A stretch of DNA of 42,004 nt, from NCBI GenBank assembly GCA_016222905.1, contig JACRPZ010000069.1, forward strand, positions 1 through 42,004. Reading direction: 5' to 3'. The translations under genes and the position numbers were made by a program. The notes under the pieces were generated by a model that was given only the letters and a program-made list of their open reading frames with translations, was not told where the DNA came from and ran no database searches. The stretch comes from Nitrospirota bacterium (GTDB lineage Bacteria > Nitrospirota > Thermodesulfovibrionia > UBA6902). This document shows positions 1 through 42,004 of this stretch, piece by piece; the stretch's first letter is position 1; every line of letters begins with the position of its first letter.

Positions 1-140
1 CACAATTCTACAAGTTTTGGAGGTGAATATTTTCGAGAAAAAAGATATATTTCAAACTGTTAGCGATGCGCTCAAGCTCGAAACTGAAAACCCAAACGCT
101 AACCAGTTGATTTTATTTACTTAACAACCGGACAGAAGTG
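1..140 (+). mobile_element. Right end of an insertion sequence: transposase C-terminus
   Basis: A reading frame open from the window edge (position 2) ends at a TAA at 122-124. Its last 40 codons include ILQVLEVNIFEKKDIFQ and finish NQLILFT, which resembles the C-terminal tail of IS4-type (DUF4372-containing) transposases as I remember them. The RCC1 coding sequence resumes almost directly after it: ACC ATG GCT from 141 fits the 'HTMAIKTDG' pattern of an RCC1 blade. The 3' end of the element, with its inverted repeat, is therefore probably CGGACAGAAGTG at 129-140. The left end and catalytic domain lie outside the window, so family and terminal repeat are inferred. Confidence 0.55.
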
Positions 141-1010
141 ACCATGGCTATTAAAACAGACGGATCACTTTGGGCTTGGGGATGGAATGGGTATGGACAG
201 TTCGGCAACGGAACGACAACGAGCAGCTATTACCCTGTCCGGAGCGGCTCTGACAATGACTGGTCCGCTGTTACTCTTGGAGGGTATTACACTGCAGCCC
301 TTAAATCAGATGGGACATTCTGGACTTGGGGCTCGAATTTCTATGGAGAACTCGGCGACGGCACGAATACTGTCCGGTTATCGCCTGCTCAGGTTAATGT
401 TATCCCGAATTTCAGGATGACGGTGAGCAAATCCGGCACAGGGACCGGCACAGTAACGAGCGACCTGGCAGCCATATCCTGCGGAGCAGACTGTGACGAG
501 ATCTTCTATAACAATACTACGGTGGTGACGCTCACACCAGTGCCTGATCCAGGTTTTGTCTTTGCTGGCTGGAGCGGTCATCCCGACTGTTTGGATGGTT
601 CAGTAACCATGGATGCTGACAAGACCTGCACGGCAACTTTCAATCTTTTGCCTTACGGTTTCATTGGTCCTCTTTCACCATATGCGTCACCAGATGAAAG
701 GTCATATAAGGTCAAAAGCGCTATTCCCATCAAGTGGCAATATGCTGACTCATCCGGTAATGTAATCAATAGTTCTGCAATGAATCCGATGATAAGCATA
801 GCGCCTTCCCCCTGTAGTGGAGGCGACGATGGTGCGGCAATAATGTTAGATGATGCCGGTCAGAGCGGCTATCAGTATGACAGCATTACTAATACATGGC
901 AGTTTAATTGGAAGACAACGGATATGCAGTCTGGCTGCTATAACATCAGAGTAACCAATAGCCAGACCTCTCAGATAAATGGGCCGTTTCCTATTAAACT
1001 GGTGAGGTAA
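138..1010 (+). CDS. 5'-truncated RCC1-repeat / PxKF-domain secreted protein
   Basis: Three segments are visible. Residues 1-92 hold about two RCC1-type beta-propeller blades (TDGSLWAWG, SDGTFWTWG, each followed by G-(E/Q)-(L/F)-G-(N/D)-G). Residues about 93-170 form a divergent InlB/Flg_new-like repeat with paired cysteines and FAGWSG. Residues 175-290 end in GPFPIKLVR, the hallmark of the PxKF domain. RCC1 proteins normally have about seven blades and this class carries a signal peptide; both are missing. An in-frame TGA lies at 108-110 and transposase sequence abuts the first blade, so the GTG at 138 is probably not a native start and the gene is likely the 3' part of a disrupted one. It may be untranslated or, if expressed, not exported. 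Confidence 0.7.
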   Translation: MTMAIKTDGSLWAWGWNGYGQFGNGTTTSSYYPVRSGSDNDWSAVTLGGYYTAALKSDGTFWTWGSNFYGELGDGTNTVRLSPAQVNVIPNFRMTVSKSGTGTGTVTSDLAAISCGADCDEIFYNNTTVVTLTPVPDPGFVFAGWSGHPDCLDGSVTMDADKTCTATFNLLPYGFIGPLSPYASPDERSYKVKSAIPIKWQYADSSGNVINSSAMNPMISIAPSPCSGGDDGAAIMLDDAGQSGYQYDSITNTWQFNWKTTDMQSGCYNIRVTNSQTSQINGPFPIKLVR

Positions 1011-1047
1011 CACAAAAAGTTAAGAAAATGTAGAAGTTTTCTAACAG

Positions 1048-1072
1048 CGGGGGCTCTGCCCCCGTTTTTTTT
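1048..1072 (+). terminator. Rho-independent terminator
   Basis: A perfect 7-bp stem (CGGGGGC at 1048-1054, GCCCCCG at 1058-1064) with a TCT loop is followed by eight T residues (1065-1072). It lies 37 nt after the RCC1/PxKF stop codon and is oriented to end that transcript. Confidence 0.9.
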
Positions 1073-1261
1073 AGGGTGTATTTTTCTTTTCTTTGATTCC
1101 AAGGTTATTATGGGATAGCTTAAGTGTAATTTGGTACATCTGAATAGCCTCATCTACCAATCCTCGCTTGTAATACCCACAGCATCCTATCCCCTCGCCT
1201 TCTCAGAACTTTTCCTTACTACATTTTCCCACAAACTTACCTCATCCTGCCAGACAATGTT
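1071..1261 (-). pseudogene. Remnant duplicate of TMTC/TPR coding region
   Basis: Read on the minus strand from 1261, this stretch encodes NIVWQDEVSLWENVVRK, nearly identical to NIVWKDEVSLWEDVVRE inside the intact neighbour. It meets TAG at 1187-1189, and in the next frame continues as a recognisable TPR (GYYKRGLVDEAIQMYQITLK) ending at a TAA at 1071-1073. DNA at about 1199-1263 matches 1813-1877 almost base for base, at a 614-bp offset. The neighbour's own last 8-9 codons are read out of frame through this copy. It is the decayed end of a related or tandemly duplicated gene joined to the current gene by recombination. Confidence 0.75.
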
Positions 1262-3180
1262 TCCAAAATTTTTAGAAGTAAATCAAATTTTTGAAGTGCT
1301 ATGACATCATCGGGATTTAGCTTTAGTGCGACTCTGTATTCATTTATAGCGTCATCAATGCGGCCTTGTCTTATATAAGCAATTCCGAGGTTAATATGTG
1401 CATTAGCATAATCAGGGTTGAGCTTTAGCGCAGTTCTATATTCATTTATAGCCTCATCAATACGGCCCTTAGCTAAATACGCATTCCCGAGGTTATAATA
1501 GGCTTTGACATCATCAGTATTAATCCTTATTGCGGTTTGATACTCGTTTATAGCCTCTTCAATACGTCCCTGAGTTGCATAAGCATTTCCGAGGTTATTA
1601 TGGGCTTCAGGTATGTTGGGATTGAGCGTTAGCACAGCTCTGTATGCATTTATAGCTTCATCAATGCGGCTCTGAATAAAATAAGCACTCCCAAGATTAC
1701 TATAGGCCTCGGCATAATCAGGGTTGAGTCTTAATGCAGTTTTGTATTCATTTATAGCCTCATCAATGCGGCCCTTCAAATAAGCATTTCCAAGATTATT
1801 ATGAGGGCGTGCTTTGCCGGGACTTTCCCTTACTACATCTTCCCACAAACTTACCTCATCCTTCCATACAATGTTTCTCTGATAAGTAGCAATTGAAAAG
1901 AGAATAACTACAGTAGACAGAAGTAAAAAGTAAGAAGTAGGAAGTGAGAAGTGAGAACTGAAAATATGTGAACGGTGAATTCTGAACTGTAAAACATAAA
2001 AAACAGATGATGTGAAGGCAATGATGATTCCCATATTCGGCATATAGAGCCTGTGCTCAAAAATTACGTCTTTAATCGGCATAAAGCTTGATGAGGGTGC
2101 CAGGGTGACCATGAACCAGAGAATGCAGAAGGATATAACAGGTCTTTTCCTGTAGAGATAAATGCTTGTAATCCACAGTCCGATATAGCCGATGAATGAT
2201 AATATGGTCGGCAACTCAAAAAGAGCCTTTGCTATCGGGTAGTCATAATCAAGGTTCTGGTTTATGGGAAAGAAAAGAAGTCTCAAATATGTCCAGTGTA
2301 CATTGAACTGGGTCATCAGGTATTCAAAAGGAGTAATTGTCTTTACGCCATATCCTGCGTGCTCACCATAGTCATGACTCATCACGATGTATATGACATA
2401 CGCGAGAGTGAGGATTACGGGTAGATGGATTTTAAAGTTCTTTAATACTTCTTTGATATCCTGCCTTGATATGAAATAGAGATCATAGAGAATGAGTATG
2501 ATAGGGAAGATGAAGAATTCCTCTCTTGAGGCCATGCCCATAAGGGATATGATGAAGAGTGCAAGTGTATAGATTAATTTCCTTTTGCCCTCAGTGTGGA
2601 CCGTCTTTGTGAAGAGAATTACCCCAAGCAAAAAGAAAAAGGTAGAAAGCAGAGCGGAGCGGGTTACAATATAGATGACCGATTCTGTCTGTATTGGATG
2701 TGCTATGAATATCAATGATGAAAACAAGGCGATGAGGCCGATCTTTTTATCATCGCTATAGTTCAAATATCCCGCTGTTATTTTTATCAGGAAATAGAGC
2801 AGGATTCCGTTTGCAATATGAAGCGCAAGGTTGAATATGTGATACCCTGTGGTATCCAATTTTCCAAAGTAGTAGTTGATTGCAAAGGTGGCTGCTGTAA
2901 GGGGCCTTGCCATAATCGCCTGCCCCTCAATATCGGTAAAAAAGGAATGTATATGGGAGATGTCTTTGACCCTGTTGTTCTCAACGATGTTGTCTATATC
3001 ATCAAAAGTAAAAGGCGCGTGGAAAGTATTGGAGTAGGCAAGGAGGCCGAGAAGGATAATCAGTGACACATGTAGGATAGGATTATAAAGAAAATGTTTC
3101 TTTAAAGTTGCTGAAGGGCGATCCGGCTCCTTTGTCGCATTGCGCTCCGATAAGGGCTTTGTCCTTGTTTTTTTAGACAT
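1237..3180 (-). CDS. TMTC-like multi-pass membrane protein with C-terminal TPR repeats
   Basis: The 647-residue protein has a charged N-terminus, about ten hydrophobic membrane segments between residues 30 and 425, and five tetratricopeptide repeats between about 440 and 630 (pattern NLGNAY..GRIDEAINEY..AL.LNPD). The first luminal loop carries FTFDDIDNIVENNRV. An acidic motif there is typical of GT-C glycosyltransferases and of the TMTC (DUF1736) family, which transfer lipid-linked sugars to proteins. In bacteria the substrate is unknown, so glycosyl transfer is inferred from architecture. The C-terminus (LETLSGRMR) lies in sequence duplicated from the gene's own middle, read out of frame, so the end is rearranged. 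No Shine-Dalgarno precedes the ATG. Internal TPR DNA is about 102-nt periodic, which would favour recombination. Confidence 0.75.
   Translation of the reverse strand: MSKKTRTKPLSERNATKEPDRPSATLKKHFLYNPILHVSLIILLGLLAYSNTFHAPFTFDDIDNIVENNRVKDISHIHSFFTDIEGQAIMARPLTAATFAINYYFGKLDTTGYHIFNLALHIANGILLYFLIKITAGYLNYSDDKKIGLIALFSSLIFIAHPIQTESVIYIVTRSALLSTFFFLLGVILFTKTVHTEGKRKLIYTLALFIISLMGMASREEFFIFPIILILYDLYFISRQDIKEVLKNFKIHLPVILTLAYVIYIVMSHDYGEHAGYGVKTITPFEYLMTQFNVHWTYLRLLFFPINQNLDYDYPIAKALFELPTILSFIGYIGLWITSIYLYRKRPVISFCILWFMVTLAPSSSFMPIKDVIFEHRLYMPNMGIIIAFTSSVFYVLQFRIHRSHIFSSHFSLPTSYFLLLSTVVILFSIATYQRNIVWKDEVSLWEDVVRESPGKARPHNNLGNAYLKGRIDEAINEYKTALRLNPDYAEAYSNLGSAYFIQSRIDEAINAYRAVLTLNPNIPEAHNNLGNAYATQGRIEEAINEYQTAIRINTDDVKAYYNLGNAYLAKGRIDEAINEYRTALKLNPDYANAHINLGIAYIRQGRIDDAINEYRVALKLNPDDVIALQKFDLLLKILETLSGRMR
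1916..1957 (-). repeat. Heptanucleotide tandem repeat inside the TMTC-like gene
   Basis: Six 7-bp units lie head to tail. On the coding strand they read TTCTCAC twice, then TTCCTAC, TTCTTAC, TTTTTAC and TTCTGTC. Six units total 42 nt, or 14 codons, so the reading frame is kept; they encode part of a Ser/Leu/Phe-rich stretch at the edge of a membrane segment. Such heptamer arrays are usually intergenic. Confidence 0.7.
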
Positions 3181-3185
3181 TTATT

Positions 3186-3215
3186 ATTTTACTACCTCGC
3201 TACAGCTAAGTTCAA
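3186..3215 (-). promoter_or_regulatory. Putative sigma-70 promoter of the TMTC-like gene (leaderless)
   Basis: On the minus strand TTGAAC (3215-3210) and TAAAAT (3191-3186) are separated by 18 bp. Only 5 nt separate the -10 box from the ATG at 3180 and there is no Shine-Dalgarno, so the transcript could start at or next to the start codon. Confidence 0.4.
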
Positions 3216-3249
3216 TTTTCCGAATTTAGAGGAAAAAACTTAAATCTGG

Positions 3250-3269
3250 ATACCCGCTTTCGCGGGTAT
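3250..3269. repeat. Short palindromic intergenic repeat
   Basis: ATACCCGC and GCGGGTAT form a perfect 8-bp stem around TTTC, with flanks TGG and GACGG. A related element with the same arms and a longer interior lies at 19462-19503. It sits between the promoter of the TMTC-like gene and the 3' end of yraN; there is no T-tract, so it is a repeat rather than a clear terminator. Confidence 0.65.
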
Positions 3270-3293
3270 GACGGTAAGGTATAAACGTAACTT

Positions 3294-3638
3294 TTATGCC
3301 TCAAATGCATCCCTGATCAATTCAAACTGAGGATTCCCGTCTTTATAGCAGATGCTCACAACATCAAACCTGCATGGGGGAATATCTTTCAGCTTCTTCA
3401 GATATAAGAGAGCTGCACCGGATATCTTCCTCTTTTTTAATCTGTTTACCGCCTCGAAAGGCATGCCGTACTCTATGTTCTCTCTGGTTTTCACTTCAAT
3501 AAAGACAAGTGTCTCTCCGTCAATTGCGATAATGTCTATTTCCCCTACCGGAGTCCGGTAGTTCTGAGAGATAACCTTATAGCCCTCTTTCTTCAGGAAT
3601 CTTGCCGCAAGCGCCTCTCCTTTTTCACCAAGTTTCAT
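3294..3638 (-). CDS. yraN: YraN family (UPF0102) nuclease-fold protein
   Basis: At 114 residues it has the usual length for the family. The core GEIDIIAIDGETLVFIEVKTR (residues about 27-47) is the PD-(D/E)XK nuclease signature: the D in GEID, E in FIEVK and the following K form the presumed metal site. The N-terminal GEKGEALAARFLKKEGY is also characteristic. The cellular role is not well defined; a Holliday-junction-resolvase-like or DNA-processing function is only suggested by fold. It is 12 nt downstream of hisI on the same strand, so the two are probably co-transcribed, although their functions are unrelated. Confidence 0.9.
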   Translation of the reverse strand: MKLGEKGEALAARFLKKEGYKVISQNYRTPVGEIDIIAIDGETLVFIEVKTRENIEYGMPFEAVNRLKKRKISGAALLYLKKLKDIPPCRFDVVSICYKDGNPQFELIRDAFEA

Positions 3639-3650
3639 ATTAACATTCTC

Positions 3651-3977
3651 TCAGCCGTCTTTCTGAATCTTTCTGTAAAAACATGTCCTGTTTCCGGTAT
3701 GACACGCGCCTGAGCCGGCCTGTTCAACCTTTATAAGCAGAGTGTCCTCATCACAGTCATAGAGTATCTCTTTAACGATCTGAATATTTCCCGAGGTCTC
3801 GCCCTTTACCCAGTATTTCTGCCTTGACCTGCTCCAGAAACATGTCTTGCCTGATTCAATAGTCCTTTCCAGAGATGTCTTGCTCATGTATGCCATCATT
3901 AAAACCTCATTGCTATTAACATCCTGAATTATTGCCGGGATCAGACCCTTTTCATCATATTTTAATTCCGGTATCAT
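3651..3977 (-). CDS. hisI: Phosphoribosyl-AMP cyclohydrolase
   Basis: HisI opens the purine ring of 1-(5-phosphoribosyl)-AMP, the third step of histidine biosynthesis, in the cytoplasm. The protein (108 residues) shows [19 protein letters not shown] (about residues 46-64), DCDEDTLL with the Mg-binding aspartates, and [12 protein letters not shown] with the zinc cysteines. It is the stand-alone form: no HisE domain is fused to it. The ATG at 3977 has a strong GAGGAGG Shine-Dalgarno. The rest of the his pathway is not in the window. Confidence 0.97.
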
Positions 3978-4012
3978 TATTCCTCCTCTTACGGTTTCTT
4001 ATTGTCAAAATT

Positions 4013-4095
4013 AACCACAGAGAACACGAAGATATTTTTAATTATGAACAGCTTAACTGCCTTAAAGCCTTCTCCCCTCTGCGGCCTCTGTGGTT
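4013..4095. repeat. CCACAGAG-type inverted-repeat element
   Basis: AACCACAGAG (4013-4022) and its exact complement CTCTGTGGTT (4086-4095) bracket 63 bp in the divergent hisI/DUF4390 gap. This resembles the 'accacagagaacac' family of dispersed intergenic repeats. Its right arm ends only 12 bp before the -10 box of the rightward operon, so it may overlap that operon's -35 region. Confidence 0.6.
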
Positions 4096-4104
4096 TCGTT
4101 TGTA

Positions 4105-4113
4105 TGGTATAAT
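4105..4113 (+). promoter_or_regulatory. Extended -10 promoter for the DUF4390-ntrY operon
   Basis: TGGTATAAT (4105-4113) is a consensus extended -10 (TGN-TATAAT), located 33 nt before the ATG at 4147. The expected -35 position falls in the right arm of the repeat and is not consensus, which is normal for extended -10 promoters. Confidence 0.55.
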
Positions 4114-4146
4114 TAAATAAATTTTCATCATGCGCTCAAGAAAAAA

Positions 4147-4713
4147 ATGATTAAAAAGCTGTTTTTTCCTCTCTTAATTGTCTGTTCTATATTAACTCAT
4201 GCAATAGCCGTCGCTGCGCCGCTGGAAGTTGCAGGGCCTGAGGTGGAGATCAGAGAGAACAATATCATTGTAAACTGCGGGATTGACAATGTCAAAGAGT
4301 TTGAAAAGACGATTAAATCAGGAGTCGCAAAAGAGATTATATTCAATATAGAGCTTATAAGGTCGTGGAGATTCTGGCCCGATGAGTTTGTGGTATCCAA
4401 GAAGATAACAAGGGTCGTAAAGTTTGACAACCTGAGAGAGCAATATAATGTATCTGCTCTTTACGAGAACTCGCTTACGGAGAAGAACTTCAAAGATTAC
4501 AATCTTATGAAGGAGAGGATATTTACTACCGGAGTTGTAAATCTTGCCAATATCAAGGAGCTTGATCCTGGCGTTTATTATGTCAGAGTGGTGGTAGAAT
4601 CAAAAAGCACGGAAGAACCGCCAGTGGTCGGATTACTGATTCACTTCATTCCTGAGGTTGATATGAGGGTTGTGGAAGAATCGGCGTCATTTATTGTCAG
4701 AGGGGATAAATGA
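4147..4713 (+). CDS. DUF4390 domain exported protein
   Basis: The 188-residue protein starts with a signal peptide (hydrophobic residues 4-20, possible cleavage after AVA at about 21-23) and is otherwise soluble, so it should be periplasmic. The body matches the DUF4390 pattern: an early beta-rich region, the ELIRSWRFWPDE core around residues 58-69, and YYVRVVVE near the C-terminus. Function is unknown. Genes of this family often directly precede an NtrY-type histidine kinase, as here, where the stop overlaps the kinase start (ATGA at 4710-4713). A role in sensing or envelope modulation for that kinase is an inference from this pairing. Confidence 0.75.
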   Translation: MIKKLFFPLLIVCSILTHAIAVAAPLEVAGPEVEIRENNIIVNCGIDNVKEFEKTIKSGVAKEIIFNIELIRSWRFWPDEFVVSKKITRVVKFDNLREQYNVSALYENSLTEKNFKDYNLMKERIFTTGVVNLANIKELDPGVYYVRVVVESKSTEEPPVVGLLIHFIPEVDMRVVEESASFIVRGDK

Positions 4714-6764
4714 AAAACCTGAAGATACTTTTAGGCCTCTTTATCTTCACAATCGCGTCTATTATAATCACGGGTCTTACTCTGAATTACCTCGGCATTG
4801 AGCACGGACACCTTCTCATAAAAATAGGTGTTGTATTCATAGTAGTAAATATAATCTTATATTTACTGCTTCTCATATTTTCTGTCGGCAGGAACCTCTT
4901 CAATCTATATTCCGAAAAGAAGCAGAAGGCCATAGGTTCAAAATTCAGGACACAGCTTGTCTTCTCCTTTGTAGGACTTACGCTCATACCATCAATTCTG
5001 CTCTTTATACTCTCAAATCAGCTCATAAACAACTCAATAGACACCTGGTTCTCGATAGAAGTTCAGAAACCTGTTCATGATTCATTGGATATTGCAAAGG
5101 TATTTTATTCGCATGAAAGGGACAATGTTAAGAATCATGCTGAACTCATCGCATACGACAATAGCCTCTTGAATAATTCACGCGGAAATATAGTGTCCGG
5201 AAATTTGAAGAGCTTTTTCCTGACAGCCCCTGATGCCGATGGTTCAGAGATGATCATAAATGCCTTTAACGGCGTTTCTGACACAGAGATAGTATCTCAA
5301 AAAGGCGGGGATATAATAAGAGCCGCTTCCCCGGTTAAATATGAAGGAAAGATCACGGGCGTTATCGTTGTTGAGAAGAGAATCCCCCGCGATATTGTAG
5401 AGAAGATGGAGGCGATCAGGAAGGCATACAATGACTACAACCAGATCAGCATGCAGCAGCATCCGGTAAGATTTATTTATTTTCTCATGCTCACAATCGC
5501 CACACTAGTTATTGTCTTTCTTGCGCTCTGGATATCCCTCCGTATTGCCAAGGGCATAACTGTTCCGATACGATCTCTTGCTGAAGCAACCAAGAATGTC
5601 GCTCATGGAGACCTCGATTTCAGGATTGACTTAGTCAGAGATGATGAGATAGGGCTACTGATCAATTCCTTTAATAAGATGCTTGAGGATTTGAAGGACG
5701 GCAAGCAGTCCCTTGAGAAGGCATATAAGGAGTCTGACAGAAGAAGGCTTAATATGGAGGCTATTCTTGAGAGCATCAATTCAGGCGTTATATTCTTTGA
5801 CCGCACCGGCAGAATTGCCACAATGAACAATGCGGCATGTTCAATGCTGAATATAGAGCACGACAGCATGACAGACAAGGGGCATAAGGAACTTACAAGC
5901 AGGCTTCAATCAGAGGAGCTGAGTTTAATGGTAAAGAATCTTGTTGAGAGCGCATCAGGTTCAATTGAGAAGGAAATTCATATATATATTAACGGCAGGC
6001 CTATGGATTTACGGGTTTACATGACAACCCTCAAAGACTCCGCAAGCAACTTCACAGGAACTCTCGTTGTGTTTGATAATCTCACTGAGATCATCATGGC
6101 TCAGAGAGCGCTTGCATGGCAGGAGGTTGCCAGAAGGGTTGCACATGAAATAAAGAACCCGCTCACCCCGATCAAACTGTCCGCTGAGAGATTGTTTAAA
6201 AAATGGCATGAAAAGGCCAGTGATTTTGACGATGTTCTGACAAGATCTACTAAAACCATAGTGAAGGAAGTCAACAGTCTCAGGTCTCTTGTTGATGAGT
6301 TTTCAAAATTCGGAAAGATGCCAAAGATACATCTTGAACCGGCAGATGTTAAACATATAATTACAGAAGTTGCCGAGCTTTACAGCAATACAAAAGAATT
6401 GGAGATAATTATTTCATTACAAGAGACACCTCGGATAGAGCTTGACAGGGAGCATATAAAGAGAGCCTTAATAAATCTTATGGACAATGCCATTCAGTCC
6501 GGAACACGGAAGATATCGCTTAATTCATTTTATCTTCCGTCCTTTGACCTCATAAGGATAGAGGTCATAGATGAAGGAGCGGGAATATCGGAAGAGAATA
6601 AGGAGAAACTCTTCTCCCCTTACTTCTCCACAAAGAAGGACGGCACAGGTTTAGGGCTGGCTATTGTCAATAGTATAATATCAAAACACAGGGGATATAT
6701 AAGGGTGAAGGACAATGACCCAAGAGGAAGCCGGTTCATAATTGAACTGCCGGTCGGACATTAA
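4710..6764 (+). CDS. NtrY-like membrane sensor histidine kinase
   Basis: The 684-residue protein has membrane segments at about 5-25, 33-55, 85-105 and 252-278, with a roughly 145-residue extracytoplasmic sensor region between the third and fourth. HAMP follows (about 278-330), then PAS (about 345-455), HisKA with phosphoacceptor His479 in ARRVAHEIKNPLTPIK, and HATPase_c with N box (NLMDNAIQSG) and G boxes (DEGAGIS, GTGLGLAIV). The architecture is that of NtrY, which signals to the sigma-54 activator NtrX. No response regulator is adjacent; the NtrX-like protein at 40328-41680 is the only regulator in the window and a plausible partner. Start codon overlaps the DUF4390 stop, implying translational coupling. 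Confidence 0.9.
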   Translation: MKNLKILLGLFIFTIASIIITGLTLNYLGIEHGHLLIKIGVVFIVVNIILYLLLLIFSVGRNLFNLYSEKKQKAIGSKFRTQLVFSFVGLTLIPSILLFILSNQLINNSIDTWFSIEVQKPVHDSLDIAKVFYSHERDNVKNHAELIAYDNSLLNNSRGNIVSGNLKSFFLTAPDADGSEMIINAFNGVSDTEIVSQKGGDIIRAASPVKYEGKITGVIVVEKRIPRDIVEKMEAIRKAYNDYNQISMQQHPVRFIYFLMLTIATLVIVFLALWISLRIAKGITVPIRSLAEATKNVAHGDLDFRIDLVRDDEIGLLINSFNKMLEDLKDGKQSLEKAYKESDRRRLNMEAILESINSGVIFFDRTGRIATMNNAACSMLNIEHDSMTDKGHKELTSRLQSEELSLMVKNLVESASGSIEKEIHIYINGRPMDLRVYMTTLKDSASNFTGTLVVFDNLTEIIMAQRALAWQEVARRVAHEIKNPLTPIKLSAERLFKKWHEKASDFDDVLTRSTKTIVKEVNSLRSLVDEFSKFGKMPKIHLEPADVKHIITEVAELYSNTKELEIIISLQETPRIELDREHIKRALINLMDNAIQSGTRKISLNSFYLPSFDLIRIEVIDEGAGISEENKEKLFSPYFSTKKDGTGLGLAIVNSIISKHRGYIRVKDNDPRGSRFIIELPVGH

Positions 6765-6779
6765 TGGAGGTGAATATTT

Positions 6780-7172
6780 ATGGTTATTAAATACATGCTC
6801 TTCGGACAATACCTGCTTAAGCAGGGTTTAATAAAATCGGGCGATACGATAAATGCAAGAATTATGCAGTTAAAGAATAATCGAAGGATAGGAGATCTTG
6901 CCAGAGAGCGGGGATGGCTGACTGATGAAGAGATAGACAAAATTCTTGTTATTCAGGAGGAGACTCTGGAAATATTCGGAGAGATTGCCGTCAAGGAAGA
7001 ATTACTTACTGAAACTCAGATAGAAGAACTGCTGAAAGCGCAGAAAGACAGCTACCTTTTCTTCGGAGAGGCGCTGGTTCAGCTTGGCGCGATATCGGAT
7101 GAAGATATGAAGAAGCACTTGAAGTTATTCAATAAACTTAAATATTCTTCTACCGACCTGTCCGGGAGTTAA
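6780..7172 (+). CDS. Small MshEN/GspE-N-like repeat protein
   Basis: The 130-residue soluble protein is built from four units of about 28-30 residues: LFGQYLLKQGLI.., RIGDLARERGWLTDEEI.., IFGEIAVKEELLTETQI.. and FFGEALVQLGAISDEDM... Each has the (R/L/F)-(F/I)-G-x-x-(L/A) start and L/I-x-x-x-x-(I/L)-x-x-x-L-x-x-Q spacing of the MshEN (type II secretion E, N-terminal) domain, here without an ATPase. MshEN motifs bind c-di-GMP in MshE, but the usual RLG arginine is kept only in the second unit (RIG), so ligand binding is uncertain. It lies 15 nt after ntrY with a strong GGAGGTG ribosome site and is probably in that operon. Confidence 0.65.
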   Translation: MVIKYMLFGQYLLKQGLIKSGDTINARIMQLKNNRRIGDLARERGWLTDEEIDKILVIQEETLEIFGEIAVKEELLTETQIEELLKAQKDSYLFFGEALVQLGAISDEDMKKHLKLFNKLKYSSTDLSGS

Positions 7173-7202
7173 TTGACTTATTTTCATAGAGTATTTTATA
7201 GT
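7173..7202 (+). promoter_or_regulatory. Putative sigma-70 promoter of yicC operon
   Basis: TTGACT (7173-7178) and TATAGT (7197-7202) are 18 bp apart, 104 nt before the yicC ATG. The -35 box begins right after the stop of the preceding gene. This would start the yicC-remA-gmk-rpoZ-coaBC unit. Confidence 0.45.
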
Positions 7203-7306
7203 GATATGGCTTTAAAAAACCTCAAAACCTTATTTAATCTCAGAAAAGATGTCCATCAAGCTCAATCAGCGGTTTTCGTGAGTCTCCCTGTGGATTGCTT
7301 AAAATT

Positions 7307-8158
7307 ATGAAAATACAGTCAATGACAGGTTTCGGCAAAGGGGCAGCAGGTAATTTCAAGGTGGAGATCCGCTCTGTTAATCATAAAAACCTTGATATCC
7401 AGCTCAGTATTCCCGCGTATATGTACTCTTATGAGCCGGAGATTAAGAAATCAGTAAAGCAGAGATTTCAACGCGGACGCATAGATATATATATGCCGAG
7501 GCAGGAGGGCGACGGCCGCAAGCTGACGCTGAATGCTTCCGCGGCAAGAAAATATTACGATGTGTTCGTCTCTCTGAAAGAGGAGCTCTCACTTTCTGAC
7601 AATGTAAGCCTCGAACTGCTGGCTTCGCAAAAGGATATATTCGTTATGGATGAGCCTGTGGTTGAAGCGGCTGAATTTTATGATGCGCTCGATATGGCAT
7701 TAAAAGAGCTTGAGGAGTCGCGCATTGAAGAGGGAGGACATCTTGCTGATGATATAAGCGGAAGAATAGACCTCCTTAATAAATACCTGGCTGTTATTGA
7801 AAATAAACGTGCGGAAGTTACTGCGGGTGCAAAGGCAGCTCTGCTTGAGAGGCTGAAGGAGCTTCTGGACAATACTCCAATTGATGAATCGCGTATTATT
7901 CAGGAGACAGCCATCCTGATTGAGAGGTCGGATATTACTGAAGAGATTGTCAGGGCAAGGAGTCATCTGAAGAGCTTTGAAGGGCTCTTAAAGTCTGATG
8001 ACCCTTCAGGGAAGAAGATGGACTTTATTATACAGGAGCTTCGAAGAGAGGCGAATACCATAGGGTCCAAGACGTCCGATTTTGAGACAGCGGAGAATGT
8101 GATTGAGATGAAGCACGAACTTGAGAAGATCAGGGAGCAGGCTCAAAATCTTCAGTGA
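7307..8158 (+). CDS. yicC: YicC family protein
   Basis: The protein (283 residues from the chosen start) opens with the family signature SMTGFGKG and has the YicC-like N-terminal domain (about 1-155) followed by the DUF1732 C-terminal domain, ending in SKTSDFETAENVIEMKHELEKIREQAQN. E. coli YicC has been described as an endoribonuclease or RNase-associated factor; the activity in this lineage is untested. An upstream TTG at 7295 is in frame, but the ATG at 7307 places SMTGFG four residues from the start as in homologues. No strong Shine-Dalgarno is seen for either. It heads a conserved run with remA, gmk, rpoZ and coaBC. Confidence 0.9.
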   Translation: MKIQSMTGFGKGAAGNFKVEIRSVNHKNLDIQLSIPAYMYSYEPEIKKSVKQRFQRGRIDIYMPRQEGDGRKLTLNASAARKYYDVFVSLKEELSLSDNVSLELLASQKDIFVMDEPVVEAAEFYDALDMALKELEESRIEEGGHLADDISGRIDLLNKYLAVIENKRAEVTAGAKAALLERLKELLDNTPIDESRIIQETAILIERSDITEEIVRARSHLKSFEGLLKSDDPSGKKMDFIIQELRREANTIGSKTSDFETAENVIEMKHELEKIREQAQNLQ

Positions 8159-8208
8159 GTTTTGATTATAAATATGCAGTGAAAAATAGATAGTTTGAGG
8201 TGAAAGAT

Positions 8209-8469
8209 ATGAAGGGAACAAGCAAGGGGCTGCCGATGATAAATATCGGCTTTGGCAATGTTGTTTCATCTAACAGGGTGATAGCGATTGTAGCGCCGGG
8301 TTCCTCTCCGATCAAAAGATTGCGTGAGGAGGCGGGCGAAAGGGGCAAACTTATTGACGCAACGCAGGGGCGCAAAACAAGGTCCATTGTTGTCACTGAC
8401 AGCGACCATGTGATATTGTCTGCTTTGCAGGTTGAGACTATTACGCAGAGATTTTTGTCCGAGGAATGA
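8209..8469 (+). CDS. remA: RemA/DUF370 family regulatory protein
   Basis: The protein has 86 residues from the ATG at 8209; an in-frame GTG at 8200 overlaps the GAGGTG ribosome site, so 8209 is preferred. [23 protein letters not shown]-like [22 protein letters not shown] and [13 protein letters not shown] follow Bacillus RemA closely. RemA is an oligomeric DNA-binding activator of matrix genes in Bacillus; outside Firmicutes its targets are unknown. The position between yicC and gmk is conserved in many bacteria, and the spacing to gmk (6 nt) suggests co-translation. Confidence 0.9.
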
Positions 8470-8475
8470 TAGCGT

Positions 8476-9123
8476 ATGCTGAAATTGAAGAATAAGAAAA
8501 TGCAAAAGGGCGTGTCGTCAACAAAAGGATCGCTCTTTATTGTATCGGCGCCATCCGGCGCAGGCAAGACAACTCTCTGCAAAGAATTGTGTAAAAGCAT
8601 GCCGAGGCTGAAGCATTCTGTCTCTTATACAACACGTCTTAGAAGAAAAGGAGAGAGGGACAAAGTACACTATTATTTCGTAAGCCGGGCAGAATTCAGG
8701 AAGATGATAGAGAAAGGCGAATTTGCAGAATGGGCGGTGGTTTATGGAAATTTTTACGGCACTTCAATCAGGAATATAGAAGAGCTAAAATGCAGAGGAT
8801 ATGATATAATTCTTGACATAGATATTCACGGCGCAATGCAGATGAAGCAAAAGTATAAAGAAGCAGTATATGTCTTTATACTGCCTCCGTCAATAAAGGT
8901 TCTTCAAAAGAGACTCAGGGACCGCATGTCGGATTCAGATGACACTATAAAAGAGCGCCTTGCAGAGGCAAGGGATGAGATGAGAAATTACAGGAATTAT
9001 GATTTTGTTATTGTCAATGACGACATAAAGAGCGCTTTGCTTGAGCTTGAGTCCATAGTCAGGGCTTCAAGAGCGCGGACAGAAAAGATAGATCAAATAT
9101 TAATTGGAAAACTATTAAAATAG
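8476..9123 (+). CDS. gmk: Guanylate kinase
   Basis: Gmk phosphorylates GMP to GDP with ATP. The 215-residue protein has a P-loop at about residues 25-35 (SAPSGAGKTTL), the GMP-binding SYTTRLRRKGERDKVHYYFV segment (40-70), FAEWAVVYGNFYGT, and the lid with RLRDRMSDSDDTIKERL. It has a short Lys-rich N-terminal extension of about 20 residues before the conserved start; no other plausible start lies between except the internal ATG at residue 9. The GAGG of the preceding remA end serves as ribosome site. Confidence 0.96.
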   Translation: MLKLKNKKMQKGVSSTKGSLFIVSAPSGAGKTTLCKELCKSMPRLKHSVSYTTRLRRKGERDKVHYYFVSRAEFRKMIEKGEFAEWAVVYGNFYGTSIRNIEELKCRGYDIILDIDIHGAMQMKQKYKEAVYVFILPPSIKVLQKRLRDRMSDSDDTIKERLAEARDEMRNYRNYDFVIVNDDIKSALLELESIVRASRARTEKIDQILIGKLLK

Positions 9124-9131
9124 GAGGTGTT

Positions 9132-9515
9132 ATGGAGGTAATTTCATTGCCGATAGAGATTGACAAAGAGAAGTTTGACGGATATTTCAGGCTGGTTCTC
9201 GCAACAGTTAAAAGGGCTAAGGATATTGCCCAGGGAGCCCAGCCTGTTATAGAGAGCAAGGCTCATAAAGTGACTATCCTCGCCCTTGAAGATGTGCTTT
9301 CGGATAAAGTGCAAATACTTACAGGCGACGCCGCGGTCAAGGCTGAAGAGGAAGCCGCTAAATTTGTTCATAAGAACATAATGGATGAGGCCAGGCAGAA
9401 AGAGGAGATGTCTGAAGATTTAACAGAGCTTGAGAAAGACCTGAAGGTCTTTATGAGTGAAAGAGGGGAGAGGGACAGTAAAAAGACGATTGAGGATATT
9501 TTCGGAGAAGAGTAA
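9132..9515 (+). CDS. rpoZ: DNA-directed RNA polymerase omega subunit
   Basis: Omega assists RNA polymerase beta' folding and assembly. Residues 15-65 (GYFRLVLATVKRAKDIAQGAQP, then ESKAHKVTILALEDV) match the omega core, and the family context between gmk and coaBC is diagnostic. At 127 residues it is longer than the E. coli protein (91) because of an acidic, coiled-coil-prone C-terminal tail (about 85-127, rich in Glu, Asp, Lys). A strong AGGAGGTG ribosome site precedes the ATG, 8 nt after the gmk stop. Confidence 0.9.
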   Translation: MEVISLPIEIDKEKFDGYFRLVLATVKRAKDIAQGAQPVIESKAHKVTILALEDVLSDKVQILTGDAAVKAEEEAAKFVHKNIMDEARQKEEMSEDLTELEKDLKVFMSERGERDSKKTIEDIFGEE

Positions 9516-9520
9516 CGATA

Positions 9521-10696
9521 GTGCTAAAGGGAAAAACTATCCTTTTTGGGGTCACAGGCAGTATTGCAGCCTATAAATCCGTAGATATAATACGCCGTTT
9601 GATTGCAGAGGGCGCCGTAGTTAATGTTGTTATGACAGAGGCGGCCTGCCGTTTTATCCCTCCGTATACTTTTGAGATAATTACCGGAATGTCTGTATAT
9701 AAAGATCTGTTCGGTGATTCCTTCAGCCACATAAACCTGCCGAAAGAGGCAGACCTGCTGATCATTGCTCCGGCAACAGCCAACACTATAAATAAGTTCG
9801 CATGCGGCATTGCCGATAATCTTTTGACCAGTATCTGGCTTGCCTATGAAGGAGTTGCTTTAATGGCTCCTGCCATGAACTCCCGGATGTACCGCAATCC
9901 TATAGTGAAAAAGAGCAGAGTTGAGCTTTCCGGGCTTGGCGTAAGATTTATAGGGCCTGCGGAAGGCGGCCTTGCATGCGGGGAAGAAGGTATCGGCAGG
10001 ATGGCTGAGGCTTCTGATGTTGTTGAGGCTGCCATAACAGCGTTAACGCCAAAAGATTTGGCCGGTCATAGAATTCTTGTTACGGCAGGCCCCACAATCG
10101 AACCAATGGATCCTGTAAGGTTTATATCGAACCGCTCCTCAGGAAAAATGGGGTTTGCAATTGCCCGCGCTGCGCTAAGACGGGGTGCCGATGTTACGCT
10201 TATAAGCGGGCCCACGTCTCTGAGACCGCCAGACGGCGCTGCTATGGTTTATGTCGAAAGCGCAGATGATATGGAGAAAGCAGTGCTTAAGGATCTTCGC
10301 AAATCAACATCTCTCATCATGGCAGCCGCTGTATCCGACTTTACCCCTTCTGTTATTAATAAATCAAAATTAAGGAAGTCGGAGATTACTACATTAAAGT
10401 TAAAGGAAACACGTGACATACTCAAGAAAGTCAGCGTGCAAAAGGGTAAACGCATTTTTATTGGTTTTGCGGCAGAGACCGGCAAGAATATAGAGAATGC
10501 GAAGAAGAAGCTTAAGGATAAAAAGCTCGACCTTATTGTGCTGAATGATGTTTCAGAGAAAGGCGCTGGTTTTGGCGTTGATACGAATATCGTGACTATA
10601 ATAGATAAAAAAGGCAGTGCAAAAGAGTATTCTTTGATGAAGAAGCTTGACGTTGCAAATATCATTCTTGACGGGCTGCTGAATTTAAAAGCCTGA
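9521..10696 (+). CDS. coaBC: Bifunctional phosphopantothenoylcysteine decarboxylase / synthetase
   Basis: CoaBC performs two consecutive steps of coenzyme A synthesis. The N-terminal flavin decarboxylase (CoaC, about 1-185) shows GVTGSIAAYKS, the catalytic His in HINLPKEAD, PAMNSRM and the flap cysteine in ACGEEGIGRMAE. The C-terminal CTP-dependent synthetase (CoaB, about 186-391) begins with RILVTAGPTIEP and has ISNRSSGKMGFAIA and FAAET. Length 391 is typical. The start is GTG at 9521, 5 nt after the rpoZ stop. PanB, another CoA-pathway enzyme, is encoded at 22307-23107 in this window. Confidence 0.96.
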   Translation: MLKGKTILFGVTGSIAAYKSVDIIRRLIAEGAVVNVVMTEAACRFIPPYTFEIITGMSVYKDLFGDSFSHINLPKEADLLIIAPATANTINKFACGIADNLLTSIWLAYEGVALMAPAMNSRMYRNPIVKKSRVELSGLGVRFIGPAEGGLACGEEGIGRMAEASDVVEAAITALTPKDLAGHRILVTAGPTIEPMDPVRFISNRSSGKMGFAIARAALRRGADVTLISGPTSLRPPDGAAMVYVESADDMEKAVLKDLRKSTSLIMAAAVSDFTPSVINKSKLRKSEITTLKLKETRDILKKVSVQKGKRIFIGFAAETGKNIENAKKKLKDKKLDLIVLNDVSEKGAGFGVDTNIVTIIDKKGSAKEYSLMKKLDVANIILDGLLNLKA

Positions 10697-10748
10697 GTCT
10701 GAACGTTGATAATATTATCTTTTATAAATGTGTGAATGTTTAAAAGCG

Positions 10749-10818
10749 TGTCATTCCCGCAAGCGAAGCGCGTCGGGAATCCTTCCTGAAGAAAGATTCC
10801 GGACAAGCCGGAATGACA
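10749..10818. repeat. 70-bp dispersed repeat with 9-bp terminal inverted repeats
   Basis: TGTCATTCC (10749-10757) and GGAATGACA (10810-10818) are perfect terminal inverted repeats. The interior contains further complementary pieces (TTCCCG/CGGGAA and GGAATCC/GGATTCC-like), so the element can fold into paired hairpins. It has the look of a small non-autonomous or REP-type element in the coaBC-aroQ gap (10697-10852). Confidence 0.7.
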
Positions 10819-10852
10819 GACAAACAGAGTCTATTTAACTGAAGGAGAACTT

Positions 10853-11299
10853 ATGAAGATACTAATTATTCACGGCCCGAATCTTAATCTTTTAGGCACG
10901 AGAGAGACGGGGATATACGGCTCAAAGAGCATTGATGAGATCAATAATTCGCTTAACGGCCTTGCAAAAGAACTCGGCGTTGAGATAGCAATAAAACAGT
11001 CTAACCATGAGGGGGAGATTGTTGATATGATACAGAAGTCCAAAAATTACAGAGCAATTGTAATAAATCCCGCAGCCTACACACATACAAGCATTGCCAT
11101 CAGAGATGCTATAACAGCGGTCAATATTCCTGCTGTAGAAGTCCATCTTTCAAATATTCACCAGAGAGAGGAATTTAGACAGAAATCTCTAATTGCGCCG
11201 GTTGCGGCAGGCCAGGTCTCAGGTTTCGGGCCTGAAAGCTATATGCTTGGCCTGAGAGCGGCTGTCTCAATCGCAAATGCAAAAAAAGAGGCTGTTTAG
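10853..11299 (+). CDS. aroQ: 3-dehydroquinate dehydratase, type II
   Basis: The enzyme interconverts 3-dehydroquinate and 3-dehydroshikimate in the shikimate pathway, as a dodecamer. The 148-residue sequence has [11 protein letters not shown] near the N-terminus, the mobile-loop Arg/Tyr region (TRETGIYGS), [22 protein letters not shown] and [15 protein letters not shown] with the catalytic His. A good ribosome site (AAGGAGAA) precedes the ATG. The last 23 nt overlap the start of the downstream peptidase gene, implying translational coupling. Confidence 0.97.
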
Positions 11300-12338
11300 A
11301 AAGAAATTCCTTAAATCCGGCATTGACGGATTCCTTATCACCGACCTTATTAACGTAAGGTATCTGAGCGGATTCACCGGCTCTTCAGGATTCGTAGTGA
11401 TTACCAAAAAAGACGCAATTTTTGTTACCGATTTCCGCTATGAAGAGCAGGCAAAGGAGGAAGTAAAAGGCTTTAAATTCAGATTTGAACGGAGAGAAAG
11501 AACAAAAGAGATCAAAAAAATAATAGAGGATTACGGGATAAAAAAACTCGGGTTTGAGGATCACAATGTCAGCTATGCCTTATTTAAGAAGCTGATAAAG
11601 AGAGGGGTAAGAGTCAAGGCTGTAGCAGGCGGTGTCGAATCTCTAAGGCTCGTAAAATCAGATGAAGAACTTTCCTGTATAAGGACTGCGGTGCAAAGAG
11701 CAGAGAGTGCCTTTAGAAAATTGCAGCCTTCTATAAAGCCCGGAATAACTGAACTTAAGCTTGCCTTGAAATTTGAAGAATTCCTTAAGAAAGAAGGTTG
11801 CAAAAAAATCCCCTTTGAAGTTATAGTAGCAGCTGGTTCAATGTCAGCGCTTCCCCATGCAAAGCCCTCAAATAAAATTATTAAGAAAGGCGAACTGATT
11901 GTTTTTGACTGGGGAGGGGAATGCAATGGATATTATTCAGACATGACCAGAACGGTTCTCATAAAAGACGGCAGTACAACAAAACAGAAAGAACTGTATT
12001 ACACTGTGCTTGAGGCACAGTCAAGAGCAATAAAAGCTGTGAAAGCCGGCATTAAATCATCGGCAGTTGACAGAGCAGCAAGAAGCTATATTAAAGAACA
12101 GGGATATGGAGAGAAGTTCGGACATGGAACAGGTCACGGCATCGGACTGGCTGTTCATGAAAGACCTTTTATATCATGGAAGAGCAGGGATATGATAGGA
12201 CAGGGCATGGTATTTACCGTTGAGCCCGGTATATACCTTCCGGGTTTTGGCGGGGTAAGAATAGAGGACATGGTTGCTGTCAGGAAGAACGGCGCAGAGA
12301 GATTAACCAAATTATCAAGGAGGCTGAGGGTAATATAG
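11277..12338 (+). CDS. M24 family Xaa-Pro aminopeptidase
   Basis: This is a two-metal 'pita-bread' peptidase that removes N-terminal residues before proline. Residues 1-120 form the creatinase-like N-domain ([20 protein letters not shown]). The catalytic domain carries the metal ligands in [18 protein letters not shown] (Asp/Asp), [16 protein letters not shown] (His), [11 protein letters not shown] (Glu) and GVRIEDM (Glu). The length of 353 is typical of bacterial PepQ/YqhT-type enzymes. It overlaps aroQ by 23 nt and precedes efp, the common aroQ-pepP-efp-accB-accC order; a role in general peptide turnover is likely. Confidence 0.93.
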
Positions 12339-12377
12339 CAATCTCAGCTGAATTATTCACAATCTAAGGAGTCAACA

Positions 12378-12938
12378 TTGATAACAACAAGCGAATTCAG
12401 AAAGGGAGCAAAGGTAGAGTTGAAGGGGACGCCGTATGAGATTATTGATTTTCAGCACTCAAAGATCGGCAGGGGCGGCGCAATTGTAAGGACAAAGCTG
12501 AAGAATCTTAAGACAGGAGCGGTCATTGAGCAGACATTCAAGGGAGGAGAGAAGGTTGATACTCCCAATCTTGAAGAGAGGTCCATGCAGTACCTTTACA
12601 AACAGGATGAAATGTACTATTTTATGGATACAGAGAATTATGAACAGGCTCCTCTTACCCCGGAGCAATTGGGCGACACTGTAAATTTTTTGAAAGAGAA
12701 TATGGTAGTGAAGGTGCTTTACCACAGCGGAGCACCTATAACAGTAGATCTCCCGATATTTGTTGAATTGATGATTGCGAAGACCGATCCGGGTTATAAA
12801 GGAGATACGGCAAGCGGGGGGAGCAAGCCCGCGGTTCTGGAGACAGGCGCATCAGTTAAGGTGCCGTTTCATCTGAATGAAGGAGATATTATTAAAGTGG
12901 ACACAAGGACATCCGAATACATAGAGAGGGTGAAATAG
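12378..12938 (+). CDS. efp: Translation elongation factor P (Arg-32 type tip)
   Basis: EF-P binds ribosomes stalled at polyproline and promotes peptide bond formation. The 186-residue protein has the KOW-like N-domain and two OB domains, ending with IKVDTRTSEYIERV. The modification loop reads SKIGRGGAIVRTKLKNL with Arg32 at the tip, where the common lysine type has Lys in PGKG. Arginine at this site is rhamnosylated by EarP in some bacteria; whether that applies here cannot be told from the window. The start is TTG at 12378 with AAGGAG 6-7 nt upstream; no ATG fits. The T2SS operon here encodes two proline-rich proteins that could depend on EF-P. Confidence 0.95.
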   Translation: MITTSEFRKGAKVELKGTPYEIIDFQHSKIGRGGAIVRTKLKNLKTGAVIEQTFKGGEKVDTPNLEERSMQYLYKQDEMYYFMDTENYEQAPLTPEQLGDTVNFLKENMVVKVLYHSGAPITVDLPIFVELMIAKTDPGYKGDTASGGSKPAVLETGASVKVPFHLNEGDIIKVDTRTSEYIERVK

Positions 12939-13011
12939 CTCATAGCTCGTGGCTCATAGTTAGGAGATGAGCATAAAATACAAATATGTTTAAGATGAGG
13001 GCAGGTGAACT

Positions 13012-13455
13012 ATGGAACTTGATGAAATAAAAAAACTGATTGATCTTCTTAAAGATACCGACATTACAGAGCTTCAGATTGAAAGGGAGGGCTCCAAGCT
13101 CAGAGTCAGGAGAGAGAAGTTTTTAGCCGATTTCAACATAGCCCCTCCTGTAAGGGGGACCGGAGTCACTGAACAGAAAGAGACAAAAGAAGAAACTGCG
13201 GAACAACAGAGGCTTGTAACCGTAACCTCCCCTATAGTAGGCATGTTCTTCAGATCACCATCTCCTGAGGCCCCTCACTTTGTTGAAGAAGGGAGCATTG
13301 TAAAGAAAGGGCAGGTGCTCTGTATCATAGAGGCGATGAAACTCATGAACGAGATTGAAAGTGATGCTGACGGCGTGATTTCAAAGGTGCTTGTAGAGAA
13401 CAGCCAGCCGGTAGAATATGGAGAACCCCTCTTTCTTATAGAGCCCCGGACATGA
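13012..13455 (+). CDS. accB: Acetyl-CoA carboxylase biotin carboxyl carrier protein
   Basis: BCCP carries carboxybiotin between biotin carboxylase and carboxyltransferase in the first step of fatty acid synthesis. The N-terminal helix ([21 protein letters not shown]) is the usual AccB start, followed by a charged linker and the biotinyl domain (about 70-147). The biotinylated residue is Lys110 in EAMKLMNEI. Length 147 is typical. The stop overlaps the accC start (ATGA at 13452-13455). Just upstream (about 12936-12965) is a short imperfect tandem run of GCTCATA/GCTCGTG units. Confidence 0.97.
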
Positions 13456-14798
13456 AATTGTTCAAAAAGATCCTCATAGCCAACAGGGGCGAAATTGCGG
13501 TCAGGATTTTAAGGGCCTGCCGAGAACTCGACATCCTCACAGCGGTTGTCTACTCTGAGGCTGACAGGGAGTCGCTTCATGTGAGGATGGCTGATGAGGC
13601 TATTTGTATAGGGCCTGCGTCTTCTTCGCAGAGTTATTTAAATATCCCCGCAATAATCAGCGCCGCAGAGATAACCGATTCTGAGGCTATTCATCCGGGC
13701 TATGGCTTTCTTTCCGAAAACTCCCATTTTGTAGAGTCCTGCGCTGCTTCAGGAATTACTTTTATCGGCCCTTCCGCTGAAAATATCCGCTCCGGAGGAA
13801 ATAAATCAAAGGCAAGACAGATAATGAAGAAGCATGGAATCCCTGTGGTGCCCGGCAGCGATAAGACTGTAGAAAATGAAGATGATGCATTAAAAATTTC
13901 AAAGAAGATCGGGTTCCCGGTTATTATTAAGGCCTCCGCAGGCGGCGGAGGCAGGGGCATGAGAATTGTGCATACGGAAAATGATCTGGTTCAGATGTAC
14001 CATATGGCTCAGAAAGAGGCGCTGGCTGCTTTTGGGAATGGAGATCTGTATATTGAGAAGTATATTCCTGAAATGAGACACATAGAAGTCCAGATACTCG
14101 GGGATAATAGAGGCGGATATATTCATCTGGGGGAGAGAGAATGTTCAATCCAGAGGAGACACCAGAAGCTTATTGAAGAGGCACCGTTTACCTTTTTAAA
14201 TGGTAAGTTCAGAAAGATGGTTTGCGACACTGCCGTAAAAGCGGCAAAGGCTTTTAAATATAAAAATGCGGGAACTGTTGAGTTTATTCTCGACAGCGAT
14301 GGAAATATATATTTTATGGAGATAAACACAAGGGTGCAGGTTGAGCACCCTGTAACTGAAGCAATAACGGGTGTTGATATAATAAAAGAACAGATAAAGC
14401 TTTCCGCAGGATCGCTTCTTTCTCTCAGACAGCGTGACATAACTTTTTCAGGGCACAGCATTGAATGCAGGATAAACGCGGAAGACCCTGAGAAGTTTAT
14501 TCCTTGTCCGGGCAAGATTTCATTATTCATACCGCCGGGAGGGCAGGGTGTCAGGGTGGATACTGCCGCATATTCAGGATGGGTGGTACCGCCGTATTAT
14601 GATTCACTTATTGCTAAACTTATAGTTCACGGCAAAGACAGGAATGAAGCCGTCATAAAGATGCGAGTGGCTTTAAAAGAATTTGTAATTGAGGGGATAA
14701 AAACTACCATACCATTTCATCTTAAAATAATAAGCAATCCTGATTTTCTGTCAGGGAATTTCAATACTCATTTTCTTGAGAATATAAGTAACAAATAA
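13452..14798 (+). CDS. accC: Acetyl-CoA carboxylase biotin carboxylase subunit
   Basis: AccC carboxylates biotin on AccB using ATP and bicarbonate. The 448-residue protein shows the N-terminal [18 protein letters not shown], the ATP-grasp glycine loop ([11 protein letters not shown], about residues 158-168), the EMRHIEVQ segment, [16 protein letters not shown] with metal and bicarbonate ligands, and a biotin-carboxylase C-terminal domain ([11 protein letters not shown] onward). Length and motifs are those of a stand-alone subunit. It overlaps accB by 4 nt and is the last gene of the aroQ-to-accC run. Confidence 0.97.
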
Positions 14799-14890
14799 AC
14801 CTACAAAAAGCAATTGGCCACATACTAACACAGGCTTTTTATCAGGGACAAAGGCAGAAGAAAAAACTATCTTAGTCCGTGTAAGTCAGT

Positions 14891-14908
14891 GGCTAAAAGC
14901 CTTTTTTT
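14891..14908 (+). terminator. Possible terminator after accC
   Basis: GGCT-AAA-AGCC followed by seven T residues lies 92 nt after the accC stop. The short stem is weak on its own, but AGGCTTTTTA near 14832-14841 can also pair with TAAAAGCCT at 14894-14902 to make a longer hairpin ending at the same T-tract. Confidence 0.4.
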
Positions 14909-14920
14909 AAGATCATCGTC

Positions 14921-15544
14921 TTGAAAAGACCTTTCAGTAAAAACAGAAGATTGTATCTAATAACCGATACGGCTTCATCCGGCCTTACTCATATAGAAGC
15001 AGTCCGCATGGCAATATCAGCCGGCATTAAAATAATTCAGCTCAGAGAAAAACTTCTCTCAAAAAAAGATATCTACAAAGAAGCACTCGCCATACGAACG
15101 CTTACCCTGCGGTACAATGTCACATTTATAGTTAATGATCATATTGATATCGCTCTTGCAGTTGATGCAGACGGAGTACATCTTGGGCAGGACGATATGC
15201 CGGTTAAAGAAGCGAGGAAAATTATCGGCAGGCGCAAGATCATAGGCGTATCAACTCATTCGCTGAAGCAGGCGCTTGACGCTGAGGCCTCCGGCGCGGA
15301 TTACATAGGGTTTGGCCCTATTTTTAAAACAGCTACAAAGGATGTCGGAAAGCCTAAAGGCATCGCATCGCTGAAAAAGATCAGTGAACAGATTAAAATA
15401 CCGATAGCTGCTATCGGCGGCATAAGTCATGATAATGCGCGGAAAGTCTTAAATAACGGTGCTGATGCGATAGCGGTTGCATCGGGAATTTTATCCGGAG
15501 ATATTAAGGAAAACGTAAAAAGGTTTTTAGCCTCTTGTCAATGA
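14921..15544 (+). CDS. thiE: Thiamine-phosphate synthase
   Basis: ThiE couples hydroxymethylpyrimidine diphosphate with the thiazole phosphate to give thiamine phosphate. The 207-residue TIM barrel shows RLYLITD at the N-terminus, [48 protein letters not shown] and the phosphate-binding AIGGIS and AVASGI. TTG at 14921 is the only reasonable start; there is no clear Shine-Dalgarno, so initiation is weakly supported. No TPP riboswitch was recognised in the 122 nt upstream. Its stop overlaps the next gene's ATG. Confidence 0.93.
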
Positions 15545-16275
15545 AAAAATTACTTCTCATCATCCTATGTCTGCCTCTGTTAGGAATGTTCGAATATCCT
15601 TCTTCAGAGGGCAACGCTGTCCAAATCGACGAGATGACGATTCAAAGAAAGAGGATGGTCAATGAGCAGATCATTGGTCGGGGAATAAAAGATAAGCGCG
15701 TGCTTGATGTTATGTTTAACATTCCAAGACACCTGTTTATTGATCAATCTCTAAAAAGCAAAGCATACGGTGACCATCCCCTGCCGATTGATGAAGGCCA
15801 GACCATATCGCAGCCGTATATTGTTGCTATGATGACAGAGGCGCTGAACCTGAAATCAACTGACAGGGTGCTTGAGATAGGCACCGGATCAGGTTATCAG
15901 GCAGCAGTGCTTGCCGGGATAGTGAAAGAGGTTTATTCAATAGAGATCAAGGAAGGACTTTCCAAAAGTGCAGGGGAGCTTCTTAATAGATTAGGATATA
16001 AAAATATTAAGACAAAATATGCTGACGGATACTTTGGATGGGAGGAGTACGCGCCTTTTGACGCGATCATTATTACCGCTTCCGCCAATCATATACCTCC
16101 GCCATTAATAAAGCAGTTGAAAGAGGGCGGGAGACTCATCATACCTCTTGGAAGCACACTGTATTATCAGGTTCTTACTCTGGCGACGAAGAAGGGGGAT
16201 GATCTGGATGTCCAACAGATGAGCGGAGTTGCTTTTGTGCCTATGACAGGAGAGTCTCAAAAGAAGAAGAAATAG
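15541..16275 (+). CDS. pcm: Protein-L-isoaspartate O-methyltransferase, exported form
   Basis: Pcm methylates isoaspartyl residues in damaged proteins using S-adenosylmethionine. The core shows PRHLFID, the substrate loop [13 protein letters not shown], motif [17 protein letters not shown] (about residues 105-120), [10 protein letters not shown] and [12 protein letters not shown]. From the ATG at 15541 (244 residues) it begins [19 protein letters not shown], a typical signal peptide or membrane anchor, so the enzyme is probably periplasmic although its methyl donor is cytoplasmic. The ATG overlaps the thiE stop (ATGA); an in-frame TTG at 15535 is less likely. Confidence 0.92.
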
Positions 16276-16280
16276 GTCAA

Positions 16281-17099
16281 TCAGCTGAAGGCTACATCAA
16301 GCACCATCATTACTGCAAAACCGGCCATTGATGTCATTGTCGCAAGGTCTGTGTTGCCCCCGCGCTGGGACTCCGGAATCAATTCCTCCACCACTACAAA
16401 GATCATTGCGCCTGCCGCAAAACTGAGAGCATATGGCAGAAGAGGCTGAATAAGTATGACAGCTCCTGCGCCGATAACAGCGGCAACCGGCTCTACAAGA
16501 GCGGATAATTGCCCGTACCAGAAGCTTTTAAGTCTGGATAAACCTGCCCGTCTTAAAGGCATTGACACAGCCAGTCCTTCCGGAAAATTTTGAATGCCTA
16601 TGCCTATTGCTAATGCAACTGCAGCAGGCAAAGTTGCAGAAGAGAGCCCTGCTGCTACAGCTCCGAAAGCAACGCCGATTGCAAGTCCCTCCGGTATGTT
16701 ATGAAGCGTTATAGCAAGGACGAGAAGAGTGCTGCGTTTCCACTCAGTCTTGATTCCCTCAGCTTCTTCAACAGGCGCGCCGATATGAAGATGAGGCAAT
16801 ATTTTATCAATGCCCCATAAGAATATGCCTCCTGCCATAAAACCTGTTACTGCCGGAAACCATGAAGGCAGATTCTTCCCCTCCGACATTTTAATGGCCG
16901 GAGCAAGTAATGACCAGAAGCTTGCGGCAATCATAACACCGCCTGCAAAACCGAGCATCCCGTCGAGTACTCTAGTGCTTACTTCTTTGGCTCCAAACAC
17001 AACAGCGGCTCCAAGAGCGGTCACCGCCCATGTGAAACTCGCAGCCACGAGGGCCTGTAGAACAGGATGAAGGTTTTTAAAAGATTCAATCAGTTCCAT
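16281..17099 (-). CDS. ZIP family divalent metal transporter
   Basis: The 272-residue inner-membrane protein has about eight hydrophobic helices. Helix IV holds the metal-site motif HNIPEG and helix V QNFPEG, with His replaced by Gln in the second, plus a histidine-containing loop (LPHLHIG) between helices III and IV as in ZupT/GufA-type proteins. These import or exchange Zn, Fe or Mn; the actual metal cannot be assigned. Its 3' end lies only 5 nt from the end of pcm on the other strand, so the two genes converge with no visible terminator between them. Confidence 0.9.
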
Positions 17100-17116
17100 A
17101 ACTCTGCAAACCTCGT

Positions 17117-19255
17117 TTATTTAGTGTCAATTTCTGCTTTATACGATTTTGTTGCACTCAACAATAGGAGCGTTGATAGATGCAGGAAATAGATGTCAGA
17201 TACGATATTATTTATTCGAGCAGATGTCCCCACTAGGAAGGAGGAATCAAAGGCTCCTCCAAGCATAGTTCGAAGCAATGTTGCCGTTATATAAATTTTC
17301 ACTGCGTTAGCTAATCCGGCTCCTGCAATTGATGAGATCATTACTAATGGAGAAAGGCTTCTTTTGAAGACAACAAACAAAGAGATGCCTATGAGTGTTC
17401 CCTTAACTAACGGAGAATAAAATAGGCTTCCACCTGCATAAGTTGTCGAAATAATAGTCAATAGAATAGCGGATAACATACCAATTAGTAAGCCGAAGAA
17501 TCCTTTGGTTATTAAATCGATACCTCTTGCGCCTGTTTCCCATCCTATACAAACAAACATTGTGCATATCGATAGACTCCAAGCGATTATTGAGCTGGCT
17601 GGCAAAATTACTGAAAAAGTCATAAATCCTTCATCGGCTATTTTCAGATAAAGAATTATCTCTTTCAATATATCCTGTAAGGATAATGAAAGAGTTGGAT
17701 CTCTTATGCTGTTTATCTCCCAAAGAATTTGAGCAATAGCCCCGACCATGACTGGAATTAATGGGATTAATATTCTTGCAAGAATACCTTTTAAGTGGAA
17801 TTCCCACGGTTTTAGACCACCCTCATTAAGGGATAACGCCGCATCTCTTGCCGCTGCTGCCCAGATCAGGATAAGGAAGGTTGCGGTATATATAACATAG
17901 TAAATAAAGTAAAAGTGTTTTACCGAGGCATATATAAAAGAAAACAAGAAAAATAGTAATACTGCACAAGGCAAAGCAAATAAAAAAGCCCTGAGTTTTT
18001 TACCCGCCGCAAGTTGACCAAGTCCGGGCACCGCAATAATTAGTGTCTTCCGGCGCAGATGCCCTTCCTGACCAAGGATGCGGCTTGCAGAAATTGGTAT
18101 TGAAAGTAAATTTTTTTCAGGTGTAGGTGCTTTCTTTGTTACTCTGTAGACTAAGACAAGCACAATCAAAGCAAAAAATGCCCCTCCTATTGATCCGAAT
18201 CTCAGAATCTTGAAAATAGTATAGGGACGCTCTATCTCTCTAAATGCATTTTGTACAGAGGCATCGCCGAAAAGTCCGATATATTTACCGTCATGACTCA
18301 GTCTTTGGACGCTTACCGCGCTTTGGTCAATCAGAAGAATGTCACTCTCTCTTGCGACTATATCGGGGTAATGAAGATGCCCCTTAAAATAAAGCCTTCC
18401 AGAATCTTCTATAGTGATATCAGCTATATGAATTCTTTCGTCTCTATTTATATCAACGGCGGTTATAGCACCACGGTCATGATTATCGTCATACGTTACT
18501 ATATAAAGCATGTCACCGTCACGAGCAAGGCGAACCGTATAAATATATTGTGAAATTTCTCTTTCAGGAGAGGCGATAATCTTGTCAAGGGTGCCATCGG
18601 TATTAAGTATCACTATTCTGTTCCGGTAATCCGCAATATAAAGGCGGTTGTCATGATAAGCAATATCGGCAGGGTCAAAATAGTCATTATGATCTTGAGG
18701 AATATCAGCTGTCATTTCGTCCTCATAACCATCATCGTCTACAGCAGGCTTAGGGATGTCAGGATTGACAAAATCAGAAATAGATGAAACTTTTTGCCAT
18801 GAGGAATCAAATACGTGGATTTGTCCTCTTTGACGGTTGCTCAATGCTATGTAAAATAAGTCGTTTGACGTATTTGAGGTAATTGAAAAATCATAATCTG
18901 AAAGTTCAACGTTATAACTGTCTATGACGCTTCCATCTGGTGAATATGCCTTGATCTGATGGGAATTCCCCAGTCCTATCAGAAATCGTCCGTCATTTAA
19001 AACGCAGATGTCTGTTATTCGTTCATCAATTCCGAGATTATCTTTCATATGCATCCTGCTTAGTAACTTTCCTTCAGGAGATACCTTTAATAGATAATCT
19101 TCGATAGTTAAATATATCGTGCCCTGAGGGCTTGAGGCCATATGAGTAAGCCCTTTTTTATTCCTCAATTCTCCATTTGCCCAGAGCGAAGCAAAAACAA
19201 AAGAAAATATTACAATAAGGATAGTGATAACCAGCGTTGTTTTTTTATCCATCAT
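17117..19255 (-). CDS. Unrecognised protein: periplasmic beta-propeller-like domain plus multi-pass membrane domain
   Basis: I do not recognise this 712-residue protein as a named family. Residues 7-26 form an N-terminal signal/anchor. Residues about 35-330 are beta-rich with repeated segments of the form (I/L)[34 protein letters not shown] and [18 protein letters not shown], resembling NHL or six-bladed propellers. A membrane helix at about 350-370 leads to a cytoplasmic stretch and a large hydrophobic half (about 415-705) with eight or nine helices, somewhat like Yip1/rhomboid-sized membrane domains. GPGLGQ-like [16 protein letters not shown] is notable at about 408-423. An SD (GGAG) precedes ATGATG at 19255. 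Coupling of a ligand-binding or surface-sensing propeller to a membrane module is only inferred. Confidence 0.6.
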
Positions 19256-19407
19256 TTACTCCAATTTGTAAGGCTTGCAAACTTTTCCGACCTCTCAATA
19301 ATAATTCATCATAATAAAAAACTAAAGTTTTATCAAAAGACTTTCTCGAAGCTTTGCTTTAAGGTTAAGTTTAGTATTTTGTTTGTCATTGAACCGAAAA
19401 TATAGAT

Positions 19408-19503
19408 ACTGTCGTCTTTCCCGAGGTTGTAATCGGGAATCCATTCTCTTTAAAAACATGGATACCCGCCTGCGCCAACAGTAGGTGCCTTAAGCGCGGG
19501 TAT
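19408..19503. repeat. Composite palindromic repeats in a 265-bp intergenic gap
   Basis: The gap 19256-19520 holds no credible gene. It contains TTTCCCGA/TCGGGAA arms at about 19418-19438 and a second element, ATACCCGC (19462-19469) with GCGGGTAT (19496-19503), whose interior can form a further small hairpin (GCGCC/GGTGC). The second shares arms and flanks (TGG.., GACGG) with 3250-3269. Confidence 0.6.
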
Positions 19504-19520
19504 GACGGACTGAGAGTAGC

Positions 19521-21914
19521 TCATTCTTTTGAAAGCCCTTTGAAAGAGATAAATGCCAGCAGGTATGCCAGAGACGCTCCCCATAACACTATTTTAAATC
19601 CAGCGGTTATAGCGAGCATGATCGTCAAGACAGGCGCAAGCACCGAGAGGCATGCGTTTATCGCCCATGCCCAAGGGATAAGCTCCTTTTGCTTTTGGCC
19701 GAGAAGTTTTATACCCATAGGGAAGGGGATTCCCATAAAAAATCCGGGGATTAACAATGATATTGAGATTATCATGCTCTTTATCGCAAGTGAATAGGGC
19801 AGCATGAACTTTAATAGCAGAGGCTGTGTCAGGCTGTACAGGAAAATAAGGCAGCATATTATGAGCTGTATATATGAGGAACTTAACTTATTGAGTTTTG
19901 AACTGAAGACGCTGCCTGCTCCGGAGCTTACAAGTATTGTTGTGAGCACAACAGCAACCGAGTAAACAGGGTTTTCAAGAGGCAGGATATTCTTCTGGAT
20001 AAGCGTTACCTCAAAAAACATAAATCCGAGCCCTATCATGGCGAAATATAATAACGTGAAAAGTTCAAGCCGTTTAAACTTCTTAAATTGTTTCATAAAG
20101 AATGCGGGGACCAATATCATTAAGAGACTTAATATTAAGACTATGGCAAGAACAACGGGCAATAAGTAGCCATTATCTAAGAAATACAATATGTTACGAC
20201 CCATAACATTATAGATTGCTTTAGTATTGTTTAGCTTCAGATAATAGTGAAAGAACGGGTTTTCATCATAAACAGGGGCAATGTCAAAGAGGTAACTCTT
20301 AATGAAAGAGTCCCTTGTTTCAGGCTGGATGATACTTTGAAAATTATTAAAGTATTCGTCAGAAGGTAGCCTGATATAGATGTTTGTCTCCTCCTTTTTT
20401 ATTCCAGGATAATGGAGCAAGTCAAAACGTCTGCTCTCTGAAAACAGCTTAAGTTTATCAATCTCATGCTCTGTGAAGAAAGATCTCTTTATAAGAATTG
20501 TGATGCTGTCCCAACTTCTTATAGCGATCAGGTTTTTGGAAATATCTCTCTGCTCCACTTCTTCAAGAGCTGTTATGACGGTTGTGAGAAGCCTGAACTC
20601 ATTCCTCGGAGGCGGCAAGAGATACATGCTTACACTAAGAATGCCGTCTGTATCAAGGGCATCTAAATATTCCTTGAAAGCCTCCACAGTGAGTCTGTAA
20701 TCTTCGCTGAACCCGAAGGTACCTGTTACTGAAGTATCCGGCAGTGAGAGATCAATAATATCGTAATGCTGCGAGGCATGAGCTTTAAAATCGGAACTGC
20801 GCAGTTTGCTGCGTCCGTAGCCCGACCACGTATTTCGATTGAAGATGCCTCCTGAAAATTCTCTTAAGTCATCCCGTATTACTTTTACGAGCATCGGGTT
20901 GCTTTCTATTTTGAAGACATTGCCGGCTCTATAATGCTCTGCCATAAGCGCCTGCATTCCGCCTTTCGGCTCAAGAATGAGCACATAATCTTTCTTTCCT
21001 ATTTCATACGCAAGCGCTGACGGCAGGTATTCGAGAAATGTTAATTTTTCTATATTGCCGGATTCTGTAACAGCGGTTATCTCGCCTCCATCAATTGCAA
21101 TCCCTATTTGTTCGGGAAGGGGTTCAAGATACTTAAAGCTTAATCCGGGCGCAAACCTCACGGCAGGGCTCTTAAGGGTATCTATCCGTGAATGAGAACT
21201 GTAATAGGTCTTCAGGTGTTCCGCTTGGGGGTGCTTCATCGCCTGAGGCAGCGCTTTGTACTCTGATATTCTGACGTCTATAAATTCAGGGTGAAGAGTA
21301 ATTAGGAGAATATTCAGGAACATAAAAGAAAGAGAAGCGATTTTTATTCTTCCTCTGCCCGCGATCAAAGCCCCGGTGAAACAGATCGTTGATGCTGAGA
21401 ATATTGCGTATTCAGGCGCCGCGGTATTTAACAAAAGAATGACAGCCAGAGAACCTGTCCCTGCGCCGAGTAGGTCTGAGCAGTATATGCGTTCAGGCAT
21501 TTTACTGAAGAAGGAAAAGGCGGTAACTATCAGCGCGCCTGAAAAGAGAAAGGGGATGCTCAGAGCAATGCAGTATAAAGCCACGTAAAGGATCTGGCTT
21601 CTTTCCCATGAAAGCTTCACAGGATCGAAGGGTATGTGGTTTGAGACTATATAACTGAGGACCATTGAGATACCGGCAAGCAGGGCATAAAGAGCAAGCC
21701 TGTTTTCGCTTCGGGTTATGCTGCTTTCCGATAATTTCTCCGGAGGGAAGAACGTAAGTATAGTTCCCGCCGAACCGATGCCAAGCATAGCGATACTTAT
21801 GACCATAAAGGCAAAGTGATAGGAGAGATATATTGAAAAAAGTCTCGTGAGAGAGACCTCAAAGATTAGAGCGGAAGATGAGACAAGAAAGATAACTGAA
21901 TAAACACGTCTCAT
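19521..21914 (-). CDS. Membrane-embedded spermidine-synthase-like protein
   Basis: The 797-residue protein has about six N-terminal membrane helices (5-220), a soluble Rossmann-like middle (about 280-500) and six or seven C-terminal helices (about 570-790). The middle shows VLILEPKGGMQALMA, the place of the methyltransferase/aminopropyltransferase motif I, then VFKIESNPMLVKVIRDD and HYDIIDLSLPD, as in spermidine-synthase-fold proteins. Polyamine synthesis is doubtful because the classical GGGDG motif is altered to EPKGG. Such membrane fusions are common in anaerobic environmental genomes without known substrate. The start has no ribosome site; see the promoter 7 nt upstream. Confidence 0.7.
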   Translation of the reverse strand: MRRVYSVIFLVSSSALIFEVSLTRLFSIYLSYHFAFMVISIAMLGIGSAGTILTFFPPEKLSESSITRSENRLALYALLAGISMVLSYIVSNHIPFDPVKLSWERSQILYVALYCIALSIPFLFSGALIVTAFSFFSKMPERIYCSDLLGAGTGSLAVILLLNTAAPEYAIFSASTICFTGALIAGRGRIKIASLSFMFLNILLITLHPEFIDVRISEYKALPQAMKHPQAEHLKTYYSSHSRIDTLKSPAVRFAPGLSFKYLEPLPEQIGIAIDGGEITAVTESGNIEKLTFLEYLPSALAYEIGKKDYVLILEPKGGMQALMAEHYRAGNVFKIESNPMLVKVIRDDLREFSGGIFNRNTWSGYGRSKLRSSDFKAHASQHYDIIDLSLPDTSVTGTFGFSEDYRLTVEAFKEYLDALDTDGILSVSMYLLPPPRNEFRLLTTVITALEEVEQRDISKNLIAIRSWDSITILIKRSFFTEHEIDKLKLFSESRRFDLLHYPGIKKEETNIYIRLPSDEYFNNFQSIIQPETRDSFIKSYLFDIAPVYDENPFFHYYLKLNNTKAIYNVMGRNILYFLDNGYLLPVVLAIVLILSLLMILVPAFFMKQFKKFKRLELFTLLYFAMIGLGFMFFEVTLIQKNILPLENPVYSVAVVLTTILVSSGAGSVFSSKLNKLSSSYIQLIICCLIFLYSLTQPLLLKFMLPYSLAIKSMIISISLLIPGFFMGIPFPMGIKLLGQKQKELIPWAWAINACLSVLAPVLTIMLAITAGFKIVLWGASLAYLLAFISFKGLSKE

Positions 21915-21921
21915 GCTTCTG

Positions 21922-21946
21922 ATTATATCACTGATTTAAGTCAGTG
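21922..21946 (-). promoter_or_regulatory. Extended -10 promoter with overlapping 18-bp palindrome
   Basis: On the minus strand TGATATAAT (21930-21922) is a consensus extended -10 box, 7 nt before the ATG at 21914, predicting a leaderless transcript for the spermidine-synthase-like gene. Abutting it is the palindrome CACTGA-N6-TCAGTG (21929-21946), overlapping the extended -10, a good position for a repressor operator. No consensus -35 is seen. Confidence 0.5.
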
Positions 21947-21987
21947 CGGAGATATTGGCTAAATTTGTAAGATTAGACAATCCATAG

Positions 21988-22245
21988 TTAATCTTTGTTA
22001 CGTCTTCTGCGGGCTTCAATTATTACTACAGCGATTCCACCGGATAAAACTGACCAAAAAGCAATTGGAATCCATTCTCTATAATGAGGATATGCGACTA
22101 TCGCGCCCAGAAAGAACGCACATAATTCAAATATATATTCAGAAACATTTTTATTCTTATAGGCATCTTTTTTAAAAGCCTTGATGCCAGTAGAAACGAT
22201 GAAAACGAACCAGACTATTAGAGCAACTAATATGGGGATGTCCAT
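21988..22245 (-). CDS. Small two-helix membrane protein, unknown
   Basis: The 85-residue protein has two or three hydrophobic segments (about 4-20, 42-55 and 60-75), a Lys-rich loop (KAFKKDAYKNKN) between the first two, and an Arg-rich cytoplasmic tail (EARRRRNKD). I do not recognise a family. Ribosome-site support is weak (GGTAAG, 3 nt before the ATG). It lies between panB and the spermidine-synthase-like gene on the same strand, with 61 nt to panB, and could be a stand-alone gene. Confidence 0.5.
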   Translation of the reverse strand: MDIPILVALIVWFVFIVSTGIKAFKKDAYKNKNVSEYIFELCAFFLGAIVAYPHYREWIPIAFWSVLSGGIAVVIIEARRRRNKD

Positions 22246-22306
22246 ACTTACCGTTACTAATCTACCTTATGGTGAATTTCTTTCCGGATGAAAGAAGCAG
22301 TATTCT

Positions 22307-23107
22307 CTATTTAAAGCTCTCTGAATCTGAAGGGAATATACCCTTTTCAACATCATCTTTATAATTCTTAACGGCGATTGCGATATCCTTCTTTAAGTTT
22401 GCATACTGCTTTACAAACTTTGGGACAAACCTCTCAAAAAGTCCTATCACATCATGCAGCACCAGCACCTGTCCGTCACAATGAGGGCCTGCACCGATGC
22501 CTATTGTAGGGATTGAAAGCTCCTCTGTGATCTGCTTCGCGAGATTCATCGGCACAGCCTCAAGCAGAAGCGAGAAAGCTCCGGCATCCTCAACAGCATG
22601 CGCCTCCTCCAGCAATTTCTTTGCCGCCTCTGCTGTCTTCCCTTGGACCTTGTAGCCGCCCATCCTGTGGATTGACTGAGGCGTTAGGCCGATATGAGCC
22701 ATTACAGGGATATCCGATCTTGTCATCGCCTTAATATGCTCTAAGACCTCTCTGCCGCCCTCTAACTTTACAGCAGCAGCCCCGCCTTCTTTCAGGAACC
22801 TTCCAGCGTTTCTCTTGGCATCTTCAATGCTTGTCTGATATGACATGAAAGGCATGTCTCCTATTATCATTGAATTCTTTGCAGCCCTTGCAACCATCTT
22901 TGTATGGTAGATCATTTCATCCATTGTAACAGGCAGGGTATTTTCAAGACCCTGTACAACCATGCCGAGCGAATCGCCGACAAGAATTGCATCTATGCCT
23001 GACTCATCCAGTATTCTTGCAAAAGGGTAGTCGTATGCCGTAAGCATTGTGATCTTCTTCCCGTCCTTCTTCTTCTTCAGGAAATCATGGATCGTAAATT
23101 GCGGCAT
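22307..23107 (-). CDS. panB: 3-methyl-2-oxobutanoate hydroxymethyltransferase
   Basis: PanB transfers a hydroxymethyl group from 5,10-methylene-tetrahydrofolate to ketoisovalerate, the first committed step of pantothenate synthesis. The 266-residue TIM-barrel protein shows [27 protein letters not shown] with the Mg-binding Asp, [24 protein letters not shown] and the C-terminal [18 protein letters not shown]. It starts 2 nt after the FKBP stop, so the two are co-transcribed. It uses the same folate C1 pool as the folD-metF cluster encoded 2 kb away. Confidence 0.97.
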
Positions 23108-23109
23108 AT

Positions 23110-23538
23110 CTAACTCTCTATCTCAATCAGTTCCAGTTCAAAAGTAAGATCTTTCCCGGCCATAGGATGATTCGCGTCCATCAAAAAACCGTTCTCAGTT
23201 CTTTCAAGTACGGTAACGGCAAAGGACTTTCCGTCAGGCCTGTGCATCTTGATAGTCTGGCCGATCTGCGGGTCAAATTCCGCAGGCGCCCTGTTCTTGT
23301 CGAATGTGAAGACAAGCTTTTCATCCCGCTCGCCGTATCCCTCTGCGCAGGGTATATTGATGGTCTTTGTTTCGCCGGGCTCCATGCCTATAACTCCATT
23401 CTCAAATCCCGGTATCATCTGCCCTTCGCCTATGGTAAAAGAGAGAGGCAATGAACCCTTTGATGACTCGACTACCTCATCGCCGTTGAGTTTTAATGTG
23501 TAATGTACTTTAACTTTGTCGCCTTTTTTTGATTGCAT
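23110..23538 (-). CDS. FKBP-type peptidyl-prolyl isomerase, SlyD-like
   Basis: The protein has 142 residues from the ATG at 23538, which has GGAG 6-7 nt upstream; the in-frame TTG at 23550 is less likely. FKBP signatures flank an insert-in-flap region: [17 protein letters not shown], then [20 protein letters not shown], the IF domain (about 70-120) and [18 protein letters not shown] at the end. SlyD-type proteins combine prolyl isomerase and chaperone activity. The histidine-rich metal-binding tail of E. coli SlyD is absent. Cytoplasmic, as no signal peptide is present. Confidence 0.93.
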
Positions 23539-23587
23539 GATATTCTCCAATTATTTAGAGTCTGTTTATAAGCTTCAGCAATTTGTC

Positions 23588-23692
23588 ATTGACCAGAAAA
23601 ATACCCCTCTCCCTAACCCTCTCCCCCAAGGGGCGAGGGGATTTTTTAGACTCCACTCCCTTGAGGGGAGGGGACTAAGGGGAGGGTGACTG
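23588..23692. repeat. CCTCTCCC-type dispersed palindromic repeat, copy 1
   Basis: The element runs from CATTGACC through ACCCCTCTCCCTAACCCTC to GGGGAGGGTGACTGG. The left half (CCCCTCTCCC, CTCCCCC) is complementary to the right half (GGGGAGGGG, GGGGAGGGT), and inner arms CCCCCAAGGGG and CCCTTGAGGGG form their own hairpins. A near copy is at 27567-27669. It sits between the FKBP and lgt genes. Confidence 0.75.
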
Positions 23693-23717
23693 GTAAATTT
23701 CATAATTATAACACACG

Positions 23718-24545
23718 CTATTTCTTTCTTATATAAAAGATGGCGATGCCCGCAATTATCATTGTCATACAGAGTATCTGCCCCATAGTCAGAGAACCGG
23801 CAATGAACCCAAGCTGCTCATCAGGCTCACGGGTAAATTCAATGAAGAACCTAACGGACCCGTAACCTATAAGATATGCAGATAGGAAAAAGCCTTTAAA
23901 GGTTTTTTTCTTGCGAATACTCCATAAGATAACAAAGAGCATGATGCCCTCAAAAAATGCTTCATAAAGCTGTGATGGATGCCTAAGCAGATTATCCGGG
24001 TCAAGAGGAAAGTACATCCCCCATGACTTTTCCGTAACGCGCCCGTATAATTCTCCGTTAATAAAATTCCCTATCCTGCCGAAGGTATATCCAAGAGGTA
24101 TTGCCGGGATGAGAAGGTCGGTAAGCCGCCAGAAATCCATCTTTTTCTTTACGCAGAAGAGAGTGGCAGCGATGATAATGCCGATCAGCCCGCCATGATA
24201 AGACATCCCCGCAAGGCCTGTAAAATGAAACCCTCCGCTGAAGCTGAAGGGGAGAAATATCTCCAAAGGGTTTGCAAGATAGTAGCTCGCGTTATAAAAG
24301 ATCACATAGCCTATTCTGGCTCCGATCATCAGCCCCAGTATTATCCAGACAAAACAATCCTGAATAACATCCTTTGAGAAATCGAGACGTTCGCTCTTGA
24401 TTCTGTAGGCAACCAGAAGATATACAATGGTGAAAGCGACGACATACATTAAGCCGTAATAACGGATCTGGAAATTACCGAAGTGGAAAATCTCAGGATT
24501 GATACGCTCAGGTATATGCTGCCAGAAGTTGACGAAGTTGCTCAT
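23718..24545 (-). CDS. lgt: Phosphatidylglycerol-prolipoprotein diacylglyceryl transferase
   Basis: Lgt adds diacylglycerol to the lipobox cysteine of prolipoproteins, the first step of lipoprotein maturation, in the inner membrane. The 275-residue sequence has seven hydrophobic helices, the early RYYGLMYVVAF with the essential His/Tyr region, MSYHGGLIG, and the Lgt signature GRIGNFINGELYGR at about residues 152-165. The C-terminal helix ends in RKK. An AGGGGAA ribosome site precedes the ATG. It is followed on the same strand by FKBP and panB, separated by a 105-bp repeat. Confidence 0.96.
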   Translation of the reverse strand: MSNFVNFWQHIPERINPEIFHFGNFQIRYYGLMYVVAFTIVYLLVAYRIKSERLDFSKDVIQDCFVWIILGLMIGARIGYVIFYNASYYLANPLEIFLPFSFSGGFHFTGLAGMSYHGGLIGIIIAATLFCVKKKMDFWRLTDLLIPAIPLGYTFGRIGNFINGELYGRVTEKSWGMYFPLDPDNLLRHPSQLYEAFFEGIMLFVILWSIRKKKTFKGFFLSAYLIGYGSVRFFIEFTREPDEQLGFIAGSLTMGQILCMTMIIAGIAIFYIRKK

Positions 24546-24673
24546 ATTTCCCCTTAGGTTTTGATATGTCTGTAAAAAGCCACGCAGTTATTTTACGAAA
24601 TAAGAGGCATGGGTTACAAATATAAATAATTAAAATTAGTTTCAGCAGTGAATAATTCTTGTTTTTGAGGGTA

Positions 24674-24706
24674 TTGATTATCTCTCAGTAATTACAATAT
24701 AATTAC
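24674..24706 (+). promoter_or_regulatory. mazEF promoter with operator-like inverted repeat
   Basis: TTGATT (24674-24679) and a consensus TATAAT (24698-24703) are 18 bp apart. GTAATT (24688-24693) and AATTAC (24701-24706) form an inverted repeat over the -10 box, the usual place for antitoxin autorepression. The ATG is at 24730. Confidence 0.6.
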
Positions 24707-24729
24707 ATAAAAGAAATGAGAGGTGTTTT

Positions 24730-24975
24730 ATGAAAGTAGGAATCATATCTGTCGGTAATTCAAAGGGCATCAGAATCCCGAAGGCGATACTGGAGCAGTG
24801 CCGTTTTAACAAGGAGGCAGAGTTGGAGGTTCAGGGCAATGCTTTGCTTATAAAGCCGGTCAGAAAAGTGAGGGAAGGTTGGGATAAAGCATTTCAGCTC
24901 ATGCATGAGATGAAAGAAGACGCCCTTGTCATCAATGACTCCCTTGATGCGGAGATGGAAAGCTGGGAATGGTAA
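24730..24975 (+). CDS. mazE: MazE-type antitoxin (AbrB/SpoVT fold)
   Basis: The 81-residue protein has the swapped-hairpin DNA-binding N-terminus typical of MazE/AbrB (residues 1-45: VGNSKGIRIPKAILEQC, then ELEVQGNALLIKP) and an acidic C-terminal tail (about 55-81) of the kind that wraps the toxin. A good ribosome site (GAGAGGTG) precedes the ATG. The stop overlaps the toxin start by 7 nt, the normal arrangement for antitoxin excess by coupled translation. Confidence 0.92.
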   Translation: MKVGIISVGNSKGIRIPKAILEQCRFNKEAELEVQGNALLIKPVRKVREGWDKAFQLMHEMKEDALVINDSLDAEMESWEW

Positions 24976-25289
24976 CGCAATACGATGTTTATCTCATAAA
25001 TCTTGATCCAACAATTGGGAGCGAGATAAAGAAAACCAGACCTTGCGTTGTCATATCCCCGGACGAGATGAACAGGCATCTATCAACAGTTATAATCGCT
25101 CCGTTAACAACGAAGTCTCATGACTATCCATCCCGGATCGCAATCCGTTTCAAACATAAGACTGGATGGATTATTTTTGATCAGATAAGAACGGTTGATA
25201 AAAGAAGACTCGTTAAAAGATTGGGCGCAATAGATGAGACAGCAATACAAGAAACCAAGTCAGTTATCAGAGAAATGCTGGTGGATTGA
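24969..25289 (+). CDS. mazF: MazF/PemK-type toxin endoribonuclease
   Basis: MazF toxins cleave mRNA at short motifs and arrest growth unless bound by MazE. The 106-residue sequence follows the family: YDVYLINLDPTIGSEIKKTRPCVVIS (residues 5-30) with the catalytic Arg/Thr region, STVIIAPLTTK, then GWIIFDQIRTVDKRRL and the final helix IQETKSVIREML. All parts are intact, so the toxin is probably functional. It is flanked by genes on the opposite strand and ends before a terminator, so the pair is a self-contained inserted module. Confidence 0.95.
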   Translation: MVTQYDVYLINLDPTIGSEIKKTRPCVVISPDEMNRHLSTVIIAPLTTKSHDYPSRIAIRFKHKTGWIIFDQIRTVDKRRLVKRLGAIDETAIQETKSVIREMLVD

Positions 25290-25340
25290 AGGTCGTATAG
25301 GGGATAGCGCAACATAACTACAACTTGAAAAGCAAAACAA

Positions 25341-25375
25341 AAAGGGCCGGGGATTTCCCGACCCTTTGATTTTTT
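25341..25375. terminator. Bidirectional terminator between mazF and metF
   Basis: AAAGGGCCGGG (25341-25351) pairs with CCCGACCCTTT (25357-25367) with one mismatch around GATTT, followed by T6 on the plus strand. On the minus strand the hairpin is followed by CCCTTTTTGTTTTG, so it can serve both the converging mazEF and metF transcripts. Confidence 0.75.
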
Positions 25376-25390
25376 AAACCTGTTAAAATC

Positions 25391-26272
25391 TTAAAGCAGT
25401 CCGGCCCTTTCCATTATCTCCGGCACTTTATCTTCCGCGCCTATTGCCATGATGTGAACGCCGTCGCATATCTTCTCATCTCTAAGCTGTTTGATATGCC
25501 TTGCCATAATACCGATGCCCGCATCCATAGCCTTTTCCTTACCCGCTTCCTTTAACTCATCAATCAGATTTTGAGGAACAGTAATTCCGGGAACGAACTT
25601 GTTCATGAAGTTTGCCATTCCCGCGCTTTTTAAGAGGACTAATCCTGCAAGAATCTTTACAGGGAATTTACGAGCGTAACTCATGAATCCCTTGAACTTG
25701 TCTATGTCGTATATCGCCTGTGTCTGGAAGAAATTGGCTCCTGCCTCTATCTTCTTTTCAAACTTCATAAGCTGTGGCTCGATAGGGTTGGACTCAGGCG
25801 TGACGACCGCGCCCTGATAAAAATCAGTAGCGCCTTTCAACTCATTGCCCATCATATCCTTGCCTGCGTTAAGACCCGCTACTACTTTAAGAAGTTGAAC
25901 GGATTCGATGTCATATACAGGCTTAGCCTCTTTATGGTCGCCCGCGTTTGGATGGTCGCCGGTCATGCAGAGGACATTCTTGATTCCGAGAATGCTCGCG
26001 CCTAACAGGTCTGACTGAAGCCCTATGCGGTTTCTGTCGCGGCATGTCATCTGGAGGATCGGCTCCTGTCCCATCTCAAGGAGGAGCTTGCAGAATGAGA
26101 CCGAGCTGATACGCATGACAGCTGACTGGTTATCCGTCACGTTCAGAGCGTCAACCTTTCCTTTGAGCAATTCTGATTCATGGAGTATCTTTTTTATATC
26201 AGTGCCCTTTGGCGGGCCTACTTCAGCGGTTACAACAAATTTTCCGGATTCAAGAGCGCTTTTCAAACTCAC
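25391..26272 (-). CDS. metF: 5,10-methylenetetrahydrofolate reductase, MetF
   Basis: MetF reduces methylene-H4F to methyl-H4F. From the GTG at 26272 the protein has 293 residues: TAEVGPPKG with the catalytic Glu near the start, DALNVTDNQSAVMRIS, QMTCRDRNR, LCMTGDHP, and NFFQTQAIYDIDKF near the centre. GTG is preferred over the distant upstream start because it overlaps the metV stop (GTGA) and has AAGGAGGAG upstream. Immediate linkage to metV marks the MetFV-type enzyme of acetogens and other Wood-Ljungdahl organisms, where electrons arrive through protein partners rather than directly from NAD(P)H; the partner here is unknown. Confidence 0.95.
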   Translation of the reverse strand: MSLKSALESGKFVVTAEVGPPKGTDIKKILHESELLKGKVDALNVTDNQSAVMRISSVSFCKLLLEMGQEPILQMTCRDRNRIGLQSDLLGASILGIKNVLCMTGDHPNAGDHKEAKPVYDIESVQLLKVVAGLNAGKDMMGNELKGATDFYQGAVVTPESNPIEPQLMKFEKKIEAGANFFQTQAIYDIDKFKGFMSYARKFPVKILAGLVLLKSAGMANFMNKFVPGITVPQNLIDELKEAGKEKAMDAGIGIMARHIKQLRDEKICDGVHIMAIGAEDKVPEIMERAGLL

Positions 26273-26940
26273 TTTTTCTCCTCCTTTTTCTCCTCGCGTG
26301 CAATACGGGTTGCTGGTTTTCTGCTCGCGGACCAATCCTTCGGGCTGAGCGTCTTTTTGAAATCTTCAAGCCGGTTGATCTTCTTCATCCTGTTGTATAT
26401 TCTCACCCACGCGCATTCTATATCAGGGCTTACCTCGCACTTCCCTTCATTCGTTCCTCCGCAGGGGCCATTCAAGAGTCCCTTTGGACAGGCTGTTACA
26501 GGGCATATACCGCCTGTTTGATCGAGTATACACTGTCCGCACAAAGAACATCTTTCATCAAACATCTGGAACCGCGTCATGTTGCCGAGGAATAGGGTGT
26601 CGTTTGCCGGGTAGACAGGCTTGTCAGGAAATATCTCTACAGCGGACTGCGTGCCTGCTCCGCATGACATGACGATTATGGCGTCGGCTGCGGCGCATGC
26701 GTCTTTGTCCTTTTTCAACTCAATCTTTGTGCCTAATGTCTGGCATCCTGTTTTCGGAAGCATGGTTCCTGTCACGGTCTTGCCTTCAGCCTCAAGCGCT
26801 ATTTTAAGCGCTGCGAGTTCAGGTTCGCCGCCTGTTCCGCACAATGAGGCGCACTCGGAACATCCGATGAGAAAGAAACTTTTGTAGTTTGCGATATTTT
26901 CCAGCAAAGCCTTAAAGTCGCGTTTTTTAGTGATTATCAT
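26269..26940 (-). CDS. metV: MetV-type zinc/iron-sulfur partner of MetF
   Basis: The 223-residue protein belongs to the methylene-tetrahydrofolate reductase C-terminal (MetV) family. The N-terminal half (1-115) is a Rossmann-like domain with cysteines in IGCSECASLCGTGG and MSCGAG. The C-terminal half carries a cysteine cluster FDERCSLCGQC, GICPVTACPKG, GPCGGT and KCEV (about 128-170) that suits Fe-S or zinc binding. In Moorella MetV connects MetF to other redox proteins. The tail is Lys/Glu-rich. The AAGGAG ribosome site is good; the stop overlaps the metF GTG. Confidence 0.93.
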   Translation of the reverse strand: MIITKKRDFKALLENIANYKSFFLIGCSECASLCGTGGEPELAALKIALEAEGKTVTGTMLPKTGCQTLGTKIELKKDKDACAAADAIIVMSCGAGTQSAVEIFPDKPVYPANDTLFLGNMTRFQMFDERCSLCGQCILDQTGGICPVTACPKGLLNGPCGGTNEGKCEVSPDIECAWVRIYNRMKKINRLEDFKKTLSPKDWSASRKPATRIAREEKKEEKK

Positions 26941-26973
26941 TTTCCACTCCTTATATCTGAAATATTGCTCAGT

Positions 26974-27537
26974 TTAATCGTTCTTCTTGATAAGCTCCAG
27001 TAATTCCATTCTTGTAGATTCCTTGGTCCGGAAGATCCCCCTGACGGCTGATGTGACGGTTCTCGCGCCTGACTTCTTAAGCCCTCTCATGGAGAGGCAG
27101 AGGTGTTCAGCGTCAATGATCACCATTGCGCCCTTGGGTTTCAGTTTCGCCATTATCAGGTCAGCAAGCTGAGTTGTCAGCCGCTCTTGCACCGTGGGTC
27201 TTTTGGCAAAGAGTTCAACCGCTTTTGCCAGTTCGCTCAGTCCGACGATCTTTCCGCCTGACGGGATATAAGCAACATGCGCCTTTCCTATAAAAGGAAG
27301 GAGGTGGTGCTCACATACAGAGTAAAAGGGTATGTCTTTAAGGAGCACAAGCTCATCATGGCTCTCGCCTTCAATGGGTTTCAGTATCTCTTCAAAAGGC
27401 GTTGAGAGTCCGGCAAATATCTCCTCATATAGCTTTCCTATCCTTTCCGGAGTCTCTTTAAGCCCCGGCCTTACAGGGTCTTCACCGATGCCCTCAAGAA
27501 TAAGCTTAACGCCTTTTTCAATCTTCTTTTTATTCAT
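26974..27537 (-). CDS. folE: GTP cyclohydrolase I
   Basis: FolE makes dihydroneopterin triphosphate from GTP, the entry to folate (or tetrahydropterin) synthesis. The 187-residue protein has [44 protein letters not shown] with the zinc Cys and His, [19 protein letters not shown] and [10 protein letters not shown] with the second zinc cysteine. It lies 33 nt upstream of metV on the same strand, linking cofactor supply with C1 chemistry. No Shine-Dalgarno is visible before the ATG, unlike metV. Confidence 0.97.
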
Positions 27538-27566
27538 TATAAATATTGATGTCTTACTATGGTTAT

Positions 27567-27669
27567 CATTGACCCTAAAATACCCCTCTCCCTAACCCTC
27601 TCCCCCAAGTGGCGAGGGAACTACTTCTATTCCTCTCCCTTGAAGGGAGGGGATAAAGGGGAGGGTGAT
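27567..27669. repeat. CCTCTCCC-type dispersed palindromic repeat, copy 2
   Basis: It is a near copy of 23588-23692, beginning CATTGACCCTAAAATACCCC and ending GGGGAGGGTGATA, with the same complementary halves. Differences (CCCAAGTGG for CCCAAGGGG, TTGAAGGG for TTGAGGGG) lie in the inner hairpins. It sits in the folD-folE gap and would be transcribed as a strong structure. Confidence 0.75.
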
Positions 27670-27685
27670 ATTTTTTAGCATCCTG

Positions 27686-29032
27686 CTATCTCTTCATTAA
27701 CTCCGGCAGTATAGCTTCTAATGCGTCAACAGCATGAACAGGATGACTGTCAGGATTTATCGCCCTGTTAAAGAGTTTTTCAGAATTGCCCACTGTATCG
27801 GATTCGCTTGCGCCTGCGTAAGAGGCGAGGAGTTTTGCAAAGGTCTTTGTGACAACTGTTTTATTATCTTCAACCGCTTTTCTCACCTTTCCGATATTCT
27901 GATACAGCATTCCGAGCCAACCCTGATGCACGAGCTTGGTGACTGTAGCAGGCCCTACGCCGCCTGTCTCTAAAGTAAATGCAGCGGCCTTTGCACGCGC
28001 GGACGGGTCAACATCTCCGTAAGGTGATTTGCCGTCCTTTCTGAATGAAGTGGAAGCGTCTATTATCAGGCATCCCTGTTTAACCATCTCCGGGGTGAAG
28101 AAGTATTCCGTATCCGCATGGACCTTATAAGGGTGAAATCCCATGCACCCGAAGATTATATCAGCGCGCTTTGAGAGTTCAATATATATTCTACGCTGCG
28201 TCTCCTTATCAGAAGCGCCGCCTGAACCTGTCTTTGTATGCAATGGCCCCAATGCTGTGGCGTCAAACTGCTTCAGCAGATTGAAGAGAGGCTCTCCAAC
28301 GATATTGCTTCTGCCCGCGACAACAACCTCAAGCCCCGCGAAGCTGGCTATGCCGTCAGGGCGAAGCTTTGCGCCTTTATTTCTGACGAGATAAACGCTC
28401 GCAAGGTCTATCATGCCTCTTGGAGTACAGCAGTCATAATAACGCTCAGCGCCCAATGACATAAGACCCAAGGTGACCTGATTAAGCCCGTCGCCGTCTT
28501 TGGCAATATTTATGCGGTTGCATAGAGCGGTTGTATCAATGGTCTCTCCGGCCTTGCCGCCGAATGGAAGCTGGAACATCAAAATGGAGATGGATTTATC
28601 ATTGTTCCACTCTTCCAGCTTTTTGTACATTTCAGAAGCGGTGACAGTTGAAGTAAATTCTTCAAGCATACTTGAGAGGCCTGAAAGCTTTGTTGTGGCA
28701 GATTTCATCCCCACATAGCTTCTCGACGCGGCTACCTTCGGATCGTCTTTATCACCGACCAGAACGGTCAGGACTTTTGAGTCAGCCGGCTTAACATCCT
28801 TCAGCGCAGGTATCTCGCTGAGAAAATCAGACCTGCGTTTCAGTTCAGGAATAATTACATCCTGATATCCCTTGGGAAATTTCTGCTCTCCCTTTACGAC
28901 TCCTGAACCGTTGATGACATTCGAATATTCTTCTCCACGGAATGAGCGCGAAATAAGGTGTTTGAAATCATCTTGCGTAAAGAGCCAATGGTTAATGCCT
29001 CCGATACGATCATTATATTCTCTGTAAGCCAC
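27686..29032 (-). CDS. folD: Divergent, enlarged FolD-type methylene-H4F dehydrogenase/cyclohydrolase
   Basis: FolD interconverts methylene-, methenyl- and formyl-H4F. Family residues are kept: Tyr106/Lys110 in SYVGMK, QLPF (154-157), KDGDG (178-182; KDVDG in E. coli), CTPRG (202-206) and the dinucleotide loop GRSNIVGEP (240-248), then TGGVGPATV. At 448 residues it is about 160 longer than usual, with an N-terminal extension of about 45-60, insertions around 255-300 and a 60-residue C-terminal tail. The start is GTG with AGGAGGT upstream. It is the first gene of folD-folE-metV-metF. The insertions may change cofactor choice or oligomer contacts; both activities are inferred from conserved residues. 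Confidence 0.85.
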   Translation of the reverse strand: MAYREYNDRIGGINHWLFTQDDFKHLISRSFRGEEYSNVINGSGVVKGEQKFPKGYQDVIIPELKRRSDFLSEIPALKDVKPADSKVLTVLVGDKDDPKVAASRSYVGMKSATTKLSGLSSMLEEFTSTVTASEMYKKLEEWNNDKSISILMFQLPFGGKAGETIDTTALCNRINIAKDGDGLNQVTLGLMSLGAERYYDCCTPRGMIDLASVYLVRNKGAKLRPDGIASFAGLEVVVAGRSNIVGEPLFNLLKQFDATALGPLHTKTGSGGASDKETQRRIYIELSKRADIIFGCMGFHPYKVHADTEYFFTPEMVKQGCLIIDASTSFRKDGKSPYGDVDPSARAKAAAFTLETGGVGPATVTKLVHQGWLGMLYQNIGKVRKAVEDNKTVVTKTFAKLLASYAGASESDTVGNSEKLFNRAINPDSHPVHAVDALEAILPELMKR

Positions 29033-29130
29033 AAAGACCTCCTAAGATAAAATGTTTATTATAAAAACCGAGTAAAAATTTTAACATTTGAATATGCAAG
29101 GTGTCAAAATAGAGTCCAAAGACTTTTTGG

Positions 29131-29160
29131 TTGAGATAATATCTTCCAATCTGTTATAAT
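29131..29160 (+). promoter_or_regulatory. Promoter of the type II secretion operon (apparently leaderless)
   Basis: TTGAGA (29131-29136) and TATAAT (29155-29160) are 18 bp apart. The ATG of gspD is at 29168, seven nt after the -10 box, with no Shine-Dalgarno, so the transcript would begin at or just before the start codon. An alternative ATG at 29198 would give a leader of about 30 nt, also without a Shine-Dalgarno. Confidence 0.6.
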
Positions 29161-29167
29161 TTTTATA

Positions 29168-31411
29168 ATGTCTAAAAACCTTAATAAGCTATCAATAATG
29201 AATCATATTTCAATAATTGCGGCGTTGCTGCTTCTGGTTTTTAACGGCAATGTTTTTGCAGAGCCTCCAAAAATCAATGAAGCAGCGCAAGTGTCCCCTA
29301 AAAATCTTACGGTACCAGAACCTCCACCGCCCGTTGTTACACCTCAAGACCCTCCACCGCCCGTTGTTTCACCTCAAGAGGCTCCGATACCTGCAAATCT
29401 TCCGCCCAATATAACGCAGGAGCAGGTAAAATCTTTCTTTTCAAAACAAAGTTCCGAGAATTTTGTGATCCTCAATTTTGATGATGCTGAGCTTGCCGAT
29501 GTGATAAATACCATTAGTTCCATCACCGGCGCAAACTTCATAGTAAGCCCCGGATTAAGCGCGAAGATCACCATAAATTCGTCGAAGAAAATTCCTGTCA
29601 GTGAGGTATTGAATGTTTTTGAATCAATCCTGGAGGTAAATGGAATCTCCCTTGTAAAGTCAGGAGATTTTTTTAAGATAGTTTCGAGTGCTGCTGCCAA
29701 GCAAAAGCCTCTTGAGATTCTTAAAGATATTAATGCCGGCTCCGTTCCTTACGGGGACAGGCCTGTAACGCAGATTATTCCTGTAAGGTATGTCCCTGCG
29801 CGCGAGGTAACTGCTGTCCTTCAGCCTATGCTTTCGCAGGCAGGCAGCATTATCCCTAATCCAAGAAACAACCTGATTATCATCAATGATAATGCGTCCA
29901 GCATAAGGCGGCTTCTGGAGGTTCTCGCAGAAATAGATATTGATGTCTTTCAGGACAAGAGACTGGTTTTCTTTCAGCCGCAATACTCTAATGCGAAGAC
30001 CCTTTCCGATGATTTGACAAGCATACTAAACGCATTGAATTACACTAAAGAAGAAGTGGTGCTGGTCCCTATCGAGAGGATAAACAGCCTTATCATATTT
30101 TCTTCAAGCCCTGATATTCTAAGAACCGTGAATATATGGATCAAGAAGCTTGATGAGGATGTTATGACAGGCCAGAATATTTTTGTGTATCAAGTGCAGA
30201 ACGTCAAAGCTCAGTCTCTCGCCGAGGTGCTTCATTCTCTGTATGGGGGTAACAGCGGCACCTCAGCAGCGCCGCAGCGTCAGACTGCCGCGGCTTCTGA
30301 ACCTTCAAAGCAGGCGGCCCCTGTTAAAGCTGCAAGTTCTCCGGTTGTCCAGAAGCCTTCTTCCGCTTCTCCCGGTTCCGGCGCAAGCAAAGTTGAAATC
30401 ACCATATTTGAACCTACAAACGCGCTTGTAATTCTCTCTCCGCCCGGCATATACAGAGATATAGTCAATACTATAAAGAAACTCGATGTTTATCCAAAGG
30501 AGGTATTGATTGAGGTTTTAGTAGCTGAGGTGAATCTTACCAACGACCTGCAGTTTGGTGTGCAGTGGTCTGTTCTTAATCGCTTCAGCATCGAAGGCGA
30601 CGACAACTATACCGGTCTTGCCCAGAACCGTTCAGGCGAGTCGCCTTTCTTTTCGCTTCCGCCAATTATAGGCGAGAATTCAGGAGCAGCCTCTACTTTA
30701 GCAGGAGGCTTGTCTTATCTTCTATATAGACCTGATAAGATAGCTGCAATGATACATTCTCTGGTAGGCAATGGAAGGGCTAATATACTGTCCAGTCCGA
30801 GGCTCCTTGTCAGAGATCAGGAAGAGGCGAGCATTGAGGTCGGTTCTGATATACCGACAGCAACAAACTCAAGCCAATCCAGTGATACAACAGCCACGGT
30901 AAATCAGACCATAGAGTATAAAACAATCGGAATAAAGCTGAAGATAAAGCCGAGCATAAATGATGAAAAGACCGTTGTGCTTGATATAGAGCAGGAGGTC
31001 TCTGACCAGTTGTCGAATGTAACCGTGGGACAGCAGGGATTTTCATATCCGTCATTCTCTACAAGAAAGACGAAGACCTCCATTGTTGTTCCTGATCAGC
31101 AGGGGATTGTTATAGGCGGCATCATAAAAGAGAAGAAAAACAAGGATTATCAGGGGATCCCCGGATTAAGCAAAATCCCTCTTCTTGGATACCTCTTCCG
31201 TGATACAAAGGAGAACGTTTCAAAAACAGAATTAGTTATTATTTTGACCCCCCATGTCATAACTAATAAATCTGAAACGGAAATGGTGAAGACTGACTTT
31301 CTGGATAAACTCAAAGAGGTAAAAGATGCTCTGAAAAATAGCAAAGGCATTTATGACATAATTCCTTCCGAAAAGCCAGAGCCTGATCCAAAGCAAGTCG
31401 ATGAGCAATGA
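29168..31411 (+). CDS. gspD: Type II secretion outer-membrane secretin GspD
   Basis: GspD forms the outer-membrane gate of the type II secretion system. The 747-residue protein has a signal peptide (about 1-31, ending VFA), a proline-rich segment with two near-identical copies of PPPPVV(T/S)PQ (about 51-72), N0-N1-type domains (about 95-260), N2-N3 repeats with an Ala/Ser/Pro-rich linker inserted at about 360-410, and the secretin barrel (about 445-695) with VEVGSDIPT-like IEVGSDIPT and VPDQQGIVIGGIIKE, GIPGLSKIPLLGYLFR. The C-terminus may bind a pilotin, but none is encoded nearby. It overlaps gspE by 11 nt. Confidence 0.95.
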   Translation: MSKNLNKLSIMNHISIIAALLLLVFNGNVFAEPPKINEAAQVSPKNLTVPEPPPPVVTPQDPPPPVVSPQEAPIPANLPPNITQEQVKSFFSKQSSENFVILNFDDAELADVINTISSITGANFIVSPGLSAKITINSSKKIPVSEVLNVFESILEVNGISLVKSGDFFKIVSSAAAKQKPLEILKDINAGSVPYGDRPVTQIIPVRYVPAREVTAVLQPMLSQAGSIIPNPRNNLIIINDNASSIRRLLEVLAEIDIDVFQDKRLVFFQPQYSNAKTLSDDLTSILNALNYTKEEVVLVPIERINSLIIFSSSPDILRTVNIWIKKLDEDVMTGQNIFVYQVQNVKAQSLAEVLHSLYGGNSGTSAAPQRQTAAASEPSKQAAPVKAASSPVVQKPSSASPGSGASKVEITIFEPTNALVILSPPGIYRDIVNTIKKLDVYPKEVLIEVLVAEVNLTNDLQFGVQWSVLNRFSIEGDDNYTGLAQNRSGESPFFSLPPIIGENSGAASTLAGGLSYLLYRPDKIAAMIHSLVGNGRANILSSPRLLVRDQEEASIEVGSDIPTATNSSQSSDTTATVNQTIEYKTIGIKLKIKPSINDEKTVVLDIEQEVSDQLSNVTVGQQGFSYPSFSTRKTKTSIVVPDQQGIVIGGIIKEKKNKDYQGIPGLSKIPLLGYLFRDTKENVSKTELVIILTPHVITNKSETEMVKTDFLDKLKEVKDALKNSKGIYDIIPSEKPEPDPKQVDEQ

Positions 31412-33146
31412 AGCAGTTGAAATAACAGGCAAACACAAACGCTTAGGCGAAATCCTCCTTGACCGGAAACTCGTAACTTTAGAAAAACTTGAGGTAGCTT
31501 TAAAGGAACAGTCTGTTCATGACAGGGACGAGGCCAGTGCCGGCAAAGGTTATCGCAGGCTGGGCGAAGTACTCGCTGAGCTGGGTTTTGTATCGGAAGA
31601 GGATATTCTTAAGGCCTTAAGTTTTCAGCTTGGATTAAAATATCTTACCTTTTCTGAATTCCCAAAGGTTATTCCTGACAATTCCTACCCCACTGTTAAG
31701 TTCATGAAGCAATACAAAATAGTTCCTATCGGCATAGCTAATAACACACTTCAAATAGCCGTATCCGACCCGCTCAATAAGTATATTCTCGATGCCTTGA
31801 GTGTATTCTCTGGCAGGCCTGTTGAGCTCTTCCTCAGCAGCGAAAAGGATATTATGGAGGCGATTGAGCAGTATTTCGGCACTGATGTCCAGATGACAAG
31901 CATCATGGAAGGGATGAGGGAGGATGAGCTTGAGTCGGAAGGGATTGAGCTTCAGGAGGATGTGCATCACCTTAGGGACATGGCTTTTGAGGCGCCTATT
32001 GTAAAGCTGGTCAACATGCTGATAACACGTGCTGTTGAGGACAGGTCGAGCGATATTCATATAGAGCCGTTTGAAAACAGCGTCAAGGTCAGGTACAGGA
32101 CAGACGGAGTGCTGGATGAGATTGAATCACTCCCGAAACGTTTACAGCCTGCTGTAATATCGAGACTTAAGATAATGTCAAGGCTTAATATTGCGGAGAG
32201 AAGGCTTCCGCAGGATGGAAGAATAAAGCTTAGGGTATCGGGCAGGGATTTAGACCTCAGGATTTCCACCATGCCGACTGTTTACGGAGAGAGCATTGTC
32301 ATGAGGATACTTGACAGGAGCAGTTCCCTGACTGCGCTAGAAGATCTTGGTTTTCCCGGCAATATTATTGGAGAATACAGGAAGCTGATTAACGCTCCAT
32401 ACGGCATGCTTTTGGTAACAGGCCCTACAGGAAGCGGGAAAACAACCACTCTTTACGCGTCCCTTAGCGAAATCAACTCTGAAGACAAGAAGATCATCAC
32501 TATAGAGGATCCTATCGAATATCAGATTGAAGGCATAAATCAGATACAGGTGCATCCCAAGATAGGGCTTACTTTTGCCAATGGTCTCAGGCATATTGTC
32601 CGACAGGACCCGGATGTCATAATGGTCGGAGAGATCAGGGATATTGAGACTGCCGAGATATCTGTGCATTCTGCGCTTACAGGACATCTGGTCTTCAGCA
32701 CGCTTCATACAAACGACGCCCCAGGCGCTGTTACGAGACTGCTTGATATGGGCACCGAGGGTTTTCTGGTATCATCTTCCCTCATCGGCGTGCTGGCCCA
32801 GAGGCTGGTAAGGGTCATATGTCCGGTGTGTAAGGAGCCTTTTACTCCAAATCCTAAAATACTTGAAAAAGTCGAGGTTGCTTTGGCAAGCACTGAAATT
32901 TATCACGGAGCCGGCTGCGAGGAATGCAGATATACAGGCTACAAAAGCAGGACAGGGATATTTGAATTGATGATTATGAATGAAGATATTAAACAGCTTG
33001 TTTTGGGAAGGGCAAGCTCTGATGCGATCAGGCAGATGGCTGTTTCAGGTGGAATGCATCTTCTGAGGGAGAGCGGCTGGCAAAAAGTCAGGGAAGGGAT
33101 AACAACAGTTGAGGAAGTTTTGAGGGTCACTCAGGAGTTAATCTGA
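31401..33146 (+). CDS. gspE: Type II secretion ATPase GspE with N-terminal MshEN domain
   Basis: GspE is the cytoplasmic ATPase that drives pseudopilus assembly. In 581 residues it has two MshEN half-motifs (KRLGEILLDRKLV..., YRRLGEVLAELGFV..., about residues 12-80), an N2 domain, and a RecA-like core with Walker A GPTGSGKTT (about 340-348), Asp box, Walker B DPDVIMVGEIRD, and His box TGHLVFSTLHTND. The zinc tetracysteine CPVC ... CEEC lies at about 474-510. The RLG(E)xL spacing matches c-di-GMP-binding MshEN sites. Its stop shares one base with the gspF start (TGATG). Confidence 0.97.
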   Translation: MSNEAVEITGKHKRLGEILLDRKLVTLEKLEVALKEQSVHDRDEASAGKGYRRLGEVLAELGFVSEEDILKALSFQLGLKYLTFSEFPKVIPDNSYPTVKFMKQYKIVPIGIANNTLQIAVSDPLNKYILDALSVFSGRPVELFLSSEKDIMEAIEQYFGTDVQMTSIMEGMREDELESEGIELQEDVHHLRDMAFEAPIVKLVNMLITRAVEDRSSDIHIEPFENSVKVRYRTDGVLDEIESLPKRLQPAVISRLKIMSRLNIAERRLPQDGRIKLRVSGRDLDLRISTMPTVYGESIVMRILDRSSSLTALEDLGFPGNIIGEYRKLINAPYGMLLVTGPTGSGKTTTLYASLSEINSEDKKIITIEDPIEYQIEGINQIQVHPKIGLTFANGLRHIVRQDPDVIMVGEIRDIETAEISVHSALTGHLVFSTLHTNDAPGAVTRLLDMGTEGFLVSSSLIGVLAQRLVRVICPVCKEPFTPNPKILEKVEVALASTEIYHGAGCEECRYTGYKSRTGIFELMIMNEDIKQLVLGRASSDAIRQMAVSGGMHLLRESGWQKVREGITTVEEVLRVTQELI

Positions 33147-34363
33147 TGGAAACTTACTCATATGAGGCAGCCGCGGGCGACGGTAGCATTGTAACAGGCA
33201 ATGTTGAAGCGGCAAACGAACGCTCTGCTGTTGACCGCATTCAGGGCATGGGGTACTTCCCCTTAAAGGTCAGCAAAGCAGTTGAAGGCAGGAATATAGC
33301 AAATACCCTCTCCGCGTTCTTTCAGCAGGGCGTAAAAGATAAAGACGTGATGACCTTTACATACCAGCTCGGCGTGCTTCTTGACGCCGGTTTCCCTCTT
33401 GACAGGGCGCTTTCAATACTTTATGAAATGACCGATAAGAAGGCATTCAGGGATATGATAAAAGAGATTTTATCCCAGATACGTAGCGGAAAATCATTTT
33501 CAGAAGCGCTTTCAAAGTTCAAATCCGCATTCCCTCTCTTTTATGTAAATATGATAAAGGCAGGAGAAGCCGGCGGTTTTCTTGAAGATACAATCTCCAG
33601 AATGGCGGTCTATCTTGAAAACACACAGGCATTAAAAGAAGAGATACGATCCGCTGTTATTTATCCTTCCATACTGAGCATTGTAGGAGGCGCTGCAATT
33701 ATAGTGCTGCTTACATTTGTGGTGCCAAGATTTACAAGTATATTTTCTGATATGGGTCAGGCGCTTCCCCTGCCTACTGTGATACTCCTCGCTATAAGCG
33801 GCGGTTTAATACACTACTGGTGGGCTATACTGCTGTTTTTAGCCGCTCTTTTTTTCTCAATAAGGCGTTACCTCGGCACTGACAGCGGGAAACGGGCATG
33901 GGACAAGGCAAGATTCAGACTACCATTATTCGGCAGACTGTTTAAGGAGGCTGCTGTTTCGCGGTTTGCAAGAACATTGGGCACTCTTCTTCAAAGCGGT
34001 GTCCCTCTGCTTAATGCGCTGCAGATAGTAAAAGGCACGCTTGGAAGCGAGAGTATAGCGGAGATGATCCAGTCTGTAAGGGAAGAGGTCAGAAAGGGAA
34101 GAGGCATATCAGAGCCTTTAAAAAGAAGCAACATATTTCCTCCAATGGCTGTGCATATGGTGAAGGTCGGCGAGGAGACCGGAAGGCTTGATGAGATGCT
34201 AACCAAGATTGCCGAGCGCTTTGATATAGAGGTGAGGACTTCCGTAAAAAGGATGCTCTCATTGCTTGAGCCGGCCATGATACTTCTTATGGGGCTTATT
34301 GTAGGGTTTATTGTCATAGCTATGCTTTTGGCGATATTCAGTATTAACGAACTGCCGGTTTAA
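33146..34363 (+). CDS. gspF: Type II secretion inner-membrane platform protein GspF
   Basis: GspF is the polytopic platform protein that couples GspE to pilin movement. It has 405 residues, two homologous T2SSF domains (about 65-190 and 270-395, with FTYQLGVLLDAGFPLDRAL and FARTLGTLLQSGVPLLNAL as matching segments) and three membrane helices near 170-195, 215-245 and 375-400. The N-terminal YSYEAAAGDG, with PLKVSKA further on, is typical. Its ATG overlaps the gspE stop. Confidence 0.97.
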   Translation: METYSYEAAAGDGSIVTGNVEAANERSAVDRIQGMGYFPLKVSKAVEGRNIANTLSAFFQQGVKDKDVMTFTYQLGVLLDAGFPLDRALSILYEMTDKKAFRDMIKEILSQIRSGKSFSEALSKFKSAFPLFYVNMIKAGEAGGFLEDTISRMAVYLENTQALKEEIRSAVIYPSILSIVGGAAIIVLLTFVVPRFTSIFSDMGQALPLPTVILLAISGGLIHYWWAILLFLAALFFSIRRYLGTDSGKRAWDKARFRLPLFGRLFKEAAVSRFARTLGTLLQSGVPLLNALQIVKGTLGSESIAEMIQSVREEVRKGRGISEPLKRSNIFPPMAVHMVKVGEETGRLDEMLTKIAERFDIEVRTSVKRMLSLLEPAMILLMGLIVGFIVIAMLLAIFSINELPV

Positions 34364-34396
34364 CGGATAAATTATTATTGTTATAAGGAGGAAGTT

Positions 34397-34852
34397 ATGA
34401 ATAAAAACAAAAACAAGAACCATTTGAGAGACAGGGACGGGTTTACACTGATTGAGCTTATGGTGGTTATGATTATTCTCGGGCTTCTGGCGGCGCTTGT
34501 TGCTCCAAAGGTTTTCAACAAGCTGGGTAAGGCAAATACAAATGCGGCTTATGCGCAGGTAGAGCTTTTGGGAACAGCGCTTGATTCATTCCGCCTTGAC
34601 GTCGGGAGGTATCCAACGACTTCGGAGGGCTTGGAAGCGCTCATTAAGCCCGTCTCCGTTGAAGAGTGGAACGGGCCGTATCTGAAAAAGAGCGAGATCC
34701 CTCTTGATCCATGGCATAATCCATATCACTATGAATCCCCTGGCAATCACGGCGAGTATGATCTCTATTCGTACGGCAAGGATAATTCTGAAGGCGGAGA
34801 AGGGGAGAACAGCGACCTCGTAAGCTGGAAAGGTCTCGGAAAAGAAAAATAA
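34397..34852 (+). CDS. gspG: Major pseudopilin GspG
   Basis: GspG polymerises into the pseudopilus. The 151-residue prepilin has a basic leader (MNKNKNKNHLRDRDG) cut before FTLIELMVVMIILGLL by the prepilin peptidase, with Glu5 present, then a long helix and the C-terminal GspG fold: LDSFRLDVGRYPTTSEGLEAL, PLDPWHNPYHYESPG and the calcium-site region YDLYSYGKD. It has the strongest ribosome site of the operon (AAGGAGGAAG), which fits its need for high expression, and a 33-nt gap upstream. Prepilin peptidase GspO is not in the window. Confidence 0.97.
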   Translation: MNKNKNKNHLRDRDGFTLIELMVVMIILGLLAALVAPKVFNKLGKANTNAAYAQVELLGTALDSFRLDVGRYPTTSEGLEALIKPVSVEEWNGPYLKKSEIPLDPWHNPYHYESPGNHGEYDLYSYGKDNSEGGEGENSDLVSWKGLGKEK

Positions 34853-34859
34853 AGGTTGA

Positions 34860-35417
34860 ATGAGAAAGAGTCAATACAGAACAAGAAAGGCTGAAGAGAA
34901 CAGTTCATCCTTAATTTTCTGTCCTTCCCTCAGTTTGCAGCATTCCGCGGGTTTTACTCTTATTGAACTGATCATAGTACTGATGATCATAGGAATTTCT
35001 CTGGGTCTGGTCGGCATGTTTGTCAATCAGGGTGCGAGTAATCTTGAATTAAAGAGAGTGACCAAAGAGATAGCCACAACTCTAAGATATGCTCGTAACC
35101 AGGCCGTATCCGAGAAAAAGGTCTATTCTTTTGTAATTCGTGAAAGTGACGGCACATACAGCCTGTACGCAGCAGATACTGCAGAACATAATGAAGACGA
35201 TGCTGCTCAGTCCGTTATGAACAGGACTCTGCCGGATAAATTAAAGGTAAATTTTGATGAAAGAGGAGAAGGGTCTCTCAGAATAGATTTTTTCCCGGGC
35301 GGTAATTCAACAGGCGGAGTGATTGATATCCGGAATCAGGCAGATAGAAATTTATTAGTAACGGTCAATAGATTAACCGGCAAGGTGGAGATAAGGAAAA
35401 ATCTGAACTCATACTGA
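34860..35417 (+). CDS. gspH: Minor pseudopilin GspH
   Basis: GspH is a minor pseudopilin. The 185-residue precursor has an unusually long 31-residue leader ending SAG, cut before FTLIELIIVLMIIGISLGL (Glu5 present), followed by ITRVTKEI-like LKRVTKEIATTLRYARNQAV, characteristic of the GspH/FimT family, and a beta-rich C-terminal domain. The ATG lies 7 nt after the gspG stop, with a weak ribosome site in GGTTGA. A later start would shorten the leader, but no ATG lies between this one and the cleavage site. Confidence 0.9.
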   Translation: MRKSQYRTRKAEENSSSLIFCPSLSLQHSAGFTLIELIIVLMIIGISLGLVGMFVNQGASNLELKRVTKEIATTLRYARNQAVSEKKVYSFVIRESDGTYSLYAADTAEHNEDDAAQSVMNRTLPDKLKVNFDERGEGSLRIDFFPGGNSTGGVIDIRNQADRNLLVTVNRLTGKVEIRKNLNSY

Positions 35418-35423
35418 ATAATC

Positions 35424-35870
35424 ATGCAGGGTACTAAGTCAAATAATTTCAGGATTATTAATTCGCAATTTTCAGAAGGGGCCGGGTTTACGCTTATAGA
35501 GGTTATTGTGGCTGTCGCTATACTGTCTGTAAGTCTTGTTATGATCATGCAGCTTTTTGCAGCCGGGCTGAAGGCGAGCAGGGCCTCATGCGATTATACA
35601 AGGGCGGTCATGCACGCAATGGACAAGATGGCGGAGTTGTCTGTCTCGCCTATTAGTCCGCAGGAAAAAGGAGAGTTCAGGGACGGGTATAAATGGGAGG
35701 CAGACGCACAGACTTATGAGGAGTTTACCAATAAAGAACAAGAAGATGTAGGTTTTAAATTATTGAAATTAAAAGTTAAAATAATGTGGAGCGGCGGAGC
35801 TAAAAAAGAGAATTCAGTAGAGCTTGAAAGTTTAAAAATGGTTTCTGCTGAAGAGGCTAAAAACCTTTAA
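35424..35870 (+). CDS. gspI: Minor pseudopilin GspI
   Basis: The 148-residue precursor has a leader to about residue 21 (EGAG) and a cleavage site before FTLIEVIVAVAILSVSLV, the GspI pattern with Glu5. The mature part is short, beginning MQLFAAGLKASR and including AMDKMAELSVSP, and its core EFRDGYKWEADAQTY is the usual GspI strand. GspI initiates the tip complex with GspJ and GspK. It starts 6 nt after gspH and ends 3 nt before gspJ. Confidence 0.92.
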   Translation: MQGTKSNNFRIINSQFSEGAGFTLIEVIVAVAILSVSLVMIMQLFAAGLKASRASCDYTRAVMHAMDKMAELSVSPISPQEKGEFRDGYKWEADAQTYEEFTNKEQEDVGFKLLKLKVKIMWSGGAKKENSVELESLKMVSAEEAKNL

Positions 35871-35873
35871 AAA

Positions 35874-36533
35874 ATGTTTTACGGCGCAGTCGAAAAATTA
35901 AATAAAAAACGCAAAAAACCAACAGCGGTCAAACTTCAACCTTCAACTTTCGGATTTACACTGGTTGAAGTTATTCTGTCTATAGTCATTTTATGCCTTG
36001 TTGCGCTGATCATCGGCAGCGGTTTTCGTCTTGGGATAGATGCCTGGGAAAGAGGCGACAAAGAGACAAGCGAGATCCAGAAATATAGAGTATTGTACGA
36101 ATTGATGTCGCAGCAGATAAAATCGGCATATCCTTACAAGATGAAGATTGATGAAAAAAAGGTTGTGATATTCAAGGGCGAATCAGATTCTATCATGTTT
36201 GTCACCGTCTCACATGATTCAAACTTCAGAGGATTCAAATGGATAAGGTACAGGTACAAGGACGGGGCGCTTTTATATAAAGAGGGCGTGCTTCCGGACA
36301 AGAAATTATTTGAGACGACCTTCGGTGATGATGAGATCGTGGAGTCAAAAATCGGAGAGGTCAAATTTTCGTACCTTGCTTCAGATGGCGGAGAGTTTAA
36401 GGAATCCTGGGATATGGGCGATAGTCTGCCGGGCGCTGTAACGCTGAAGATAGGGGATTTTGAGCCGATGATTGTTACGTTGCCGTTGGTTAAAATAGAT
36501 CCCGAAGGCAAAAAGAATAATGGAGCTTTATAA
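35874..36533 (+). CDS. gspJ: Minor pseudopilin GspJ
   Basis: GspJ, a tip pseudopilin, has 219 residues here. A basic leader of 27 residues ends in TFG, before FTLVEVILSIVILCLVALII (Glu5 present). The helix continues into MSQQIKSAYPYK, and the beta-sheet C-terminal domain includes FVTVSHDSNFRGFKWIRYRY, as in GspJ homologues. It overlaps gspK by 14 nt (36520-36533), implying translational coupling. Confidence 0.9.
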   Translation: MFYGAVEKLNKKRKKPTAVKLQPSTFGFTLVEVILSIVILCLVALIIGSGFRLGIDAWERGDKETSEIQKYRVLYELMSQQIKSAYPYKMKIDEKKVVIFKGESDSIMFVTVSHDSNFRGFKWIRYRYKDGALLYKEGVLPDKKLFETTFGDDEIVESKIGEVKFSYLASDGGEFKESWDMGDSLPGAVTLKIGDFEPMIVTLPLVKIDPEGKKNNGAL

Positions 36534-37476
36534 AAAATCCGGCAGAGGCGACAATGGAACTCTCGGTATCCTTAGAGAGGAGACCGGAGCGGTTGCGCTT
36601 CTTGTTGTCTTATGGGTAATTGTTTTACTTACAGCCATTGTCGGAGAATTTTCATATTCGATGAGAACCGAGACTAAAATAACAAGAAATTTTAAAGAAG
36701 AGGCGGAGGCTTACTATCTGGCTTTATCGGGCATTGAGAAGGCAAAGACGGAGATACTCCTGACAGAATCACAGTATACATATCTGAATGAAGACGGAGT
36801 CCTGGTATTTAATATTGACAATGAAGCTCCGCAAAGAAGCGGCAATCTGGTACGCGGCAGCTTTTCGTATAATCTTTCTGATGAGGAGAGCAAGCTGAAT
36901 ATCAACACTGCGTCGGCGCTGCAAATGAGATATTTATTTCTAAAATCCGGCGTTGATATTACAGATGTGGATATAATAGTTGACTCAATTATTGACTGGA
37001 GGGACGAAAACGACCTTCATATGTTAAACGGCGCCGAGGAAGACTACTACAGGTCTTTGGAGTATTCCTATAGCTGCAAGGACGGGCCTTTTGAATTAAT
37101 AGATGAGCTTTTGCTTGTAAAAGGCATGACCAAAGAGATTTTCTATGGCTCAAAAGATGCGGACAGCGAACAAAAATATACAGGTGTTGTACAATATTTA
37201 ACTGTGAATGGTTTGAATACGATTAATATTAATACAAGTTCTGATGTCGTGCTTGAGGCAGTCTTAGGGGTTGAGAGAGCAGCCGGTATTATCGCTCAAC
37301 GAGAAGCTGGGCCCATTAAAGGTTCCGCGGAAGGCAAGGTATCATCCGACTTTTTTACTATTACCTCAACAGGGGTATCTGCGGGCGGCGCGATCAAAAG
37401 AACTATTAAAACAACAGTGCAAAAAAAGGGAAACAGTCTGGAGGCTGTTTCCTGGGATGACAACTTTTTTGGGTAA
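36520..37476 (+). CDS. gspK: Minor pseudopilin GspK
   Basis: GspK caps the pseudopilus tip. The 318-residue precursor is cut at TG^AVALLVVLWVIVLL; the +5 residue is not Glu, which is the known GspK exception. RTETKITRNFKEEAEAYYLALSGIE and DEESKLNINTAS are GspK/T2SSK hallmarks, and two helix-hairpin-helix-like segments (FELIDELLLVKGMT, NTININTSSDVVLEAVLG) follow. It begins inside the gspJ 3' end and ends 5 nt before gspL. Confidence 0.93.
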   Translation: MELYKKSGRGDNGTLGILREETGAVALLVVLWVIVLLTAIVGEFSYSMRTETKITRNFKEEAEAYYLALSGIEKAKTEILLTESQYTYLNEDGVLVFNIDNEAPQRSGNLVRGSFSYNLSDEESKLNINTASALQMRYLFLKSGVDITDVDIIVDSIIDWRDENDLHMLNGAEEDYYRSLEYSYSCKDGPFELIDELLLVKGMTKEIFYGSKDADSEQKYTGVVQYLTVNGLNTININTSSDVVLEAVLGVERAAGIIAQREAGPIKGSAEGKVSSDFFTITSTGVSAGGAIKRTIKTTVQKKGNSLEAVSWDDNFFG

Positions 37477-37481
37477 TCCGT

Positions 37482-39017
37482 ATGAGAGAACTGCTGGGCA
37501 TAGCATTTAAAGAAGACTCTATTACAATCACGCACCTTAAGAACAGCCTCTCGGGCATGAGGGCGCTGTCATCTGCAATGTTTCCATTTAAGAGTGATGA
37601 TGAGATTATCTCTGCTATCAGGGAGCATTTAAGCAGGCGCGGCATACGGAACGGTAGAATTTTTGTAAGTATTCCTGACAAATGGGCTATTATCAAATTT
37701 ACAGAACTGCCGTTAACCAGGGAAAGAGGCAGGGACGCGCTTTCACAATTAATGCGATACGAGATAGAACGTCATATCCCGTTTCAGATTGATGATGTTA
37801 ATTATGATTTTAAGATTGTAGATGAGAGGGATACTGCTGTTAAAGTAGTATTTGCTGCCGTTCCCAAAGGAAAGCTCGATGCAGTGAATGAATTTCTCCA
37901 AAAGTTTTCCCTCAGTCCGGATGTTATCACCATATCCTCATTTGCCGTTCTGAATGCAATGGAAATGAGCGGCGTATCAATAGGCGGTTGGCGGGAAGTT
38001 GCGGGCATTGCCGGGAAGTCAGATCTTTTCAAAAAGAAGGAGCAAGTGAATGTATCATTATATATTCATGAAACGGAAGCCTATATGGCGGTAATAAGAA
38101 ATGGCTCCTGCATTTACCTGCAATCATTCCTTATTGACGAAAATAAACCCCTTCAGTCGTTTGTAGATGATATAGCCTTATATATGACAAACATATTAGC
38201 TGAAATTTCAGCGGCCGGCTTTAACAATCTCTTCCTTGCCGGCGGCGCTTCCATGCCCGGTATTGAAGATGCGTTGAAAGAGAAGCTTGGCATAAATATA
38301 ATTCCTGTTAATATGCTTGATACCCTGAAAGGCCCGGAAATGACCGGGATCGCGGCCTCTGTCGGAGCAGCCTTAAGCGGACTTGGAATTGGTTCTTACA
38401 GGATAAATATGCTGAAGCATAAGGCAGATTATGAGACCAGTAAAACAGCCGCTGTCCTGGCTAAAATATTAACGGTCATGATCCTGTTTATTGTCCTGGG
38501 GATTTTTGCAACAGGCGCGGGCAAAGAGAAGAAATATCTGCAGAGCGTCGAGGATGAACTGAAAAAGAATGAGCCTCAAGTCAAAGCACTTGAAAAACTT
38601 TCTTCAGATATAAATACATTTAAAATTCACAGAGACTTCATGTTTAATGTTAAAAAAGAAGATGTTGCGCTTGAAGTTCTCAGGGAGGTTACTAATGTTC
38701 TGCCGTCAGATACATGGATTACAAACCTTGATTACAAAGGGGTTAGTTCTGAGGGTGAAAAGAAGACGGACGGCGAGATAGTTATAAGCGGTTTTTCCGC
38801 TTCGTCCTCTAAACTTATTTCGCTGCTGGAAGATTCGCCGTTTTTTGAACAGGTTGTCTTTGTCGGCCCCATCAGAAAGGTAATGGAAAAAGAGGGTTTT
38901 AAACTGAAGGCATATTTAGTCAGCCCTGAAAAGCGGGCGATGACCGATGTTTCTTCAATAACAGATATGCAGCCTGTGGTAAAAGAGAGGAAGGGGCAAG
39001 ATGAAACTGCCAATTAA
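37482..39017 (+). CDS. gspL: GspL: PilM-like actin-fold domain, membrane helix and PilN-like domain
   Basis: GspL anchors GspE to the inner membrane. The 511 residues comprise a cytoplasmic actin-like (PilM/GspL) domain (about 1-315; SIPDKWAIIKFTELPL, RYEIERHIPF, LAGGASMPGIEDALKEKLG), one membrane helix at about 322-345, a coiled coil (about 348-385) and a PilN-like periplasmic ferredoxin-like domain (about 400-490). The layout equals PilM and PilN of type IV pili in a single chain, and the sequence looks closer to PilM than classical GspL is. It overlaps gspM by 17 nt. Confidence 0.88.
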   Translation: MRELLGIAFKEDSITITHLKNSLSGMRALSSAMFPFKSDDEIISAIREHLSRRGIRNGRIFVSIPDKWAIIKFTELPLTRERGRDALSQLMRYEIERHIPFQIDDVNYDFKIVDERDTAVKVVFAAVPKGKLDAVNEFLQKFSLSPDVITISSFAVLNAMEMSGVSIGGWREVAGIAGKSDLFKKKEQVNVSLYIHETEAYMAVIRNGSCIYLQSFLIDENKPLQSFVDDIALYMTNILAEISAAGFNNLFLAGGASMPGIEDALKEKLGINIIPVNMLDTLKGPEMTGIAASVGAALSGLGIGSYRINMLKHKADYETSKTAAVLAKILTVMILFIVLGIFATGAGKEKKYLQSVEDELKKNEPQVKALEKLSSDINTFKIHRDFMFNVKKEDVALEVLREVTNVLPSDTWITNLDYKGVSSEGEKKTDGEIVISGFSASSSKLISLLEDSPFFEQVVFVGPIRKVMEKEGFKLKAYLVSPEKRAMTDVSSITDMQPVVKERKGQDETAN

Positions 39018-39606
39018 AGTGAAACAAAGAGATAAGAGAGTTTTGCTTATCGGCGGGCTTATTGCGCTCATGATTATAGCCTTCAGCCTCTTCTCTTGGT
39101 ATCGTGACTTTATTGAGAGCGTAAGCAATGTTTCTGACGTAAAGATTGTTCTGCTGAAGAAACAGTTGATAAAGCTATCTGAAAGTGATGAACTGCAGAT
39201 GCAGGTTAATGCTTCCAAGCAGGATTTTGAAAGGCTGAAACTCTCGCTTTTAAAAGGAGAGAAGACCCCGGTTGCAGCAGCAGAGCTCCAAAGGATATTG
39301 AAGGAGATGACTTCTTCCCTGAATATTGATGTTAACCTCGAGCGCGCGCTTACGCCGGTTGATTTTAATTTTTACCTCGGCATTCCTGTGGAAATAGGGT
39401 TTACTGCAAATACTGAAAAATTGAGCGGCATACTCTATGCGCTGAAGCAGTCTCCCTATCTTCTTACCGTAATTGATATGAAAATAAAGGTCACAAATGT
39501 CAATAATCCTGTTAATATTAATGCAACATTACAGATAATGGGCTTTATTGAGAAGCTCTCTGCGGAAAAAGCTGCCGGTATAAAAGAGGGTAAAGATGTT
39601 TCGTAA
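39001..39606 (+). CDS. gspM: GspM (PilO-like) inner-membrane protein
   Basis: The 201-residue protein has a short basic cytoplasmic tail, one membrane helix at about 14-33, a coiled coil (about 40-80) and a ferredoxin-like periplasmic domain (about 95-190) of the GspM/PilO type (ELQRILKEMTSSLNIDV, PVEIGFTANTEKLSGILYALKQSP). It would pair with the PilN-like part of GspL. Both ends overlap its neighbours: 17 nt with gspL and 11 nt with the next gene. Confidence 0.85.
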   Translation: MKLPIKVKQRDKRVLLIGGLIALMIIAFSLFSWYRDFIESVSNVSDVKIVLLKKQLIKLSESDELQMQVNASKQDFERLKLSLLKGEKTPVAAAELQRILKEMTSSLNIDVNLERALTPVDFNFYLGIPVEIGFTANTEKLSGILYALKQSPYLLTVIDMKIKVTNVNNPVNINATLQIMGFIEKLSAEKAAGIKEGKDVS

Positions 39607-40318
39607 TTATTTCTTTATAAATATTATTCTGATACTGATAGTATCTTTTCTTGGACTTAGATTTTATAAGGCCATTATATATAAAAAGGATAACCCTTTA
39701 AATATTACAGTTAAAAAAGCTGAGCCGGATAAAATTAAAGCTGCCGGTGAAGATAAAGGAATTGATAAAGAATCTTTAAAGGTGATAACTGAAAAGGATA
39801 TCTTCCGTTCATCAAGAACTGCCTCGTCATCGGACGCTAACAGTACAGAAATGCCACCAAAAAATCCTCCTACGCTCTTCGGCACAGTAATTGTCGGCGC
39901 TGAAAAGACAGCGCTTCTAAAGGAGGAAGCGGGAAAGGCAGCAAAGATGTACCGCGTAAATGAGTCTATTTCAGGGTATCTTATTGTTGATATACAGGAT
40001 GATAAGGTTCTGCTGGAAGCAGGAGGACAGACAATTGAGGTGAAACTCAGGGGCAAGAGAGGTGCAAATATGTCTCAGCCAACTCCAGGCGCGCCTGTAC
40101 AGAAAATGCAGGAAGGAGCGGGAGTGGCAAGACGGAGGGTAAGACCAAATCCACAAAGACCTGCGCGGAATGAGACAAATATAAAAGCTCCTGCACCCAC
40201 ACCGGTTCCAGCTCCTGTATCGCCTGCCCCGGTTCCTGTACCTGCTCCAGAGCCGGTTCCTAATCCGGAACCTCCGGAAGGCGTCCCAGAACTTCCTGAG
40301 GAGATACAGCAGCAATGA
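39596..40318 (+). CDS. gspC: GspC/PilP-like protein with proline-rich tail
   Basis: The 240-residue protein has one N-terminal membrane helix (about 6-24), a linker and an HR-type beta domain (about 90-160: PTLFGTVIVG, KMYRVNESISGYLIVDIQDDKVLL) as in GspC, which links the inner-membrane platform to GspD. There is no PDZ domain; instead the C-terminus (about 165-240) is basic and then very rich in Pro-Ala-Val-Pro repeats with an acidic end. In classical operons gspC comes first; here the GspC-like gene is last. It may also be called GspN/PilP-like. No terminator is visible in the 9 nt before the converging ntrX-like gene. Confidence 0.75.
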   Translation: MFRNYFFINIILILIVSFLGLRFYKAIIYKKDNPLNITVKKAEPDKIKAAGEDKGIDKESLKVITEKDIFRSSRTASSSDANSTEMPPKNPPTLFGTVIVGAEKTALLKEEAGKAAKMYRVNESISGYLIVDIQDDKVLLEAGGQTIEVKLRGKRGANMSQPTPGAPVQKMQEGAGVARRRVRPNPQRPARNETNIKAPAPTPVPAPVSPAPVPVPAPEPVPNPEPPEGVPELPEEIQQQ

Positions 40319-40327
40319 GATTTCAGA

Positions 40328-41680
40328 TCAAGGTATTTCTATTCCGAGTGACTTGATCTTTCTGTGGAGGTTGCTCCTTTCAATATCAAGCTCATCCGCG
40401 GTCTTTGTGACATTCCAGCTGTTTGACTCCAGTTTTTTCAGAATAAACCGGCTTTCGAAGTTCTTCCTCGCCTCTTTTAAGGTCTTGTAATTAAAGAAGT
40501 CTGCCTTTTCTTCAATTACGCTGAGCGGTTCTTTAACATCTATAAGATTGGATTGACTCATGATTACAAGCCGTTCAATTGTATTCTTGAGTTCCCTGAC
40601 ATTTCCAGGCCAGTCATATTCCATTAAAGCCTGAGAAGTGGCTTTACTCACCTCTTTTGTTTTTTGGCCATATTGTTTTGCGAAATTGTTAAGGAAGCAC
40701 TCAACAAGCAGCGGTATGTCATCCTTCCTTTCTCTGAGCGGAGGGACATTGATTGGAATTACGTTAAGTCTGAAGTAGAGGTCTTCCCTGAAATTGCCTT
40801 TTTTGATCTCATCCTGAAGAGCCTTATTTGTCGCGGCTATTATCCTTACGTCAACCTTTATATTTTTGCTTCCCCCGACCCTGAGAAATTCCTGAGTTTC
40901 AATAATACGAAGCACTTTTGCCTGTGCGGCCTGCGACATATCTCCTATCTCATCAAGAAAGAGGGTGCCTTCATCCGCCAGTTCGAACTTTCCTTTTTTA
41001 CGCTCAAACGCTCCGGTAAAGGAACCTTTCTCATGACCGAATAACTCGCTCTCGATCAATTCATTTGGAATAGCCGCGCAATTGACTTCTATAAAATTAT
41101 TATTTCTTCTGTCGCTTGCCGTATGCAGCTTCCTGGCAACCAGTTCCTTGCCGGTGCCGCTCTCACCGTATATAATGACCCTGCTCTGTGAAGCAGCCGC
41201 TTTTGTTATCTCTTCCTTCAGGGTTATTATTTTAGGGCTCTTTCCGACTATCTCCAATTCCTGAAAGATGCTTGATTTTAATGCTATGTTTTCCTTCTCT
41301 AACCTCTGTTTTTCAAGGGCCCTTTTGGTTAGGATCAGGACTTTTTCAAGAGATAGCGGTTTTTCAAGAAAGTCATACGCGCCGAGCTTGATGGCATGAA
41401 CTGCCGTATCTATAGTGCTGTGTCCGGAAATCATGATGACAGGGGTTTCCTTGCTGATCTCTTTTATCTTCTTCAGTGTCTCAATCCCGTCAATGCCGGA
41501 CATCCAGACATCGAGAAGCACAACATCAGGAGATGTTTTTTCAAAATATGTGAGGGCACCTTCGCCTGAAGATGCAGTGCTAACCTCATAACCTTCGTCT
41601 TCGAGAATACTGCTGAGGGTCTCAAGTATGCTCTCTTCATCATCAACTACAAGAACAGTTGCCTTTGTTTTTTTGGACAT
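40328..41680 (-). CDS. NtrX/NtrC-type sigma-54-dependent response regulator
   Basis: The 450-residue protein has a receiver domain (about 5-120, phosphoacceptor Asp57 in LLDVWMSG, Lys in FLEKP), a central AAA+ domain (about 145-380: Walker A GESGTGKE, sigma-54 loop GSFTGAF, Walker B TLFLDEIGDM, sensor motif GNFREDLYFRLNV, PGNVRELKN) and a Fis-type HTH (about 410-450: NVTKTADELDIERSNLHRKI). It resembles NtrX. There is no kinase next to it; the NtrY-like kinase at 4710-6764 is a candidate partner. It is convergent with the secretion operon and divergent from whatever lies beyond 42004, where a sigma-54 promoter is seen. Confidence 0.93.
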   Translation of the reverse strand: MSKKTKATVLVVDDEESILETLSSILEDEGYEVSTASSGEGALTYFEKTSPDVVLLDVWMSGIDGIETLKKIKEISKETPVIMISGHSTIDTAVHAIKLGAYDFLEKPLSLEKVLILTKRALEKQRLEKENIALKSSIFQELEIVGKSPKIITLKEEITKAAASQSRVIIYGESGTGKELVARKLHTASDRRNNNFIEVNCAAIPNELIESELFGHEKGSFTGAFERKKGKFELADEGTLFLDEIGDMSQAAQAKVLRIIETQEFLRVGGSKNIKVDVRIIAATNKALQDEIKKGNFREDLYFRLNVIPINVPPLRERKDDIPLLVECFLNNFAKQYGQKTKEVSKATSQALMEYDWPGNVRELKNTIERLVIMSQSNLIDVKEPLSVIEEKADFFNYKTLKEARKNFESRFILKKLESNSWNVTKTADELDIERSNLHRKIKSLGIEIP

Positions 41681-41828
41681 AAACTTTTAAACGATCCCTA
41701 TTTAATATAAGTTCTCTTTCTTGATAAAGACGGGCGGCTCAAGCCATGTCACATCTTAACACAATCCATAAACAGATTCTACATCTTATATTGTTCTTCA
41801 GAAAACATTGACATTCTTCAAAACAACC

Positions 41829-41857
41829 TTGACAAACATCTTTCCTTCATGATAAGG
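41829..41857 (+). promoter_or_regulatory. Possible sigma-70 promoter in the 41681-42004 intergenic region
   Basis: The 324 bp after the ntrX-like start have no convincing gene. TTGACA (41829-41834, consensus) and ATAAGG (41852-41857) are 17 bp apart; the -10 is poor, so support is weak. An ATG at 41912 opens a frame that runs to the window end, but it has no ribosome site and no recognisable protein. Confidence 0.3.
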
Positions 41858-41966
41858 TCTTACCTAATGCCGTTTGTGAGATAAACCGAAACAAATTTTA
41901 TCTGACTGCATATGAGCAGGTTGGTGATTGCTGATGAAGATCAGACAAAAAACCGGAAAGAACAAA

Positions 41967-41983
41967 TTGGCCCGGAATTTGCT
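41967..41983 (+). promoter_or_regulatory. Sigma-54 promoter reading out of the window
   Basis: TTGGCCCGGAATTTGCT fits YTGGCACGNNNNTTGCW with one change (A to C). The invariant GG (41969-41970) and GC (41981-41982) have the exact 10-bp spacing. The ntrX-like activator gene lies 290 bp away in the opposite direction, so that protein could act here. Confidence 0.7.
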
Positions 41984-42004
41984 CACTCACTCACTCACTC
42001 ACTC
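41982..42004. repeat. CTCA tetranucleotide microsatellite at the window edge
   Basis: Five CTCA units and a partial sixth (23 nt) run to the last base, so the true length is unknown. The array begins at the -12 element of the sigma-54 promoter and covers the expected transcription start region. Confidence 0.8.

Follow-up and report, generated by a model that had tools for sequence, protein, structure and literature searches.

Stand-alone four-unit MshEN-like proteins with a single predicted c-di-GMP site in a class of Nitrospirota

The MshEN domain is known mainly for regulating the motors of pili and secretion systems, of which it is a part. The locus described here raises the question of what such a domain may do when it is encoded on its own. 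The window, i.e., the whole stretch of 42,004 nucleotides that was analyzed (contig JACRPZ010000069.1 of the Nitrospirota bacterium assembly GCA_016222905.1), contains a short gene whose product, P0001, appears to consist of MshEN-type repeats only (Table 1). An earlier note on this DNA had placed the gene in a kinase operon and had regarded the product as a ligand sensor, as a competitor for the secretion ATPase GspE or as a possibly undescribed adaptor.

Table 1. Features of the window on which the analysis is based.
Feature	Position	Strand	Basis or remark
NtrY-type histidine kinase	4710..6764	+	Pfam NtrY_N, HAMP, PAS, HisKA, HATPase_c; judged to be a neighbor only, outside the system
GGAGGTG, resembling a ribosome-binding site, 5′ of the P0001 ATG	6766..6772	+	Sequence
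Stand-alone four-unit MshEN_N-like protein P0001	6780..7172	+	ATG start, 130 aa; NF053729 match and repeat scan
P0001 unit 1 (residues 7–30)	6798..6869	+	Gly9 and Gln30 retained; Arg27 replaces the stacking Leu
P0001 unit 2 (residues 36–59)	6885..6956	+	First half of the sole complete predicted c-di-GMP site
P0001 unit 3 (residues 65–88)	6972..7043	+	Second half of the sole complete predicted c-di-GMP site
P0001 unit 4 (residues 94–117)	7059..7130	+	Gly96 retained; Phe117 replaces the final Gln
NtrX-type response regulator	40328..41680	-	Named by homology to loci where the regulator follows NtrY

The published MshEN motif is a pair of 24-residue motifs joined by a spacer of five residues, as described in the portion of PMC5013675 drawn on here. 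P0001 contains four 24-residue motifs of the MshE type in an exact 29-residue period, i.e., with 5-residue spacers, the units starting at residues 7, 36, 65 and 94 with glycines at 9, 38, 67 and 96. When periods of 20 to 35 were scanned, this register satisfied 35 of 44 motif positions (the runner-up period satisfied 23), and none of 5000 shuffled sequences reached the real score, the top score among them being 23. Arginine is the first residue in unit 2 only, with leucine, isoleucine and phenylalanine taking this place in units 1, 3 and 4. The curated NCBIfam model of the MshE-related c-di-GMP motif, NF053729, matches P0001 with 56.4 bits (cut-off 38, E 1.9e-15) and also all 14 aligned family members (E <= 0.001). 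The description of four consecutive units with MshEN spacing that make up the entire 130-residue protein is thus confirmed.

A Pfam search of P0001 returned neither an ATPase nor the MshEN model PF05157 at E <= 10, nor a CheX domain, and the chain stops at residue 130. The earlier statement that the protein is without an ATPase therefore stands, while the profile search that had been suggested as a check is passed with NF053729 and gives no match with PF05157. In other proteins of the same genome, PF05157 matches the region directly behind the NF053729 motifs. This position suggests that PF05157 describes MshEN_C, and that the part missing from P0001 is MshEN_C together with the ATPase. Among PDB sequences searched with phmmer, Thermus PilF is the best match (1.9e-6), and MshE of Vibrio cholerae is found at 0.0015.

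The same Pfam search gave a marginal match of 28 residues to the C-terminus of fumarase C (PF10415, 33.4 bits against a cut-off of 32.5), and at E <= 1 the model also picks up each of the 14 aligned members. A helix hairpin like that of P0001 occurs in fumarase C-termini (Z 6.0–7.5), and the marginal match is taken, together with this hairpin, as a shared shape. The fumarase catalytic domain is absent, and an identity as a fumarase was rejected. Automatic annotation may nevertheless mislabel the family as fumarase.

A profile (A1) was built from 14 members and searched over 230 genomes of the class. It matches in 125 of these at E <= 1e-6, and strong members (>120 bits) comprise 63 distinct loci in 56 genomes. 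The survey table of 65 rows holds these 63 loci and two further entries, L053 and L054, which duplicate the records L149 and L154. Among the genomes of 61 relatives, 39 have a match at E <= 1e-3, a count that includes the N-termini of ATPases. Outside the class, three genomes in a phylum sample of 395 exceed 120 bits (G284, G259 and G249). Nearly all members are of approximately 120–135 residues and carry no other domain. In the tree, the P0001 family forms one side of a branch with a support of 88/96, apart from three other groups of four-unit proteins (B, C and D); the tree covers 82 of 85 rows, with identical or gappy rows omitted, and its few columns leave many forks unresolved.

Long N-terminal extensions in L157, L164, L166, L174 and L196 were taken, by eye, as start-codon artefacts. 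Three members of one genus (L192:7045-7689, L194:6964-7608 and L197:7025-7993) have a cysteine-rich N-terminal extension, for which L194 shows no Pfam match. The extension might serve to sense redox state or metals, perhaps as a two-CW-like domain. A viral origin of the family was also considered and rejected, as no relative was confirmed in viral contigs and there was no BFVD match at E <= 0.001.

The contacts of the ligand in MshEN have been reported by Wang et al. 2016 (PMC5013675), and the sections of that paper used here assign them to few positions. The backbone amides of the glycine at the third position contact the ligand, the final glutamine contacts ribose and phosphate, and a hydrophobic triangle is built from the second residue of one motif and two hydrophobic residues of its partner. 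Six elements were accordingly scored for each pair of units: two glycines, two glutamines and two hydrophobic triangles. For the central pair, units 2 and 3, the site is complete in P0001, in 52 of 65 rows and in 50 of the 63 distinct members; the 13 in which it fails include L187, a truncated frame. Neither pair 1-2 nor pair 3-4 is complete in any of the 63, and in P0001 each is short of one element. They are never complete because of two conserved substitutions: an arginine at position 27 (62/63) and a phenylalanine or tyrosine at position 117 (62/63). According to the same sections of PMC5013675, an isolated MshEN_N (residues 1–62) binds c-di-GMP at 0.35 uM, and XpsE, which does not bind, has several changes that include L29R, the equivalent of Arg27.

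The other proteins of P0001's genome provide a yardstick. All six elements are present in the type IV pilus (T4P) ATPase on C54 and in the GspE of the window, and in none of six other motif proteins that were tested, which have three to five each. The GspE (31401–33146) had been credited with canonical RLG motifs. It does have two intact-looking RLG motifs; their spacing, however, is 39 residues and not 29, with a 15-residue linker against the published 5, and the spacer of P0001 is the closer of the two to the published length. GGDEF matches above the cut-off number 14 in the genome, which makes it probable that this organism produces c-di-GMP.

The central site of P0001 is not entirely typical. 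The first motif residues of the pair are Arg36 and Ile65, and Glu74 stands where MshEN has a turn glycine. According to the part of PMC11731258 considered here, lysine or leucine may stand for the first arginine of the motif, and GSPII-B of PilF binds c-di-GMP at 6 nM with lysine and leucine as its first residues. Ile65 falls outside this published range of R/K/L.

The other four-unit groups differ in the state of their sites. Group B consists of L087:8178-9041 (-) (G000:C34), L088-L093 and L074. It is CheX-fused in L087, the sole one tested, and a short gene resembling an NtrX receiver (approximately 120–145 aa) lies directly upstream in seven of the eight loci, L093 being the one without it. 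Each locus of group C (L078, L079, L080, L082-L086) encodes a divergent stand-alone four-unit protein, with a larger protein directly behind it and then a shorter one. The larger neighbors are VWA-domain proteins in all three loci tested (L078, L082 and L085), and the shorter neighbor tested is coiled-coil-like. By the six elements, intact sites are found in none of the eight proteins of group B, and the sites are degenerate in all eight of group C. The stand-alone proteins of group D (L075, L076, L077 and L081) have an intact site in pair 1-2 (4/4) and in pair 2-3 (3/4). In L075, the gene comes after that of a 503-aa multi-4Fe-4S protein.

These patterns bear on the possibility that P0001 is a former c-di-GMP domain that now acts as a protein–protein scaffold without nucleotide binding. 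In every row, two of the three possible sites are defective, groups B and C have no intact site, and P0001 itself has Ile65 and Glu74 in the central pair. Against this, the residues of the central site are retained in the large majority of distinct members, position 65 is a lysine or arginine in 56 of 65 rows, and the tight binding reported for PilF GSPII-B shows that first residues other than arginine are tolerated. The scaffold explanation is thus considered rather unlikely, and binding at the central pair is the preferred reading.

Structure prediction agrees with the choice of this pair. AlphaFold2 models made from three-sequence alignments reached a pLDDT of 82.4 and a pTM of 0.65 for P0001, and 76.6 and 0.55 for the orthologue L053. 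In VIA-align, residues 32–91 of the P0001 model align on c-di-GMP-bound MshE (5htl_B) with a Z of 8.6 and an rmsd of 2.2 over 58 residues, and residues 28–90 of the L053 model with a Z of 10.4 and an rmsd of 2.6. The alignments on holo PilF GSPII-B give Z values of approximately 8.2 and 9.9, respectively. All of these Z values, those on 5htl_B included, lie in a range (under approximately 13) in which helical bundles can reflect a common arrangement only. Unrelated helical structures rank below, at a Z of 7.5 or less. The E-values of Foldseek are not significant, with 0.14 as the best and 1.0 (prob 0.99) for 5htl_B. In both models, the units picked are 2 and 3, the same pair as was picked by conservation, and the fold of this pair is predicted to be a four-helix bundle of the MshEN_N type. 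An unrelated fold, which the earlier note had named as grounds for abandoning its proposal, is not what the models suggest.

A domain of the type found at motor N-termini could compete with the motors themselves. P0001 would then dock on a motor, either GspE or the type IV pilus ATPase, or on its platform where the MshEN domain of the motor normally sits, and so serve as a competitor or adaptor. Both ATPases are present in the genome with intact sites, and PilT-family proteins are matched in all 56 genomes with the family. As PilT is nearly universal in the class (224/230), this co-occurrence is uninformative. There is no conserved gsp or pil neighbor in the 65 rows, and over these rows only three neighbors have a GspE-like gene as their best match in the window. 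Moreover, P0001 lacks MshEN_C, through which the motif bundle is connected with the remainder of the motor. The proposal of a GspE competitor or adaptor is consequently without genomic support, and this role is judged improbable.

The gene begins 15 bp past the stop codon of the NtrY-type kinase, on the same strand and with a good ribosome-binding sequence, an arrangement that would suit an accessory sensor of this kinase. Relatives do not share it. DUF4390 is present in 58 of 61 relatives, and 20 of the 58 DUF4390-NtrY loci were surveyed. An NtrX-type regulator comes next after NtrY in 18 of the 20, and the P0001 gene in none. The two exceptions are L111 (with a 181-aa frame and the contig end) and L114, and the regulator is matched over only 117–131 residues in L107 and L108. 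Among the other 64 rows of the family, no NtrY orthologue lies within six genes. Some histidine kinase is adjacent in five of 65 rows (the window, L064, L192, L194 and L197), with an NtrY orthologue in the window only: the other four show 22–30% identity, or 45% over only 67 residues, against 36–70% over approximately 640–720 residues among NtrY orthologues. A close upstream gene on the same strand (<= 30 bp) is found in 19 of 65 rows.

It follows that the kinase operon holds as a description of orientation and spacing, and not as a functional unit. The suggested check of whether the gene always follows ntrY had a negative outcome, and conserved linkage, the lack of which had been named as counting against the proposal, is absent. 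The NtrY partnership was rejected on both surveys, and a role as sensor of this kinase is regarded as very unlikely. No conserved neighbor of any kind emerged in the 65 rows; the widest clusters reach 15 rows, at changing offsets and with histidine kinases included, and the next reach 10. The placement of P0001 beside a sensor kinase looks accidental.

The window also departs from these relatives in the position of ntrX. The NtrX homologue lies at its far end on the opposite strand, which suggests that ntrY and ntrX are split on this contig with the P0001 gene at the break. This homologue adjoins gsp-like genes, as in L103, L106, L112, L115 and L116. In both complete genomes compared (G012 and G014), yicC and ntrY are far apart, which makes a rearrangement a plausible cause of the split; misassembly is the alternative. 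No long inverted repeat was found at the split junctions when these were tested for an inversion. The end of the contig (41984–42004) is a simple repeat of the CACTC type, which recurs within four other contigs or at their edges (C46, C51, C62 and C81). The ntrY neighborhood of P0001 accompanies a split ntrY-ntrX pair, and it cautions against inferring operons from a single genome.

Stand-alone PilZ-type receptors for c-di-GMP serve as flagellar brakes, and a YcgR-like role might be imagined for P0001. No FliG is matched in its genome at E <= 1e-5, and a full FliG is missing from 46 of the 56 genomes with the family; in scoring FliG, five genomes whose FliG_C matches are weak and long were treated as lacking it. 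The raw negative association of the family with FliG (10/56 vs 118/174, Fisher p 4e-11) was not retained as a flagellar link, since it vanishes within taxonomic families (10 observed vs 9.6 expected, p 0.69). There is likewise no positive association, and a flagellar brake is the least credible of the roles considered.

P0001 is probably, although by no means certainly, a small cytoplasmic c-di-GMP receptor or adaptor that has one site and acts in trans. Units 2 and 3 would form one four-helix bundle holding one c-di-GMP. The guanines would be contacted by the backbone amides of Gly38 and Gly67 and the ribose-phosphate by Gln59 and Gln88, while the clusters Ile52/Leu56/Phe66 and Ile81/Leu85/Ile37 would lie beneath the two bases. 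Units 1 and 4 may be former half-sites that no longer bind, owing to Arg27 and Phe117, and that persist as surfaces for capping or for docking a partner. Binding of c-di-GMP could then shift the packing of the outer units and switch the contact with a partner protein encoded elsewhere. The dispersed and mostly stand-alone genes of the family suggest such a diffusible receptor with its partner encoded at another locus. Of the earlier proposal of a ligand sensor, the MshEN-type units, the conserved site residues and a probable ligand-binding fold remain, and the kinase-operon setting is given up.

More tentatively, and at somewhat less than an even chance, the whole family might be one of MshEN-only c-di-GMP receptors with one site that act in trans, as a counterpart of the stand-alone PilZ proteins. 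The disabling of the outer sites by Arg27 and Phe/Tyr117 would have created a ligand-gated docking surface, and four identical repeats would thereby have turned into a single sensor with two arms. If this is true, a soluble c-di-GMP effector of a hardly described type is present in about a quarter of the class genomes (56/230), most of which are without flagella. The two conserved substitutions also allow a sharp test of whether dead repeats become docking surfaces.

The MshEN domain and a tandem form, (MshEN_N)2, are already in print, the latter mentioned by Wang et al. 2016 in the part of PMC5013675 consulted. Searches of an open-access library, outside of which most subscription journals lie, turned up no stand-alone family in which one central site is combined with two conserved dead half-sites. 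The idea of a possibly undescribed adaptor is thus narrowed: the kind of protein is in print, and the one-site stand-alone family is absent from the literature covered.

Among known systems, MshEN_N of V. cholerae MshE (PDB 5HTL; PMC5013675, in part) shares with P0001 the 24-residue motifs, the 5-residue spacers and the four-helix bundle, the last being predicted in P0001. The glycine, glutamine and hydrophobic positions are the same as in units 2 and 3. In contrast to MshE, P0001 has four motifs and not two, is without MshEN_C and the ATPase, and has, in unit 1, an arginine where the stacking residue would be and, in unit 4, a phenylalanine for the last glutamine. GSPII-B of Thermus thermophilus PilF (PDB 8PDK; PMC11731258, in part) is the closest PDB sequence, with 33–34% identity over the aligned bundle. 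It tolerates first residues other than arginine, as P0001 would need, whereas PilF as a whole is an ATPase with three GSPII domains. The MshEN-CheX proteins, named in the excerpted text of PMC5013675 and represented here by group B, resemble P0001 in their four-unit N-terminal part with 34–38% identity. They differ in a C-terminal CheX (L087), which P0001 lacks, in usually lying beside a receiver-type gene and in forming their own clade. A tandem of the (MshEN_N)2 form, known here from its mention in PMC5013675, would be expected to consist of two MshEN_N equivalents alone, as P0001 does; in P0001, however, the intact pair is the central one and not the two outer pairs.
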